Positions 1 to 64,000 of a DNA stretch of 64,000 nucleotides are shown here, one piece after another. Each line of letters opens with the position of its first letter. The stretch's first letter is position 1. The DNA is taken from assembly GCF_025602895.1 (NCBI RefSeq), contig NW_026516217.1, forward strand, positions 744,001-808,000. The letters run 5' to 3'. The notes under the pieces are model-generated. The model did no database searches and was not told the origin of the DNA. It worked only from the letters and a program-made list of their open reading frames with translations. This stretch comes from Polychytrium aggregatum. Its lineage: Eukaryota; Chytridiomycota; Chytridiomycetes; Polychytriales. Both the position numbers and the translations under genes were made by a program.

Positions 1-3000
1 GCTGTGTCCGGCGCGGGTCTGGATACTCTCAGGCTTGATCAGATCCAGTAAAATGGGCTAGGAAAGTATAGTATCATCGCATACGGTGGTTAGACGGCGC
101 GGACAGTGTGAAATGACGAGCCGGGTGATCGCGGAGCCACTTACATTCTCATAGAGTACCATCTTTTCACGACGCACGGTGGTTAACAGGAGCACATGGT
201 CAAGGAGATACACGTAGACCTTGATCTCGCCAGCTCGAATCAGCGAGGCGGCACCTTCACGAATCTTTCGACGATCGTCGTCCATCAGGCGCAGATCCTG
301 ACAATAGAAACGAATACACATCCATCCGTGTGGACTGTTAGCTCGACTGCACCAAGCCCGCAACTCCAGTCGAGTCAAGTCCGACGCCACTCGGCCGTCC
401 CCAGATCAGCCTCGAGATCGCCACGCACCTGATCGACATCTTCCTCGCACGCCAATTTAGAGTTCAGCGTGCTCAAAGTGAGGCGATCTTGCTGCTTTCG
501 GTTCTCTTCGTTGATACGCTGGGTGAGATCCTTGATCATGCGGTTAGCCGTCTCGATGTTCTGGAGCTCTTGAGAGTCCTTGGGCGAATACTTGATAAGG
601 TCCTTGAGGTAGAGGCCGTAACGACCAAGGCGAGTGGTGGGGCTAATCAAGGTACTTTCAAGGGGAAGCGACTTTGACTCTGGGAGGCGGCTAAAGGCCT
701 GTGGATTGGCACAAACAGACACGTTAGGAGAAGCTGCAAGGCAGAGGCAATCCATACGCACCGGAAACCATGTGGGGTTGCGGGACGGATGCAGTGGCGT
801 CAGAGGTGCGAGCAGACAGACTTGCCTCAAGACGTGCGCTGAAGGCGCTGTTCTTGCTCTTCTCCTTCTTGAACATCTCAATACCATAGACGTGGCCCGA
901 GGAATACTGAAAGTAGCACTCGAAGCGGGGAACAAACTCGAGGAAGATATCTCCAATCTCGTGGATGACGTACTTGTCGGCCTGCTGGCGCTCATACAGA
1001 CGCTCATAGAGCTCTTGCCCGATCGTGAAAATCTCAGACATGTTCAAAAACACGTTTCGGATAAAGTTTTCTTTTTCAGAAATGTGCAGATCGTTGCTAC
1101 TGCGCAAGGGCTCGACAAATCCCTGTGCCGGAGAACGAGCGAATATGGCATACGTGGTAAGCATTAGGCCATCCTGGGTGGCGATTGGTGACGCGGTTCT
1201 ATACCTCGAGTGCCAAGCGCAGGGAGTTGATGTAGTTTCGCTCTGTCGCGATGATCTCGTGGATCATAAACTGTCGCTTCTTTTCTTCCTTTGGCATGCT
1301 GTCAAAGACGGTGCGAGACACGCAGGTCTCCCAAGACTAGTGCAGAGCCGCAATAACACCGGCTAGGTGAGCATCGAATTTGTAAAAGCAGTGCGATCGG
1401 TAATGCAGTAGCTGGTGGAGTGACTTACATCCTGCTGAAGATCCAGATGGGTTTCGGAGTGCTCCAGGAAGCGGCGCATACGGTTGACCTGCTGGGCCCG
1501 GTATGGGCACGAATAACTGTAGCAGGTGCTGTTTTCGGGACAAAACCTGGCATAGCACTTGGTCAAGGGAGTAAGGATACCCTGGGGCAAGTAACTGGCC
1601 GCAGAATCCGCGACGGGCGACTGGACAGACTCCCCGGAGGCGACGCGATCCAAGATTGATGACTCAAGCTGGTAGATTTCACTGGCACTATCCTTCAGAT
1701 GCCCGAGATGCAAGTATCCAACGTCGTGGAAGAAGCGATGCTGGCTGAGGATCTTGCCAACCATCAGGGCTAGTGAGCGATCGGTGGTCTTGAGAATGGT
1801 CATCAAAGTTGTCACGGCCGCACGGCCGTTGAAGGAATCGGGATACGAGATACCGCTCATCTCGTTCTCCGAAAGGCTGATTTTGTTTTGGAAGACTAGA
1901 GCGATCTGCGAGAGGGCCGCGGGATTGATGTCGTGGTCTTTGTAGCTGTAGGTACGCAGAGATCGCTGCGAGTCCACCCTGCTCACGCGGGTGTCATTGG
2001 GCTGGAGGAAACTGGTAAGCGGAGATTCGGGGCCTTCGGAAGGTGCGAGCGAGATGGTGTCGGGAGAGTTCATGCGGAGATTCTCCATCGGCTCGACGAT
2101 GGATTCGGCAATTGAGGCTTCGGGTAGCAAGGGGTGATGGGGGTGTGCAGCATTGGCCTCAGGGATGCTGGCAATGACGGTGATTTCCGTGGGGATCGGC
2201 GGGACGTTTCCATTGCTCGACGAAACATACGACGACCGATTGCTGGATATGCCGGAGGGATCGGCGAGGGTCTCGTTCTGGTAGGAGCTGTCGACCCGAT
2301 AGGGGGCAGGGAGACCGCCAAGCAGCGACATGTTGGAAGAAATACTTGCTATACTCATGCGGTTCTGCAGCCGACTGTGACTGCGAGGCGGCGCAGTGTA
2401 TCCGGCAGGACGCTCGAACTGAGATGAAACCGAGTGACTGAGAGCATGCGACTGGAGACGGGCCGGAGGCGTGGGGGGAGACGACGAGGACTCGACTGGG
2501 GTCTCGGACCGATAAGCATCGACGGAACCGTGGGAACCTCCGGAATAGACAGGGATGTAAGGCTGGCGAGAGTATTCGTTTGACGGACGAAGGACGCTGT
2601 GGCGAAGGCTTCCCGAGTCATGGGATGGCTGGCGATCGATGTAGGGAGAATTGGGCGAGCCGCGGGGGTCGTAGCCCGACTGAGGAGACGGGGCGAGAGA
2701 GGTCCGGGAGACCATTCGAACAGGGGCGACAAAGGATGAGCCCGCCTCAGCTGGGGCGCCAGAGGACTTGGGCGCATAGTGATCTTGAGGCGGGTGCTGC
2801 GTAGCAGGGGCGTAGTAGTTTGGATCGACCGAGATCGAGGGCGGCTGGACGCTGGCAGCGGGAAACGGGACCTCGGGATAGCCTTGGTGGGGTTGGGCGT
2901 GGAGTTGGGGCTGAGGATAGCCGGCACCTTGAGGAGCATAGTAGGAAGCCCGGCGCGGATCGCTGGGAGGCGACTGTTGCTGAGAATATCCGTACGACTG

Positions 3001-3366
3001 AGGGGCATAACCGTACCCTTGAGGGGCATGGCTCTGGGACTGAGGGGCGTAGCCTTGGACCTGAGGCGGATAGCCTGGAGTGTAAGGGGAGTAGGATCTT
3101 GGGCCTCGAGGGTCGTAGCCCGCAACTGGAGGAGCGGAGCCACCGGCCTGGGGAGCGTAATACGGCTGTTCCGGTGCATAGGGCTGCGAGGGATGCGGCT
3201 GGCCATACGCATACGGATGATGGAAGCCTTGAGGAGGTGGAGCACCCTGCTGGAAGCCCGACGGATATGGCTGGGCATAAGCCGGCGCAGGAGGCTGGCG
3301 AGGGCTGGGCCGGTACTGCGGGAACAGCGGACCGATATCGTCGTCGTTGCCCCTGTCCCCGTTCAT
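1..3366 (-). CDS. Rho1 guanine-nucleotide exchange factor (Rom1/Rom2-like), partial at left edge
   Basis: Activator of Rho1-type GTPases in cell-wall and actin signalling. ATG at 3366. Exon 1 (to about 1429) encodes about 645 residues: a Pro/Gln/Tyr-rich tail with PQGY-like repeats, then a DEP-like domain near residues 480-565. Exon 2 (1362 down to about 1207) starts the DH domain (KRQFMIHEIIATERNYINSL); the next exons carry the DH core (GQELYERLYERQ, SPTTRLGRYGLYLKDLIKYS). The exon at about 307-145 begins the PH domain (VYVYLLDHVLLLTT). The last visible exon (57 to 1) reads PILLDLIKPES, leading toward the CNH domain expected outside the window. One intron seems to use a GC donor (GCAAGT after ARLE, near 834). 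DEP-DH-PH order is the Rom2/Rgf architecture, so the family call is firm. Confidence 0.88.
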
Positions 3367-4091
3367 GCTGCGAGCTCGGGTGCACGAATGGGTCGCTCAG
3401 GGCGGGTTCGGGCGGGTTTGAGGCAAGACAGGCGCAAGGCCGGTTCGGTAGAGATGGATGGGAGCGAATGAGGGCAGAGTCCGAGAAGCAAGCCCGGACA
3501 GGAAGGACCCGAAAAAACGCGCCTGGCAGAGAGAGGGCGAGAGAGAAGGCGAGAGAGAAGGAGAGAGAGGGGGGGTGCAGCCGCACAGCTCGGAAAGCAG
3601 AATAACAAGTGCGGCGAGTCTGTCTGGAACTGGATCTGGATCTGGATCTGGGACTGGGACTGGGACTGAACTTGGACCTGGGACGGATTGATATAGTCAA
3701 GAACGCACTTTGCGACCATATGCCCGAGCGAGATGCCCAGCGAGATGCCCAGCGAGATGCCCAGGCCAAGCGAGGCTTCTGCCCGTTTGGGTGGGGTGTC
3801 TGTGCGACGTTCTTGGCAGCAAACAGACCCTTTGTCGGGCATGCAGCGCCCACACGTGACACTGGCACAGCCGCATCGGAAATCGGAATGGCGTGCTTGC
3901 TGGTCGTGGCCAAGGCGCGACACAGGGCAACACCAAGAGCGCTGTCCGGCTTGCGGCTCCCACACTCCCAACGGCCAAGGCCGAATCCCGAAACCGCACA
4001 ATCACGTGCATGCCCGTTTTTTTTTTGCCCCAGGGCCTGCAAAACACGATCTGCGGTATTGCTCGATCCAAGCGAGCGCTGTTCCGACATC
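3367..4091. promoter_or_regulatory. Divergent upstream region between the RhoGEF and Trm732 genes
   Basis: About 725 bp with no supported gene. It holds short GA-rich repeats (about 3530-3570), a hexamer tract of the GATCTG/GGGACT type (3630-3670) and a three-fold GAGATGCCCAGC repeat at 3728-3763. A T run lies at 4017-4026. It must contain the promoters of both neighbours; no clear TATA box was seen. Confidence 0.4.
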
Positions 4092-7000
4092 ATGCGCAAG
4101 TCTCGAACCCCCGGGCCCAAGGATCTCGCTCCCCTGGTATTCCCTGCGAAATGGACGCAGCGGGCCGCCGAGTATCTGCCGGCCAACAAGAGCCAGGCGT
4201 CTGTGCTGGCTGTGATCCGGGAGCTGGCCCAAGAACACAACGCTCGGTCTCAATGCACCGTTCTGAAGAGACTAGGTGCGTCGGACTGGTCCTCACTGAC
4301 CGGTGCCTGCCGTCGCCATCGCCGTCACGCAACCGCCGTATTCGTTCGTCATCTGGGCCGCGGCCGCTTGGCCTGCAGCATATTGCCTTGGAACTTTGCC
4401 CTTACATCGTTACGACATGCCTCTCTCCTCACCTTCGCCTCGGACAACTACCGACCATCCATCAACCTGCTCTGAATCGGCATTCCGTGCCGCTCAAATC
4501 TCACCATGGCGGCTGGCGTGGTGCTGTGCTGTGCTGTGCTGTGCTGCGTGGCGCTCTTCGATCCAATCTCATGTCGTGAAACGGAACTGCCGACACATCT
4601 CCGGCTCGGCTCGTGTCGGCCTGCCCATCGCATCGTCGCATCATTCTGCGTCATGATCGCCTTGCGCTCTCAAAGCATCGACGCTCTCGGCTGTCTGCTC
4701 GCAGACGCTCAAGAGAGATCATGTGCAGTTTATCTCCGAGCTGCTTGCGCCACTCTTTGTCGAACTCTACTTTGGCGCACCCGAATCGCAGATCCGCGTC
4801 CTGATCATTGCTGTGTTGGCAAAATCCAGGGAATTCATCGAAGATGATCCGCAGTTTCTGGATCGCATGCTCGCCAGCGGCTTTTCCAATGCGCTGCAAG
4901 CTCCTGGACAGACCTTGGCTCGACAAGCTCAGCTGGATCGCATAGTGCACATCTGTGGAGTGATCCAGACCACCGCTGACTGGCCCATCGGCCGGCAGCT
5001 CCTCGCCAACGCTTTCGAGACCACCAGCAACCATCTCGCATCCCAATTGGCCTGGTCCTTTACCGAGGCACAGGCCCTCATCGCCCAAAGCAAAATCTCG
5101 GGTAACGGAGCTACCACTCAAATCGAGATTCAAAAGTATGTCGTGGGCGCCCAAGAATGCCTCAAGGCAATGCTCTCGCTGTGGACAAAGTTCACCAAGG
5201 CCTCCGCTGAACACATCAGGCACACGCTCGAGCTCGGAAACGACTCCACTCGCCAGCTCCTAGCCATCTCGTTTGCCCTCTGCTTTTCTGGCGATTTTCC
5301 CCGGGATATCCAGTTCTTGGCCGGCGTCTTTGCAGCGTCGCTTCTGCAGTGCATCCCCGTTGTCGAATGGGGCGGCATCGTCTTTGCCGGCTCTGTCGAG
5401 TCGCAGCAGCCGCTTGCTATCCCAGGTCTCCATATTCGATCCTCGATCCTCTGTGAGGAACCTTATGCAGTGCTATCGTTTGTTCGAGGATGCCTGGCAG
5501 TACTCGACGTTGATGATCTCGTGGTCCGACTTGCACGGCCTGGAGAAAGGTACAAGTCACGCGCGGCAAATGGTCGTTGGGGATATTGAGTCATCGAGGG
5601 ATACATCCACATGCACACCGTGAGATCGAGTGTCGTGTGCCAGCACTTACCGCGGCCTTTTCTGTTGTTCGCGGCTCCTCCCGCAACAGTAGCGAGACCA
5701 CAAATCTCCTCGAAGTAACCTACACTGAAATCATCAAGATCTGCGACAGCAATCCCGATTCAGGCACGCGGGTCATGGCCTTGACGACGCTCGCCCAGTG
5801 TCTCGAGCGCATATCCGAGGCGCAAGGGCTTGATCGCAGCGCTCAAGTCTTCCGTCAGTCTAGCTTCGAGAAAACCATTCATCACGACCTCTACGGACGT
5901 CTGTTTGCATATGTGTTTGACGGCTGGAACGATCCCGTCGACAAAGTCCAGCACTGTGTAAGTATCGAGCTGGCCCCAGCCATCCCAAAACCAATCATCA
6001 ACATGGCGACTCCTGCACCTGGTTTCAGGCCTCGCTGACACTGACTTTGCGTGTCCAAGCTCAGGGATATATTTCATGGCCTCCTGGCCATATCCAGCCA
6101 TTATGAGGACCCCAAAACTGGCGCCAATCCAACGCTCAGCCGAATCCTCGACAACCTCCTCAAGTCTGACTGGCACCAACGCGTCAAATACGATCTGCTT
6201 TCGCTCTTGCTGACAAGAATCCCACCCAGCAAGTTGCTTGCGCTGAGACCCGATTTCCTTTCTTTGTGCTTCGACGTGATGAGGTAGTTCCCGATGTATC
6301 AGCCCAGCCGTCACGCTGTTGTATAGTGCGCTTGTTTCAACTGCATTTGGACTGGCAAGAAAGCAGCCGCACTTTGTCGAGCCAAAATGACGAGGGTTGC
6401 TGATCGTCACCCACCCGTGCCCTCTAGAAACGCAATGATGGTGTCTCCGATAGCTGCATTCTTGAACCGATTCTTCGAAGCCGGATTCAAGGAACCCGAA
6501 GAAAAATGGAAGGTAGTAAAAGTGCCGAAACCGCTGGTTGTGGTGCCGCTGCTCTCAAGCGGCACTGACTCTCCATCCTCCCCCTATGGTCCAAACAGAG
6601 CGATGAATGGTGGCTGGTCCCTGTTATTGAGTCTTTGACAAGCGAAGCCGAGGTTCTCCGCAAGGCCATGGGCGAGCACATCGCCGCTCCTCTCATGAAA
6701 CAGCGAGGTGACATACTGGCCATCCTCATGGAGGGTACGTATATATCTGCACAACTGTTGCTCTGTGTCTTGGTTCAGCGCAGGATTCCTGACACTACGA
6801 ACAGAGCTTCGGGCCACTCAGAGCGGACAGTCCAAGATGAATATCTCCTATCGCCTCCATGGCTTGATCTCGGTCCTCAAGGCCGGCCGAACCGTTGGTG
6901 CGGTCGCCTCAATTGGATCCACAGGTACCCGGGCGAATCCAGTGTTGTACCGTTGTAGCAGCGATCGTGGCGAGATTCCCCACTGATCACTCGCATAGCT

Positions 7001-10000
7001 GACCGATTGTATTTTGATATCCGTGGCGCCTTAGCACCCGACAGCGTCTTTGTCGATCCTGCAATTGTCCAACAGGCCATTTGCCATCCGGACATGCATA
7101 TCCGGACCGATGCATTGGGCCTGCTCTGTGAGAGCCGAAAGCAAACCGCCGAAACAAGTGAGGTCGAATTTGGATTGGTCAAGGAGTTCCTGACCTACAA
7201 TAGCTCTGTTCAGTCGCCCGAGTTCCGTCAGAAAACGTAAGCGAAGCCGTCGAATCGCGTTATGCGCTATCCGTGGTCTGCTGTCTGCTGTCTGCTGTCT
7301 GCTGTCTGCTGTCTGCTGTCTGCTGTCTGCTGTCTGCTGTCTGCTGTCTGCTGTCTGCTGTCTGCTGTCTGCTGTGTGTGGTCCGGAGAGCGTGTTACGT
7401 CCAGGCGGACCCATATCCTGTAGCTAATAGCACTCATTTCAATCACAGTCAGGCATTTATCAAGAAATTCCTCATTCGCCTACGTCGCACGCTCTACGGC
7501 AACTGGCGAGACTATTCCTCCAAGAGAGATTATCTAGCCAGTCGGGGGCCTGCAAAGCCATCTGCGGAAGAGGAGGCTGCCCTGGCCGTCTTGATGGACA
7601 AGCTCAACACGAAAGCGTCCTTCTTGCACTGGCTCTATGACTTCCTGGTACGAGCTATACACACATGTCCTGCCCATCACTGAGTACCACGCTAACGCTA
7701 AGGCGACTCGATCGCCCGACAGATCGCATCCCTCTTCCCGGGTTCCAGTTTCCAGCGCGTCACATCCAGCCTGTCCCTGATGGCGGTTGTCCAAGAAAGC
7801 GAAGCGTTCCAGGTCGACGACAACCTCCGCGTCGATCCGACTTCTCTTCCCATCAACATTGCCCTGGCTCAGCGATCGACTGTCTCGGCGCTCCTGTCAA
7901 CTATCGACACCGACAATTATGATGCAAATCGCAAGATGGCGTATCAGCTGCTAATTCGATTCCAAGAGACTCCAGGATTGGAGTCGGACGGCGAAATCCA
8001 GCAGCTGCTTGATCTCGGTTTGCGCAAGGTCGGTGGCCACTAGTATGATGGCAGGCGATCGACATGGCTGGGCGTACCTCGGTTGCAAGCGCATTCTGAC
8101 TTGAATACCATCCATTCGCTTGCCAGGTTTGCCACATCCGCGCGAATGAATGCGATGCCGGCTCGGTCCTACTTCGCCTGCTGTTCTGCAAGTTCGTTCG
8201 CGATCGCAGCCGCAACATTCGGTTTCCTGAGGCCCATCTGAATGATATTGACCACGGCTGCCCAATGTGTACGTGTCCTGAAGTGCTGATTAAGCTACCT
8301 TGAGCACTTGAGGACGATCAGTCTCTCGATACCGCTGCTCAAAACGCGCGTTATTCACCGACTTGCATTTTGATCCATGACCCCAGTGAACTTTATCGAC
8401 CGCATCTTGGCCATGGTCAAGTCCCGCTTGGATGCTGCTGCATCGAGTCTGCTGGCCTTGGCGGTGGACCATCCTGTGCACGGCTTGGTTGCTGCCTTGG
8501 TCAATATCGTGGAGGAAATCCAGTACCACGACCGCGTGGTTGCAGATAACCGCAGCCAGTGGGCTGCTCTGCTCAACGATCTTTTCGACACCGTCGAGAG
8601 GGCCTCGCTGTTTGTCCTCCCGGTGCTGAGCGATGCATCGGCGGGTAAGATGTGCTACCAAGTGTGCCCTGCATCACCTTCGCTCCAAGTTTGTATATAC
8701 AGCGCGGCGGCAAGGACAGTTCGATTAACTCATTCTCTTTGTCGTGTCCATCAGCTGGCCATCTGCCCTCGCTTGGAGACGATAACGAAGAGGATGACAT
8801 GCTCGAGGACGACGCCGTGGCTACGGACGGAGATGTCAATCTCGACGAAAAGTCGCTCAAGAACCAACTTGTATTGCACCAATCCTTCCGCGTCATCAAG
8901 GAGGGCACCGCCCTGATTACCGCCATTCTTGTGCGCTCCCCACTATCTAAATCGGACTGCGATCAGGTATTGTCCAGGCACTTGTGTTGGCGATGGTCGA
9001 TATGTCCTCCTCTGGTCGTCCGCTCGGTCAATGTAGCTGATACCACTTGCGCGCTCTGGGATGTCAAGGACGGACTGGTTTCGTTCGCCAACGTCACAAG
9101 GGGGGGAGATCTCTTGAAAATGTTGCTGATGAAGGTAAGTAGCAGCATCGCCCCTACACTGCAAATGTGTCGACAGGGCTCCAGCCTTCCAGCTCCAGCG
9201 CGGCCATCTGCATCCCGTTTGATGAATCACCTCAACGCTTGCTCAGACTCGACACCGTGGAGCCTTTTCCTCGGTCCATGAAGCCTTTGCCGCCGTCACG
9301 ACTGCATTTTTGAAGTGCCCCAGCACCGAAATCTCCAGGCTACCTCTTGAGTGGCTCGAGGTAGGTAGCTTACATTCAGACGGGCTTGGCGCCCTGCATA
9401 GTGCAGAGACCGATACACACACACACCCGGAGCCATGTGCTTTAATACCGAGCCGCGCTGCTATGATTTGTGTGTAGAACTTTATCCATCAGGTCCAGGA
9501 CTTTAGCGTCTCGACAACGCGCCGCAGCGCAGGTACATATCGTCCTGCAACTGTCTCGATTCTCAGGCAGCGCGGTGGGCATAGGGACAGTGATACTGCT
9601 GAATGTCTCCACAGCCACGACGGACAAGAGCTTCGTTGACACAATTCCCTGTGTGTCACTAGGTCTCCCCTACGGTGTGTTGGCCGTCATCAGCGCCCCG
9701 ATTCCTGCCAAGAAGGCTATTTTGACCACCACGATCGAGCGTCTGCTCAAGATTGCCTTTGAACCCATCGATGCCGAAGGAGACGAGCGCCTGGATCTGC
9801 CTCAGGTGAGAGCTCCATCAGCAAGTGCACTCTTGCTTGCATCGGGGCTTTGATTCATGCTTTGAAGGCTTCGAGTTGATGCTAGACAGGGGCGAATGCT
9901 TCTATAGCGGGTGTCTTGCCATTTTGGGCAGTCTTGGCATGCGTTCGATGATATCGGCAAGCTGCTCCAAGAGCGCCCATGTATTCACAGCCAATGATAT

Positions 10001-13000
10001 ATTCCTGTACCAACAGGCGCATGCATACAATGTCATCCGGTAAGCACCGTCCCCCGACATTACTCTCGCATGAACAACTGCATCTAACCCATCTTCTCCC
10101 ACATCACCAGGGCTGTACTGACCGATGCCTCAATCGTGAAGGATGTGCGCGACTACTTCAGCGATGGCTTCATTCTCAGCATCCGTGGATTTTCGTCCTC
10201 CAGGTTAGACTGCGGTGGTGTCGATACTGTGCGAGTATCTAGGACGGGCTCTAACCACCGTCCCGCGCCGCCTCGTCACCCAACAGCTTCCCCATTCGCA
10301 ACTGTGCAGCCATGCTCTTCTCCACCCTGATTACCAAAGCTTTGGGTGTCAAGGTTGGTATGGGGCTGAGGGTCTGCTTGTCAAATGCCATTTGAATCGA
10401 TGTATCCGACTCTGCTGTCGCTAACGCATCCGCGAAACGGTTCCTGATGCAGAAATCCAGAGATGAACAACACAGCATCAACACCGTGACTGGACGGGAG
10501 TTTTTCACGCGCTTCCCCAAGCTGCACGGTTTCCTCCTGCAGGAGCTTGAAGTTGCTGTGTCGGCCTTGGAAACGGTGCGTCGTCTCGCCGGATACGGCG
10601 ACACAGACTGATCCGATGCGGCTCCTGGCTTCTCTGTGCGAGCCCTGTTGACCCTTCGGCGCCGTCGAGACACTAACACACTCCAACGCACCTCCTCATG
10701 CACGCTTTTCAGGGCAAAATCCATCCTGCACTCTATCCCATCCTGACCATATTGGCGCGCCGTGAGTAGCCATGCCGTTTGGAAGCAATTACTTTGGCAG
10801 TCGCCAGCGACCCGGCTCTCGTTCTGATAGCAGCATCCACCTCTAATTTGGCTTCTCCACTCCGCAGTGAAGCCGTCTATTCTCGAGACAGAAGGATCGG
10901 AGAACATGCTGTCCACGTTTCGGCCCGTTGTGCATCGCTGCTCGCGGAGCTCGATCCTCCAAGCCCGCGAAATGTCGGCGCGTGCATTCGCTTCGCTGAT
11001 TGCGCCAAGCGAGTTGATGGCGACTCTCAGCTCGCTGCTCGCCGAAGCCAACCCAGGCCGCCAGAATCATCTGCATGGCATTCTGCTCCAGACACATGCC
11101 TTGCTATCGTCACACCTCTCGATCGAGCTTTACGGTCTGGCTCGCTGCCAAGGTAATCTTCACCTTCTGGAACACGCTTAAAAATGAAGCCAGGATCCCG
11201 TCGGTGAGCCTGGACTGGCTGCTAATCTCGAGCCTCTTCGTCCCCCCTTCTTTCAACAGAGATCATGGCAAAGATGCCAGCCCTGTTTGAATCCATCTGG
11301 TGGGTCTTTGCAGAGAACACATGTGCTGTAACAACCGAGCTGGCGACATCGATCCTCGGTCAACTCTTTGTCAGTGGCGACTATTGGAAGAACGGCAACC
11401 TCACCGCACATGAATCGTCAGGTGAGCCTCGGGCAGCATCCGGGAAGCTCCCTTCCCACCCCACAACGTATCCAATCCAATCCAATTCGATTCGATTTGA
11501 TTCAGCCAAATCAAATCAACTGCTCTTCGACCCGTGGTCTGATGTCTTTGATCCACCATCTGAAAATACCACTCCCCCCCCCCACAGAAATCGAAGCGTC
11601 GATAGAGCGCCACTTTGCCACAATTCGTCCCAGAATCTGGAAAACGGCAGTGGCCCGCATCGCCACTGCGGACTCGAGCAGCATTGTCGTGGCTCGGTTT
11701 GCTCTCCGCCGCAGTCTTGCTCTACTGGTCCTCCAGGGACTCAAAATCAAGGCGCTGCGGCTCGAAGCTGAAGCTGCGGCAACAGACTTGCAGCATTTTG
11801 TCCTGCTGTTCTTGTTCGACCACGACTATGAAGTCCAATTGGCTGTCCTGGAGTTTGTCGACAGCCACTGCCAAGGAGAGGAGCCTATCCATGCGTATGT
11901 ACACGGATGTGTCAGACTGCTGTGGAAGGACTATCGACGGACTGTCACTGACTGGCATGCATCTCCGCCCCTCTCCATTCAAAAGCCTGGGAGTCGATCT
12001 GAGCCAACTCCAGGCAGCCTTGGTTACCATTGTGGAGCAGCACTCGACCTACCACATTGCCATCCAAAAGGCAGCCAAGCTGCTGACCCAGCTTCATCTT
12101 CAGCACGGCGTGAACAGTGCGTACGTCTCGAGGATTCCGGCCATCTGGGACCTGCTGATGAAGCGATCGCTCGAAACCGCCAACCCGAATTATGTCGAGG
12201 CTATCATGCCGCTGCTTGGTTCTCTGATTCCTCAGGTAAGCACAGCGATGCGCTCGAGTTTCCGCTGGCCGCGATGCGATGCTCAGCAACTAGACCTTGC
12301 CACCGACACTCCCTCGCCCTATGGCTCATGTATGCCCTTTTATCTTTGCGCACCTGGGATCACAGATCTCTGAAGACAAGCGAAGCACCTATGCATCGTC
12401 TCTGATCGCTGTCATTGGCAAATGGAGCGATCCCAACAACGTATGCTGCTCGCTCTCTTCGTGTTGACTCTGCACCTGTTCAGTCTGTCTCGTCGCTGTC
12501 GCTGTCTCTGTCCAGCCTAATGCTAAAACTGCCCCGTACAACCGCTGACGGGGTCCATTATCCACGGCCCACCTTACGCCGATGTACCTCTTCTCTGTTG
12601 GCGCTGGCGCGGCCTGCTGGCTTTGCCGCTTGCTCTGCGAAACAGGCGCTCTCCATCCGAGTGGCCGCTGTCGATGCCTTCAAGTGGGCCCTGGCAAGTC
12701 TCAAGCTCAGTCAACTAGACGAACATCAGTCCGTGGATACATTCCTGTTGATTGATCGTCTGTTGAAGGATGAAGAGCCAGGTGTCCGTGAAGAGATGGC
12801 AGCTGCTGTCAGCGCAATGGTCGCTCTCTCGGTGAGTAGTGCTGAGGCCAAGCTGAGGGAGGAGGCTGTGCTAAAGCATCATCGCGGCCGGACTCGCTGC
12901 CTTGACCAACACGACCAACACGACCAACTCAACTGACGTGCATCTTGGTTCTGCAGGAGCCAATCATTGCGACAAAATGTCGCGGCGTTCTTGTGCAGCA

Positions 13001-13587
13001 TATGTGCGCAAGAAAGTACTCAGCTGAAGGCGCCTTGTATCTGGCGAAGCAGTTCTCTGTGGTGCTGGATCTGGAGCACATTGTGCTTGGTACGTTGGCT
13101 GCTGCTTTTGCGCTGGGGTCGCCGTATTATCGATGGCATCGATTCTTTGTTGGAGGCGTCTGGCTGGATTGGCCCAGCATCGGTAACCCACCCTCCGTCC
13201 GTCGCTGAAACAAACACAGGTTCTGCGTCCGGAACCAAGGTCCTCTTTGCCAAGGAAGAGCACAACTCTCACCACGAGGACATCGTGGACGTCCTCCTCG
13301 CTACCGCGGCACTCAAGCAGCTCATGAGCCAGTACGCCGGTGTTCAGGAGTCGACCCGGGAGTCGATCCGCCACCAGATCGCTTCAAACAGTGCGCTGAG
13401 CCAGAGTCTGGAACATTTTGATGCCGGGCTGCAGGATGCGGCTCAGACGCCGTCTGGATTTGCCAAGGTCGCTCGTGTCGTCTGCTGCTTCTACCTTCTC
13501 GGCGAAAGCACGTCTGGCCTTCCCCTTGCCACCCGCCTCCATCCGCTCTTGGCCAGGCTCGACTCGGCCATCCACTTTCTTGCATGA
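4092..13587 (+). CDS. Trm732/THADA-family tRNA 2'-O-methylation regulator (DUF2428)
   Basis: Large HEAT-like scaffold. Yeast Trm732 partners Trm7 for 2'-O-methylation of position 32 in the tRNA anticodon loop. ATG at 4092 (MRKSRTPGPKDLAPLVF); stop at 13587 (DSAIHFLA). The gene is cut by a few dozen short introns, so coordinates mark the whole locus. The family hallmark TRRSAGLP is present but split by an intron: TTRRSAG ends near 9534 and LPYGVLAVISAPIPAKK continues from about 9662. Other family-like blocks are FIKKFLIRLRRTLYGNWRD (about 7450-7510) and FLFDHDYEVQLAVLEFVDS (about 11815-11870). The exon 1 to exon 2 join (about 4277-4705) is not resolved. An intron at 7239-7448 carries a 7-bp minisatellite. 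Length is in the range of fungal homologues. Confidence 0.85.
7271..7376. repeat. Intronic 7-bp minisatellite (GTCTGCT)n
   Basis: About 15 head-to-tail copies of GTCTGCT inside the Trm732 intron between the exons ending FRQK and starting QAFIKKFL. Because 7 is not a multiple of 3, expansion here could not be tolerated in coding sequence; the flanking GTAAGC donor and CACAG acceptor are intact. Confidence 0.9.
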
Positions 13588-13931
13588 CGGCCCAGGTCAA
13601 CCTTGCAAGCAGGATAAACAGACAGCCGATGACGGTGGCTAGCAGACACCCTTCCTACTTCGAATAACCGAATGTGGCCTCGTTTGGGTCGACGGCACAT
13701 CGGCCAGATTAACAATTCGGGACACCCATGCCGGACGCTCTTGGTTCGCTGCATATTGCGACGATTCAGAAAGTCTGGGATGCATTCATTGAACGGTAAC
13801 GTTTGGACAAAAGATGCCGCGATCACTGATATCGGCCGTGGATCACGGACACACAGAAAGACATCTTCGGGTTCACACACGTCGAATACAGAGTATCCAA
13901 AGATCCGAGCGGGCGGTCCACATCGCTGTTT
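13588..13931. other. Convergent intergenic gap
   Basis: 344 bp between the ends of the Trm732 and Gfo/Idh/MocA genes. Nothing recognisable; presumably holds both 3' UTRs and polyadenylation signals. Confidence 0.4.
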
Positions 13932-15217
13932 TCACGGACGAAGGGGTAGCCCCGCCTTGGTGTAGATCGCATCAATAACAGTCATGTTGATGAGGGCGTC
14001 GCCGGTCTCTGTCAAGCCCACGGCCTCGTAGTCGGCATTCTTGCGCTGAACGGCGTCGAGGAAGGCCCTCATTTGGTAAAAGTAGGTCGGCTTGTATCCG
14101 TCCTGTGGGGTGTACTCCTTCCTGAGCTTGCCGGACCCGTTCTTGGGCTTGAGCTCGATTGCATGGTAGATGGACGGCGCGATGAAGTTGGTGTAGGTCA
14201 GCGTCCCGGCGTCGCCGACAACGGTGATGGTGGCCTCGAAGGAGAGCAGGCCGGCCTGGAACATGGCCGTGATGGAGCCCTGGATGCCCGCGGCACCGAC
14301 TAGTGTAGCGGTCATATTGACGTCGATTTTGTCGTCCTTGGTCCAGCGTGTGGCGGTTGCGTTCTCGACCTGGGGGACGTAGCCCTTGGTCGAGGAGCAA
14401 GCATCGACAGCAAAGCGCCAGGCAGATACGGCATAGCAGCCCGCATCCATGGTGGCTCCGCCGCCAAGGCCAAAGTTGTAGCGGATGTCGGTGTCGCCAA
14501 AGGCGATCGAGGGGATCTTGAAAGCAGTGTGGACAGCCTGGACAGAACCAATGCTCCACCCGCCGACCTGGTTCTGTAGCACGCTCTTGAAGAACTGGGC
14601 GGCCGGATGAGTCTTCCAGTGAAAGGCCTCCATGCACAGCACCGGTGGCGAGTCGGCGGGCCGGGCCTGGTTGTGGGCAGCGAGGGCGTCGATGACCTCC
14701 TGGGCCTGTGATGCGTTGTCGGTGAAGGGCTTCTCACAGAGGACGTGCTTGCCATGGCGGATGGCCTCGACAGCCCAGCGGGCATGCAGTGCGTTCGGAA
14801 GCGGGATGAAGACGGCGTCGACGTTGGGATCCTGCCGAGCGAAAAACGGGGACAGTGCGAAGGTTTGCAAGGGCATGAAGGGGGCCGCATGGACAGGCAG
14901 AAGCATGAACTGGGCAGCTACATGGATTGCTCAGGAACTGTCTCCTCCTGGACCAGCAGCAAGCATACTTGCAGAAGCGCTTCGTACGAGTCGTGGACAA
15001 CCGGGATGCTGTGCTTCTTGGCAAACTCGCTGGCTCGCTCCTTCTTGCGGGCAGCAACGGCGTAGGCGGTGCCGTTCGGCAGATGAGAGAGCGGCAGGAC
15101 ACATGCCATTGGGGCAATGTTGGCTGCACCCAGGATGCCGATCCGCACGGCATTCTCGTCCTTTGCAGGCGCCGGCGACGCCCGGGAAAGGGCCTTAACA
15201 GCACGGAAGGCCAGCAT
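13932..15217 (-). CDS. Gfo/Idh/MocA-family NAD(P)-dependent oxidoreductase
   Basis: Predicted sugar or trans-dihydrodiol dehydrogenase; closest in style to the dimeric dihydrodiol / NADP D-xylose dehydrogenase group. ATG at 15217 (MLAFRAVKALSRASP), stop at 13932. Two exons separated by an intron at about 14971-14853 (donor after YEALLQ, next exon from DPNVDAVFIPLPN). Residues about 25-40 contain the Rossmann motif RIGILGAANIAPMA; HVLCEKPF carries the family's Glu-Lys-Pro; GGGATMDAGCYAV is the conserved substrate-domain segment. Total about 375 residues, normal for the family. The short N-terminal stretch rich in Ala/Arg could be a mitochondrial presequence, but this is only inference. It shares a 235-bp divergent promoter with the RAD51C-like gene. 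Confidence 0.85.
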
Positions 15218-15221
15218 GGCT

Positions 15222-15275
15222 GCAGCAGAGCAGAGCAGAGCAGAGCAGAGCAGAGCAGAGCAGACCAGAGCAGAC
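15222..15275. repeat. (AGAGC)n microsatellite in a divergent promoter
   Basis: About nine copies of AGAGC directly upstream of the oxidoreductase ATG (15217), in its 5' UTR or core promoter and within the interval shared with the RAD51C-like gene. Length changes could affect either gene. Confidence 0.85.
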
Positions 15276-15452
15276 GCTGGGCCAAGCGGCATCCAGGGCA
15301 AAACTGCTCGGCCTCGTGCATTTGTCAGAAACGGCGGCAGATGCCCGATCGCCGCCCCCTGTGCACTATCGACCCAGAGCCGACACCAGCACCGCAATTC
15401 TGAGCAGTCAGCGATTCTTACATCTGCGCCGGCCCTGGATCCACCGCTCTCC

Positions 15453-17170
15453 ATGGCCGCCCCGCATCTGCAACCCATAACCGCCTTCGATGCTCTCGAG
15501 CGAGTGCGATCGGAATACCTCCTTCGCTGCTCGGTCGCGGCTGTCGACCGCCTCGTCGGCGGAGGGCTGACGATGGGCAAGATGACCGAGATCTGCGGAG
15601 GGCCTGCAATCGGAAAGACGACGCTGGCGATGCAGTATGCCGTCAACGTCCAGCTGCCGGCTCGGCTCGGCGGTATGGACGGCCAGGCGATATTCGTAGG
15701 TGAGCGAGCGAGTAGACGAGGGAGATCTCGAACGAACCCAAACCCAAACCCAAACCCGAACCTGAATCCAAGATCCGCGAGTCATATCCACAAGACGACC
15801 CATAATCTCAGCGCAGCTGCTGCTACTACTGGGCATCGGTGCTGACGGGCATGAACTTGGCTGCCCTGGTCTGGTTTCGGGAGCAGACACCGAAGGCGGA
15901 TTCAATGTCGAGAGGTTCCAGGGAATTGCCGAACGCACCTTGGCAAAGCCAGTCTCGTCTGGAGGTGAGCCCAGCGACAGAGCCCGTATCAGTCCTCAAC
16001 CAGCTTCTGTACTGACCAACCAGATCAATCTGCGATGCCCGCTGCCTACAGATGATGTCGAGCTGCCCACGGTCGAGGCCGTGCTCGAGGGTCTGCACTG
16101 CTTTCGGATATTCGACCACTACCAGCTGCTGGCGCTCTGTCACCAGCTCTCGAGATACTTGCAGCAACACCGATCGGTAGGTCGGAGCCCTGCAGAGCCA
16201 ACGGTCCTCGGCATCATTTGGGTCGAGCAGCCGTGGCTGTGTCGAAAATGTCGACTGAGTCAAATCGGATTGGCCGATATCACAGATCAAGCTGGTGGTC
16301 ATTGACAGCATAGCCGCCCTGTTCCGGCACATGAGCGATCCATCGAGACGGCTCTCCATCCTGAATCTGGTGTCCAACATCCTATTCAAGATCGCCGACA
16401 AGTTTGGTCTTGTGGTAAACCCGCATGAGCAACTTGCCCGATATGATTCTGCTGCTGCTGGGAATAACGCTCCGCCCCCACGACCCTGCACAAAGACAAG
16501 CTCGGCCCTGCACAGAGATATTCTCGGCCCTAATCTCTCGCCCGAAACTATCATAACCGCCGTATGCGCCGTAGATCGTGACGACAAGCCATCTGACCCT
16601 GCGGTCGCACGCCCTGGGCAGCGAATCGACCCTGCTCCCAGCGATGGGTGAGAAAGCATCGACAAAGCAAGCACGGACGAATGATCTGATCCTGCTGACC
16701 ATCCCGTCTCATTCGACGCTGCTGGAACGGATGGCCTCGGGCACATAGGCGACAGCTGGGCCCATACCTGCACCAATCGATTGATACTCTATTGGAAGGA
16801 CGGCATCAGGTACTGGCCGAACGACACTACTGGGTTCGATCGAGGCGATGTCCTCTCCGCCGCCAGCGATACTCGATTTGCGCGGCTGACTGGCACGATA
16901 TGATCTCGAACCGATACAGATATGCGTATCTGGCCAAGTCGCCAAGTCGTCCAAGAGCAGTGGCTCCATTCCAGATCTCAGTTGGGTGAACCGGTCCTGC
17001 GATTCTGCGCTGGCTCTGGGCTTCCATCCGCCGGCCACTGGTACTGACAAAGTCCCCCCCCCGCTTCCCCCCCTCTCTCTCTTCCATGTGCTCAGTCTGA
17101 GGGAGCCCATGATATCGACGAAGATTCTGAAAATATCGATTATGAGATTCCCGTGATGTGGATGGCGTAG
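15453..17170 (+). CDS. RAD51C-like RecA-family recombination protein
   Basis: RAD51 paralog acting in homologous recombination. ATG at 15453 (MAAPHLQPITAFDALE), stop TAG at 17168-17170. At least seven exons. Walker A is GGPAIGKTTLAMQY (exon 1); exon 2 carries DTEGGFNVERF; Walker B is KLVVIDSIAALFRH (from about 16288). Later exons give LLPAMGDSWAHTCTNRLILYW, then YAYLAKSPSRP with FQIS, ending in an acidic tail (HDIDEDSENIDYE). GxxW.H..T.RLI..W and .LAKSPS.P match RAD51C better than XRCC3 or RAD51. The loop that is TNQMTTK in human RAD51C reads TSHLTLR here, see findings. No N-terminal helix-hairpin-helix segment longer than about 40 residues is visible, which is short for the family. Confidence 0.82.
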
Positions 17171-17250
17171 ACAGTCGCCAACAGCCCGATTTCAACATGG
17201 CGTCTATCCAAGCCTGAACATGCACAGCTCGGTCCTTTCGATGAGCTTAT

Positions 17251-18293
17251 TCAAGGAGAGATTCTGTTGATGTCCAATGTCCAGCCCTTGACCGAGCCCG
17301 CACTTTCAAATTGCCGACTTGCAGACCCTCGCTGCGACCTGCCATGCTTGGAGTTGGTCGTAATTCCTCGGCGGCCGTGCTGGAGGACCATACCCGAAAG
17401 GAGCCAGACTACTCTTTGTTGGACGTCAGCTCCACCAAAAGCTGCCTGGAGACGGTAGATCGATCGCTCACGGTTAGTCCAGCGCCAATCGCATCGAGAC
17501 TCTTGCTTTGGTCCTCCCATCTCCTTGGCCATCCCATCTCCTTGGCCATCCCATCTCCTTGGCCATCCTCACTTGTACTCTAGCAATATACAGCCGCCAG
17601 TGATCTGAAAGGGGGAGGGTATAAGCACTGCATGGCAAGCCAGGCCCACTGACCAATCGGACGGGTTGTCCAAGACGACAGACTGCTTCAGCGCCGCGAT
17701 AGCATCATCTTTGCCTGTGGAGGGAGGTTTCAGAGTCAGTTCTGTCAGTTTCTCTCAACGAATCCCCCCCACCTCCGCGAAGGAGAGCCAGAAGTTGATG
17801 GTGCCGGAGAAAGGCAGTCGTAATGATGCGACCGGCGCGAGGATTGATATTGGAGGCCACCAGTACTCACGATTCACGGCGATGCATGCGCGGGCCATGA
17901 TCTGGAAGGCATTGTACTGCCCATCGACACAACCGTGGCGATGGTCAAAAAGGGATTAGAGTCGAGAGGTGAGAGCGCATTCGCGATCTCGAAAGATGCG
18001 CAAGACCATGCAAAGTTTCTTCTCCCCGGCACCCCCGCGACGATGGGTCAAAGTGTATCGAGTAGTCGCGGCCCGCAACTCACATTCAATGGGTCGAGCT
18101 GGATGCTCTTCTCGAGACACTCGATCGATTTGGTGTACTCTTTTTTGTTGTAGAATCCGACGCCGCATCGAAACCATCCCAGAGAGTTGCGCGGCGTTGC
18201 ACCCACCCGAAGCAGCAGCCACTCCTCGCTGCTGCTCTGTCCGGCGGTCTTGTGTGCGTCAAGGTCATTATCGGGAGCAGCCTGTGAAGCCAT
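17251..18293 (-). CDS. TPR-repeat protein, model partly unresolved
   Basis: Function not recognised. ATG at 18293 (MASQAAPDNDLDAHKTAG). The first exon encodes a tetratricopeptide helix pair (GWFRCGVGFYNKKEYTKSI, CLEKSIQLDPLN) and ends at a GTGAGT donor near 18087. The next exon gives YNAFQIMARACIAVN, and the third joins in frame to RKDDAIAALKQSVVLDN, together a second TPR. After NPSDW the model breaks: the best continuation (HWRLYIARVQ, then AAFGGADVQQRVVW, open to a stop at 17251) is one base out of phase with every GT donor I can see. Either the gene ends early near 17567, or there is a frameshift or unusual splice. A 17-bp tandem repeat sits at about 17518-17570. Divergent from IFT27 across 292 bp. 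Confidence 0.55.
17516..17571. repeat. 17-bp tandem repeat
   Basis: Three copies of a unit containing CTCCTTGGCCATCCCAT, lying in a probable intron of the TPR gene. Confidence 0.85.
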
Positions 18294-18585
18294 GGCCAAT
18301 TCGTCTGATATCGCACTTGATGCGGCGCAATGCAGAGCTTGAAGCGTGGTGCTGGGTGCGTGGCGGAATATCGCTGCGAAACAAGCACCAGTTTCCCTCG
18401 ACTGGGGGCGATAGCCCGCCCATCAACGATTCGGGTCTGAGGAATGGGCGGTTCGCCGTTTGCGCGCGAATGACTTGGAAAGCCAGAGGCCAGGCCAAGC
18501 CCGCCGCCTCTCTGTTGCCGACTTGGCTTGGGTCTTTCCAAGCAACGATTTCAATCCACAACCAGTCCACGGCCAGCCAGCCGCA

Positions 18586-19958
18586 ATGCTGAGCAGCAAG
18601 TTGATCCTGCGCACCAAGTGTGTTGTTCTCGGTCAGTCTGGCTGTGGGAAACCGAGAGGCGAGGCCGGCGGACGAGTCCGATGTCGGAAGCAAACATTAT
18701 ATGTGCCCGAAAGGTTTATTCATGTGCCCTCCGCTCCAACACTGGGACGCAGGCAACCCCGGCGTCGGCAAGTCTTCGCTGGTACAGGCATTCCACTCGG
18801 ACGGGGCCCAGTTCCCAAAGACCTATGCAATGGTAGACCACTCCGGGCTGCACCGAGCGCCGGCAGCGCTCTGTATTTCACATCGATGGCACGCCTGTTG
18901 TCGATGAGGGCTCTCGGGAGTAGTAGTTTGGATGCCTCGAGACTCGCTGCCGATAGCTTGGGCTAAAGTCTGGCTCTGCCCCTGCAGACGATCCACGCCG
19001 AAGTCTGTGTCAAAGCCGTGAATGTGCCGGACACCAACATCACGGTCGAACTCTATCTGCACGACGTCGGCGGCCACGAGGTGTTCACGGAGTTTGCTCC
19101 TCAATATGTCGGTTGATGGCCCGGAGTCGAAGCTTTGCTTTGGTCACTGCTGCTGGTGATGCTGGTGATGCTGGTGATGCTGGTGATGCTGATGATGCTG
19201 GTGATCCGGCAGTGTCGAGTGGAATGCTCACAGGATCCATCGATCACCCAGGCCGAAAGCGGGTCGACGTTCGTTTTTGTATATGACGTGACGAACATGG
19301 AGTCGTTCAAGTCGATCTCGTCCAAGTGGATTCCGCTTGCAAAGAAGGCAAAGTGTGGGAAGGGACTGCACGGTATGGTGAAGAACGCACGGACAAATGC
19401 CACCAAAAGCCCGCGACAAGTACCGCAAGCTGTCGGGGTATCTGCAGCGCTGGTACCAGCGGGACCATCATGCGTTGCATGGGCGTGCGAAGCAGCGATA
19501 GCACGGCCGGGATGTCTGATCGCCCACGCTCTGCGTCTGTTGCAGGTGTCCTCATCGCCCACAAGATCGACCAAGGATCGCGTCGGGTCATCTCGATGGC
19601 ACAGGGGGAAGAGCTGGCCAAGTCGCAGGGATTGGCGTACTTTGAGAGCTCGGCGGTAAGCGTTGGTCAGGGACGGGCCCGAATGCGGATCGTCGGCGTA
19701 AAGAGTAGGCATTCCGGGTTTGGTGCTGATTTTCCTCCGTATCCCCCCGGACACACCATCAACAAGAGTGCGGCGGCATCTGGGAATAGCATATGTGTCA
19801 CGATGCCCAGAGACCGTCGGCGTGCTGACAGATGCATCCATGTCCCACAGGCCAGCAACCTCGAGGTGGATGCGCCGTTCTTCTTCCTGGCAAATGCGTT
19901 TTCGGAGCAGTACGAGGAGACAGCGAGGGAACTGACACGCGCGGCCGACGCACTCTGA
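18586..19958 (+). CDS. IFT27: IFT27 / RABL4 intraflagellar-transport small GTPase
   Basis: Rab-like GTPase of the IFT-B complex, needed to build and maintain flagella. ATG at 18586 (MLSSKLILRTKCVVLG), stop TGA at 19956-19958. Exons join to give the P-loop GNPGVGKSSLVQAF, followed by HSDGAQFPKTYAM, VPDTNITVELYLHDVGGHE (switch II), TFVFVYDVTNMESF, then VLIAHKIDQGSRR (G4 as HKID rather than NKxD) and a C-terminus APFFFLANAFSEQYEE without prenylation cysteines. These match IFT27 block by block (SDGAHFQKSY, VPDTGDSVELFIFD, APFHCLAKQF in the human protein). At least five short introns; one contains a GCTGGTGAT repeat. Its presence implies an organism with a motile flagellated stage. Confidence 0.9.
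19136..19206. repeat. 9-bp intronic repeat (CTGGTGATG)n
   Basis: Six to seven copies of CTGGTGATG in an IFT27 intron following the exon ending FAPQYV. Confidence 0.85.
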
Positions 19959-20303
19959 GAACAGCATAGCCAACGCCGTCCAGCGCACGATGACCCCTAC
20001 ATATGTGTCGATCGCCTGCATTTTATGTGCGCATCGGAGCCAATGGAGGGCGGCAGGCCTACGAGTGCGGCAGCGCTCAGACTGGATGAACAGAACAAGC
20101 TACAATGAAGCTTCTGGCCCGATCTGGTCCCCTGCAAGATGGGGGGGGGGAGCAAACTCCGATCGGCGAGAGTGCCTGCGGATGAAATCCCCCATTGATA
20201 TACGCCTGCAGCCCCGGCTTCTTTCCTCCCTGTTGTCTGTCCGGTCTGCGTCGGCGCCGTGCTGCTGCCAGCCGATCGAACTCGCAGCTCTTGCCGGTGG
20301 ACA

Positions 20304-21554
20304 ATGACTCTGCTTGGCGCTGGCACCACATTCACGCCGGACGAGGTGGTGTTCATGGCCGAAAACGAGTCCGTGACGATCGTGCCGTCCGTCCCGATGC
20401 CCCAGCTCCAGCTCATCAGCGTAAGCGCTTGGCGAGGAGGAACGAGGGTCCTCGTCCCGCATCGCTAGCTCTGGTTGTCTATGTGTGCGCCTGCCGAGCG
20501 AGGTGGCCTGTTGTCGAGCAACATGCATTGCCTGCTGCGGACCGATCGCCTTGCTCATGCTCTCGGTCCATGCCAACAGGGCTTCTACGGTCCCTTCCGG
20601 CCGCCGACCCAGGCCGAGGTTCCGCTATGGCTCGCCATCAGCCTGAAAAAAAAGGACAAGTGCAGCATCCGGCCGCCGGCGTGGTTGGCTATTGGTAGGT
20701 CCTCCCCCCCCCCAGCGATTCTGGACAGCGAGGCAGATCCGAGGTCGACCCAAACCAGGTCTGAAGCAAATCCTAGACAGGGCAGCCTCTGGTTGCACTT
20801 TGTGGATGGAGTCTTTAACCCACGACCCAACTCTGCACTCTGAATCTCACGCCTTTCGCCTGTGTGCTGCACACCTTGTATCCCGCACCTCGGTCGACTC
20901 TCTTCAAAGAACACCTGCAAAACAAGCTTGAGCAGGAGCGCAATCACGACGATTTCAGCGACCTGCCCTTTCATCACTTGGAAATGGCGCATCTGCTGCT
21001 TGAAAGGCAAGTGCATGACGCTGTCTCGCGCTGGTCGTGCCTCAGCCGCTACTTTAGATAGAATGCTGGGCAAAGCGATCCCCTGACTGCCGTCGTCTGT
21101 GGCCGATCCAGTGCCAGCGATGACATTGAGAAACCCGATACGGTCCGCACACTGCTGAAGGACATTCGCGAGGTTCGCCAGGGCAAGTCTCGCAAAGGTC
21201 TCAGCGAATTGAACCCGCAGTACCTTCAAGTAGGTGGAGCTGGGCAACAGGACGCCTTGGATTCGATGCGCGGCGATGGGATGGTGTGGGCGGGTGGTGC
21301 TGTCAACTTGTCGCTGAAGCTGGGACGAGCAAACAGCAGCTTTCCCGGGGTCTCGTCGTTTGCTCGCCGAGCCCCAGCACCGTGGGTTAACGCATGCACG
21401 CACATTCCGAATATAGATCAACAACTTGGGTCTGATGGAAATCAACGAAATCCGCCCCTTCTTTGCGGGGGCGTTCAATGTTGTGCGCAAGATTGCTTCG
21501 ACGACATCCCACGCCGCTGCCTCACAAGTACTCTCCGGCGACACGCTATCGTAG
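20304..21554 (+). CDS. PSF2: DNA replication complex GINS subunit Psf2
   Basis: Subunit of the GINS part of the CMG replicative helicase. ATG at 20304 ([17 protein letters not shown]), stop TAG at 21552-21554. Exon 1 has [19 protein letters not shown], exon 2 [19 protein letters not shown] then [15 protein letters not shown], diagnostic for Psf2. A later exon has [15 protein letters not shown] and another [19 protein letters not shown] with RQGKSRKGL; the last exon ends [19 protein letters not shown] and SGDTLS. About 200 residues, normal length. Lies 345 bp downstream of IFT27 on the same strand. Confidence 0.92.
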
Positions 21555-22606
21555 TCGGTGACGACCATCGCCACGACCATCGCCACGACCATCGCCAACG
21601 CCATCACTTCACCAACAGCAGCACCCACGCGCACGAGCACGACTCCATCTCTTCAAAAAAAGATATGTATTGAATTACACCATCAGCAGGAGGCGCAAGA
21701 TGGCGGACGGAAAAAAAAAATAATATGAATCCAAAAAGACGGCGTGGTCGGAGGAAGGACGGACGGGGCAGAGGCCTGAAAGTCTCACGCCGCCGCATTC
21801 GATCCGGGATATATACAAACGGACCAACGACCGAAGGAAGGAGGGCAAAAAACGGCTATCACAGAGAGGATTACAGATACGTTTGGATGACTGCAAGTTA
21901 TGAACGGAACGGTCGGACGAAGGCCGAGGAGGAGGTTCCAGTTCCAAGGAATGATCGCTGCCGTCGGAGGAAAAAGGGGATACAAGCTCGACAGGCCCTA
22001 TGCGACAGACAACGCATCGTCATACCAAACCACAACAGCACAGCGATACTGAAAGGGCGACGGAAAGGTGTGCAGCAGCAGCAGCAGCGCAACAACAACA
22101 CCAACAGCACCAACAATGACACCAACAGCAGCAGCAACGCAAAGGCTCGAGAAGCGCCAGCCAGACAAACGCGGCATCCAGCAGGCGATCAGGCCACTGG
22201 CCAGAGCCGCTGGGACTGCATCAACTTTTGGACAGGCTACATCCGGGAACCTATGCAGAAACCCTTCATCAAAAAGCCCAAGGGGCGGGGAGCAACTCCC
22301 AAGCCAAACAGCAGGCGAGCTCAACCCCGATGGTAGACAAAGTACGAAGGGGAGGGCACAGAAGTTGTGGATTCGCACGTGGATGGAGAGAAGATGATGG
22401 ACGAAGGAAGGATGAGGATCAAGCGACCGGGATCAAGCCGCCAGGATCGAGCGACCGAGATCGCCGATAGCGGCGGCGCTGCGGCAGAGCAGTCCAGATG
22501 ACTTGGATCGACGAAAAAGGACGGTTCTGGTGGAATGAGTCATGAAAGGGGATGATGCCAAAGCGATGAGCAAGCATGACGGCCGCCGAGGCGCATCGAT
22601 GTGCAC
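21555..22606. other. About 1 kb without a supported gene
   Basis: Between the stops of PSF2 (plus) and the small Ser-rich gene (minus). Contains an A-run near 21710-21720, a CAG/CAA-rich stretch (22065-22140) and open frames of low-complexity Arg/Asn/Gln composition that I regard as non-coding. Probably long 3' UTR of the minus-strand gene. Confidence 0.4.
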
Positions 22607-22951
22607 TCAAGGCATCGAGGCCCAGACGGAGAACTCGGCGGGCCATGAGCCCTGTTCGGTTGCGGAGAGCTTGACAGGAGGAGCAGGCTCCCATGCGGCC
22701 TTGTAGATGGAGCCCCAGACGCCGGAACGTGTTTTTTCGTTCTTGGCGATGGGGATGGGTTGGGCAACAGCCGGGGCGGCAGGGGTGGAGGGGCTCAGGG
22801 GAGTGTCGAGAAGGTTGCCGGTCGAAGCCAGCAAATTGGCCGAAGACTCGCCCGAGTAGCTGGACGAGACCGAGGCCACTGACATTTCAGAGTCCCGTCG
22901 GTGAGGACGGGGGAGGCTCTGGAAGAACGAGGAGGAGGTCCAAGAGGCCAT
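22607..22951 (-). CDS. Small serine-rich hypothetical protein (114 aa)
   Basis: Not recognised. Single exon, ATG at 22951 (MASWTSSSFFQSLPRPHRR), stop at 22607-22609. The protein is Ser/Pro/Ala-rich in the middle and ends in a more ordered segment (SGVWGSIYKAAWEPAPPVKL, then GSWPAEFSVWA). Support for a real gene comes from a TATAAAG box about 265 bp upstream, the same core element seen at pyruvate kinase. Several RRxS-type phosphorylation-like sites are present (HRRDSEMS). No membrane segment or known domain. Confidence 0.6.
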   Translation of the reverse strand: MASWTSSSFFQSLPRPHRRDSEMSVASVSSSYSGESSANLLASTGNLLDTPLSPSTPAAPAVAQPIPIAKNEKTRSGVWGSIYKAAWEPAPPVKLSATEQGSWPAEFSVWASMP

Positions 22952-22970
22952 GGCGGGGATAGCTGATCAG

Positions 22971-23036
22971 ACGCAGGACGGATGCAGGACGGATGCAGGA
23001 CGGATGCAGGACGGATGCAGGACGGATGCAGGACAG
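22971..23036. repeat. 11-bp minisatellite in a 5' UTR
   Basis: About six copies of GGATGCAGGAC just upstream of the ATG of the small Ser-rich gene, so probably in its 5' leader. Confidence 0.85.
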
Positions 23037-23215
23037 GGGGGGGGCTAAAGAGGATTGAGCGGCAAAGTGGTTGGAGAGAGAGCGTGAAAGAGAGAGAGAT
23101 TGAGCAGCTGAAGAGGGAAGCGAGGGGTGAGTCAGCGATGAGTGGTGGTGATTCCAACGTCGGAAATCCAACGGACGAGGGCGGACCGGGCGGGGGCGAC
23201 CGGGAGCGCGGCCGG

Positions 23216-23222
23216 CTTTATA
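23216..23222 (-). promoter_or_regulatory. TATA box (TATAAAG) of the small Ser-rich gene
   Basis: Minus-strand TATAAAGCCGGCC, about 265 bp before the ATG at 22951. Its upstream side carries pyrimidine-rich tracts and the inverted pair CTCCGAG/CTCGGAG near 23256-23278. Confidence 0.55.
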
Positions 23223-24487
23223 GCGCCGATGCTATCTCCGAGGTTATCTCTGAAGTTGTTTCTCTCCGAGCTAAGCTCGCTCGGAGGTTGTTTCTCTCTC
23301 TCCCTCTCTCTGTTTGCGTCGCCGTCGCGCAGTGTTTGGCTCAAACAATCTCCTCCCGTCCAGTCGCCCGGCGGCCTCGCCAGCGGAGTGTGCTCTCGGC
23401 GCTCTGTCAGAGAGCAGAGTTTCCACAAAGAAAGCGGATCAGCCCGGCCCTCGCAGTGGTTCGGCGCGGGCGCACATGACCGGGGCCGCGCACGCCATCG
23501 CCACGGGATGTCCTTGGCTGCCGATGTGCATTTCGAATGCAAGGGCCAGGCCGGGGGGTTGTTCGCGCGGATGTGTTTGCATTTCGCACGGCTTGCGTGT
23601 GTTGAATGTTGTCGATTGCCGCTCGCTCCGTCGAGATGTTGCGGTCGTGGACGGACTCTATGCGGCGGACATCCATGGAGATGATTTGATCCGGTTGTTA
23701 TTTCCAGCACGGCATACCACTTGCGTTCAGACTTTTACACTTGCGTTCAGACTTTTACACTTGCGCTCCATGCTCGCCCTGCCGGCAACGCAAACCCACT
23801 CACGCCCCGCCACGCCATGTGTTGCAGCTCAGTCCTCCCACGCCCGGGCTCCACCAACGCCGAGCCCATTGGCATTGGCATCCGCTGGACCCTGGGCTGG
23901 ATCGTGCACTTGTGCTGCACTCTCGTTCGCCCAAGTGCCCCCCCCCGCTGTCCTTCTTCGCCACGGCACATTTGTTGCTCACCACGACGCATCTGTTGCG
24001 CAACCGCCGTCTGCGCCTGACCCGCCAACCCAAACAATAAGCCTCTGTCCACTCGGGCCTGGGACACGGGATGCTGCTCAGACGGGTCTGCTGGACGTGA
24101 GCCCGCAACGCCGTCGATCCAACGGACAGCCAAGCGAACAGCCAACTGCCGTATGGCTCGTGCCGCTCTCGTCTCCGTGCCCTCCCGGGAACGGCGCATC
24201 CTCTCTGTCGCAAACGACATGGGCATGATGCCAGCAGCACCTATCGACCCCGCTGCTTCTGTGCAACATGCCCATGGCGCCTCCACTCCACTCCCACACG
24301 TGGCCATGTCTCAGTGGCCGGGCCAGCAAGGGTTTCCACCACCATCCACCACCCCCCTCATGGCCGCTACCCGCCCCTTGAGCGTCGCCCTGGCCCCAGT
24401 CGGCCATAGACCCGTTCGTTCAGCGAAATCCCTCCCACCCTGCCCTCCCCGACTCACCGCACATCCACCAACAACCCGCCCTTCGCC
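23223..24487. other. Upstream region of the EF-hand gene, no supported gene
   Basis: About 1.26 kb between two divergent genes. Contains pyrimidine tracts (23290-23320) and a 20-bp direct duplication at about 23718-23760 (unit CTTGCGTTCAGACTTTTACA). Long open frames here are GC-driven and lack domain content. Confidence 0.4.
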
Positions 24488-25700
24488 ATGCAGCGTTCAG
24501 CCACGCGTTCTCAGAAACGGCCACCCGAGCCGCCGTCCCAGAAACAGTCCACCTCGGCTTCGCCGCGGCGTCTCTCCACCATCCAGTCGTCCTCCTTCAA
24601 GTCTTCGCCATCGTATTCGGTCCGGGATACCTCCATCTCTCAGCCACAACCCAAGCGCGAGTGGGTCCTAGATCCGGCTCTGGTCACTCAGACTGGTCTG
24701 TCGTCTCAGGAGCTCACGGAGCTGGCCGAAATATTCGCCCTTGTCGACCGCGACCACGGCGGCACCATCAGTCTCGATGAACTCGCCCAGCTCATGACCA
24801 TAGTCGGCCTCCAAGCGAGCAAATCCGAGCTCGAGACCATTATTTCCGACATCAACCTCAAGGCCGAAGCCGAAATCGACTTTCTTTGTAAGCCGCCAGC
24901 TTGATGCATGTCGCGTCGGCCATGTGCGAGTCCCTGGGGCCGAGTAGTCGGGTTTGTCTCTCGAACCGAAGGCCAGACGGGGCTACTCGGTCCCACTCAA
25001 ACGAACAGACCAGCAGAGTCAATCTGCCAATCGAGGGAACTGACCTGCCGCCGGGGTGCTCGGGACCATGTTGTTTGCCAGCGTTCGTCCAGGCCGTGAG
25101 CCGCAAACTGGAAACCAGTATCCGGCTCGATGATCTCTTGAAGGCGTTCCGACAATTCATGTGAGTCGACGCCACCAGCCACCATCTGTTGCAGACATAC
25201 ATATTGTGCCTATCGAGATGCACGTCTGCCTCATCACGGTCAAGCATCACACACATTCGCAGTAGGCCAGCAAAATCTCACCGGCTCCACTGATCCGGCA
25301 CGCGTTGTATCCTCATCCTGCCGTCTTCAACAGCCCCGATGGATACGACGGGACCACCGACGTCTGTCTGAATCAAGACATCGTAATCTCGATCTTGACC
25401 GAATATGGCGACCCAGACAAGCGTCTCAGTACGGTCGACGCTGCAGAGCTGATCGAGCAGGTGGGATGGTCAATTCCGCACCACCGCAGCTCCAGCCCCG
25501 CGCTTGAGCTTCCTTGGCGGACAGCGATCCGCTCTAGCGTGTTCCCAGCGCCTCTCCGGCTCAAATTCCTGATGCCGTCGCTGTATTCCCCGCTCCATCG
25601 CTGATTCGATCCCATTGTCTCCAACAAGGTTGCACCCAGCGGGATGTCGGGGCCTTTCGACTACATTCAGTTCATTCACATGTACTTTGAGGGCATATAG
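24488..25700 (+). CDS. EF-hand calcium-binding protein (calmodulin-like)
   Basis: Putative Ca2+ sensor. ATG at 24488 (MQRSATRSQKRPPEPPSQ), stop TAG at 25698-25700. Four exons. Residues 1-55 are a Ser/Pro/Lys-rich tail. The first EF-hand is canonical (loop DRDHGGTISLDE) within LAEIFALVDRDHGGT. The second hand is degenerate (SELETIISDINLKAEAEIDF). Exon 2 gives FVQAVSRKLETSIRLDDLLK, exon 3 VISILTEYGDPDKRLSTVD, exon 4 SGPFDYIQFIHMYFEGI. So the layout is calmodulin-like with four hands but only one intact loop, which suggests weak Ca2+ binding or a structural role. Exon 2 to 3 junction is approximate. Confidence 0.7.
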
Positions 25701-26485
25701 ATCTTGCACGTCCTGTTTTGCTTGATGCCTTCTCGACTTGCCGGCACCGGACGGACAACTACACCACGATGAAAAATTTGGGGCCACCTGTATTGCCCAA
25801 GATGAGTAACTCGGGACCAGGTCAGCAGGCTCAAAGTGAGTCATAACGACTCATCCAACGACCCAGATCATTGGCACGTTCTGGCTCGAGCCATGCATCC
25901 GGCTCGAGTTTCCGTGTCGGCTCCGCACAGAATTTCTTAGTGTCAGCGCGGTTGCACAAACCCATTCCCGTGCGGCTCTCCCTGCCCTGCTTCGCCTCCC
26001 GACTGCTTCGCCTCTTGGACAGAACCGCTCCCCAGGCGACGGAAATGGCTGTAAATAGCGAACAATTTTCTTATATTCAGCTGTCCAAGCTGATTTGCAG
26101 TAGTAATAATAATTGAGCAAAATTGGAAAATTACTTACCGGTATCCAGCCATGAATACACTGAGAATCAAAGTGCAATTGGCAGTCAGTTACGAGGCAGT
26201 TATGCAATCATAAACGAAGGTGCGGTGCAGTTCCGGCAGTACTCCTTACCCAGTTTGGGAGACTGTCGAAACCCATCACTATTCCTGTGGAGTAATGAGG
26301 GAATGGAGTGGTATATCCGCAGAAGATGGTGAATATTCAGCAGCCGAGAACAAGACCAGAACGCTCGAGCGTAGACCGATATGCAGTATGGGTTCACTGA
26401 TGGGGTATTGACGATGGACGATTGTTGATAGGAAGTCTGGAGAATGTCTCACCTGGTTCGGGGGCACGAGTGGCTCGGTGCATCA

Positions 26486-27334
26486 TCAAATCAAATCGAA
26501 CCACTCCTGGTTCTGATAAAGGCTTTGGAGCTTGGGCATAAACTCATAGTACGTATAGGTCTGGGCGTTCTTTTCAGAAAGTTGAATCTCGTCATTCGAG
26601 AGAACCTTTCGAAAGCTTAAGCCCCGATTTTCTCCACAATGCGGGCATGTTCTCTCCGATTGATGATCGACATCAAAGGCAATACAGCTGTTACGGCAAC
26701 AAGGAAGAGAAACTGCGCTCTCTGTTGATAATTGGTCCATGTGTTTTCGGATTTTGTAAAGACTCGGGATGGTGGGCACGGGGCTTCCAGTATATATGCC
26801 AATATATTTGAGAATCTCCTTGATCGCTCTATCGGACGTGTTGCAGTCAGTCATGACCTTGACGATTCCCAGGCAAAACGGGTCGATTTCTTCGATACCA
26901 TTTTCGAGAGAAACCAAAGTGATCAGAATCTATCATTTTTCGGCAAAGGGGTGTAAGAAAAGTGTGCTTGGATGAGGATGGGTCCATCTGTTCATCGATT
27001 GGTTCGGCTGAGGGAGCGGCGAAGATATCTCCCGGACGATGACTCCGGAACGGCGAACTGGAGCCCGGGGCCAGCGAGGATTGACAGAAGTGTTGGAGGG
27101 CTGACTTGTTGGAGTGGAGGTGCTGTAATTACGGACTTGGGGAACCTCGGGAGGAAACCCGTAGATATAGTAGTGATTGTAGTATGTTGTTGTCGAGACG
27201 ATGCTGTAGGCTTTTTAGCCCGTTCTGCACTTCATGCATTGACAGATGGTTTTGTTTTTGGGCGGAGACTGGAGCAGGGTTGCCAATGCTTCACCGCGAA
27301 GAGGAGGAGACAATCGAGAGGGGATGTCGCTCAT
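26486..27334 (-). pseudogene. Decayed DNA transposase, CxC/Tnp2-like fungal type
   Basis: The 3' part (26486 to about 26930) is open and reads SLPCCRNSCIAFDVDH, then TCPHCGENRG, and ends FMPKLQSLYQNQEWFDLI. A Cys-rich knuckle followed by a pair of CxxC residues and the closing P.L.SLY.N.EW segment is typical of Tnp2/plavaka-like transposases abundant in fungi. The likely N-terminus starts at ATG 27334 (MSDIPSRLSPPLRGEAL) and contains KTICQCMKC, the CxC motif often found at the start of such proteins. Between the two parts the frame is broken (stops near 27215 and 26930) and the catalytic domain is missing, so this is a remnant. Family assignment is by motif style only. Confidence 0.6.
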
Positions 27335-27544
27335 TGCAAGGAAGCTGGAGGATGATACAGCGACGACCCGGCTGGAGGACAAATCCAGCGAAAAATCACA
27401 AGTCCAAAGAGGGAAGCGCGAGCTGTCTGGCATTTGCCGGGATGGAAGCAGTGCTGCGCACAATGCGCAGTCATCGCCTATTGGCCAGGATGCCGGAGGG
27501 TTGAAGCAGCGCTTTGGTTGCAAGATCACCACCGATGGGAATGG

Positions 27545-28597
27545 ATGAGCACCACACCAAGTCCCAAGATCCCTGGGTTGGCTTCCTTCCTGCAATACAT
27601 TCACCATGTGTTCGATGGAGACATGCTGGACAAGCAGCTGTACTTCAGCCTGACCCGGCGACGGCGGTTCAAGCGACTCGATCTCTACAGCAAGCGACAG
27701 CGCACTGTCCACGAGATGTGCAAGCGAGTCATCGACCAGGCACCAAGGGAGACCGAAGTGGTGATTGCCTTTGGGAATGCATCCTGGAAACAGGGGAAGG
27801 AATACGCATCCAGTCCCAGGAGACTCAGGTTCGCCAAGTACTTTGAGCAATTCCACCACCACCAGAGACGCCCACCAGACCGATCCGTCTCCAAGATCCA
27901 TGTGTGCTCGGTGAACGAGTTCAACACGTCCCAGGTGTGCTCACATTGTCGGGAAGCCAAGCGACTCGAGTCACCCGAGCATCTTGATGTCGAGAAACCA
28001 CACTTTGTCCGGAGCTGTGCAAGCTGCCATACGCTGTGGGATCGAGACATCAATGCCTCAAGGAATATGATCTCGGTATGCCAGTCGATCATCGCCCATG
28101 GAGATCGGCCGGGTGTATTCAAGATCATGCTTCCCAAACCAACCAAAACAAAGAGATTGCCAACGAAGACAGGAGTGCAATGCCACGGCCTACCCGCTGG
28201 GCCTACAAGTCAGTCAGCGGGCTTCAGACATCTGAAGCCAGGAAGGAACTGCCCCGTTTCTTTCTGGATAGACTGTAAGTATCTCGCACTGTTCCTTGAG
28301 TATTTCGACAGTGGATGCCGGGTCGCCCATATTCTGGGCAGTCCACTTCGGGGTTGCCATCCCTCTTGGGATGGTGATGGGAGGTGGTTGACTCCCTTGT
28401 GCAAAGTGTGTGTGTGTGACGGCGAGAGGCTTCTCGCCTTCCCTCGGGGGTCTCTCGCCAGAGACTGCTCTTCTCGCCGACTGAGGTGGCTCCGAGAGCG
28501 CGTTTTGTCGTTCTCGCTCATTTTTTTAACAAGAAATTTTTTCATAGTGCATGCCCCTTTGCCGATCCAGAGACCAAAATGCAGGAGGATTGTGTAG
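27545..28597 (+). CDS. Fanzor-family TnpB-like RNA-guided nuclease, 5'-truncated
   Basis: Fanzors are the eukaryotic relatives of TnpB, RuvC nucleases guided by an RNA made from the transposon end. The frame starts at ATG 27545 (MSTTPSPKIPGLASF) and is open to 28597. It contains the helical middle part (FDGDMLDKQLYFSLTRRRR, then YSKRQRTVHEMCKRV), the strand VVIAFGNASWKQG, then VNEFNTSQVCSHC, whose Glu (codon 27917-27919) fits the relocated RuvC-II glutamate of Fanzors, the second zinc pair CASC and the RuvC-III block WDRDINASRNM (from 28037). The RuvC-I aspartate region is missing in this frame; upstream GAVITDLGNLGRKPVD (about 27115) in another frame may be its remnant. The open tail after NASRNM is longer than usual. 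Likely inactive. Confidence 0.72.
   Translation: MSTTPSPKIPGLASFLQYIHHVFDGDMLDKQLYFSLTRRRRFKRLDLYSKRQRTVHEMCKRVIDQAPRETEVVIAFGNASWKQGKEYASSPRRLRFAKYFEQFHHHQRRPPDRSVSKIHVCSVNEFNTSQVCSHCREAKRLESPEHLDVEKPHFVRSCASCHTLWDRDINASRNMISVCQSIIAHGDRPGVFKIMLPKPTKTKRLPTKTGVQCHGLPAGPTSQSAGFRHLKPGRNCPVSFWIDCKYLALFLEYFDSGCRVAHILGSPLRGCHPSWDGDGRWLTPLCKVCVCDGERLLAFPRGSLARDCSSRRLRWLRERVLSFSLIFLTRNFFIVHAPLPIQRPKCRRIV
28415..28530 (+). ncRNA. Candidate Fanzor guide-RNA (omega-RNA) region
   Basis: Overlaps the 3' end of the Fanzor frame, as omega-RNAs do in TnpB/Fanzor loci. Two perfect hairpins follow each other: GGCGAGA-GGCT-TCTCGCC (28421-28438) and GTCTCT-CGCC-AGAGAC (28450-28465). TCTCGCC occurs three times (about 28432, 28453, 28472). 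A run of seven T (28521-28527) ends the block and could act as a Pol III terminator. Inference from structure and location only. Confidence 0.3.
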
Positions 28598-29153
28598 TCA
28601 TCCACGTGTTTGCCCATGCCCGTCGGTAGACTCAATATAAATAGTAATATCGTCATCCTGGACCCCAAGCAGCTCGATGAGTCGTGATACTCAAGAGTAT
28701 CCCCATTTTGAGAGCTCTCTTCGGGAACATGAACTCACAAGCCCATCCGTCATGCGATGATGGGTCACCGAGTACCACGATGCGTCCATAACCACTGTTC
28801 TGTGACAAGTTGATGATGGCTGACGCAAATCGACTCGCTGGATTCACAGCCATGCAGGATCCGAGGATGCGGGATCCTTCGTCGTCCTGACTGAAATGAG
28901 CTCGCCGCCGATGTCTTGGGAAGAGCAAAGGAGCCGGCTTGGTGGCGTTGGAACGCGTTTCCGTCTTGGCTGGCAGGACACGCACAAGAGAGCATCGAGG
29001 CAGATTATCGAGACAGCCCAAGAGCGGCCCCCTCTTCCTTCCCCTCGCCGATACCGCCTCCCCTCGCTCCATCCGTCGATATCGCCGTCTTGGTGTTGTC
29101 AGGCCACAGGCGACAAATCCAGCCCCGTCAGCTGAACCAGATACCACACCGTC
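28598..29153. promoter_or_regulatory. Upstream region of reductase A
   Basis: Holds TATAAATA at 28636-28643 on the plus strand. The minus strand is open between about 28890 and 28653 with a non-repetitive peptide (SRFASAIINLSQNSGYGRIV then WACEFMFPKRALKMG), which may be a gene remnant, see findings. No complete gene. Confidence 0.35.
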
Positions 29154-32100
29154 ATGGCAAACGACCAAGATGTCTCTGAGGATATCGAGCCTCTTGTTCC
29201 CCAACAAGCCCAGACCCCTGTCTCCCAGCAGCCAACCTTCCCTTCTCCGCCCGATCCCTTTGGCCCCTGGCTCCATCCCGTCGAGTGTCTCATCAACATT
29301 GCCCGCGACGAGCCCGATGCCCTCCTGATCAATACCTACGAGAGCGGCATCTCGGAGCGACTCAGCTATCTCCGTGTGTGGAAGCAGGCGTATTCGGTCG
29401 CCCAGGCTCTCAAGGCTCTCCCTGGCTGGAACGACGACGACCACGAGGTCATCGGCACCTTCTGCGAGGCCGAAGCCAGCTGGGTGATCTACTCGTTTGC
29501 TGTGTGGATGCTTGGCAAGTGAGTATCTCTGGTCTGGTCTGGTCTGGTCTGGTCTGGTCTGGTCTGGTCTGGCCTGCCTGTGCATGATATGACTGGGAAT
29601 TGTCCCTGCCATGACCAGGATCGAGTCTCATCTGTCCCTTGTTGCCATCCAGGAAAACACTCAACCTCGCTCTCAATTTCCCTGCCGCTGTTCGCAAGAC
29701 TCTGTGCGAGAGGTTTGTCCTTGTGCTCGTCTCACATGTGTCTCAGGTGATTGACATCCCAGAGACCTCTGTGCTCAACCTGACTCGACCTTGACTCCAA
29801 TCGAAACAGATACTTCATCAAGTACATCCTCTACCACCACAGCAAGCCTGGCCGCACCATTGGAGTGACGCTGGTCGATGCCACCACGTTCCCTGTGCTG
29901 GACAACATCCCATCCCCGTCTCTCGAAGTCTGTGAACCCCTTGATGATTATGTCACCATCCAGTGCACCTCTGGAACAACGGGTATGTGGAATGGTTGAG
30001 CGTGATGGTCCAGCAGCAAAGCAGATGGTGCAATGGTGGATAGAGTAAGATGGTGAGTGTGGTGAATGTGGAAAGTGATATACTGACGATGCATATCCAA
30101 CCCACAACCCGACTCCTTCGTCCTGCATCCTGGCTCCTCGTCGCTCCCACAGGCATCCCCAAGTCGTGAGTTCTACTGTGGTTTCTGATGCTGTGGATTC
30201 TGATGCTGTGAATTCTGATCCTGTGTCTACCTGATGCTTGTTCCCATTCACAAAAGTGATCGCATCACCACTCGTTGACTGAATCCTTCTGTGTTTGATG
30301 GTGATTGTTGCAGGTTCCAGTTTGCGCACAATGGCGCAGTCACTGGTCGAACATCAGTTGGTATGCTGAAGAGTAGCGTTGGGCTATTGCAGGTAATTAT
30401 GCTTGACATCGAATATCGAATTGATACTTGGGCAATGGTGGGTATACTGACATTGATGATTCTCAGCCTCCATCGTTTTCGACGACATTTATTGTATTGC
30501 TCAGCGCCCTTAATCTTGGAGGATCAGTGTGGATTCCGAAGCCGACATTCCACACAACTGAGCAAGCAAAGAACGTTGCTCAAATTTTGGATGATGGCGT
30601 TGCCTACGTGGCACTCGTAAGTGACCAACTATCCAATAAGAAACCTTACCACTCACACGCTAATAGCATCCAATTTTCACAGTCTCCCTCTTTCATGAAG
30701 CTGATCATCAGCACGGCCGCTTCCTGGAACCCGAACATCAAGTGGATGAACACAAAGAAAGTGCTGGTCGGCGCAGAACTCGTACCAATGAGCGTCATTC
30801 AAATGACGAGGGAGAGATTCCCAAATGCCGAGTTCCAGTCAGCCTATGGATCGAGTGAGGTACAGTCCATGCTTGATGGCTTGTATTCTCACAACATTCG
30901 GCAATCACTAAACACAATGCCTTCATCAGGCAGGAGTTATTGGTGCCTATTCATTTTTGCGGATCCTGACCAACAGCCCCATCCCAGAGAAGTTGGTCTA
31001 CAAGCTGGCCAAGCCTGGGGTGCGATGCCTTCTCTTTGACGAGGAGGGCAATATCGTTGATCAAAATGTCTCCAAGAGCGGGATCCTGGTCTTTGCCGTC
31101 GACCCCGACCATCCCGTCCGCAACCACCCCGACTTTGTCAACGCCGATCCAAACGACAGACTGGCCTCCTTTGGCTTCCTCAGCGACGGCTCGCCCCGAG
31201 TCTGCACCATGGACTGGGTCGAGATGGTCAGCGAGAACGAATTTACTGTCGTTGGAAGGTGAGTGCGATGTCCCTGTATCCACCGAGTGGTCTGTGCCCT
31301 CCTTCCACTAGTCCTCCACCAATCCATCCCACACCCCGATCCAACATGTCTCTCACACCTCCAGATTCGACCAGAAGATCAAGGTCAACGGCGTCTATGT
31401 CGACCTGAACCATCTCGAGGCCCTGGTCGTCCAGCACTTGAGCCACACCATCGCCGACTGTGCGTTTGTCCAGACCTCCGAGAAGAAGATCGTGATGCTG
31501 TATGTTCTCCAGGCCCGCCCCACGACCCGCACCGAGCCCAGCGACATCATCCGGATGACTCAGGATCTGCTTGCACTCGTCAACGTCTCCAAGGTGCCGA
31601 TCCACAACTGCTTCCAGCTCGACGAGATCCCCATGACCGAGATTGGCAAGCGCGACCTCAAGAAGATCAAGTGGATCGCCGAGAACAACGATCTGCACCA
31701 AGGATCCGTTGTGTATCCCCGTCTCGCCCCCAGCGATGCCCCGCTGTTTCGCATCGCGGCTGCAATCTCCAGCCTCGGCAGCCAGCTCCTCGGGATTCCC
31801 TCTCTCGACGGCCGCAACTACAGCATCAGCGGAGCTGGGTTTGACTCGCTGAGTGTTGGCCGCCTGGCCCTGGCTATCAAGGAAGAGTACGATGTCGAGA
31901 TCTCGCCGATGATGCTGCTCTCGAACGGCCTGACGCCCCTCGATGTCGCCCAGCTGGTGATTGATCTCCAAGGCAACCACCCGCTGATGTCGCCGACAGT
32001 CGACCTCGACCAGGAGGCCGCCCGGCTCGACGATGCGAGTGTGACGGCCGAGGGTCTCCCTCCACTTGTCTTTCCCGAGTCGCCTCGCGGCATCGTCCTG

Positions 32101-32815
32101 ACGGGGGCCACTGGCTTTCTCGGATCGTTCCTGCTGTACGAGCTGGCTGCCAAGTTCCCTGCTGCCAGGATCTACTGTCTGGTCCGAGCCGCGAGCGACC
32201 AGGCTGCCATCGACCGCATCTTTGAGACAGCCAGGAAGCTGATCCTCAACCCGCAGCAGACGCACTACCTCGTGAACAATGTCAGGCCGCGACTCGTTGG
32301 TGTCTGCGGCGATCTGTCGCTCGACCAGTGGGGACTGACCAACAAGCGATGGAAGAAGATCGGCAAGGAGACCGACATGGTTGTGCACTGCGGCGCCGAG
32401 GTGCACTGGCTCGACGACTATGAGGCGCTCAAGGGGCCGAATGTCCTGGGCACGGCGACGGCCCTGCGGCTGGCCACGACCCACCACTTGAAGCCGCTGC
32501 ACTTCATCCCGGCGGTCGGGGCGATTCCCATGGCACGGGGTGCAAGGACGCCGCTCGAGGAGAGGGTGTATTCCAACTGGAACGTCTCTGGCGGGTATGC
32601 ACAGACCAAGTGGGTCTCTGAGCAGCTGATCAACAAGGCACGATCGAGGGGAGTGCCTGCGACGATCATCCGACCATCGCTGATTGCAAGCGACAGTGTC
32701 TATGGAGGTGAGTCACTGGATGTGATATGGCAATGTGGTGTGGTGGTGTGGTGGTGTGGTGGTGTGGTGGTGTGGTGGTGTGGTGGTGTGGTGGTGGTGC
32801 AGCAGCTCATCTCAG

Positions 32816-32890
<75 letters not shown>

Positions 32891-33560
32891 TCAGTGTGCC
32901 ACTCGGACGACTACATCTGGCAGTATATCAAGGGATGCATCCGCATCGGGATCGCTCCCTCCAATGCCACCCCCGTGACCATCACCATGAATCCAGTCGA
33001 CCATGTCGCCAAGGTGGTCGCTGCGATCGCTGCCTCCGAGGTGGCCCTGCCCAAGTTTGTGTTCCACATCAGCGACCCAGAGCGCAGGTGAGATGAGCGA
33101 GCGAGCCGAGTGGCAAGCGGACTGGGAGGGCAGCAGGATGAGTGCCATTCCTCGGCAGTCACTCACTCACACCACCATCCCACACATCCTGTCCCTCGGC
33201 CCACCTCGCAGCGTCATCACCGAAACTCGACTCTTTGAGATTGTCAATGCCTCTGGCTGGTCCGTCATGTTCGAGACCCGCGAGCGATTCAAGTCTCTGC
33301 TCCTCACGCCTCAGCTCACCAACGACTCGTCCATGTCGACGCTCATGCATCTGATCCTGAGCATGTCCTTCCTGGTCGACAACACCAACACCCGGTCGAT
33401 CTATCCGGCCCTCGGTTCCCAGGCCGGGAGGATCGCCGGGCGAGGGCTGCTGTACCTGACCCACATCGGGTATCTGCCACCTCCTCCGAACCCTCCGTCG
33501 CCGCTGAGACCCGAGGAGCACCCGCGGCCCAACATCTTTCGTCCCGACACCCACAACTAG
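29154..33560 (+). CDS. NRPS-like carboxylate reductase A (adenylation-thiolation-reductase)
   Basis: Predicted to activate a carboxylic acid with ATP, load it on the phosphopantetheine arm and release it reductively as an aldehyde. ATG at 29154 (MANDQDVSEDIEPLVPQQ), stop at 33558-33560 (IFRPDTHN). Adenylation signatures: CTSGTTGIPKSFQFAHNG split by an intron, FQSAYGSSE, GRFDQKIKVNGVYVDL. Thiolation: SGAGFDSLSVGRLAL, Ser being the 4'-phosphopantetheine site. Reductase: GIVLTGATGFLGSFLLYEL (NADP Rossmann), IPMARGARTPLEE, YAQTKWVSEQLINKA. All domains look intact; about 1,150 residues in roughly ten exons. Several introns carry tandem repeats. The 5' part (29160-30461) is nearly identical to that of reductase B. 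The substrate cannot be read from the sequence; it is not Lys2 by length. Confidence 0.85.
29160..30461 (+). repeat. Long inverted repeat, left arm
   Basis: Pairs with 37480-38775 in reverse orientation. A 184-residue antisense frame is identical in both arms (29775-30329 and 37612-38166), introns included. Differences are a few point changes (for example near 29345), the copy number of a TCTGG microsatellite and a short indel at the first codons. Identity stops about 6-7 bases before an intron acceptor (30466). Confidence 0.92.
29526..29573. repeat. (TCTGG)n microsatellite in reductase A intron 1
   Basis: About nine units after the GTGAGT donor at 29520; the homologous tract in reductase B (38367-38432) has about thirteen. 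Confidence 0.9.
32736..32888. repeat. Two adjacent tandem repeats in a reductase A intron
   Basis: (GTGGTGTG)n at about 32736-32797 followed by (TCTCAC)n at about 32818-32888, filling the intron between the exons ending SDSVYG and starting VCHSDDYIW. The same intron of reductase B has the first type only. Confidence 0.9.
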
Positions 33561-34209
33561 CTCGGTGGTGGAGGTCACTGCATGTTTGGCAGTGCCATTC
33601 ATGGTGCATCCCATGCACAGCCATGGTCCTTCACTTGCACGGTGCCTCACAACTCCCTGACACACACTCCTGATCTATCGCTTCGGAGTCTGTGCACGAC
33701 ATCCAGTGCTTGCCGATGTGTCCCACTCTCACCCCGTCCACATACCCCGATGTCGCCCCAGTCGCCCTGTCGGCAATTGACTGTCTGTCCTGGTCAATAT
33801 CACAGCCATATTGGATTCTCCATGCGACTCCTCCGTCTGGTGTCAGTGCTGGTTGCGAGTACTTGTGGACAGAGACAGGACTGCTGATGCGACAGAGTGA
33901 TCGAATTGGAGTGTAGAACGCCTGAACTTGATATTCGCCTGGACTGGCACGCTCTGGATGTGGAGTCGCTCGAGACGACTGAAATCCCGCAGATTGTCCA
34001 CCAGAGAAGTCATGCGACGCAGGAATGACTGGATGTCGACAGCGCAATCAACCACCATCTTCATCACCATCCACCACACACCACACACCACACACATCTC
34101 CATGTTGGATCAATCGTGTTCAGTGTCTGGCAGTCCAACAAGACTCGACCGCAGAACGGAATGGCAACGAGACGACACTGATCGATCGGTCTGCCCAGCC
34201 AGCACAACA
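33561..34209. other. Convergent gap between the two reductases
   Basis: 649 bp between the stop codons; CA-rich near 34070-34100. No gene seen. Confidence 0.4.
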
Positions 34210-37200
34210 TCAGTGGCGGCCGGTGCGGGTGAAGATGCGAACATCGGGATACTCCTCGTCCTTGAGCTCGGTCTCCGCCGCCGTGGGCTGGTCGAGATAG
34301 GACACCCGATCCAAGTGGAAGAGACTCTTCCTGACGACCAGCTCGGGCGAGGGACACGGCGTCGGGTAGATCGAGCGAGTGTTGGTGTTGTCGACCCTGA
34401 AGGACAGGTCCATCAGCATCCGCATGAACGCAAGCAGGGCGTGGTTATCGGGCGATGGGTTGCGCCAGATGACCGTCCTGAACTTTTCACGGGTATCCAA
34501 CATGATGATCCAGCCAACGGAATTGGCGATCTCGAAGACACGCTTCTCGGTGATGACACTGTGAGTGAGTGAGTGAGTGAGTGAGTGAGTGAGTGAGTGA
34601 GTGAGTGAGTGAGTGAGTGAGTGAGTGAGTGAGTGAGTGAGCGAGTGAGTGAGTGAGGGGTGATTGCGATGGCCAACGATGTCCGCCATCAAACATGTCA
34701 ATATGCAACCCACTCAATGCCAAGCACAGCATCGACTGACACCCACACCCACTCACACTCCACTCCACTCCACGCACTCCTCACCTGTGCTCCGAGTCGC
34801 TGATGTGGAACACAAACTTGGACAGCGCCTCCTCCGAGCTGACAATCTCGGCAATCACCTTGGCAACATGGTCGACGGGATCCATGGTCCAAGTGACGGG
34901 ACTGGCGTTTGCCGGGCAAATGCCGAGCTTGATGCATCCCTCGATGTATCGCCAGATATAGTCGTCTGTGTTGCACACTGGAGGATGGAGTGAACAGGGT
35001 GAGAAACAGTGTCGGTCGATGGATGGGTATCGCTCGACACACAAGATCATCGACTCATGGCCAAGTCGAGGGAACGAAGGACGGAATCTCCACCACACCA
35101 CCACACCACCACACCACCACACCACCACACCACCACATCACACATCACAATACCACCACGGCTCACCTCCGTATCCGCTGTCGCCAGCAATCATCGCTGG
35201 CCGAATGATGGTTGCAGGCACTCCCCTCGATCGTGCCTTGTTGATCAGCTGCTCAGAGACCCACTTGGTCTGCGAGTAGCCGCCCGACAGGTTCCAGTTG
35301 GAGTACATTTTCTCCTCGAGCGGCTTGTCGGAGCCCTTGGCCATGGCAATCGTCCCGATGGTCGAGATGTAGTGCACCACCTTGAGATGGTGCGTCGTGG
35401 CCAGCTGCAGCACCGTCACCGTGCTGAGGACGTTTGTTGCCTTGAGCTCGTTGTAGTTGTAGAGCCAGTGCACCTCGGCGGCGTTGTGCACAATCATGTC
35501 GGTCTCTTCGCAAATCTCCTTCCATCGCTCGTCCGAGAGTGCCCATCGCTCCTTGGAAACGTCGCCGCGCAGACCAACCCACCGGTCTCGCACGTCATAC
35601 CACGGATCGTTCTTGTTCCGCGATGCAATCACCAGCCTCGAGGCGTTGGAGTAGGTGCGGAGGAAGGCCAGTTTCTCGGTCTCGGTTCGTGCCAGGCAGT
35701 AGATCTTGGCTCGAGGGAACTTGTGTGCCAGCTCAAAGATCAGGAATGCTCCGAGGAAGCTGGTTGCACCCGTCAGGACGATGCCGCGGACCTCCTTGGG
35801 ATAGACAAACGGAGGGAAACCCTCGGCCGTCACACTCGCATCGTCGAGCTTGGCAGCCTCGGCAGCCAGATCGATTGTCGGCGGAATCACCAGCTTGTCG
35901 TCGAGAATGTCGACGACCAGCTGGGCGACATCCTTGGGACTCATGCTGTTCGACAGCAGGATCATTGGCGAGATCTCGACACCGTACTCCTCCCTGAGGG
36001 CGAGGGCCAGGCGACTGATGCTCAGCGAGTCAAAGCCGACACCGCCAATGTAAAAGTTGCGGCCGTAGAGACCGGGGTTGTCCAGGATCTGGCTGCTGAA
36101 CTCGGAGATCTTGAAGGCAATCTTGGTCAAGAACGTTCTGGTGACGATGAGAGCCGGGTACTGGACCGCCTGGCTGTACTGCTCGACGTTCTCGGCGATG
36201 CGCTTGAGCTTCTTGAGATCGACCTTGCCCGAGTCGTTGAAGGGGAATGCGTCGAGCTTGAGGCAGTTGTGGACGGGGACCTTGGAGACGTTCAACAGCA
36301 AGAACATGTCCTCGACGACTCGGATGATATCGGCCGAGGTCAGTTCGGGGTTGTATCCTCCCTGAGGGATGTAGAACAAGATGATCTTCCTCTCGGAGGT
36401 GTGGATGAAGTAGCAATCGACGATGGCTTGTTGCAGGTACTTGTGGACAAGCTCCCTGAGGTAGTTCAAGTCGACATAGACACCGTTGATCTTGATCTTC
36501 TGGTCGAATCTGGAGGGTGAGGTGTGAGGTGTGAGGTGTGAGGTGTGAGGTGTGAGGTGTGAGGTGTGAGGTGTGAGGTGTGAGAATGAAAGCGATAAGT
36601 ATCCAGCGAGCAAATGGATCGGAACCAAGAGTGTGGATGGCAGTTCTCATGGATCAAGCACACAATAGTCTCCAGACTCACCTTCCAACAACACTGAACT
36701 CCTTGTCGCTGACCATCTCGACCCAGTCCATGGTGCAGACTCGGGGCGAGCCATCCACGAGGAAGCCGAAAGTCGACAGCTTGTCGTTGGGATCGGCGTT
36801 GACAAAGCTCGGATGGTCCTTGGCAGGATGGTCGAGATCGACGGCAAAGACCAGGATTCCGCTGTTGGAGTACCGTGGATCGATAATCTCGCCTTTCTCG
36901 TCGAAGAGGAGGCATCGCACCCCAGGTTTGGCCAGCTTGTAGACCAATTTCTCTGGGATTTCGCTTTCTGGAGGAATATGCATATATGATAGTGCTCCAA
37001 TTACTCCTGTCTGGTAATGTGAAAATGGTCAGTAATCCCAGCATAGTGGCGAATCACATCGATGTTATGAACCATACCTCACTCGATCCGTAGCCCGACT
37101 GAATTTCGGCACTTGGGAATCTCTCCCTCGTCATGTGGACGACACTCATGGGGATGTGCTCTGAGCCCAATAGGACTTTCTTTGTTTTAGTCCATTTAAC

Positions 37201-38819
37201 TCCTGAGTTCAATGAAGTAGCGGTGTTGATAACGAGTTTCATGAACGAAGGGGTCTGTGAGAAATGGTTTTCTTTAATAGGTGGATAGCACGGGGTCAGA
37301 GAAGACTTTGAGCCTGGTACTTACCAGGTAGACATAGTTCACGCCGTCATCCATTATTTGAGCGACATTCTTTGCTTTCTCAACTGCGTGGAATGTCGGC
37401 TTTGGAATCCACACAGATCCTCCAAGATTCAGAACGCAAGGAAGTGAGCCGAATGTGGCCACAAAGGATGGAGCCTAAAAATCATCAATGTCAGTATACC
37501 CAGCATTGCCCAAGTATCAATTCGATATTCGATGTCAAGCATAATTACCTGCAATAGCCCAACGCTACTCTTCAGCATACCAACTGATGTTCGACCAGTG
37601 ACTGCGCCATTGTGCGCAAACTGGAACCTGCAACAATCACCATCAAACACAGAAGGATTCAGTCAACGAGTGGTGATGCGATCACTTTTGTGAATGGGAA
37701 CAAGCATCAGGTAGACACAGGATCAGAATTCACAGCATCAGAATCCACAGCATCAGAAACCACAGTAGAACTCACGACTTGGGGATGCCTGTGGGAGCGA
37801 CGAGGAGCCAGGATGCAGGACGAAGGAGTCGGGTTGTGGGTTGGATATGCATCGTCAGTATATCACTTTCCACATTCACCACACTCACCATCTTACTCTA
37901 TCCACCATTGCACCATCTGCTTTGCTGCTGGACCATCACGCTCAACCATTCCACATACCCGTTGTTCCAGAGGTGCACTGGATGGTGACATAATCATCAA
38001 GGGGTTCACAGACTTCGAGAGACGGGGATGGGATGTTGTCCAGCACAGGGAACGTGGTGGCATCGACCAGCGTCACTCCAATGGTGCGGCCAGGCTTGCT
38101 GTGGTGGTAGAGGATGTACTTGATGAAGTATCTGTTTCGATTGGAGTCAAGGTCGAGTCAGGTTGAGCACAGAGGTCTCTGGGATGTCAATCACCTGAGA
38201 CACATGTGAGACGAGCACAAGGACAAACCTCTCGCACAGAGTCTTGCGAACAGCGGCAGGGAAATTGAGAGCGAGGTTGAGTGTTTTCCTGGATGGCAAC
38301 AAGGGACAGATGAGACTCGATCCTGGTCATGGCAGGGACAATTCCCAGTCATATCATGCACAGGCAGGCCAGACCAGACCAGACCAGACCAGACCAGACC
38401 AGACCAGACCAGACCAGACCAGACCAGACCAGAGATACTCACTTGCCAAGCATCCACACAGCAAACGAGTAGATCACCCAGCTGGCTTCGGCCTCGCAGA
38501 AGGTGCCGATGACCTCGTGGTCGTCGTCGTTCCAGCCAGGGAGAGCCTTGAGAGCCTGGGCGACCGAATACGCCTGCTTCCACACACGGAGATAGCTGAG
38601 TCGCTCCGAGGCGCCGCTCTCGTAGGTGTTGATCAGGAGGGCATCGGGTTCGTCGCGGGCAGTGTTGATGAGACACTCGACGGGATGGAGCCAGGGGCCA
38701 AAGGGATCGGGCGGAGAAGGGAAGGTTGGCTGCTGGGAGACAGGAGTCTGCGAGGAGACATCTCGGTCGTCGACCGGGTCTGCGGACCCTCCAAAACAAC
38801 AGGAGATGGCCCTGAGCAT
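34210..38819 (-). CDS. NRPS-like carboxylate reductase B (adenylation-thiolation-reductase)
   Basis: Paralogue of reductase A, in the opposite orientation. ATG chosen at 38819 (MLRAISCCFGGSADPVDD), because it is in frame with the shared segment DRDVSSQTPVSQQPTF; the first 15 or so residues differ from A. Stop at 34210. Key motifs: IQSGYGSSE, GVGFDSLSISRLALAL (phosphopantetheine Ser), GIVLTGATSFLGAFLIFEL, TIAMAKGSDKPLEEKM, YSQTKWVSEQLINKA, ending DVRIFTRTGRH. All domains intact, about 1,150 residues. In the non-duplicated half A and B differ at many positions (for example ALNLGG against VLNLGG, TPLDVAQLVIDL against SPKDVAQLVVDI), so they are old paralogues with a recently homogenised 5' half. 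Confidence 0.85.
34561..34657. repeat. (GTGA)n microsatellite in a reductase B intron
   Basis: About 24 units between the exons FVFHISDSEH and VITEKRVFEI, adjoining the splice acceptor directly. Confidence 0.92.
35090..35146. repeat. (CACCACAC)n repeat in a reductase B intron
   Basis: About seven units on the plus strand; same unit and same intron position as the 32736-32797 tract of reductase A, so it predates the split of the paralogues. Confidence 0.88.
36512..36586. repeat. (GGTGTGA)n repeat in a reductase B intron
   Basis: About ten units of GGTGTGA immediately downstream of exon start RFDQKIKINGVY (minus strand). Confidence 0.9.
37480..38775 (-). repeat. Long inverted repeat, right arm
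   Basis: Reverse-orientation partner of 29160-30461, containing the 5' exons and introns of reductase B. Includes the ACCAG microsatellite (38367-38432). Confidence 0.92.
38367..38432. repeat. (ACCAG)n microsatellite in reductase B intron 1
   Basis: About thirteen units; same tract as 29526-29573 on the other strand but longer. Confidence 0.9.
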
Positions 38820-39885
38820 GCCGGGGTTGGGATGGAAGCGACAAAGGTGCCGATACCAAAGCCAGATGAGGGCAGGAGAGCGAGGAGGGAGCCGAAAGAG
38901 CGAAACGAGACAACGATGACGAGGGGAAAGGGCGAGGGGAGCGCCTTTTGTCGGTCTGGGCAGCCAGGAGACGGCGGCTTGGTCTGGCTGCTTGCCATAT
39001 TGCATTGAGCGAATGCTCTTACTTTCTCTCGAGCTGCTGAGTCTGCCAGCGTGACCGGCTCTGTGCTCGGGCGGTGGGTCTGGCTGGCTGCCCCTCGATG
39101 CTGTGCTGTTGCCTCGCCCAGCAAGCTGCTTGCAAATCCACTGTTCGGTCAGCGAACAGTTCACTCGGTGGGAACACAGGTGAGTTTGACACTCGTATAT
39201 CTCTGTTTGTGTCTGGCTGGGGATATTCATTGTCACCCACCAACAGCACAAATCGCACCACAGCACAAATCGCCCCCTCACCCAGACGAAGAATAATCTG
39301 TCCGCAGACCAGGGACAGGCTCGATTTGGTCTCTTGGACAGAGGTTGCTGATGATCTCGGACACCAGCTCTGACTGGGTCGTCCCCCAACAGCACATCTT
39401 GTGGGCATCATCGAACACACAAGTGAGACGAGCCGCTTGCTCAAGTGCAATCTTGCAATCGTTGTTCGTCGTTGGTTGGGAGCACGGTCTGGAGATTCAC
39501 TATCCCTCCGAACAGTGCTGTCTCGCAAGATCACCGAGCGAGCGCTGCTGTCGCCGATGCTGATCCGAAGGCTTGGCGCAATAGACACCGCCCCATCGTG
39601 GATTCTGGTCCGAGCGATACAGGCCAAGCCAGATCTTCAGCCCGGATACACTCATCAAGGGCCACCAGCTCTCCAGTGTTCCAGCACATCAAGGCGGCGC
39701 TCAGTCCTGAGTCCCCTGCGTTTTTACGCAGTCGTTGACGACCTTCCCAAGCTCCTGAAGCGAGAGCACAGAACAACCCTGGTAACTTGGATGATCATGT
39801 GTATTCAGGATCGAAAGGCGCGTGCTGCAGATGATATTGTGAACACCATGAGTCTCGGAATATTGACTGTTGCAGTTGTGACATC
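38820..39885. other. Upstream region of reductase B
   Basis: About 1.07 kb between the ATG of reductase B and the stop of the WD40 gene. Long open frames exist on both strands but show no domain or splice logic. No gene supported. Confidence 0.35.
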
Positions 39886-42800
39886 TCAGTTTCGAAACGA
39901 CTGCTTCAGTTGCTGGCAAATATTTGATTCCGGGTTGAGTCGCGTCAAGATTGATATCATTCCCGATGACAGCCCCACAGCCAAAAAGTCCTCATCTGCG
40001 ATATCCGGGGGTGGAGAGCGGTTAACACACGGCTGAGAGCGTAAAAATAGTTTCAAACGCATCACTGTGTCGCTTGCTATGATTAGAGCACTTCCATCCC
40101 AAGATGGCGTCGGTCGTGCGCATTCATTCTGTTGAACCTCGAGGTGTTTGCGACATTACACACCTGGCGAGAGCGCCATCGCGCAGACACTGGCTTGGAA
40201 GGTAAGCGACTCCTCCTGGACGACTTTGCCGATCTTTGGATCGAATACCTGAATCTGACGCAGCCAATAAAACAGGCCATCAATATCTGTCTTTGGCAGA
40301 CCACACTCGCTCATGCCATAGGTGTGCTTCGCCTACCACTCCGTTGGATCCGCCAGTGAGAAGGACATTGCGAGTCTTCATCCAAACGGCACAGTATGTG
40401 CCATAGTTGTCTTCTTCGCTCAATCCAAGGATATTGTCTGATCAAGTGTTCATCAGTTGACCGGGTCACACCGGGAGCGGGGCAGGCGGCAGCATCCACC
40501 GGATGAGAAAACTGATCGAGCAGAACTGCAGCCTCGAGCCCCTAAAGTCCCAACCACACTTCAGCCAGTTCGGCGCAAGTGAGAGCGAGGACATGCTGCT
40601 GCCGTTTCAAAGTGGCGTCGATGACACTTACTTTCGCCCACCACCGTATACGACGGAGGGAACTCAATTATTCGTTGGGGAGACACCTCTGCTTCGACGG
40701 AAGACTTGGCCTTTGCAGCCGATGATCTCTCTCTTCTGGTCGCAGGCTTTGCATTTTTTCGCTCAGGCGTAGTTTCTCCAGGAGGAGACTTGACCTCTCC
40801 GACGGAGGACTTGAACATCCGGATATCGAATATTTTGGTTTCATAGTTGGTCGCCGCGCTGTACACAAACGACGCACATGGACTGTACACAGGCGCTTCT
40901 GAGTATGGAATCTCGATTGCCAGCAGCTGTAGCAGCTCCAAGCACATATGCACCGAAGGCATACCTGAAGCCGACGGTATTGACGTCCAGCTGACCCGTG
41001 AATGCCTCCATGACGATAGCGAGCTTGTGATCCGTGTCGAGGATCCGCAGCTTGTGTTGGCCCACTGCATGATTAGAATCACTGGTTCCTACAGCAAGCA
41101 GCCGCCCTGGAAATGACCTGTGTTAGCTGTACATTGATATCCCATCTAAAAGGAGCAAGACGCTCGTCTAAGAGTGTCACATCTACCCCGAATAATCCCC
41201 CCTCTCCCAGTTTGCACCATATATTACACAATGCGACGTACCCTCGCTTGACATGCTCATTGACGAAACGTCCGCGTCAAGAAGAACGTACGCATGATCT
41301 TTGTTGTCAGAGCCCCAGCACTTGATCTGGCGATGGAGTCAAAGTGCTCTGTGTGAGCGCAAGCGATCAAATGGCTGATGGTGCTATGTCGTCCATCACA
41401 TTCGATAGAACCCGCTCTGTTGCATGCCCGTTACCTTTGCTGGAGTGCATGATTCCTTTGACTCGCCTCGTACTGCGCTATATCCAGCAAACAGGAGGCC
41501 GGAGCTTGCAGCACAGCCAAAAAGCAGATCGGTGACCGCCGATCCAGTGGAACTGTTGCCAAGATATGCATTAGTCAAATGCGTAACATTGCGAGAATAC
41601 GAATGGGACTCGAATCCGCCATGGCTCCTCAACATCAACATCAACATCAACATTCTCTGCTCAGTGACGTGCTTGCTCAGTTGAATATAGTGCCACGGCC
41701 AAATGCATTTGTTTGAGGATACCGTGCGAGGCTCTGACTCCCACTCAAACTTACGATGGGCTATGACGACACTGCTTGGTGAATGAGGTCATTGTGCCGT
41801 CTGTCGGAGATAACACATAGAGTCCCCCGAGTTGAGTGCCCACGGCCAACAGCGGCCTGTTGAGACTGTCGACTTCGTTGGCAGCTAGCCGGACGATACT
41901 GGGCTCGATGCCTTGGTGGCTGGTTGCTGTGAATCCGAGAGACAGACGATAAGACGGAGAGCTTCTGAATTGGACCACGGCCCAGACGCAGCCCAGCTAG
42001 AGACTCGCACATCTCTGTGCGCCCACGTAGAATCGGGAGCTGGAGATTCTTTCGCATGAGGATGCCATTGTCACGGTCGACAGCCATGTGCGGCCCTCGT
42101 AGCCCAAACCTACCTGGCAACTTCCAAGAATTGGTGTTTGTCCGTCTTTCGGTATCCCAAACCATGACCCGAGGGTCATTCTGCGATGTGCTGATGACAT
42201 ATCGCGAGTTGTGCGCAAACAATAGGTCCGATATCGTTGCGTAGGGTTCTAGAGGGCACGCATGGGTTGTCAGAGAGGCTTTTGGCGGCTCAATGCGAGC
42301 AGCTTGCGAGGATGCGCGCTCGAGAAATCACACTCGCTGGCCCGAACAGTCGTCAGATGGGCATTCGCTCGGGCAGCCGCGCCATTAACGCCCTGCCCAG
42401 ACTCACTTGGATTTATGGAGTTTGGCTCCTGAATCTCGGTATAGTGTCCTCCAAGTGGGTATCTTTGGCCTGGGCACGTCAAGGATGCAATGTTTGTAGG
42501 TCATTCAGCGTGCAAGTTCTTGGAGCGACCACCGATCGGGTTGCTTATGTGCCAATCTTGGCTGCTCGTGTGGCGGGAGGAGGGCCACATGCTGATGGAA
42601 AACCTAATTGTTGGACCGCCAGATTTCTTGCACGCCCCCTTCCTTCACTGGCTCATAATTGCAGCTGCAGGGTCGTGCTCAACTAGTTCCCGTGAAGACA
42701 GTACCTCGACTGATGTTTCCAAAAATGATATTTTCCGAATCGCTGGAAAGGTGGCCAATCACCAATCGAAGCGGTTGATCCGGATCCGTCGAGAACTTGA

Positions 42801-43471
42801 TATCGGTGACGCTATCATCGGACCCTCTGAACTCAACAAGGTGCCTCCACGTTTTGAACTCGTGGCTAACCCTCTGTACAAACGAAGATCATAGGATATC
42901 GTGAGTGCTTGAGATACTTGCTCATAGGTTCCGTATCCTCCGGTCAACTTGTCAGGGGCTTCGGCAGTAATCGCGGTGGCCCCGCTTGATCGGCGGGTGC
43001 TGGCTTGTGCCTTGGTGCCCCCCCCCACCAACACGTACCTGACGTAGCAAGCTCGACTGCACATAGGAAAGGCAGGACTCGGCCTGCCTCATGACGGACA
43101 GAGCACCCTTGTTGTACATGAGTCTGTGGTGCTGTTGTATCATGTCTGTGGAGACAAAGTGTTGTCAAGAATGGCTGCATGTGTGTATATGGCTGGAAGG
43201 AGACAACGAGCGTGTCTCGGCCAGCACTCAGTGCAATACCATCAAAATATGATGCGATGCGACGCGATGCAGAGAACATCGACACAAGCAGCAAGAACAC
43301 TGACCGACTACAGGGACAGGCACTGTGGGAGTTGGGGTTTGATCCATATCAAGGGTGAAGGCCGATTCTTTGTCAGGGGTATCGTCATGGACATCATAAA
43401 TCAAAACCTCGGGTATATCGATTGGAAATGGCTCCGTGGCTCCCTGGCGGCCAAGCAAAACGGATGGTGGT
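39886..43471 (-). CDS. WD40-repeat protein exons
   Basis: Beta-propeller protein of unknown partner. Read from the 5' side: PFPIDIPEVLIYDVHDDTPD (43400-43430), HRLMYNKGALSVMRQAESCL (about 43065-43125), VSHEFKTWRHLVEFRGSDD with SVTDIKFSTDP (42730-42880), ISDLLFAHNSRYVISTSQND then PRVMVWDTERR (42130-42230), NRPLLAVGTQLGGLYVLSP, GSAVTDLLFGCAASSGLLFA, QHKLRILDTDHKLAIVMEAF, YGTYCAVWMKTRNVLLTGGS, and a last pair VCAMALSP / DEDFLAVGLSSGMISILTR, stop at 39886. Short exons join in phase, so expression as a spliced gene is likely. No own start codon is evident; the SIM/Ser-Pro exon just upstream is probably its first exon (possible donor GTACTT near 43636, acceptor GCTCAG near 43472). Confidence 0.6.
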
Positions 43472-43475
43472 AAGG

Positions 43476-45473
43476 CTATCTGAGCTCTGATACCTGGTTC
43501 GTTAAACTCACTCGCCCTCCCCCGCCCACCGAATACACCTCGGTCAAGAGATAGAACGCATGCCAGAACACAATCGATTCCCAGTAAAGTGCCATAATAT
43601 ATAGATGAGCACTACTAACAGATGTGGGGGAAAGTACTTTCTTGAGCCGGGTTAGAATCGATCGTGATAATTTTGGCACCTTATGGTCGTTCAAGCCGGA
43701 AGTCTCTGATCCGTTAGAACTCGGCGGTAGCAGTAAAGATTGGCAGTCACTGGGGCTCGAGAGGATGGACAGAGGTATATATGATGGCGATGAAAGCGAT
43801 GGCAGCGATGTCACCAGCCGCGGCGGCAACGATGGCAAGGATGATGACGACGTCGAGGGTGGCGACGATGTTGGTGGTAAAGAGGTTGGTGGCGAGGATG
43901 TCGGTGGTGAGGATGCTTGTGGTGACGACGGTGATGGTGGAGACGGCGATGGTGGAGATAAAGACGAAAGGAATACCGGTGACAGTGATAGCGATGGCGA
44001 TAGCGATAGCGATGGCGATGGCGATGGCGATGGCGATGGCGATGGCGATGGTGATGGTGATGGTGATGGTGATGGTGATGGTGATGGTGATGGTGATGGT
44101 GATGGTGATGGTGATGGTGATGGTGATGGTGATGGTGATGGTGATGGTGATGGTGATGGTGATGGTGATGGTGATGGTGATGGTGATGGTGATGGTGATG
44201 GTGATGGTGATGGTGATGGTGATGGTGATGGTGATGGTGATGGTGATGGTGATGAAATCGATGGTGGCGATGGTAGTGACGGTGTCGGCGATGGTGGCGG
44301 AAGGGATTGAAGAGCTGGTAACGGCGGCGACGATAGTGGCGGAAGCGATAGAAACGAATACGGAGGTGGTGGTGGTGATGGCGAAGAAGAGGGTGGCAGA
44401 AGCGACATAAACGAATACGGCGGCGAAGATGGCGACGACGACGGTAATAGTGGCTTTGGTACGGGACTTGCAGAGCCTTCGGGCTGCTCAAGCCGTATAC
44501 GCTTGAAGGGTGGGCTTTGTACGAGATCGATGATTGCAACCGCTGAGTGCAGGCTTGCTGGCAAATCCTCACTTGGATCGTGATAATCGTGATATAATCG
44601 AATCGGGGCAGCAGCGTCGCCAACTTGAGCTGCGGGTATGTGCTCGTTATGGCTGCAGCTTCTCGAGTCCTCTGGATTTCTCAGAGCACCATCGATGCGT
44701 AAGCTGGGCACAGAGCCGATCTGGATGATCTCGAGCTGTTCAGTTGAAGATCCAGTGGCCTGATCACGGCCCTCGCTGACGGCTATGCTCGAAGATGACC
44801 CGGCAACCTGCCCGTTGGAGTAAATGCTGGGCATCTTGCCAGAGATATCATCCGAGAGCGATGGCCAGGACTTGTGCGCTGGCGACTCTCGATCGAGCTC
44901 GCCAAAGCCCCGCTTGCCCTGATGGGTTCGGAGTATATCCAAGGAAGAGCCAAACGGGAAACTGCCTGCATATGGTCTTTGCGAGACGCTTCTGGGAATG
45001 CTGGCCGGTCGGTCTTCAGTCGGAACGCTCGATGACTCTTTGCTCGGTAAATGTTTTGGCGGGGCGCCGGATGAATGGCTCCCAAGTGGGGTTCCATAAA
45101 ATATGGCAGACAGAATGTCCTTGGATGTAATTTCGGATTTGACGTTGAGCTGTTCATGCTGTGGCGAAGCGTCAAGCGGAAAGGACGACGCAGAGCCCGG
45201 GCGCGGGTCTTCGGTTGATATGGAATCGATGCCGACGGACAGCTTCTCGCGCAACCCCTTGACCGCTTGGGCAATAAGCTCACTATTGCTCTTTGGACGT
45301 GCCGTCTCTGTCTTTGGATCGGGCTCATCATCCGATAATGTGAGATCAAACACAGGGGTTGTCTTGCGACTTGGTCTGGAGCGGCGGGCAGATTCGGCGT
45401 TGCTGGGACCGGCTCTGCTCGACGCAAAGCCATCGCTGTCTTTGTCCAAATCAATCACTATGGATTCCCACAT
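43476..45473 (-). CDS. Protein with SUMO-interacting motifs and a long Ser-Pro repeat (likely 5' exon of the WD40 gene)
   Basis: ATG at 45473 ([16 protein letters not shown]); open to 43476. Two SUMO-interacting-motif-like cores sit at the N-terminus: residues 4-10 (SIVIDLD) and 40-50 ([11 protein letters not shown]), each hydrophobic with acidic flank; a third candidate is [12 protein letters not shown] near residue 290. The C-terminal third is Ser/Pro-rich with about 40 SP dipeptides in a row, encoded by a hexanucleotide repeat. The final residues after LTRLKK (about 43636) are probably intron if the WD40 exons are joined. A nuclear, SUMO-linked role is inferred, not shown. Confidence 0.6.
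43984..44256. repeat. Hexanucleotide repeat (GATGGT)n / (GATGGC)n
   Basis: About 45 units, first with GGC then pure GGT. In the minus-strand reading frame it encodes (Ser-Pro)n; the other frames give Asp-Gly, Val-Met and poly-His, all open, which explains the spurious antisense frames here. Confidence 0.95.
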
Positions 45474-46415
45474 GAGGGTTGCTTGCGGGCGCTTCCGCAG
45501 GATGCGAAGGGACGTGCTTGCGTTGGTCGGACGCAGACGGGCACGACCAGGAGCGGGGAAGATGGACAGGCCTCCCAAGCCAGATCAGCAACAGAGCTGA
45601 TCATTGTGGCCGAGACGCGGTGTGCGTCCTCGCCCGAGCGAGACCGAATAGCGTGGCCTCTCGCCCAGCACAGCTCTCGGTCCCGCAGACAGAGCGTGTG
45701 GGGCACATCGTCTCATTCCGACAAACAGTGTAGTCGCATCGTATCATGCACCCGGTCAAGTGGGTCGAGTCATTTCCCTGTGTGAGGGAGATGCATGGAG
45801 TGAGTGGGCACGACAGGGACCAACGAGCCGCTGCAGATGCAGTCACTGCAGGTCAGAGCAAGAAGACAGATCTCAAACGAGGGAGGAAGACGCAGGGCAA
45901 AGAGCAATATCGCCGCAAGACCTTGGCGAGCGGATTATATATCAAAGCCGTCCACAAGCCATCCGTGTGTGAAAGTGTCCCGGTTCAATAGGCTCGCAGA
46001 TATAACAGATGAAGACAGCAGAGTCTCAAGGAAGTTGCGAAGACATCAGAGGCCCAGGCAAGTTGGTATAACGCTATATTCAGGAAAACACTGGACACCA
46101 TCCCACTCCCATTTCGGCAGCGTAATATGTGATGTCTAACGATGATCACGGTGCTCTTGGACGCTGAAGTGGATGCAGCCCTGGGCAGACAGTGGATCAA
46201 GGCATGGAATCGCAGTTCCGGTGTGAAGATCGAGGTGATTGGTGTGTCCAAGGCCAAGGAATAGCGACAGCCTTGACTCAAAGTAGGCCGGTCCCGCTTC
46301 ATTTTGGATACGTTGTATTGATTTCAAGGGGTTCATGAATCACAAGAATGTTGACTCGCCAACCAGGCCACATGGCCCGGAATCGGCCACGAATCGGCCA
46401 CTCTGTCGTCCTGGG
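45474..46415. promoter_or_regulatory. Upstream region of the SIM/Ser-Pro gene
   Basis: 942 bp between that gene's ATG and the stop of the haloperoxidase-like gene. No clear TATA box or gene. Confidence 0.35.
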
Positions 46416-48451
46416 CTAATACGTCGCAGTCCCGTTGATGTAGTTGTTGGCAAGATCAATGACACGCGAGGCCACCAGCTGTCCGCTCGTCAGCCCCGCC
46501 TGGATCGAGAACGGGTACTGGAAGCCCCCGCGGACCTGCGATTGAGTAGCTGCATCAAGGGCATCCGCCAGAGTCTTGTATGATAGGATGGTCGTCTTGG
46601 CTGGCACCCGTCCAGGCTCGACCCGCGATGAACCTGGTCGGAAGGTGAAGCTCAAGCCTAACCGATTTGATCGGGTGACGTACTGCAGTACCTCGACAGC
46701 CGCGCTGGAGAAGGCGGCGTGGTCCGAGACAAACTCGGGCGAGCTTGGAGTGAGTGAGTCGCTGGCGGCATATGGCACAAAGTCCTGGCCAAAGATCGCA
46801 AGTGTGCCCTTGAAAGGCCCGCCCCAAGCAACAATGGGCTGGTTTTTCAGGAGAGTGCGGATGCTGGTAATTGGCCGGGCCGAATCCAGGGCCCGCTTCA
46901 TGTCCCAGGCGGCGATAGCGGCGTCGTGCACTGGTTTTTGTTGGCCCGGATGATGGGCAGGGTCAGAGCAAGCAGCAACATGATCCATCCATCCGACCCA
47001 GCGGCGGAGAAGCCCACAAGGAAAATCAGTCTCTCATGTGCAATAGAACCAGAGCCTTACATGCATTGGACAGATACAAGAACATGACCACATCCTGCTT
47101 CAGAGTGTGGCTTTGCTTGATGGCGATATTTTCGGCAAACAGCGTCCAGATTGCCGGGAGCGTGTGGGCTGGTTCATTGGGCCCACCCCTACCGAGTGAC
47201 CGAGCGTCGTCGTCAATAGTGACGAACCGTGGGTGCATGTACCATGCAGAATCAATTTCAGATGCTCTTACGACGCCAACGTTGACAACCATGGAGCAAA
47301 CGACCGCCCTTCGGAAAGGCTCTGTTCTGCAAAGGTGAGCGACGACCGGGCCCCTGCGGGGTTCACCCGCTGGTGATGGTGCCTTACCAAAACTCAATTT
47401 CCATCTTCTGACCGTCGGTCAGATTGGCGCTGTAGGCAATCATTTGCTGATTGAGCAGGGCCAACTCGGAGTCGCTCGGCCGCTGGAGCGCAAGTCGAGT
47501 GGATCCTGGAGTTTTTGCCTCCGAGTTGAGCGGGCTGAACGGCCGCACCAAGCCCCAATGAGAGGTCACAAAGACCTGGTCGTCCCACGCCCCATAGTCG
47601 CCGCCAAGGGGCAATCGCAGAGGCTGCCAGCGGTTGGCAAACACGTTCTGATGTAAATGATTCGGTGAGTAATGTGATGGTCGATATGCCTGCGATCCCG
47701 TTTGGGGAACTGTGAATCCGCTGGCACAACAATGCACAGCTCCTCGGCAGCTGGTCGAGCCTGGCAGAAGCGTTACAGCGATTGCATCTGGCATGCGATG
47801 CGTCGCTGCAGATGCCAATCCGAGCCCAGCATCGAGACTTACCACACTCGGAAGGTTCATAGACGTATACAGGGTGTAGTCCGAGTAGTTGCCGAATCCA
47901 CCCTGGGAGCCAAGTTGGTTGGAGCAATCGAGGTGACGGAGTTTGAGAACCCGACGGGCAACTTCCTGGCCGACATAGATGCCATTGGCCAGCGCCTTGC
48001 GCCCCAGCCTGCTGGCGTCCCGGATGGCTTGTGAAGTTTCATAGCGCACTTTGAATGCTGGGGCGCAGCCCGGAAACAGGTCGACCAAGACGGTATATGC
48101 AGCAGCAGCGAGGGCGACACTGCGGAAGTTGGAGCTCGACGACAGCTTGGAGCAGTTGCACTGAAACGGCACCATGACAGGGTCGAACACCGCATACGAG
48201 TTGTAGATGGCGGTGTTGAGGATGGCCAGCGCGCGAGCCACAACAGTGGGAGGTATTTGCTTGTTCAAGACACAGTTGCGGAGCTCCGAGTTCCAGTTGA
48301 CGCTCTCGGATCGCTGATAAGTACCGGCCGGACTTGGCGCTGTCGGGATAGAGCGATGTAACCGGGGTCGGGGTGTTGCCTGAGCTTGAGCATAGGAAAT
48401 AAGCCCGAGGACCACGACAAGACCGAGAAGAAGGGCCGGCAGTCTACGCAT
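46416..48451 (-). CDS. Secreted vanadium-dependent haloperoxidase-like protein (PAP2 fold)
   Basis: ATG at 48451; residues 1-25 (MRRLPALLLGLVVVLGLISY...) form a signal peptide. Stop at 46416 (YINGTATY). Exons: 48451 to about 47844 (RALAILNTAIYNSYAVFDPV), about 47650-47393 (NRWQPLRLPLGGDYGAWDDQ), about 47190-47060 (HTLPAIWTLFAENIAIKQ), then 46980-46416. The helical core and the segment SPEFVSDHAAFSSAAVEVLQ correspond to the vanadate-binding ...SGH..FS.AAAEVL motif of haloperoxidases of this group, but Gly is replaced by Asp. Preceding WGGPFKGTLAIFGQDF is in the place of the usual Arg-containing strand. Enzyme activity is therefore uncertain. Divergent from the SH3-domain gene. Confidence 0.75.
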
Positions 48452-49075
48452 GGCTGCAGCAGCGGGAATGTGCTTGGACGATGGGGGACGCACGTCCCGC
48501 GAGGCATGGGGCTCGGCCTCGGTCTTATCGCTGCCGGGGCTGGCGCCATTTCGGCCGCGAACATGAAGCAGATCGCTTCTGGCACAGCCAGCCGCCCGCC
48601 AATTTTGTTTTCCCATGCCCCGCCGAACTTTGGGCAGCGCGGCCAGTATACCTCGCGCTTTCCAAACAAGCGGCGCTTGGGGATGCCTCGGGGAGACCGC
48701 CATGGCGGGGCCATGTGCAATCGTCTGCAATCATCTGCAATCGTCTGCAATTGGTTGTCGTGAACATCGTTGCGGTCCCGGGGCATCATTCGCAGTGGAC
48801 TGCAAGCGAGCACACCACCAGCCGTGCTTTGGTCTGCAAGGACAGCTGCTGCCGGCACTCAAATGGCATCCGGGGTCTGGGCCTGCCTTTCGGTCGCCTC
48901 TCCCTCGGTCACATCCCTCATCCGGCGCATCCCCTCCAGCAGCATAGGCGAGCCATAGCGAGCCCAGCACCCGCACAGCGCCACAACCACAACCGCCACA
49001 ACCGCCACAACCACCGCTCTGGGCAGCATCGGCACTGCTCAGATCCACCATTCCTGCATCCAACAGCGATCGTAT
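48452..49075. promoter_or_regulatory. Divergent upstream region (haloperoxidase-like / SH3 gene)
   Basis: Contains a short tandem repeat of CTGCAATCGT type at about 48715-48750 and probably the first exon of the SH3-domain gene, which could not be placed. CA/GC-rich repeats (ACAACCGCC) at about 48975-49012. Confidence 0.35.
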
Positions 49076-50939
49076 GGCCTACCCGCCTGCTCGCTGTGTT
49101 GCGGCCCTATTGGGCTGCTTGTCGCCGCCCAGTCTGCGTGTGGGGCGGCAGTCAATCCGGGCTGCATCGAGATTCCCACCAACCCACCTTCCGGGTAAGT
49201 GCCACCCCTTGATCTCGACCGACACAACCAACATGACCAACATGACCAACATGACCGACATGACCAACATGACCAACATGACCAACATGACCAACGTGCC
49301 CCGCAAACCTATCCCGCCTCTTGACGCTCGGTCCGCTCGCTCTTGCAGATACTGCTCTGATCTGGCTGGTGGCCAGATCCACATCCAAGTTGTCCAGAAC
49401 CTGAGCGGCCGGGCCATGGCCGGCCAGTCCTTCTCCGATTTTTTGACGGTCCTGCACCAACTCGAGGACTACTCTGATCCATTCTGGGTTGGATCGACAG
49501 CGCCGATGCAGGCAGTCTTTCGAGGCTATTGCCAGGACCCATCAGTGCCATACACAACAAACGAATCGGTAAGCGGCCGTGTCTCTGGAGCCTCGATGCA
49601 GGCCTGTCGGCCATCTGTCTAACCGTCCTTGCACAGCAACCCAACCAGCGGATATTCCAATACCATCTCCGGTACTTCCGGGATCATATCTGCCACTATG
49701 TCGTGCGCAAGTCGTCGTCGCTGTGCACACAGCCCGAGCTGTCGTGCGATCCGCTGCCCACCTTTGCGCTGCGAGACTCTGTCTGGCGGGCGCTCGACAT
49801 CATCAACCCCAGCTGCCGCGTCAGCGACCTGGACGTCCGCAATCTCTCCTCGGCTCTGTACACGATACCCACGTTGGACGACATGTTTGTGCAGGACAGG
49901 GATCTGGCACTCTGTTGGTTTCTTGCCACCACCAACCCGTTCCGGGATCCCCGAAACGACTCTGTCCAGCGCATCGGCAGTAGCGAGAACGACACATGCG
50001 GTATGCAACGCAATACAGCTGTATCCCGCGGGCCGATGTCGTGGCCCGGTGGGTCTGCGATAGCGGCCCAAGACGGGATTGTTGGCCCGATATGAGACTC
50101 ACCGTTCGCCTGCCCCTCTGCCCTCTATAGGATTCGTCGACTACCGCTCCACCTTTAGCCTTGGCTCGTTCACAGGTTTCCCTGGGGACCTCAATCGATC
50201 CCACCTGTTGTGCTTGGACAGCCCGCAGCTCCCGCGGTATGTCAAGGGCCCGTGCTGTCGAGCCTTTCTCGCAAGTGTGCTCCAAAACACCACCGCGCAG
50301 CTCGGCAACTCCAAATCGACCGAGCTCTACGAGCACCAGCGCAACATCGTCATCACTGCGGCCAGTCTGACCGGGGCCGTGATGCTCGTCGGCGTGGTCG
50401 TCTTTCTGGTGAACAAGTACCGATCTTCGTGGCGGCGGCTCAAAGAGGTGAGCGTCCAGAAGGCCAGTGCCGAGCTGGCGCTCATTGAAACCACCAGCCA
50501 GCCCGCCCCGGAGGCCTTCACCAAGAAATGGGTTGTCATCAAGCCCTATCAGGCCGTGCGCGAGGACGAGATCGACCTCCATGTCGGAGATATCGTCGTC
50601 CTCATGAGCGTCTTCAACGACGGTTGGGGCCATGTAAGTTCCATGTGCCGCAGCCGCATCCGAGCATGGCGGGTCGATCATGCCCATCAGTGGCGCTGCG
50701 GTCGGTCTCGATAATGCTCGACCCAAGACATTGCAGCCAGGTTGTGCCGGCCGGTGCGCCGTGGTCGATCCGGTCGATCCGGTCGATCTGGTCGCATTCT
50801 CACCGTAGCGACATCTCTCGGCCGCATTTAGGGCCTCAACGAAACGCAAAACACCGTCGGCACCCTGCCGGTCATCTCCTTATCGCCGTACGGACGGATG
50901 CCCTCAACCTCATCATGGGCCTCTTCAACCTGTCTATGA
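49076..50939 (+). CDS. Single-pass membrane protein with cytoplasmic SH3 domain
   Basis: Start unresolved: the first clear coding frame (YGLPACSLCCGPIGLLVAAQ, from about 49074) has no in-frame ATG, so an upstream exon with the start is missing from the model. Extracellular part: Cys-rich with glycosylation sites (VVQNLSGRA, RNLSSAL, QNTTAQ). A transmembrane helix follows (NIVITAASLTGAVMLVGVVV, about 50342-50400), then Lys/Arg (NKYRSSWRR) as stop-transfer. The SH3 domain starts WVVIKPYQAVREDEIDLHVG and continues VVLMSVFNDGWGH; after a last intron it ends GLNETQNTVGTLPVISLSP. Stop TGA 50937-50939. The layout resembles fungal SH3 cell-surface sensors (Sho1-like logic, but single-pass). An intron at about 49193-49349 carries a 9-bp repeat. 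Confidence 0.72.
49225..49297. repeat. 9-bp intronic repeat (AACATGACC)n
   Basis: About eight units of AACATGACC, one reading GACATGACC, in the first visible intron of the SH3-domain gene. Confidence 0.9.
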
Positions 50940-51378
50940 ACCCCCCCCCTCATTTCGAGAAGAAGCGCCCGTAATCTACCCGTCCCCCATCATGTCTACC
51001 TCTTGCTGCCAGTTCCAAAATAGAATTATAGAACATTGGTACAGCGAACCGGGCCGGCTGGATGGACAGCGTTCGCCAATCAATGGTTTGGCATATTGTG
51101 GATGATATCCGCTGCAACCGAGGAGCACACCCCTGGACACTCGCGCAAAGCCGAAGCGCACAATGTCCATGTGCTTGGCAGTGCAGATACCGAGAGTCTG
51201 GCTGATGGGAAGCGTAGATCTTTGGGATCCGCATAAGGAAAGTGGCCCTCGGCCTCAAACCCGGGAAAGGGAGTGCGTGGTGGCGGGGGTGGCTTCCCGA
51301 TGCGTTTCATGAGCACTGTAATATTAACACGAAAGGAGGAACAAAACAGGGGAACAACGACCCAGGAATCTAATTAAA
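50940..51378. other. Convergent intergenic gap
   Basis: 439 bp between the SH3 gene and pyruvate kinase. No gene seen. Confidence 0.4.
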
Positions 51379-53570
51379 TTAAACTTCGAATCCAACGCAC
51401 TTGAGGACGCGCATGATGTTGGTGGCGCCGGCAGTCTCTTCGATGATACCGCTGGTGACGACAACCTATAGGACCGAGCAGGCGGAGATCGAGAGGTCAG
51501 AGGCACGGCGTACAGCTCGTGGGCCAGGAGGTGGTGGTTGCAGTGGAAAGGGGCTTACCGGGTCGCCGCGCTGGGCCATGCCCATCTTGACACCCCACAG
51601 CATGGCGCGGTGGATGAGGTTCTCGGTGCCGGCCATGGAGTCAACAAGGAGAGGGTAAATGCCGCGCAGAACCTGGCACTGACGGGCTGTGGGACCACAT
51701 GGAGAGACGGTGTGAGTGGCATGCTTGGCCAGACTGCAGTGCAGCCAGCTCAGACGTTGGTCACGATGGCGGAGATTGCATCGAAAGCCGCGAATGTCAC
51801 GCAGCACGTACCAACTTGGGCGTTGGCGGTGATGGCCAGGACGGGGGCGATTGGGCGGTACTTGGCAATCGAGAGGGCGGTGTTGCCGGTCTGGGTCAGG
51901 ACAATGATCAGGGTGGCATGGACATCCCAGCTGGTCTTAACGGCGCTGGAGGCGATGGCCTCGGAGACGCTGATGGGCAGGCGGATCTGTCGTCGGAGAG
52001 CCGGGTACAGCTCCGAGTAGTTGATGTCGAGCTCGGCCTCGCGGCAAATCTTGGACATCATCTCGACGGCAGCAACGGGGTGGGCGCCCTTGGCAGTCTC
52101 GCCCGAAAGCATGACACAGTCGGAGCCATCGAGGACGGCGTTGGCAACATCGGTGGCCTCGGCACGGGTGGGGCGGGGGTTGAAGATCATGGACTCAAGC
52201 ATCTGGGTAGCGGTGACAACGGGCTTGCCGGCGGCATTGCACTTGCGGATCATCATCTTCTGGAAGCGGGCAACCTGCTCGACGGGGATCTCGACACCGA
52301 GATCACCACGGGCAACCATGATACCGTCCGAGGCAGCGAGAATCTCGTCAAAGTTCTCGATGCCCTCCTGGCTCTCAATCTTGGAGATGATCTTGATGTT
52401 GGTGCCGGCAATCAGCATGCGGATCTCGTGAACGTCGGCAGCCTTGCGGATGAACGAGGCAGCGATAAAGTCGATGCCCTGCTCGACGCCAAACTTGATG
52501 TCGGAGGCGTCCTTCTCGGTGATGGCAGGGAGATCGACGGGGTTGCCGGGCAGGTTGACACCCTTGGTTTCGCCAAGCATGCCGTTGTTCTGGATGGTGC
52601 AGTGAACCTCGCCGGTTTCTTCGTTGACCTCATCGACCTTCATGCCAATGAGGCCGTCGTCGACAAGGATCATGTCTCCGGGCTCGACGGTGCGGGCGAG
52701 GGAGCTGTAGGTGGTCCAGACCTGGGTTGCGTCGCCGAGTCTCGAAGTGTCGTTGTGGAAAGTGAACTTGTTTCCGGTAATCAGCTGCACATCCTTGCCG
52801 TCGACAAGCTTGCCAGATCTGGGAGGGGAGGATTCGTTGGTGAGCGCCACGACGCAGACGCTGCCGCAGCCGCACCCTGCTGCAAGACGAGGTACTGTTT
52901 GCACGAGCACCTACCGAATCTCAGGGCCCTTGGTATCGAGGAGAATGGCCACGGTGCGGGGGTTCTTGCACGAGGAGAGGTACTCGCGCAGGTTCTTGAC
53001 GGTCTTCTCGTGGTACTGCAGTCGCCAAAGCACCAGACAGTCAGCTCGATGTCTACACGCACAGGCAAGCAACCAACGCCCACAAAGCCAGAGCCGATCG
53101 GCATGGCTCATTTTGCGAAGATTCACGCGCCCAAGAAAATGGAGCTGACGGCGACGGTGTCATCGTGTCGCACGAACAAAGACATGCACAGCCGATAACA
53201 CAGCTACGTCAGCCAGGGGCCGCCGCGCACACGTTACTCACCTCGTGGGTACCGTGCGAGAAGTTCATGCGCATAACACCCATACCAGCCTCGATGAGCT
53301 TGCCCAGCATCTCAACGGACTGAGTCTTGGGTCCTGCGAAGCATAGGAAATGCGATTGGAGATGCGATTGCAGCAGACGACGGGTCAGCAAGTGATTGCG
53401 AAACGGCAGTCGAGAAGGCCGACAACCCTTGCCCTGCGATAGCCCCTCTGCAACAATCGCGCGGCGCAGTCCCCAGGGGCGAGATCTGCAAAGCTAGGGA
53501 GTGACTCACCAATGGTGCAGATGATCTTGGACTTGATCTGCACAGGGTGGTCGAGGTAATTGTCGGTCAT
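51379..53570 (-). CDS. PYK1: Pyruvate kinase
   Basis: Glycolytic enzyme converting phosphoenolpyruvate and ADP to pyruvate and ATP in the cytosol. ATG at 53570 ([20 protein letters not shown]), stop at 51379-51381 (VLKCVGFEV). Exons: 53570-53509; about 53336-53242 ([29 protein letters not shown]); about 53016-52919 ([11 protein letters not shown]); about 52817-51810 as the large core; about 51688-51561; and the last exon. Hallmarks: [31 protein letters not shown] (active-site Lys), [31 protein letters not shown], and [17 protein letters not shown]. About 500 residues, full length. A TATAAAG box lies upstream at 53954-53960. Confidence 0.95.
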
Positions 53571-53635
53571 GGCTGAAGGATAGATGCAGTGTCAGCGGCG
53601 GCGACTCGGCAATACGGCCTGGAGACGGAGCGGCA

Positions 53636-53692
53636 GCGTTCTGGAGCAGCGTTCCGGAGCAGCGTTCTGGAGCAGCGTTCTGGAGCAGCCCA
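53636..53692. repeat. 13-bp tandem repeat in the pyruvate kinase 5' leader
   Basis: Four copies of GCGTTCTGGAGCA (one with C for T), between the TATA box and the ATG. Confidence 0.9.
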
Positions 53693-53953
53693 GGTGGTAC
53701 GCAGGCGAACGCAATCCAGTCATCCGCAAGCACCAGCAGACCACCAGCAGACACCCCAGATCATGGATGGGCACGGCGTGGCGACAGACGAACGGGCGTG
53801 CTGGGCGAGGCAGCGACATTCCCCCACCCTCCTCCGGCAACAAACAGCAGGACGAGACGCACCTGGATGTGTTCGAACGCAGATGCAGATGCGATGCAGA
53901 TGGCGACGAGGGTGGACGGGGGGGTGAGGCGGAGGTAAATGATCGCCCGGCGG

Positions 53954-53960
53954 CTTTATA
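53954..53960 (-). promoter_or_regulatory. TATA box (TATAAAG) of pyruvate kinase
   Basis: Minus-strand CTTATAAAGCCG about 385 bp before the ATG. The 11-bp inverted pair GGAGCGAGAGC (53972-53982) / GCTCTCGCTCC (54024-54034) lies just upstream and could be a regulator site. Confidence 0.6.
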
Positions 53961-55032
53961 AGATCGGGCGAGGAGCGAGAGCGGCGAGAAGCCAGCCCCT
54001 CTCGCCCGCGGCTCTCGCTCGCAGCTCTCGCTCCTCGGCTGCGATTTGGGGCAATATTCGGCCAACAGCAAGCGCGCGCGAGATAGGGGCGGTGACACAG
54101 CCGCCCACAGAGACTGTGGCCGCAGCACCTCTGGGGCGTGCATGGCTCGATCCGGATGCAGCCGCCCGGCTTATCGCGGTCGCACAATCGCCCCGCCGCG
54201 TCGCACAGGCCTCTCGCTATCGGCGCGAGGGGGGTGGTGCGTGTCGTGTGCGGGCTGCCCTGTTGCCGGCCAGCAAGGCTGCCTGTGTGCGCCCAGGCCC
54301 CATTCGGCTGCCGCTGTTGCTATCATTAGTGTTTCTGCTCTTGCTGCTGTTGCCGCTCTTGTTGCTCTTGCTGCTGTTGCCGCTCTTGTTGCTCTTGCTG
54401 TTGCTCTTACTGCTGCTCTTGCTGTTGCTCTTACTGCTGCTCTTGTTGCTGCCAGCCACCATGGCCTTGCTGGGGAAGACGGGTGCTGTGGGGGGTGCTT
54501 GTGTTGGCTTGTCGCCGCGGCCATGGAGGGAGCCATGTTGGCACCTCCAGCGCATCTTTTTTTCCTTGGCGGCGCCAGCCAGCGTGCGGTGTCCATGGTC
54601 GGGGGTGGACTCTCGCCCTGGGTCACCGCTCCATCGGGCCCGGACCCGCCCTTGACCTCACACCGAGGTGCATTGCATCTGCACTCGGCCCATATTCGGT
54701 TGGTGCTCGATATGCATTCGATGCGCGCTCCTTCTGCTCCGATATCGCGGCTATGCTGGCGATGGCGATGGCGATGGCCCTGCCCTGGGTGCCCCAGAGA
54801 AACCGCTCCAAGAGTCGTTGGCCATGTCGCACCACAGCGCGCTTTCCCTCTCTCTTCCCCGACCCATGTCGCGCTGTCCCACCTTCGCTCTGATGCCAAC
54901 AACGATCTGGGTCCGGCTCCGGGTCTGTGCCAGATGCGAAACAGCGGACCGCCATCGTCGCTGCACCAGGAATCGCTCGGTGTCCATGGACGTCCGGTCT
55001 ATTGCCATCCAGTGCTGTTCATTTATCCACAT
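53961..55032. other. Pyruvate kinase upstream region, no supported gene
   Basis: About 1.07 kb. Contains a CTGCTCTTG/TTGCTCTTGCTGCTGTTGCCG repeat block at 54335-54455. A long plus-strand open frame crosses it but is low-complexity and continues antisense into the F-box/JmjC gene. Confidence 0.4.
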
Positions 55033-57359
55033 CTATTCCTCAGATCCAAACGAAAACAGTCCCCCGGCCGAGATGCTTTCTTCCGCAGGTGCCTGTGCCA
55101 TCTTGTCCCAGAGGCTCGGCTTGCTCGGCTTGCTCGGCTTACTCGGCTTGGGTTCGCTCGACACATCGATGCTGCAGCGCTCGAGTCTCGCTTCGTGCTG
55201 GCGCAGCAGGTCTGGGCGGTGCTCGCGCAGTTTCTCGGTGAACTTTTCGTAGAGTCCCTCGCCAAAGGCACTGCCCGAGACTTGCTCGCGCCTGTCCTTC
55301 AGGAACTCCAGAACCTGTCCCAGATTCTCGGAGGACACAAAGTTTTGGGTGATGGCGATCGAGTCGCTCATGTTCATCACACAGTGCCACCAGCCTGTCC
55401 AGAGTATCGACAGAGGCCATCGTGTAGTAAATGCAAGGCAGTCGCAAAGCAGTTGGTCAGCCCATCGGGTACTCGGCCATGCCACTTTGCCAATCCCATC
55501 ACATGTGCCTCTCGGCCTGGTGCTGCTTACCGCAGGGTACAAACAGAATCTCGCCAGGTCGGCAGACGCACTCGACTGGCCGGTACGGTCCTGCTTTGGT
55601 CTCCTCGTAGTGGTTCAGGAACCTGTTGGAGATGGTCCGCATCCTGTCAGCCACTGGCAGGAACAGGCCTTCGGATACATCTTCACGGTGATTCCACCAC
55701 TGATTTCCTCGCAAGCGGCGCAAGTATCGTCTTCCGGCATGATCTTGGATGCGTGATCAATCTCCAAACTGTCGGCTTCGCCCACTTGGAGACTGAATGT
55801 ACACCCTTGAGCTCGACTGCTTCACAAAAACACCACAAAGCTTACCATTCTGTCAGTGACAGAGGGGATGTCACCTCGCTGCCGTCCTCGCTGGGCATCA
55901 CCCCGGGAGGAGGGAGCTCAGGCGGATATAATATCCACTATCGGAGCAGAAACAGCTGTGAATGAGCGGTGGAGCGCGATATGGAGCTGCCTGCGGAGCA
56001 CTACCAACCACAACGGCAAATTCATCATCTTACCTTTTTCTCTCCCTTGATGACAGCATTCCAGGCACTCGCTGTGGAAAGCCGCGAAAGCCCCCCCCCC
56101 AAAAAAAAAGTAAGTCAGCGGCGAGTCCATGTGGGATTTGGCGACGCCAAGGCCATACTCGGCAAGGCGGTGCTTGGAGAGCAGAAGCAAATCAGCGAGC
56201 AACGCAGAGGGATTCATGGGCAGTCATGGGTGGTCTGCCTGTTCCCACAGCCTGGGGGAGGGGTGTTTCAAGCACAGCCAATGGACTAATCGCACAAAAC
56301 ACACAACAACTGACCGCCCAGGTAAGGTCCTGAACCTATCCCACGAACGGGCCGCAATGGTGCTTTGTGATGGCTGCATCGGCACACGCACTACTCACTC
56401 GAATTGGGGTCCACATGGAAGGTGCTTCCCGACCGCTTGGGCCCGATGATCAACCAGCGATAGTCCGGTCTCTGGTCTCCAAGCAAGGCGAAAAAGTCTT
56501 CCTTGAAGATCGCGGGCACTTCATAGTCTTTGGCCAGGGCCGAGCCCTCGTCCGCGAACTTCTTGTCGAACAGATAGAGCGGCGATTCTTCCATGCAGCT
56601 GCGGGCGTACTGGAGGTAGTCTTTGAACTCGATGTCGACTGCTTCGGCACGGAACACCCGGTCGCCGCAATGCTTGAGGATATAGTCGTTCGACCACTTG
56701 TGGAAGGCAGGCCATTGCGAGGCCACGTTTTTGATGAGAACGGGCTTGTTCGGGATGAGATAGTCGTTGCGGAACTGCTCGTAGGTCAGCTTGGTGCGGT
56801 GGTCGATTGTGTCGACTTGGATGCCGCACAGGTCCTCCAGCGGAACGGTAGCGCACCGCCAGGCCGCAAATAGGTAGTCCGAGAAGATGCCGGCGCAAGA
56901 GATGGGTCGCTCGAGAACGAAACGCTCGGGTGCCTTCATGTACTTGAACGTCTGCTTCCACGTCGTTTGGAACTGGAAGCTTCCCTTGAACTCACGGACC
57001 ACCAGCGAGCGCCAAATCTCCTCGTGGTGGATGAAGCAATACAGCGCCGGCGATGCCTGACACAGCCGGCCGAGGGCCTCGCCGTCGAAATAGGTCTGGA
57101 AGACGGTCACGAGCAGATCGTCGGGCAGGACGGTAAAGTGCCCGAGTCCGCGGGTCCGCCGCTCCGGGACGTTGGAGAAGAACATGTTGCCCATCGGCTT
57201 GATCCCATACGGATGCGGGCCGAGCGACAGGGCATGTTTGGCAGCCGTTGCGGCGCCTGTCCGGGCCAGTCGTTTGATCTTGCGGGCGGCGCCGCCGGTA
57301 CCAGTCCCGGTGCTGGCGACCCTCTTGCGCTTGAGGAAAGCGGTGCGTTGGCTGTGCAT
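55033..57359 (-). CDS. F-box / JmjC-domain protein (JMJD6-like 2-oxoglutarate oxygenase)
   Basis: Predicted Fe(II)/2-oxoglutarate-dependent hydroxylase or demethylase joined to an F-box. ATG at 57359 (MHSQRTAFLKRKRVAS); upstream ATGs in the same frame exist (57739 region), so the start may be earlier. F-box: GHFTVLPDDLLVTVFQTYFD then LGRLCQASPALYCFIHHEEI. JmjC part: FRNDYLIPNKPVLIKNVAS, KHCGDRVFRAEAVDIEF, and the iron site FHVDPN (HxD) with the third ligand in GWWHCVMNMSDSIAITQNF. Conserved CRPGEILFVPC and SAWNAVIKGR are JMJD6-type. Exon breaks near 56396, 56090-56043, 55930-55846, 55640-55530 and 55420. C-terminus has SKPSKPSKPS repeat; stop at 55033-55035. Confidence 0.85.
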
Positions 57360-58016
57360 GGCAAGGTTGAGTCCGGATGTACGTCGTCGTCGATGTACGT
57401 CGTCGTCGATGCCGCTGGACAGGATGCTCTGAATCCGGGCGTCGGAGACAGTCGAGTTGCGTGCACGATCGGCTCGATCCTCAAAGAAAGCCGTGTCCCC
57501 GTGACTTTTTTTCTGCTGCAGCCCTGACTCATGGTGTGTGGTCGGCTTGGGCAGCGAACGGTGCGAGCCATTGTTTTTCGTTCCAACACGCTGCAGCGGA
57601 GCACCGCAAGAGGATATGTGCTCGAGAGAACTGCACCGAGTGCGGCAGCGCATGCTCTCGAGCAGAGAGCAGTGTTCATAGCAATATGGCGCACAGCAAC
57701 ACACCAACGAACCGGGCTCGCGGGATACTGCACATTCAGCCAAGTAGGAGCCCGCACTCTCTCCCAAATCCACGTCAAGCGAACGAAAGAGCGAGGGAAA
57801 CGGGGGAGGGAAAGGCACATCTTGGCTCATCAAAGCAGAAACGAAAGAAATAATCCCCCACCCGGAGCAAAGCAAAGCAACACATGGGCGAGGAAGGAGG
57901 GGTCAACACGCTGGATGAGGACTGGGTGTTCCAAAAAGAAGGGCGGGCAATGAATGTGCAGGGTGAGGTGGGTGGAGAGAGGGCCCAGGATCGGCCATCG
58001 GGATCGGCCGTCGGTA
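57360..58016. other. Gap between twin-PH gene and JmjC gene
   Basis: 657 bp, probably the JmjC gene's upstream region and the 3' UTR of the twin-PH gene. A CGTCGTCGATGTA duplication occurs at 57378-57412. Confidence 0.4.
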
Positions 58017-60118
58017 TCAACCCTCGGGATTCGTGAGCGACTTCTCTCGCGCCTGTTCCAGCAGCGAAATCCACTCGCGCATGGATACCTCCGACTCGGC
58101 GCTCAGGACGATCGTCCGGGCATTCTCGGCCAAAATGACCTTGAAGCAGAAGGGGCGATTCCGATTGACTGGGTCGATGGCAATGATGTCGATAACCGAC
58201 TGCAGAGGAATGAGCCGGCGAACAACATACTCCTACAGATGTACGGTGTGTACATACGAGGTCGTAGTGGTTAGTGCCGCCGCGATACTATGCAGCCTTG
58301 CATGCACCGATTGTCGGCGAACACGGCGCTGACAGAGGGACATTCTCCCCCCCTCCTGGTTTCTCCGATAGCGCTCATCCCTGTGCTATCGTACCTTGGC
58401 ATCTTTGTATATGATGAGGTTGTGGTTTCGCAAAACAAACCATCGGCGCTTCCAGGCTTGCTTGTACTTGGTGCCCTGCTTGTCGAGATAGCCTTGACAC
58501 AGCACCACGTCGCTTTCCATGTAGCCCTGGTCCATGGCGGTAGTGGTGGACTTGGACTTGGTCGTGTCGATGCCGTCGTCTTCCTCCTCACTACTCATCA
58601 CGCCTTCAGCTTCAGGCTCAGCACCCATGACCTTGGCACCCTTTGGACTTGACGCCGTGGGCTTGGCCGACGACTCGTCAAACTTGACCACGCCGACAAG
58701 GCGAGACGGATTGGATGGGGCGTAGGGATGCGAGGCGCTGGGAGTCAAGACCGGAAACGATCCGCTCGGCGGCTGCGTCTGCGTCTGCGCTTGTGTCTGC
58801 GATTGCACTTGCGTCTGCGATTGCACTTGCGTCTGCGATTGCACTTGCGTCTGCGATTGCACTTGCGTCTGCGATTGCACTTGCGTCGGCTGCGGCTGCG
58901 GCTGCGGCTGCGACAGCGACAGCGACAGCGCAGGAGTCTCCTGGCCGACGGTGTCGGTGACTGACACACGCGAGGTGGGGTTGGCCAGGATCGACACAAT
59001 CGGTGCTGACTGATGGTTGGCCCGGGCCAGCATCACGGATGGCGTAGAGGCTACAGTCAGTATCGACTCGGGCGTCGACGTTGCGTTCGATACGAGCGAG
59101 AGCTGGTCATTCTCTCGGCCCTCGGATATAGACATATCCAGGTTTCGGGACAGGATAGGCGCCGCAGGAACGGAAAACGTCACGATCCCAGACGACTTGA
59201 CTCGGGTCAGCCCGGGCTCAAGGTCGGGCGACCGTGCCGGCGACGGAGTCGATACCGTATTGGGCCGATTGGACAAGCTCGACGAAACGGTATCGCTAAA
59301 CTTGACTGCCGGCAAGCTGACACCGCGAGGACGGCTGGCCGATCGGGCGGTCGAGAGGCTTGTGTTGGACTGGGCCGCCGATGGTTGCGACTGCTGCACA
59401 TGGGTCAGCCGATGGGCCTCTCGGATGGCCGCCAGCCACTCGTCGAGCTCTTGGCGAGAGGGGCATTCGATGTAGTAGGTTCTCTGACGAGTGACGACCC
59501 CAAAGACGAAGTCTCGGCGGTTCACCTGCACCTCGGCGATGGCATGGACATCCTCCATGTTGATGACGGTCAGCAACTCGTACTCCTGCGAAAGGAATCG
59601 TCATGGGTCAGGCAGACAGTCCAAGGCTTCGCATCAGCATCACTTGCCGGCTCCTTCCCCACACCGACAACAGACCCGGACAACAGACCCGGACAACAGA
59701 CACCAACCGCACCACGGCGTGCCAGTTGGTGACGACACCGATTGCGAGAGCCATCCCTTACCCGCTCGTCCTTGTAGTACGCCAACCTCGTCGCCCGCAG
59801 AACGAACCACCGCTTCTTCCAGGTCTTGCGCTTCTCGCGACGCTTCTTGAGGTATCCGCTCTTGAGGACTTTTTCGACCTTGAGGGTCTCCAGGCCTGCA
59901 ATCGTGTAGTCGCCGTCGGGGTCCGAGTCGTATCCCGAGGCGTCGTTGGGGTGTTGGACCGCTGGCATCTCGGCCCCGTCCTCGTCTTCCTCGTCAATGC
60001 CGGGTCTGGAGGCACTGGCGGGGACCGTTCCCGAGAGTCTGGTGTCCTCTTGGTCTTCAGAGTCCGAGAACGGGTAGATGATGAGCGGGTGCGACAGGGC
60101 CTGGAGAATGAGGAGCAT
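58017..60118 (-). CDS. Protein with two PH domains and a Gln-Thr-Gln-rich linker
   Basis: Probable membrane-phosphoinositide adaptor. ATG at 60118 (MLLILQALSHPLIIYPFSDS); but a good splice acceptor (CTCCAG before GCCCTG) overlaps this region, so an upstream exon is possible. Stop at 58017-58019. PH1: LKSGYLKKRREKRKTWKKRW and FVLRATRLAYYKDER, continuing EYELLTVINMEDVHAIAE after an intron, closing QELDEWLAAIREAHR. PH2: VLCQGYLDKQGTKYKQAWKR and RWFVLRNHNLIIYKDAK, then EYVVRRLIPLQSVIDII, closing REWISLLEQARE. The linker (about 300 residues) is Ser/Pro/Thr-rich with a QTQVQS repeat. Overall design recalls fungal Opy1-like proteins (two PH domains); not proven. Confidence 0.8.
58770..58895. repeat. 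18-bp coding repeat (QTQVQS)n
   Basis: Four to five copies of an 18-bp unit (CGATTGCACTTGCGTCTG in plus orientation) in the linker of the twin-PH gene; in frame, so it keeps the reading frame at any copy number. Confidence 0.9.
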
Positions 60119-61107
60119 ATAGATACGAGTCAGCGAGGCCGGGACAAGTCGCGGTGGAGATAGGTTTACTGAATCGGGGGCTGATGCCAGGGGTCAGAGA
60201 CACTCGATCGATGGGACCATAACCCCGTCCGCTCTATTGCAGCGCTGCTCTCTCGGTATGCTCACGCCACCAGGGCAGAGAGCTGTGCTGCCCGACGAGC
60301 ACTGCAAGCGGAATGGACGCTGCAGAGACCGCCCATGCCTCCCGACGCCAGGCTCAGAGAAGAAGCAAAGAAACAGGGTCTCGCCTTGCTGCCGGCTTGG
60401 ATGGATGAGTTGCCGCGGACCGGCGATTGAATGATTTCAGTCATGCGATGAGGCTGGAGCCACCGGGCCAGGAAGAGGAATGAGACGGCCTTGAAGCCTG
60501 CGCAAGAGTGGGGAGGTTTGGTCTGGGCGATGGACGAGGCAGATGTGCGGATCGATGGCAAAGGAATGAGGCCGATCAGAGGTCAAGCTGCTTCGAGGCG
60601 GGCGGCGGTGGTGGATGGGCGTCTTGGCCGGGCTGACGGAGCAATGTCCGCCCTTTGGGCCAGCAACAGACGCCATCACACATCGAGAGTGCTCCGATTC
60701 ACCCGTGCAGACCCAGACATGTTGCCACCTTCCAGATCGCCGTTTCGTCGAGTGTCTGTGATGTCCAAGGCAGGCACGCACAATAGAGTACGCTATCGGG
60801 GCTAAAATCAAAAGAGACTGGCCAGATGTATTCAGGACACTACTCTCGAAACCACCGGATTGTCAACGGAGACTGGCACGCAATCCCATGGCCTGCCCAC
60901 CGGGGCCTACGGATCACTATCCCGTCTCGTCTCGAACAAGCTGAATTCAGCGGCTTCCTCCGGCCTGGGCGGCCCCTTAGGCCCTGCAGCTCTCTCTCTC
61001 ACCCTCTCTATCTCTGGACCCACTCGGTCGCAGGAGCTCCTCGAGCGCCAAACGAAGAAGAGGGGAGGGAGAGTACCAGAGCCATGTGGCGGCCAGAACA
61101 GTCTCGC
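60119..61107. other. About 1 kb without a supported gene
   Basis: Between the start of the twin-PH gene and the stop of the coiled-coil gene. No domain-bearing frame seen. Confidence 0.35.
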
Positions 61108-64000
61108 TCACTCAAACCCAGCGCCGCTTGTCGCCGAAAAGAAGAGGCTCTGTCCGCTGATCACCGAGTTGGAGACGCTCCTGTTTGGAGAGGGTGGCAC
61201 CGGCGGCTGGGACTCGATCTTCTTCGAGAATGTGATGCTGGTGCTCTTGGGCCGAGTAACGACGTGGGGAGGGCTGTAACCGCCGCCGATGTTGGCCAGG
61301 CCCTTGGCACCCTCCGACGACGACGGCACCATTGATAGGGAGGTCGTCTTGGAGAGAATTGGCACAATCGTCGAAGCCGGTCGGGCCACGACTGAGTGCG
61401 GGCTGCTGCTTCCTGGGCTGGGCTCGGAGGGGCCGAAGCTCTTGCGTCGTGCGTCATAAGTGCCGGTGGAATGGGTAGTCGGGCTGCTGCAGACATGGGC
61501 GGGCGAGCCGTTGCTCGATAGTTCATTCGACGGGGTGCTGTCCTCCCGGGTTGATGACGATCCAACTGACTCGGATGGATTGAAGCTCTCTTTGGACTCT
61601 TTCTTCTTGCGAGCCGACTCCTTGAGCCGTTCCCATCGGTCTTTATACTGAAGCAGATCGCATAGTTGGTTAACATGTGCGTGGATATGGATGCCACTGC
61701 TCGGCCCCGGCATCCACATCGATCGCCACACACAATGAAAGGATTGCTCAAAGGCGGTGCTCCAGAAGAGTCCGGGATGTTCTACATGCCCGCGCATCAC
61801 CTACCTTGTTCATCACCAGTGTCTGGGGGGGGGCATAGCGTCAAAAGATGATCGATGCGCATCAGTCAGTCAGTCGCACAGCAACCAGACTATCGAAAAA
61901 GGCCAACGCGATACAGTGCGCCCAAACAATGCAGCGACACATGAAAGCTAACCTGCGCCTCGTTCTCTTGCTTGCACTTTTCGAGCTCGGCTTCGAGTTC
62001 AGCCACTCGGGATTCTAGAGACAGTCAATGGCCGTCAGCCGCGGTGGCGGTGCAGATAGTGCTAGAAGTCGAATTGTCCATATGCATGCCAGGCTGCACC
62101 AGATACTTTCATGCGGAAGCTTACGCAAGTCGGTGTCCATGGGATCGGTCATGGTGCCAACATGTTTGCCAGAGGCCGGGGTCGAGTACTGGCGAGAGAG
62201 ACCAAGAGGGCTCTGCTTATACCGCTTGGCTTGCTTCTGGACGTCCTGGCGGAACTGGATGATGCTGTTGCGGAGAACACTATTCTCTTCCCACGCCTGG
62301 AGATATACGCAACGATGTGGTTGGTCAGGCTTCGGACAAGAACTCGCTGGGCGACATCGACGATCCGCACGGCCGACCAGGGTACCCTCTGTGGCGATAT
62401 TCAGCCACCAAGGCGGCGCGAATATTCTTGGGCCATTCACAGTCCGTGTAGATCTCGACTGGCAGCCAAAACTTTGGAGAGTCGGCCAGCAAGTATGAGG
62501 GCCCTGTGGCGAGCCTACCTTCTCCATAACAGCCAGACGCTTTGTCAGCGCATCGATTGTCGTCCGGAGCTCGTCGTTTTCGGCCATGAGCTCATCCGCG
62601 GTTCGGTTTACTGTTGCGACGCTACGTCAAGAAACACTGCTGTGAGTTTCTTCACCCATGAGCGATTGCAGCTGCCGTGTGTCAGTGGCGCGATAGAGAC
62701 CTTACCTTGGCTTGGTAACAGACGAGGCGGATGTGAGAATGCCTGATGAGAAGGAGCCAGTGCTCTCGACCTTGCCTCCAATGGCCTCACTCGCTCGGCC
62801 AACGTCGACCTCAGCGGCTGTGTCCGCGTTGGCAGTTCGGGCCTGCCCAAAGTAGTTTGAGTCGATGGACGCGCTGGGATCGCCAAAGACGACATTTTCG
62901 CCTCCGAATCGAGCGGCAGGGCTCGCGCCCGCAAAGGTAGACTGGGGACCGGAGCGCTCATGGTCCGACCCGGCGGGGCTGCTGACCGGAAGGACCGACG
63001 AACCGATCTTGTCGCCATTGGGCACCATAAAGTACGAGTTGAGGATGCTTGTGGTCTTCATGGTGTCGGACATATCGCGCGGGTTAGGTTCATGCCGAAC
63101 ACCGTCGGGCGGGTTTCCCCACGATGAGTCTGCGCGGCATTAAACGAAGTGATGTTAAAGCTTGCACTCAAGCAGCTCGCCGGGGGAGGACAGCTCGGGT
63201 GCGAATGGTGAGGAAACAGAGCATCGCGATGAATATGCGATCAAGGGTATCTGCGTGATCATGGCGGGGCTAGAACCAGCATCAATCCTGAAGATGCATG
63301 TGGTGATAGACTCGGCCAGCCAGCCAGCCAGCCAGCCAACCAGCCAACCAGCCAACCAGCCAACCAGCCAACCAGCCAACCAGCCAACCAGCCATGCAGA
63401 CCTACCTTGGTGCGCATACTCGGGGATGGTTTGTTGATACTCGAGCGGTGCAAGGGCAGAGGAAGGAGGAACGGGCGCATTTGCCGACGGAATTGGAGCC
63501 GTGGCAAATGCTATTGGTCCGGTGATCGAGACCTTTTGAACCAAACTCTCGACAACGTCCCAAAACTTGTTGAAGGGATCCTCTGGATCATCGTCCGCGT
63601 CCTGGTGCCATCAACGTATATCGTATCAGACTATCTCGTATCAGACCGTCTCGTATCAGACTGTGCGCAAAGACTAAAGTGAAGACTACTTGATTGCCCT
63701 GGCCAATTCACCCGACGGATTCCACGGGCAGAGATTCGTCCATCGGGGCACACAGCCAATCCGTCCAGCCGGGTTCCCACCCCGTTGGAGATCGTACGTC
63801 TATCCTCCTTTGCAGATTCGCTTGCAACTCACATTCGCCTGGCTATTCATGATAAAGTAGCTTTTCTCAATCGACCGTCGCCCGGCCTCGGAGGCATCCA
63901 GAGACTCGACAGGCACCGTGGCTGACAGCCAAGATTGTCGCAGGCGTCGTGTTTGGTGGTGGTTTGGTCCGTTTGTTGCAGCATGCCCAGAGTTTGTTTG
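61108..64000 (-). CDS. Coiled-coil protein, Atg38/NRBF2-like candidate, partial at right edge
   Basis: Gene extends past 64000. Coding pieces, 5' to 3': SLDASEAGRRSIEKSYFIM (about 63900-63840); DPEDPFNKFWDVVESLVQK and SITGPIAFATAPIPSA (about 63600-63430); MKTTSILNSYFMVPNGDKI (63073-62705); TADELMAENDELRTTIDALT and KRLAVMEK (about 62630-62520), a coiled coil; AWEENSVLRNSIIQFRQDVQ; ESRVAELEAELEKCKQEN (about 62010-61955); then CDLLQYKDRWERLKESARKK and a Ser/Pro-rich tail, stop at 61108. The order MIT-like N-terminus, PFxKFW block, coiled coil resembles Atg38, a PI3-kinase complex I subunit of autophagy, but I rate this only as a candidate. One intron carries a CCAGCCAA repeat. Confidence 0.5.
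63319..63393. repeat. (CCAGCCAA)n intronic repeat
   Basis: CCAG units turning into about seven CCAGCCAA units, inside an intron of the coiled-coil gene. Confidence 0.9.

Follow-up and report, generated by a model that had tools for sequence, protein, structure and literature searches.

Fanzors occur in several transposon superfamilies and, to our knowledge, their movement between superfamilies has mostly been inferred from trees. Fanzor copies are already known in the hundreds (PMC10711439). Fanzor1 is carried by the mariner elements PGv-1, PUl-1 and PUl-4 (Bao and Jurka 2013, PMC3627910). In Spizellomyces punctatus, 42 and 134 loci were reported with no transposase within the repeats; the guide RNA of SpuFz1 was located between the stop codon and the right end of the element, with the guide beyond, and gene-less ghost copies gave working scaffolds (PMC10432273). 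As for possible carriers, CACTA ends and 3-bp duplications are the marks of CACTA elements (PMC4938662). Fungal EnSpm elements are described as having CAC..GTG ends and 3-bp duplications, and Plavaka elements as having TGT..ACA or CATCA..TGATG ends and 2- or 3-bp duplications; movement of cargo between transposon lineages is paralleled by the fungal TET/JBP genes (PMC12730594).

We analyzed a 64-kb stretch of DNA (C57:744001-808000 of a 64.68-Mb assembly; the whole stretch is called the window below) and compared it with related copies in the same genome. The best explanation, which we consider likely, is a decayed Fanzor fragment in a non-autonomous CACTA/EnSpm-type transposon whose history includes a nested mariner. 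PGv-1, PUl-1 and PUl-4 resemble three copies in this genome (L011, L017 and L026) in that they pair a mariner transposase with a Fanzor, or combine mariner repeats with a Fanzor only, and show TA duplications (PMC3627910). They differ from the element described here, whose mariner unit lies within a CACTA-type element that has CACTA-type ends and 3-bp duplications. Spu-1/SpuFz1 is similar since complete, partial and ghost copies of Fanzor-only repeats coexist in a single fungal genome (PMC10432273); however, SPu-1 differs in its 33-bp repeats and its putative TA duplications (PMC3627910), and the SpuFz1 protein is only weakly similar to the Fanzor found here (E 0.01). Fungal EnSpm/CACTA (PMC12730594) and plant CACTA elements (PMC4938662) share the CACTA or CAC..GTG ends, the 3-bp duplications and a Tnp2-like transposase fragment with our elements, while the cargo reported for the fungal ones is a TET/JBP dioxygenase (PMC12730594). 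CACTA as a Fanzor carrier was not found in the Fanzor literature searched; the text of PMC10711439 contains neither EnSpm nor CACTA, and that of PMC10432273 does not contain CACTA. Our analysis suggests that one transposon family passed its nuclease to an unrelated one. An apparent intermediate is kept in one genome, in the form of mariner-Fanzor elements, a mariner end in CACTA-type Fanzor elements, and composites with a transposase fragment. This makes the transfer route testable and would add CACTA/EnSpm to the list of Fanzor carriers.

The Fanzor fragment, its relatives and their carriers

The plus-strand frame from 27356 to 28597 was uninterrupted over 413 codons and contained FGNASW, VNEFNTSQVCSHC, CASC and WDRDINASRNM in that order, as read in the initial annotation. 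Pfam PF07282 (Cas12f1-like_TNB) matched this frame with an E-value of 4.4e-10 (40 bits against a cut-off of 26.3), PHROG 506 matched at 5.3e-9, and NCBIfam guided_TnpB matched at 2e-6, under its own cut-off (27.3 of 100 bits). In PDB searches with the window part alone, the best Fanzor was the mimivirus TnpB-like protein L79 with an E-value of only 0.11; TPR repeat proteins were the top matches (E 4.7e-5) and were taken as chance, each of their many repeats contributing less than 3 bits. Comparison with a full-length Fanzor element (L009) at the DNA level gave homology only at 27503-27572 and 27540-28549, and no Fanzor homology was detected in the window frame 5' of 27503. The short upstream piece (Table 1) was in a different frame from the C-terminal part, and a deletion joins the two. 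IGIDPG, taken here as the RuvC-I motif, occupies residues 550-555 in L009 and was missing from the window copy. The latter is therefore a fragment and not a working nuclease, and the loss of RuvC-I that had been proposed for it was borne out. Its lack of the first D of the TnpB/Fanzor motif, D-X(125,275)-[TS][TS]-XX-C4 zinc finger-X(5,50)-RD (PMC3627910), likewise marks it as a fragment. These analyses confirmed that 27545-28168 is the C-terminal part of a Fanzor minus RuvC-I. The outcome that would have overturned the initial annotation, a lack of TnpB/Fanzor profile matches, did not arise.

Table 1. Features of the composite element and their positions in the window.
Feature	Position	Strand	Basis or remark
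Composite non-autonomous CACTA/EnSpm-type element, 2,785 bp	25765..28549	.	Paired inverted ends; divergence points of relatives
Left terminal inverted repeat, CACGATGAAAAATTT	25765..25779	+	21-mer and pattern search
N-terminal cysteine-rich fragment of a Tnp2-type (PF02992-associated) transposase	26489..26929	-	3 relatives at 96-97%, 22 at 39%
Short Fanzor piece, KQRFGCKITTDGNG, residues 488-501 of the full-length protein	27504..27545	+	tblastn and blastn with full-length copy
Fanzor C-terminal part	27545..28168	+	FGNASW, NTSQ, C4 zinc ribbon, WDRD; begins at residue 624 of P0001
Candidate guide-RNA scaffold, 3' end of frame to mariner right end	28138..28277	+	Inferred
Buried Tc1/mariner right terminal inverted repeat, closing in TA	28250..28277	-	Matches right ends of L011, L017, L026
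CACTA right subterminal region	28278..28549	+	Final ~160 bp kept in smallest member, L039 (250 bp)
Would-be guide for a scaffold that stops at the mariner end; CACTA sequence instead of host flank	28278..28297	+	Inference
Right terminal inverted repeat, inward reading CACTATGAAAAAATT	28535..28549	-	24-mer and pattern search

A search of the genome returned 1,461 candidates, and the best 150 of these were scored. All 150 were 88-100% identical at the amino acid level, so the Fanzor match of the window is not due to chance. No stop was present in the matched part of 136 of the 150, and 31 had an open frame of at least 800 codons without a stop; thus the intact relatives anticipated for this genome do exist. 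We fetched 20 long copies (17 CACTA type and 3 mariner type), a set in which intact copies are favored since they were picked for their open frames. L009, an element of ~3.69 kb, had a single Fanzor frame of 854 residues. The motif given above was present in 18 of the 20 long proteins (absent in L015 and L024), and PF07282 matched a long copy with 38.7 bits (cut-off 26.3). When the N-terminal half (residues 100-400) was used as the query, 132 rows were obtained, 75 from family A and 57 from a second family, B, that was 39-41% identical to A in this search. In L014, a family B piece shared 51-55% identity with family A over the RuvC half, along with its motifs. The best PDB match for a profile of families A and B was SpuFz1 (8gkh), with a weak E-value of 0.01; neither the whole long protein (E up to 1) nor a profile of 17 family-A proteins (E up to 10) retrieved a Fanzor from PDB. 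Two structure models were poor, with pLDDT values of 37.8 and 44.9. Foldseek with the latter, low-confidence model placed only Cas12 or Fanzor structures at ranks 1-11 (best E 7.9e-4, TM ~0.2), with SpuFz1 at rank 2 and mimivirus Fanzor2 at rank 7. We read the family as a Fanzor, probably of a Fanzor1-like subtype. Viral relatives were not confirmed in two scans.

The dN/dS ratios show that the longer Fanzor copies are still under coding constraint. The ratio was 0.35 among the 17 long CACTA-type copies and 0.28 among the 3 mariner copies. By region, the long CACTA-type copies had values of 0.14-0.23 for residues 540-740, while the protein ends were less constrained (0.66 for residues 0-100 and 0.57 for residues 810-854). 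For the 208-codon C-terminal part, we obtained 0.20 for the 17 long copies, 0.25 for the window against the long copies and 0.24 for 24 truncated copies (20 from 37 listed and 4 from the genome search, one of them with stops). The truncated class was dropped as a neutral control given its similarity to the long copies. Sequence exchange between the classes is probably why the truncated copies do not look neutral; in the tree, they were intermixed with the long ones.

L011, L017 and L026 carried the Fanzor downstream of a transposase in Tc1/mariner elements. The transposase of L026, the one on which Pfam was run, was an intact 325-residue frame that matched DDE_3 (PF13358) at 2.9e-24; L011 and L017 were assigned by their repeats and TA. 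At their ends, the mariner-Fanzor elements had the sequence TACAGYCAAWCCA... and were flanked by TA on each side; the right end lay ~30 bp past the Fanzor stop, and the Fanzor proteins were 83-86% identical to that of L009.

The main CACTA-type elements start with CACTATCAATTTTTTCCG and finish with TTTTTTCATAGTG, giving CACTATC..CATAGTG ends in inverted orientation, as in CACTA/EnSpm. Genome-wide, we identified 119 left ends (up to 1 mismatch) and 118 right ends (up to 2 mismatches), and reversed controls gave none. The 58 left flanks read collapsed to 49 distinct sites, so some ends represent one insertion on duplicate contigs. Of 39 end pairs, 28 had an exact 3-bp target duplication (chance expectation ~1 in 64) and 11 did not; once repeated sites were removed, it was present in 23 of 33. 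The 39 pairs comprised 19 slice pairs and 20 from 31 whole loci, the remaining 11 loci not yielding both ends. The first base of the duplication was T or C in 44 of the 49 sites. Among the 100 left ends listed, the conserved Fanzor part followed at 554-561 bp in 37, which constitute one internal-deletion form, and at the distances of three long classes in 28 and at other distances in 3. For the remaining 32, no Fanzor part was among the matches listed; L040 and L044 do hold one. The smallest members were 250-295 bp (L039, 250; L064, 278; L055, 295). The initial annotation had envisaged a Tnp2/plavaka-like carrier. The Tnp2-type component was retained (see below), but the CAC..GTG ends with 3-bp duplications fit fungal EnSpm/CACTA better than Plavaka.

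Predicted guide position and probable exchange between copies

The fold of the candidate scaffold (28138-28277) had an MFE of -45.3 kcal/mol and a z of -2.4, with 1 of 200 shuffles as good. The 3' region of the mariner copy L011 had a z of -0.44, no better than shuffles, and no covariation was detected in the scaffold alignment (term +0.06). In mariner-borne copies, the scaffold and the 3' end of the frame would overlap. In CACTA-borne copies, we predict that the guide derives from CACTA sequence that is much alike in all copies, and if it is read past the mariner end, one guide would be common to all of them. Since the guide position may have become fixed, the family could serve as a natural experiment for asking if Fanzors depend on site-specific guides. 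Reading the guide from the CACTA right end would instead give each copy its own host-flank guide, as in ordinary Fanzors. We regard this as a serious possibility, if not the expected one: the RNA of SpuFz1 is located between the stop codon and the right end with the guide beyond (PMC10432273), and the CACTA right end is conserved, its final 160 bp being kept in the 250-bp member, but the mariner-borne element stops ~30 bp after the stop codon, so its RNA would too, and the CACTA end is another 250-270 bp further on.

In an alignment of 25 copies, some of them near-identical, the tract from +7 to +26 beyond the mariner end was the most variable of the well-aligned portion there, with a mean entropy of 0.66 and 0.49 per 10 columns against 0.00-0.09 in the next 90 columns. 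Columns immediately preceding the mariner repeat were equally variable (0.35-0.77), and the +7 to +26 tract is therefore not unique. We found no unoccupied CACTA sites with the would-be guide using a narrow pattern (no mismatch and only non-G before TA), which speaks against abundant present-day targets of a fixed guide. The one pattern match, on C399 (L111), was rejected as an empty site: it is a Fanzor remnant whose mariner end carries a point change.

The Fanzor copies were mosaics, near linkage equilibrium past ~100 bp. At transversion sites in 45 sequences, r2 was 0.43 below 30 bp, 0.042 at 30-100 bp, and 0.024 and 0.020 beyond (0.022 when permuted), and four gametes were present in 160 of 300 site pairs. 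Similarly, r2 among the 17 long frames decreased from 0.36 below 30 bp to 0.07 above 300 bp, slightly over the permuted value of 0.062, and multi-base alleles were reshuffled within ~70 bp (6 duplicate rows dropped). Fixed differences between the 3 mariner and 17 CACTA-type copies numbered 23 in nucleotide columns 0-1199 of the codon alignment, none in columns 1200-2399 and 7 in columns 2400-2699. As an internal control, the CACTA left region (24 copies) had an r2 of 0.08 above 100 bp compared to 0.043 when permuted, and four gametes in 43 of 153 pairs, which is more linkage than in the Fanzor part but on few sites (18). The mosaicism fits gene conversion between copies. Transposase-induced gap repair would explain such conversion as well as Fanzor cuts, and no conversion hot spot was seen near the mariner end, the decay being alike along the whole frame. 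Whether the mosaics could be an artefact of assembly polishing across repeats, or the result of recurrent mutation, has to be weighed because the linkage control by the mariner transposase (12 stretches, 1% diversity) left only one usable site; many mariners carry the second Fanzor family (B). We consider this explanation possible but rather doubtful, as transversion-only sites decayed the same way, multi-base alleles were reshuffled over such short distances, and private singletons were kept in twelve mariner transposase stretches. It is conceivable, though improbable, that a guide-locked Fanzor, with its mariner right end frozen 250-270 bp inside the CACTA-type element and a shared guide aimed at CACTA elements, acts as an RNA-guided homing-like enzyme, converting related CACTA elements and promoting conversion from one copy to another instead of guarding the host site of each copy. 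In that case, the pervasive mosaicism and the variable tract beyond the mariner end would be its scars.

Probable nesting of the mariner unit and the composite element

The CACTA-type element holds the mariner right end (TA) and a 53-bp stretch of the mariner transposase tail; of the mariner parts, the window copy has the right repeat only. Because CACTA-type elements keep these two pieces, a nested mariner was most likely the route by which the Fanzor reached the CACTA lineage. The most parsimonious course of events would be the insertion of a Tc1/mariner element with a Fanzor into a Tnp2-encoding CACTA-type element, after which the left half of the mariner and the bulk of the Tnp2 gene were lost. 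The Fanzor-only CACTA-type element and its deletion derivatives would then have spread to ~100 copies, mobilized by CACTA transposase supplied in trans. Intact Fanzor copies may be guide-RNA-directed nucleases that cut related or vacated sites, with repair after the cut restoring or copying the element, while the window copy, without RuvC-I, could at most be a source of cis DNA or guide-RNA scaffold. The reverse direction, with Fanzor A first in a CACTA-type element and later picked up by a mariner, could draw on the seemingly greater abundance of CACTA-type A copies, as a mariner transposase was found upstream in at least 12 of the 75 family-A rows (11 elements). Family B, on the other hand, is also on mariner (at least 28 of the 57 rows; both counts are lower bounds from 123 scored of 631 transposase candidates), the three mariner copies had no match to the CACTA terminal regions, and it is the CACTA-type element that contains the mariner right repeat with TA and the transposase tail. 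We therefore regard the reverse direction as very unlikely.

The minus-strand fragment at 26489-26929 had no Pfam match above the cut-off itself. However, 21 of the 22 frames at 39% identity were located 694 bp (start to start) upstream of a same-strand match to PF02992 (Transposase_21/Tnp2), which indicates that the Tnp2-like transposase fragment is real, in agreement with the initial annotation. No transposase was recognized when the frames in the Fanzor-only element were inspected visually, and no PF02992 match was within 10 kb of CACTA-type ends among the 100 left and 100 right ends listed (compared by eye). Of a CACTA/EnSpm transposase of its own, this fragment, in the composites, was all that was recognized in the family.

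The left end of the window element, CACGATGAAAAATTT, mirrors its right end, CACTATGAAAAAATTT. The pattern CACTATSAAWWWTTT (2 mismatches allowed) had just two matches in the 64 kb, which were the two ends of the element; two or more matches occurred in 7 of 100 shuffles. The left-end 21-mer from ATG on (2 mismatches allowed) was found at 6 genomic places and the right-end 24-mer (up to 2 mismatches) at 118, with no matches in the reversed control of the former or the control of the latter. The window flanks, CAC (25762-25764) and CAT (28550-28552), form an imperfect 3-bp duplication. The left end was CACGATG in the window and GATGATG in L107 and L108, and taking GATGATG as the end, these two had TAG on both sides. 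L106, L107 and L108 parted from the window sequence at 25764-25768, and the matching of L107 and L108 ended at 28549. The same composite, in which the Tnp2-type fragment and the Fanzor C-terminal part lie on opposite strands and are accompanied by the CACTA right end, was present in the window (C57), on C48 (L107) and on C375 (L108). L107 and L108 were 98% identical over 3.4 kb and may be one duplicated insertion, so the independent cases of the composite may be two; both also miss part of the conserved Fanzor stretch (window 27686-27930). That the Fanzor remnant and the Tnp2 transposon are mere chance neighbors, as the missing Fanzor left part and the lack of an exact target duplication in the window copy by itself might suggest, is hardly credible and was rejected in view of the shared composites, with an identical join at three genomic places and with L107 and L108 sharing both end points and being flanked by TAG on each side.

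Two observations went beyond the initial annotation, namely the probable arrival of the Fanzor with a Tc1/mariner element and the recurrence of the composite at three genomic places. L008 looks like a mariner-delimited deletion derivative. A fourth place, on C323 (L106), had the Tnp2 part and the left terminus, and here the same Tnp2 fragment adjoined the mariner left end and pieces of the mariner transposase.

Fanzor family B and its mariner carriers

The genome assembly contains a second Fanzor family, B, which was ~40% identical to the family of the window remnant (A) over the N-half (matching rows 39-41%) and whose frames comprised 809-851 codons in many cases. The mariner transposase lineage carrying family B was the same as that for family A. 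The 12 mariner transposase stretches compared diverged by ~1%, a pattern such as a recent burst might leave.

Rearranged and interrupted CACTA-type copies

At L042 and L043 the CACTA left part was present as inverted copies, head-to-head, with each side bounded by a CACTA left end; the arrangement is fold-back-like. The Fanzor leader of some long copies contained a 366-bp insert, which by eye ended in TGTCA..TGACA, was flanked on both sides by AGAAC and looked like a small transposon in its own right.

Genes in the window

The adenylation-carrier-reductase gene, which we take to be aminoadipate-reductase-like, adjoins the CACTA-type element and gave PP-binding and NAD_binding_4 matches, with an AMP-binding match below cut-off. 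The EF-hand exon is presumably centrin/calmodulin-like. By eye, the short GGTCT repeat immediately follows a candidate splice donor.

Locations of the features described
Feature	Location	Basis
Head-to-head CACTA left parts (L042)	C51:45690-46890	
Head-to-head CACTA left parts (L043)	C142:26570-27980	
Fanzor family B piece	L014 oriented 1-807	
366-bp insert	L009 (long copy) oriented ~3844-4209 = element 450-815	by eye
Adenylation-carrier-reductase gene, exons	window 29136-33096	domain matches
EF-hand exon	window 24410-24901	Pfam EF-hand matches, below cut-off
GGTCT tandem repeat, short	window ~29530-29572	by eye
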